Shown here piece by piece: positions 1 to 7,652 of a stretch of DNA of 7,652 nt; positions within the stretch are counted from its first letter, which is position 1; each line of letters starts with the position of its first letter. Source of the DNA: an uncultured Lentisphaeria bacterium. Its GTDB lineage: Bacteria; Verrucomicrobiota; Lentisphaeria; Victivallales; Victivallaceae. The translations under genes were made by a program, and so were the position numbers. The notes under the pieces are model-generated. The model was not told the origin of the DNA. It did no database searches and saw only the letters and a program-made list of their open reading frames with translations. Location: contig CAIJKT010000848.1 of assembly GCA_903821255.1 (NCBI GenBank), positions 1-7,652 of the forward strand, given 5' to 3'.

Positions 1-8
1 AGGTGGAG

Positions 9-144
9 CGGTGTCCAAAATGTTTTTGTTGTAGTCTCGGACGGCACTATCCCATAACTCCCAGTCTTCTCAGAACTCCCAGACCAGGCTGTCCAAAATG
101 AGGCAGATCGCTGTCCAAAATGAGGTGAATCGGTGTCCAAAATG
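9..144 (+). repeat. Four copies of TGTCCAAAATG, three at 22-bp spacing
   Basis: The 11-mer TGTCCAAAATG occurs at 12-22, 90-100, 112-122 and 134-144, always on this strand. The last three copies start exactly 22 bp apart, and the units starting at 90 and 112 also share most of the following bases (TGAGG, then a GATCG or GAATCGG end). Two copies of AACTCCCAG (56-64 and 74-82, 18 bp apart) lie between the first and second copies. Multiple short direct repeats starting with TG are typical of the ends of IS21-family elements, so this may be an IS end or relic. The copies point toward the chromosomal genes rather than into an element lying to the left, which does not fit a simple right-hand end. 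No transposase is visible. The array is certain; its identity is not. Confidence 0.6.
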
Positions 145-157
145 AAGAAAATGTTTT

Positions 158-181
158 CTCTGTGCCTCTGTGTCTCTGTGG
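158..181 (+). repeat. Triple CTCTGTG octamer repeat
   Basis: Three tandem 8-bp units, CTCTGTGC, CTCTGTGT and CTCTGTGG, lie 12 bp beyond the stop codon of the leftward membrane-protein gene. On the complementary strand this reads as a CCACAGAGACACAGAGG-type string. From memory, similar strings occur in intergenic regions of many unrelated bacteria, but I cannot confirm that here. No function can be assigned. It is not an intrinsic terminator because it has no GC-rich inverted repeat followed by a T-run. Confidence 0.6.
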
Positions 182-192
182 TTGGATATGGC

Positions 193-2319
193 TTACTTTT
201 TGGGGGCGGTGAAGTTTTCCAGCTTGAACTGGGGGAGCTTTTTGAAAACCTTATAATAGAGCAGATAGATGTTCTGCGACTGCGGGTCGGTCAGATAGGC
301 GGCTTCGGCCAGTTTTTCCGCCAGCGGCTGGTTGCGTTCCTTGTAACACTGCCAGGACAGTTGCGCGGTCTCCACTGCTTTGATCTTGTCGGCCGGGGAG
401 ATATATTTGAACACCCGGTATTTGACGGCGAGGGCATTCACCTCGCCGGGCGGGGTGATTTCATAGAAATACTGCATCTCCCTGGGGTGCGCATCCATAA
501 AGAACACTGTCGAGTTGACATTAACCTGTTTGGCGTTGGCGATGTAGCGGTACGAATAAGGATGCAGCGGCTCAAAGCAGGAGTTGCGGTTGAAAACCAC
601 ATACTCAACGCCGAAGTATTCGCAGAAGCCGGCGAATTGACGTTCGCTGCCGTGATACATCAGGTTGATATAGTCTTCGGCGATTTTACGGCTTGCGGGC
701 AGCTCGAATTTGGGCTGAACCACAATATTGGCCCCGCAGTAGGCTTTCAGCACCGGCGACAGCGTCATTTCCGACAGGACGGTATGGCCCTGAATGTGTC
801 CCTGTCTGAGCCATTTCACGAGGTCGGTCGTTTCCCGGAGGAAGTTCTTCGGATAGTTCCGGCGCTGTTCCCGGGTGGCTTCGGCTTCCAGGTAAATGGT
901 CAGCAGTGCGATAATGATCAACATTATCCGCAGCCTGTTCCGGGGGTTGCTCCGGTACAGATCGTGGAAAATCAGCGGCAGGGCCACGGCGGAGAAAACC
1001 CCGCAGAAGACGCTGAAACGCACCATGAAAATGTAAATCAGGAAGTAAACCGCGGTCAGCCACAGCGGCAGCAGCGAGCGGCTCAAACCGGTTTTCAGGT
1101 GTTTCCGGGTATTTCTGAAGCACAGTCCGGCGATGAACGCGATGCCCATGATCCACAGCGCGGCGGGAAACAGCAGTTTGGTCTGAGCCATGGAGGCGGA
1201 GTGCAGGGAAGGCGTCCAGAGAAATCTTGCGGTGAAGTTCAGTTTGTCCGGATCGGCCGGCTTGACGTTGCAGAAGGCTATTTTCGCCTTGATGAGCTCG
1301 TTGAAATGGCTGTAGTTTGCGGCATAGCCGGAGCTTGCCAGCTTCCAGACGCCGAAGAACACAACGGCGGATATAAGCAGCACGGCCAGCTTGCGCGACA
1401 GTTTGACCGAAGGCAGAAAGTACAGCGAAAAAAGCACCGGGAAGATAAACATGATCAGCGGCGAACAGATCAACTGATGGGCCCGGTTATACGGCACCAG
1501 CACGGCGGAAAGCAGCAGCGACGCGTACATGAACAGGTAGAATTGCAGTCTTTTCCGGGAAGTATTGCCGCCGGACATGACCCGGATGATTTCATAAACG
1601 CCCCACAGCAGGAAACACAACTGGCTCATGTCCCAGAAGGCGGTCGCGCAGAAAGTGCAGAACCCGGTCAGCAGCAGCGCCCGCACGGAGCGTCTGCGCA
1701 TGGCGAAAGCGCCGCAGGCAAACGCGGCGGCCAGGAACGGCATCGCGAAGTCTTCGCACAGGATATCCTGCCCCGTGTAGCGGGCGATGGCGGCCGGAGC
1801 GAAAGCGTAGATCAGCGCCCCGGCGGCGGCCCACGGCAGCGGGCAGCGCAGGAAATAAAGCCACAGGAAAATGAATCCGGCGGTCAGCGACGCCCACAGC
1901 CGGATGGTGTTGCGCATGAAGGCGGCTCCCGCCGGGTCGTCTTCATAGACCTTGTCCGCCGGCGACATGGACGGTTCGCCGAAAATGAATTTCGCGATGC
2001 GCCAGGAATAGCCGAGGAAGTATTCAATGCCCAGCGGCATCTGCTCGCTGACTTTCACTTTGTCCATTCCCGCCAGGGTGCGGTCATAGGTTGGGATGCC
2101 CTTGCCGCTGCCGACGTCTTTCGCAAAGCCGTACATGATGGAGCTTTCAACCCAGAACGGGTAGAAATCGGCTCCGGTCTGGGTTTTTATGCAGGCCAGT
2201 TCCCGGTTGCAGACGTAAGTCCGCACGGCAAACGCCAGCAGCACCGCCAGAACAAACAGCACCCAGGTTTTGGATAAGAAGGCTTTGATTTTCCGCATTG
2301 AGTCAGAGTATTCGCTCAT
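193..2319 (-). CDS. Polytopic membrane protein, putative STT3/GT-C-like glycosyltransferase
   Basis: This 708-residue protein has about 11-13 hydrophobic segments. One lies near residues 18-37, and the rest are clustered at about 140-330 and 382-478. A mostly soluble C-terminal domain covers about 480-708. The plan (one N-terminal helix, a large first external loop, a membrane bundle, then a soluble domain) is that of GT-C enzymes that use lipid-linked sugars, especially the STT3/AglB/PglB class. Supporting features are an acidic loop around G49-A-D51-F-Y, a G-I-P-T-Y-D stretch at 74-79, the R180-Y-T-G-Q...E189-D190 segment, and a soluble region at about 511-539 (TVLSEMTLSP...VVQPKFE) placed like the WWDYG region of STT3. 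The WWDYG motif itself is absent, so oligosaccharyltransferase activity is not established; another GT-C or O-antigen-ligase-like role is possible. The start overlaps the rpoN stop as ATGA, with AGGAAAGAG just upstream, which supports this start and translational coupling to rpoN. Confidence 0.75.
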   Translation of the reverse strand: MSEYSDSMRKIKAFLSKTWVLFVLAVLLAFAVRTYVCNRELACIKTQTGADFYPFWVESSIMYGFAKDVGSGKGIPTYDRTLAGMDKVKVSEQMPLGIEYFLGYSWRIAKFIFGEPSMSPADKVYEDDPAGAAFMRNTIRLWASLTAGFIFLWLYFLRCPLPWAAAGALIYAFAPAAIARYTGQDILCEDFAMPFLAAAFACGAFAMRRRSVRALLLTGFCTFCATAFWDMSQLCFLLWGVYEIIRVMSGGNTSRKRLQFYLFMYASLLLSAVLVPYNRAHQLICSPLIMFIFPVLFSLYFLPSVKLSRKLAVLLISAVVFFGVWKLASSGYAANYSHFNELIKAKIAFCNVKPADPDKLNFTARFLWTPSLHSASMAQTKLLFPAALWIMGIAFIAGLCFRNTRKHLKTGLSRSLLPLWLTAVYFLIYIFMVRFSVFCGVFSAVALPLIFHDLYRSNPRNRLRIMLIIIALLTIYLEAEATREQRRNYPKNFLRETTDLVKWLRQGHIQGHTVLSEMTLSPVLKAYCGANIVVQPKFELPASRKIAEDYINLMYHGSERQFAGFCEYFGVEYVVFNRNSCFEPLHPYSYRYIANAKQVNVNSTVFFMDAHPREMQYFYEITPPGEVNALAVKYRVFKYISPADKIKAVETAQLSWQCYKERNQPLAEKLAEAAYLTDPQSQNIYLLYYKVFKKLPQFKLENFTAPKK

Positions 2320-3767
2320 TTATACTCTTTCCTGAGGTTGGACGGCGGAATATCCATTTCTTCGCGGTACTTGGCGACGGTGCGCCTGGCGACCGAGAGT
2401 CCGGCCTTTTTGAGCATGGTGGAAAGCTTGCTGTCGGACAGCGGTTTTTCCCGGTCCTCTTTTAAGATAAAGTCGCGGATTTTCTCTTTAATGCTTTTTG
2501 AGGAGAGCACCTCGCCTTCGTCAGTCTGGTAGCCGCCGCTGAAGAAGAATTTGAATTCGAACAAGCCGACGGGGGTCTGGATGTACTTGTTGGCGATCGC
2601 CCGGCTGATGGTGGTTTCATGCAGCCCCAGTTTATCGGCGACCTGCTGCATGGTCAGCGGGCGCATGAATTCAATGCCTTTGTCCAGGAAATCATGCTGG
2701 GTGTCGACAATCACCTGGGCGATCCGCTGGATTGTGCTCTGCCGCTGCTCCAGGCTGCGGATCAGCATTTTGCCGCTGATGATCTTCTCCCGGATATAAT
2801 CCCTGGTCTCTTTCGGCGTATTGGGATCTTCCAGCAGATTCATATACATCCTGGATATCCGGAGGTGCGGTATCTGTTCGTCATTGAGGGTGATCTGGAA
2901 CTCCCCGTTGACCCGCTCGACTGAAAGTTCCGGTATGACAAACACCGTGTTGTCCGGAGAGACGGCCGACCCCGGATAAGGGTTCAGGTCTTTGATCTTT
3001 TCAATCATCCCGGTCAGGTCCTCAATGGAGATGCGCAGTGCCCTGGCGACTTGCGGCAGATGGTTTTTGCCGATATCCTCCAGATGGTATTTGACCAGCT
3101 TCAGAAGCCGCTTGTCCTGGTTTTTCCGCCGTTCCAGTTGAAGCAGCAGGCATTCTTTCAGATCCCGCGCCCCGATGCCGGGCGGTTCGAACGACTGAAC
3201 CAGTTTCAGGGCGTCGCCGGCCAGCCCGGCATCCGCGCTGGCGGCGGAAGCAATATCCGCCAGCGGCGTCCGCAGGTAGCCGCTTTCGTCAATGCTGCCG
3301 ATGATTGTTTCAGCAACGGCGGCGGTTTGAGGGTCGGCGTCGGACAGCCGCAACTGCTCCAGCATCTGTTCCTGAAGCGACGGCTGTTTGATCAGGGAAT
3401 TGAACATGAATTCCCGCTTTTCCTCATTTTCCTCGGAATAGTCCGCCGCGCTGTGCGCCGGCGGGAGATAGTCATGCCAGGTATCGGCCAGTTCCATCAG
3501 GTCGGAAATATCCCTGTCGTCGTCGCCTTCCGGCCCGACCGGCTCTTCATTGGCGCCTGACTTGAAGATTGCGTCTTCCGGGAGCGGTTCCTTGCTGGTC
3601 TTCACCTGCTCGATAACCGGATTGCGGTCCAGTTCATGATTGAGTTTGTCCTGCAGTTCCAGCAGCGGCGTCAGCAGCACTTCCAGCGATTGTATCTGCT
3701 GCGGGGCCAGTACCTGTTCCTGCCTGAGCTCCTGATTCTGACTCTGATTTAAATATTGATCCGCCAT
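2316..3767 (-). CDS. rpoN: RNA polymerase sigma-54 factor
   Basis: The gene encodes a complete sigma-54 of 483 residues, the usual family length. This sigma factor directs RNA polymerase to -24/-12 promoters and needs an AAA+ enhancer-binding protein for open-complex formation. Region I is at about 10-55 (glutamine- and leucine-rich, ending in the typical L-D-R-N-P-V-I-E). An acidic region II follows at about 60-110, including G-D-D-D-R-D at 81-86. The core-binding domain spans about 115-300, with a clear F-E-P-P-G-I-G-A-R-D-L-K-E-C motif at 193-206. The helix-turn-helix is at about 371-395 (M-Q-Q-V-A-D-K-L-G-L-H-E-T-T-I-S-R-A). The RpoN box ARRTVAKYR is intact at 460-468, so DNA recognition should be functional. 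The ATG at 3767 gives a normal N-terminus; the Shine-Dalgarno is weak (GGGCGA). The gene opposes the MBL gene across an AT-rich promoter region and is the first gene of the leftward unit. No sigma-54 activator is encoded in this window. Confidence 0.97.
   Translation of the reverse strand: MADQYLNQSQNQELRQEQVLAPQQIQSLEVLLTPLLELQDKLNHELDRNPVIEQVKTSKEPLPEDAIFKSGANEEPVGPEGDDDRDISDLMELADTWHDYLPPAHSAADYSEENEEKREFMFNSLIKQPSLQEQMLEQLRLSDADPQTAAVAETIIGSIDESGYLRTPLADIASAASADAGLAGDALKLVQSFEPPGIGARDLKECLLLQLERRKNQDKRLLKLVKYHLEDIGKNHLPQVARALRISIEDLTGMIEKIKDLNPYPGSAVSPDNTVFVIPELSVERVNGEFQITLNDEQIPHLRISRMYMNLLEDPNTPKETRDYIREKIISGKMLIRSLEQRQSTIQRIAQVIVDTQHDFLDKGIEFMRPLTMQQVADKLGLHETTISRAIANKYIQTPVGLFEFKFFFSGGYQTDEGEVLSSKSIKEKIRDFILKEDREKPLSDSKLSTMLKKAGLSVARRTVAKYREEMDIPPSNLRKEYK
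2325..2333 (-). promoter_or_regulatory. Ribosome binding site for the membrane-protein gene
   Basis: On the minus strand AGGAAAGAG precedes the ATG at 2319 by about 5-8 bases, within the last codons of rpoN. It supports the chosen start and re-initiation at the ATGA overlap. Confidence 0.55.
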
Positions 3768-3788
3768 TTTCGCCCGTCATATTTTTCT

Positions 3789-3808
3789 GCTGTTTATCAC
3801 TGAACAGC
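3789..3808 (-). promoter_or_regulatory. Inverted repeat in the rpoN leader
   Basis: GCTGTT and AACAGC form a perfect 6-bp inverted repeat separated by 8 nt, centred about 31 nt upstream of the rpoN ATG. It could be a small RNA hairpin in the rpoN 5' leader or a regulator site. No poly-T run follows, so it is not an intrinsic terminator. A repeat of this size can arise by chance. Confidence 0.3.
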
Positions 3809-3811
3809 GAA

Positions 3812-3840
3812 TTGATATTGCTCACTATAAATTATATAGT
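3812..3840 (+). promoter_or_regulatory. Sigma-70-type promoter for the MBL-kinase cluster
   Basis: TTGATA (3812-3817, 5 of 6 match to TTGACA) and TATAGT (3835-3840, 5 of 6 match to TATAAT) are separated by exactly 17 bp, the optimal spacing for a housekeeping sigma promoter. Transcription would begin near 3847, giving a leader of roughly 108 nt before the MBL start at 3955. Confidence 0.55.
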
Positions 3841-3873
3841 AATATTATACACTAAACTGTAAAAATCCAGCAA
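3831..3873 (-). promoter_or_regulatory. Candidate leftward promoter(s) for rpoN
   Basis: On the minus strand there are two perfect TATAAT hexamers, at 3844-3849 and 3831-3836. The first has a weak -35 candidate, TTGCTG (3868-3873), with an 18-bp spacer; the second has no convincing -35. Either would start transcription within about 75 nt of the rpoN ATG. The boxes overlap the rightward -10 element, so the divergent promoters may interfere with each other. AT-rich sequence gives chance TATAAT matches, so this is tentative. Confidence 0.35.
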
Positions 3874-3954
3874 TAACCGCCTTAAAAGCATAAAAATGGA
3901 TTAGATGTGTTCCGGATAAGACGATAAATAACTTAGAGAAAGAGTGACAGATAA

Positions 3955-4758
3955 ATGACAATCGGTATAACTGCGCTGGGAAGCGGCAGCAGAGGCAATG
4001 CTTTTGTGATTCATTCGCCTGACGCCTCCATTCTGATTGACGCCGGTTTTTCACGCAAGGAACTGCTTGCCCGCATGGCGGCGTCCGGAGTGGTTCCGGA
4101 ACAGATCAGGGCGCTGCTGGTGACTCACGAACATGAGGATCATGTCCGCGGGTGCAGGCTGTTCAGCAATCAATTTGACATTCCGTCATACATGACGTCC
4201 AGGACCATGGACTATCTGGAAAAGCGGGAGACGCTTTCAAACCGGGTGCTGGTGTTTGCGCCGGGCGAATTCTTTGAAGTTGCCGGCTTCCGGATATTGC
4301 CGTTCGCCGTTCAGCACGACGCCATCGATCCGGTGGGGTTTGTCATTTCCAAAAACGGGCGTTCGATAGCATTGGCGACAGACCTGGGGGCGGTCAACGG
4401 CCTCACCCGGCAGCGGCTTTACGACTGCGACATTCTGGTGCTTGAAAGCAATTATGATCAGGAAATGCTCAGGAATTCCCAGCGGCAGCTTCACCTGAAA
4501 AGGCGGATCATGGGGCGCAACGGGCATTTAAACAATATGGATACGCTGAATGCCCTGCCGGAGCTGATCACCGAGCGGACGTCCGCCCTGTTTCTGGTGC
4601 ATGTCAGTTCCGAATGCAACACTTATGAACTGGTCAGGGAACTTGCGCGGCAGAAATTGCATGAAATGCGCAGGCAGGATATATTTCTGCAGGTTGTCGA
4701 GCAGTCGGTTCCGGTTCCCACCTACTGGCTGGGAACGGCCGGCAGTCTTGAAATATAA
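3955..4758 (+). CDS. Metallo-beta-lactamase-fold hydrolase, WalJ/YycJ type
   Basis: This is a 267-residue cytosolic MBL-fold protein of the WalJ/YycJ group, close to the family's usual length of about 260. The N-terminal G-S-G-S-R-G-N (9-15) and I-D-A-G (28-31) are family signatures. The metal-binding THEHEDH motif supplies H58, H60, D62 and H63. Further likely ligands or active-site residues are H121, D143 (A-T-D-L-G), E164-S-N-Y-D168, H191 (N-G-H-L-N-N) and H216 (L-V-H-V-S-S-E-C-N). All expected motifs are present, so it should be an active dinuclear zinc (or manganese) hydrolase. Family members are linked to nucleic-acid processing or repair; in Firmicutes WalJ sits in the walRK operon and affects coordination of cell-wall metabolism and division. 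The substrate here is unknown. The start follows a purine-rich but weak site (GAGAAAGAG). The kinase gene begins 26 bp after the stop, so the two are probably co-transcribed. Confidence 0.92.
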   Translation: MTIGITALGSGSRGNAFVIHSPDASILIDAGFSRKELLARMAASGVVPEQIRALLVTHEHEDHVRGCRLFSNQFDIPSYMTSRTMDYLEKRETLSNRVLVFAPGEFFEVAGFRILPFAVQHDAIDPVGFVISKNGRSIALATDLGAVNGLTRQRLYDCDILVLESNYDQEMLRNSQRQLHLKRRIMGRNGHLNNMDTLNALPELITERTSALFLVHVSSECNTYELVRELARQKLHEMRRQDIFLQVVEQSVPVPTYWLGTAGSLEI

Positions 4759-4770
4759 CTAATTTACAGC

Positions 4771-4774
4771 AGGA
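4771..4774 (+). promoter_or_regulatory. Ribosome binding site of the Ser/Thr kinase gene
   Basis: AGGA lies 10 nt before the ATG at 4785, inside the 26-bp gap after the MBL stop. It supports this start, which places the whole zinc ribbon in the protein. Confidence 0.45.
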
Positions 4775-4784
4775 TCAGCGAACG

Positions 4785-6512
4785 ATGGACGAAGCAGTTG
4801 ACAACAAAAATACAATCATATGCGACAATGCCCCTGCCGTAACCCAGTCGTCGGGGCACGACAGTCCGCCGGGCGCGCTGAAAGTTTCATGTCACTCCTG
4901 CCTCCAGAAACTTGACGTTTCCGACCTTGAACCGTTCTCGCATTTTTCATGTCCCTCCTGCGGCGCCGATATGATTGCGCCGAAATGGTTCGGCAATTAT
5001 CTGCTGGAGGAGCAATGCGGGCAGGGCGGGATGGCCAATGTCTACCGCGCGCTTGATTTGACCCTTGACCGCGAAGTTGCCATTAAAGTGCTGAAAGATG
5101 AAATATCCCGGCTGGAACATTCCGCCAGCCTCTTTCTGCATGAAGCCAGAATCGCGGCGGCGCTTAATCATTACGGCATTATCCCCATTTACTCCTGCGG
5201 GGAATTCGAAAACCATCCGTTTTTTGTCATGCAGTTCATGGGCAACGGCTCGCTGGAACATCAGATCCTCATGCGGCAGCAGATTCCGGTTGACAGAGTA
5301 TTGCGCTGGATGATTGACATCGCCGAAGGACTGGACAGCGCCAGGCGGCACGGCATCATTCATCATGATGTCAAGCCGGGCAATATCCTGCTGGATTCGG
5401 ACGGCAACGTGAAAATCGGCGATTTCGGCATTGCCCATGCGATTTTTGACAACCGGTCCAGCCAGTTGGTGGAAGTCACCGGCAGTTGGGGGAGCCCGCA
5501 TTATGTCAGTCCGGAAAAACTTGAGGAAGGCAAAGAGGACTTTCCGGGGGATATTTTCAGCCTCGGAGCCACTTTCTATGAATTGCTGACCGGCATCGCG
5601 CCGTTTGATTCTTCAGAACAGGAGGAGATGCTGAAAATGCGGCGGGAAAGCGCGTTCACCCCTGTAAATGAACTGCGGAGCGACGTGACGCCGGCGCTGG
5701 CGTCGCTTATCCGGCGGATGCTGGCGTATGAGCCGCTGGAGCGTCCCGGCTATCGCGAGATCATCCGGGAATTGAACAGTGTTTTGAAGGTAATCTCGCC
5801 CCATAAGGAAGATCATAAACGGAAAATTATCGCTGCTGATATCCCGTTTTATTTGCAGATAAAATATTATGTGATCGCGGTGCTGTGTTTGATCACGATC
5901 ATTCCCTGCGGCATGATTATTTATAACAATTCCAGGAAGGCGGCAAAAACAATTCCGGAGAAAATCAACAACGCCGATCTCCTGTCTTCCGTTTCTGCCG
6001 CTCTGGCTTCGGGAGATTCCGCGCACGCCGCTTCAATTGCCGCGTTTGAGTTCGAAAATGTCAAATCCGCGGCTAAGGTCAGGCGGCAGGCGGCAATGGT
6101 AACTGCTTTATGCGCTTATCTTAATAATGACGATCAGGCCGCGGATAAATGTGCGGCCGTATCGCAGCGTCTGGCGGCTGCCGGAGTTCCGGCAGCGGAC
6201 AAGTTCAAAATAATTATTGATTTTCTAGCCAATCCGGCTCTTTCCGGAAAGTATCTCACAGATAATATCCCGGCCTCGGAGACGGAGGCATGGAATGTGG
6301 CCAGCTTCGCATTATTCGTGAAAAATCTGTATTCACATGCATCCAGGCAGGAATTGACGAAGAATTTGACTGAATTGCAGAACAATCTGTCAACTGCCGC
6401 TGCCGATTCCTGGCCCCGCAGGGCATTGGCGGTCCGCATCCCGGTGTACCGTGAATGTATCATAAACGGAAAAATTCCAAATGAAAATATAGAACCAATC
6501 TTTTCCCGGTGA
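4785..6512 (+). CDS. Transmembrane Ser/Thr protein kinase with N-terminal zinc ribbon
   Basis: This 575-residue Hanks-type kinase phosphorylates Ser/Thr on cytoplasmic targets. An N-terminal zinc ribbon comes first (C36-x2-C39 and C56-x2-C59). The kinase domain spans about 70-335: glycine loop G79-Q-G81-G-M-A84-N-V-Y, V-A-I-K101, helix-C E120, catalytic loop H193-H-D195-V-K197-P-G-N200, D213-F-G, S242-P-E, D256-I-F-S-L-G, and E319-R320-P. All catalytic residues are present, so it should be active. The arginine of HRD is histidine (H194), making it a non-RD kinase that may not need activation-loop phosphorylation. One membrane helix (about 361-381) follows, then an alanine-rich, probably helical C-terminal region of about 190 residues (382-575). 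By the usual topology this region is extracytoplasmic and may sense a ligand or partner; it has no PASTA repeats and may be a TPR-like helical fold. The gene follows the MBL gene by 26 bp and precedes the sensor-kinase-like gene by 76 bp. Confidence 0.95.
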   Translation: MDEAVDNKNTIICDNAPAVTQSSGHDSPPGALKVSCHSCLQKLDVSDLEPFSHFSCPSCGADMIAPKWFGNYLLEEQCGQGGMANVYRALDLTLDREVAIKVLKDEISRLEHSASLFLHEARIAAALNHYGIIPIYSCGEFENHPFFVMQFMGNGSLEHQILMRQQIPVDRVLRWMIDIAEGLDSARRHGIIHHDVKPGNILLDSDGNVKIGDFGIAHAIFDNRSSQLVEVTGSWGSPHYVSPEKLEEGKEDFPGDIFSLGATFYELLTGIAPFDSSEQEEMLKMRRESAFTPVNELRSDVTPALASLIRRMLAYEPLERPGYREIIRELNSVLKVISPHKEDHKRKIIAADIPFYLQIKYYVIAVLCLITIIPCGMIIYNNSRKAAKTIPEKINNADLLSSVSAALASGDSAHAASIAAFEFENVKSAAKVRRQAAMVTALCAYLNNDDQAADKCAAVSQRLAAAGVPAADKFKIIIDFLANPALSGKYLTDNIPASETEAWNVASFALFVKNLYSHASRQELTKNLTELQNNLSTAAADSWPRRALAVRIPVYRECIINGKIPNENIEPIFSR

Positions 6513-6520
6513 ATAAAAAC

Positions 6521-6588
6521 GGAAGGCTGGAAATATGTGGAACGGGATTCATAAAAATGACCGCTTAACATTGATATCAGGGGTTTAA
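6521..6588 (+). CDS. Possible 17-codon leader ORF (coding part 6535-6588, with its RBS)
   Basis: ATG at 6535 opens MWNGIHKNDRLTLISGV and stops with TAA at 6586-6588, directly abutting the ATG of the next gene. GGAAGG (6521-6526) lies 8 nt before this ATG, the best Shine-Dalgarno in the gap. The ORF is in the same frame as the downstream gene, separated by that single stop. It could be a leader whose translation feeds ribosomes to the next start. It could also be chance, since the downstream gene has its own good site. There is no attenuator hairpin and no run of one amino acid. Confidence 0.3.
6579..6583 (+). promoter_or_regulatory. Ribosome binding site of the sensor-kinase-like gene
   Basis: AGGGG ends 5 nt before the ATG at 6589, a usable Shine-Dalgarno. 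It decides the start of the downstream gene, because the same frame is closed by TAA just upstream. Confidence 0.55.
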
Positions 6589-7652
6589 ATGAAGATTGCC
6601 AAAAAGTATGTTTTATACCTTACAGGACTTTTTATATTTCTGCTGCTGCTGATCTCGCTGCTTTTTATTTATGGCGAAGAAATGATGGGCGTGCAGCAGC
6701 AGAGGGAAAGAAACAAAAAAAACCTTCCGGCTATTTATCAGAAAAAACTGGAGGACTTCTACTACCGGGAAAAAATGGTCGTGGTGGTGGTATTTTTCAG
6801 TATTACCGCCGCCGGCTTCCTCTATATGATATATTTGATGTTGCATTTTTCCCGTAATATGGTGAAACCGCTTTCTTCCGCTGTCCAGTTCGCCAATACC
6901 CTGGCCGGCGGCCAGTTTCCGCCGCCGCTCCCTGTTCCGCCGCGGAGCGATTTCGAGATAGACCGGCTGATTAAGACGCTTAATTACCTCAGGGACCGCC
7001 TTTTTCGTTATACGCATAAATTGAAGAAGAGCCAGGAGCGTGAAAAGAAAGCACGGGAAAGCGCCGAAACGGTGAACGATATGAAATCGCAGTTTCTGAT
7101 CCGGCTTTCGCCGGAACTCCGGACTCCGCTGAATTCGATTATCGGTTATGCGGAAATAATCCAGAATGACATCAAAAACGGTCTCTACGACAAGTCCCTG
7201 GACAGAAAGATCAACGGGATCATGCGCAATGCTCTTTCCCTGAATCTGCAGGTTGCTGATATGCTGAAGATATCCGAAATGGACTCCCGTAAAGACGCGG
7301 TAAACTCAGGGGAATTCAATACTGCCGAGTTTATGCGCGAGCTGGTTGTCCATAATTCTTTTCTGCAGCACCAGGAAAATATTGCAATCCAGAACAATTG
7401 CTCTCAGGATGTTCCGGAATACCTCAAAACAGATAAAAATATTCTCTCCGGAATTCTAAGTATTCTGATCAATGCCATTTCGAAAGTTTCCGGAGACGGC
7501 GAAGTGATTTCATGCGGCTGTGCCCGTTCTTCAGATAAAATCATCTTCTGGGTCAGGGACAGCAAAAAGTCCGCGCCCGGAGACCGTCTGGCCGATTTGT
7601 TCAACCGTTACCACAATGAAAACTCTCAAAAGCGCCTGGAATTAACTAACAG
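6589..7652 (+). CDS. Sensor histidine kinase-like protein with degenerate catalytic motifs (partial)
   Basis: The first 354 codons are visible; the window ends inside the gene. There are two membrane helices (about 7-28 and 63-87) with a short 35-residue outer loop between them. A HAMP-like linker (about 88-140, with P94) and a charged coiled coil (about 141-163) follow. The DHp helix reads F169-L-I-R-L-S-P175-E-L-R-T-P-L-N-S-I-I-G-Y-A-E: a perfect H-box context except that the phosphoacceptor histidine is P175 (CCG at 7111-7113). The ATPase-like region keeps an N-box core (L-I-N295-A) and an F-box-like L-F-N-R-Y (337-341). G1, normally D-x-G-x-G, is D324-S-K-K-S, and the apparent G2 position (Q-K-R-L-E-L, 347-352) lacks its glycines. 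The protein should therefore be unable to autophosphorylate. The reading frame is open throughout, so it looks like a maintained pseudokinase, not a decayed gene. It is encoded after the Ser/Thr kinase, so a regulatory, scaffold or substrate role is plausible but inferred. Confidence 0.88.
   Translation, partial: MKIAKKYVLYLTGLFIFLLLLISLLFIYGEEMMGVQQQRERNKKNLPAIYQKKLEDFYYREKMVVVVVFFSITAAGFLYMIYLMLHFSRNMVKPLSSAVQFANTLAGGQFPPPLPVPPRSDFEIDRLIKTLNYLRDRLFRYTHKLKKSQEREKKARESAETVNDMKSQFLIRLSPELRTPLNSIIGYAEIIQNDIKNGLYDKSLDRKINGIMRNALSLNLQVADMLKISEMDSRKDAVNSGEFNTAEFMRELVVHNSFLQHQENIAIQNNCSQDVPEYLKTDKNILSGILSILINAISKVSGDGEVISCGCARSSDKIIFWVRDSKKSAPGDRLADLFNRYHNENSQKRLELTN

Follow-up and report, generated by a model that had tools for sequence, protein, structure and literature searches.

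The window, that is, the whole stretch of DNA analysed (7,652 nucleotides, contig CAIJKT010000848.1 of an uncultured Lentisphaeria bacterium), contains rpoN on the minus strand followed by three genes on the plus strand, which encode a metallo-beta-lactamase-fold (MBL) hydrolase, a Ser/Thr protein kinase and a pseudo-hybrid histidine kinase (the pseudo-kinase), respectively. The following features were identified:

193-2319, minus strand, Dpy-19 family protein (PF10034, E 9.8e-18)
2316..3767, minus strand, rpoN (sigma-54), divergent and often conserved with the gene row (Pfam Sigma54 domains)
3955..4758, plus strand, MBL-fold hydrolase, first of the three-gene row (Pfam PF12706, E 1.3e-22; gene order)
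4785..6512, plus strand, Ser/Thr protein kinase gene directly upstream of the pseudo-kinase (Pfam PF00069, E 8.2e-47)
6589..7652, plus strand, pseudo-hybrid histidine kinase gene (open reading frame; first 354 of about 569 codons, running off the window)
6847..7002, plus strand, HAMP domain, residues 87-138 (Pfam PF00672, E 4.3e-6, above the cut-off)
7081..7287, plus strand, HisKA/DHp domain, residues 165-233 (Pfam PF00512, E 2.4e-9, above the cut-off)
7111..7113, plus strand, CCG, Pro175 at the position of the phospho-acceptor His (translation; His in 0/45 relatives)
7429..7482, plus strand, degenerate N box (TDKNILSGILSILINAIS), in which Ile292 and Ala296 replace two canonical Asn
7558..7572, plus strand, degenerate G1 box, DSKKS for DxGxG (alignment with 17 controls)

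The protein P0016 is identical to the last 124 residues of the window protein (124/124), extends it to 569 amino acids and supplies a C-terminal receiver domain that lies outside the window. Two hydrophobic N-terminal helices were recognized by eye in the window protein, and the same architecture is found in its full-length close relatives. The HisKA profile (PF00512) matches 24 of 27 family members at E<=1. The PDB matches for the pseudo-kinase are receiver matches and are uninformative on the DHp and ATP-binding (CA) domains.

Around the acceptor site the translated open reading frame is QFLIRLS-P-ELRTPLNSIIGY. The sequence-only reading had placed a Pro where HisKA kinases have the phospho-accepting His, which is confirmed by the translation and the Pfam HisKA match (CCG, codon 175, 7111-7113). 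It also stated correctly that CCG is two base changes away from either His codon; of the DHp motif that it quoted, the span 7090-7143 covers QFLIRLSPELRTPLNSII, but G-Y falls just past the span. Sequencing error, which it had considered unlikely, is ruled out by the CCG common to three MAG contigs and by synonymous Pro codons across relatives. The close relatives from the three MAGs (92, 90 and 88% identity) have the same CCG in open frames. The 25 Pro-bearing relatives use CCG (18), CCT (4) and CCC (3), so that the Pro itself is conserved although the third codon base differs.

These relatives come from a profile search. Of 387 genomes sampled from the phylum, 31 gave a match at E<=1e-40; in the class, 41 of 197 genomes did so, and all 31 fall among these 41. 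Four more divergent relatives were detected beside the MBL gene in class genomes without an E<=1e-40 match, which gives 45 genomes in total. Since mostly Pro-bearing proteins had served as seeds of the search profile, two checks for selection bias were made. The profile also finds other kinases in the three close genomes G001-G003 (25 lesser hits), and the three of these 25 that were inspected all contain His. The second check covered 36 MBL neighbourhoods from 36 of the 156 class genomes without a 1e-40 match; four HK-like genes were present, none with His, and the other 32 neighbourhoods contained nothing HK-like at E<=1e-5, several of the regions ending at contig ends (e.g., L075, L094 and L099).

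Alignment of orthologues had been proposed as a check, and none of the 45 relatives, which belong to genomes of one class, shows His at the acceptor position. The residue is Pro in 25, Leu in five, Ile in four, Cys in four and Ala in two, with Ser, Thr, Arg, Lys and Trp occurring once each. His is present in 17/17 canonical kinases in the same alignment, these controls having been hand-picked from profile hits rather than sampled at random. A substitute phospho-accepting His within the domain, named in the sequence-only reading as a finding that would speak against it, has no candidate in the window: the His residues of the window protein are 86, 143, 255, 261 and 342, none of them inside the DHp domain. 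Twelve of the 45 relatives likewise have no DHp His, and the remaining 33/45 contain one to three His somewhere in the DHp stretch, never at the acceptor position. According to a published survey, HisKA domains without His make up 0.9% (722 of 76,471) (PMC12632262). In P0019, a more distant database relative, the acceptor position is occupied by Gln, and the receiver Asp is retained.

In a tree built without the acceptor-position column, the family is split from the 17 canonical kinases by one branch (support 100/99), and the Pro group of 28 rows, which includes one Ser and one Thr member, is held by a branch with support of 99/98. Degenerate proteins that evolve fast may be drawn together in a tree; given the shared gene order, common origin is likelier than convergence for this family. 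Judged by its sequences, the degenerate state is old and held by purifying selection.

The Pro for His exchange is one of three losses, and it is the one that the sequence-only reading had caught; the other two affect the ATP-binding domain and the receiver. Scoring of the N box used the alignment columns occupied by Asn in the controls. The first Asn is present in 16/17 controls vs 2/44 relatives, and the second in 17/17 controls vs 1/44 relatives with a letter there (G417); Asn295 of the window protein sits one residue off the N-box Asn column in an ungapped alignment. The DxGxG of the G1 box is found in 17/17 controls vs 0/45 relatives. In P0016 the acceptor Asp of the receiver is replaced by Ser. 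The receiver Asp is present in 15/43 relatives; it is absent from all 25 with Pro at the acceptor position and kept in 15/18 readable relatives without Pro, and all five receiver residues are kept in six relatives. Pseudo-receivers account for about 6% of bacterial receivers in the published survey (PMC12632262). The sole relative with a complete N box (L117, genome G417) shows Arg in place of the acceptor His and an intact receiver Asp.

The gene is constrained to the same degree as its neighbours. Over 354 codons, dN/dS between the window gene and its three close relatives is 0.054, 0.058 and 0.066, and among the other three pairs of the four genes 0.062-0.103; by part, it is 0.027-0.071 for DHp and 0.019-0.064 for CA, where dS is partly saturated. 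The corresponding values are 0.061-0.087 for rpoN, 0.052-0.098 for MBL, 0.071-0.116 for the Dpy19-like gene and 0.076-0.145 for the Ser/Thr kinase. The test of selection suggested earlier thus yields 0.054-0.103 over six pairs, similar to the neighbours (0.052-0.145). No internal stops or frameshifts were seen among the relatives' matches listed. The earlier proposal of selection for the fold with loss of phosphotransfer is supported, as far as sequences can tell, by the lack of His in all 45 relatives, the low dN/dS and the absence of an alternative His in the window DHp.

The window protein matches the HisKA profile and lacks the acceptor His, the N box and the G1 box of a catalytic HisKA kinase; its continuation P0016, with Ser for the acceptor Asp, lacks the working receiver of a hybrid kinase. 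The family answers to the description of a pseudo-histidine kinase: a histidine-kinase fold with the key catalytic residues gone, kept by selection. Lacking the acceptor His, the G1 box and the receiver Asp, the window protein is very unlikely to carry out phosphotransfer, and we infer that it neither autophosphorylates nor relays phosphate.

The gene order was surveyed at 46 loci (the 45 genomes and the window). The MBL gene lies in the pseudo-kinase region at 33/46 loci, with the Ser/Thr kinase between them at 27 of those, and at two further loci the kinase adjoins the pseudo-kinase at a cut contig (L003, and L058 with a weak match). Three of the 46 loci are cut by contig ends. The pseudo-kinase lies elsewhere in 8/46, and all eight of these genomes carry the MBL-kinase pair at another place; the pair also occurs without a pseudo-kinase nearby in many genomes. 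A Ser/Thr kinase was not found beside MBL, the only place searched, at 7/46 loci. The locus of 'Lentisphaerota bacterium ZTH', from which protein P0015 comes, likewise carries no Ser/Thr kinase. The window kinase has intact VAIK, HHDVKPGN and DFG motifs. The HRD and DFG Asp are both kept in 30/38 readable Ser/Thr kinases, and one or both are lost in 8/38 (L058 could not be aligned and was left out of this count).

Distances between Ser/Thr kinases correlate with those between pseudo-kinases beyond the MBL distance (residual r 0.45; 0/2000 permutations as high; 26 loci, the window and L058 being left out), shared lineage-wide rate changes being uncorrected in this value. Faster or slower pseudo-kinase evolution alongside a dead Ser/Thr kinase was considered and rejected, the branch lengths of eight dead and 29 intact Ser/Thr-kinase lineages showing no difference (p 0.36; P0003, P0019 and G332 left out).

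A mode of action free of phosphotransfer is highly probable for this pseudo-hybrid kinase. The HAMP-DHp-CA-receiver body is what selection keeps. Most economically, it would form a membrane dimer that passes conformational change on to a bound partner. The pseudo-kinase would be a dimeric membrane conformational switch and docking platform: changes in the membrane or the HAMP domain would move the DHp-CA-receiver unit, which would bind and modulate partner proteins, the Ser/Thr kinase encoded in the same row being the most likely of them. On balance, the probable reading is a membrane-anchored protein that docks to a partner, most plausibly this kinase, and is coupled to it by conformational change. 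The Ser/Thr kinase is the best partner candidate because of gene order and the distance correlation, and it is conceivable, at somewhat less than an even chance, as the main partner. Several findings count against the model, namely the MBL-kinase pair without a pseudo-kinase, the p 0.36 of the branch-length test, the N box of G417 and the six intact receivers. Since the Ser/Thr kinase was not found beside MBL (7/46) or has lost the HRD and/or DFG Asp (8/38), its activity cannot be required everywhere; with the kinase missing beside MBL or dead in 15/45 readable cases, either other partners must exist in some genomes or its role there is structural as well.

The main rival is a role like that of DivL, in which the dead DHp-CA core would act in trans on an active histidine kinase or a phosphorylated response regulator, binding it and shifting its kinase/phosphatase balance. 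It is rather improbable as an account of the family, and it fits the relatives with an intact receiver; these receivers may themselves be phosphorylated by another kinase. In alphaproteobacterial DivL the acceptor His is replaced family-wide (by Tyr, and by Ala in one), and the protein works without kinase activity, its core being repurposed as a DivK~P sensor (PMC4211667). DivL is among the Foldseek matches and shares with the pseudo-kinase the HisKA/DHp-CA build and a similar predicted fold; the receiver Asp in 15/43 relatives, with all five residues in six, and the further profile-found kinases of G001-G003 (three of 25 inspected, all with His) also agree with such a role. However, the N, G1, F and G2 boxes all seem to be retained in DivL, which also has PAS domains (PMC4211667), whereas the pseudo-hybrid family no longer has the N and G1 boxes, carries HAMP and receiver domains and usually adjoins a Ser/Thr kinase. 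Moreover, the clade of the window lacks the receiver Asp, and the recurrent neighbour is a Ser/Thr kinase.

The E/DxxT/N motif has a role in HisKA phosphatases. A phosphatase-only remnant, in which this DHp motif would dephosphorylate a response regulator with no kinase activity left, is improbable: E or D follows the acceptor position in 44/45 relatives (PELRT in the window), but T or N at +4 is found in just 18/45, which makes the motif weak as a family function, and the N and G1 boxes are lost. About as little credit, or slightly less, goes to the degenerate domain being a Ser/Thr (or other) kinase itself. It has precedent in plant subfamily II ethylene receptors, for which such activity is described in vitro (PMC4730734), but the loss of the G1 box in 45/45 and of the key N-box Asn in 43/44 disfavours nucleotide-dependent catalysis. 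Gene decay or a recent loss confined to one lineage could be suspected from motifs gone from three domains and has almost no probability given the lack of internal stops in the matches listed, the dN/dS of 0.05-0.10, the synonymous Pro codons and the placement of the whole family on one supported branch. Pseudogene and sequencing error are both rejected on dN/dS, 0/45 His, synonymous Pro codons and the same CCG in the MAGs.

Other known systems resemble the proposed docking pseudo-kinase in part. RcsD is a membrane protein with a hybrid-kinase build and an inactive kinase domain, but its Hpt domain passes phosphate (PMC13317618, preprint); no Hpt domain was matched in the full-length relative P0003 at E<=1. 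In ShkA and CikA, a receiver fold without key residues is likewise found inside a hybrid kinase, but their kinase autophosphorylates and is inhibited by the pseudo-receiver (PMC12632262), whereas the kinase part of the pseudo-hybrid family is degenerate too. In plants, the subfamily II ethylene receptors combine a degenerate histidine kinase domain with, in some isoforms, a receiver, and ethylene receptors signal via the associated Ser/Thr kinase CTR1 rather than mainly by phosphotransfer (PMC4730734). The comparison with ethylene receptors is one of mode, not of descent, and a putative association of pseudo-kinase and Ser/Thr kinase is suggested here by gene order and distance correlation. 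Pfam detects neither a GAF nor an ethylene-binding domain in P0003 or the window protein (E<=1). A bacterial counterpart of the ethylene receptor-CTR1 system may be tentatively suggested, although it is rather unlikely in full: phosphotransfer would have been lost early in the class, and a membrane co-receptor would gate an operon-encoded Ser/Thr kinase, the catalysis of either kinase being losable while the genes persist.

DivL and RcsD are the bacterial histidine kinases described as inactive in the parts of the literature consulted. The literature search, mostly without subscription papers, yielded no paper on this family, and a missing His is not mentioned in those parts of a domain survey including one Lentisphaerae genome (PMC4558063) that were checked for three terms. 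The present family is old and its losses are graded, with His and the G1 box lost everywhere and the receiver Asp lost together with Pro fixation, and in it a dead two-component receptor is linked with a Ser/Thr kinase gene. Its members form a natural series in which to study the job of a histidine-kinase fold that works without phosphate, and to ask if bacterial receptors are able to move from phosphorelay to control by a Ser/Thr kinase.

Catalytic motifs are missing from the Ser/Thr kinase beside MBL at L042, L052, L057, L118, L119, L120, L121 and L129, and motif loss is also seen in genomes without a pseudo-histidine-kinase match (L074, L075, L093 and L096, and in part L072 and L073). Such loss in several lineages indicates that one module can hold two kinds of pseudo-kinase. 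At L085, L086 and L087, pseudo-kinases of about 800 residues directly follow MBL with no Ser/Thr kinase between; they keep the receiver Asp and have Cys or Ala at the acceptor position. The MBL gene was considered as a WalJ/YycJ homologue from a resemblance; this was dropped, as no such name came from NCBIfam or PDB matches. The Dpy-19 family is best known for the C-mannosyltransferases of animals; a Dpy-19-like gene adjoins rpoN in the window and in several relatives. A 714-codon open frame (133-2277, plus strand) antisense to this gene is most likely just a consequence of codon composition.
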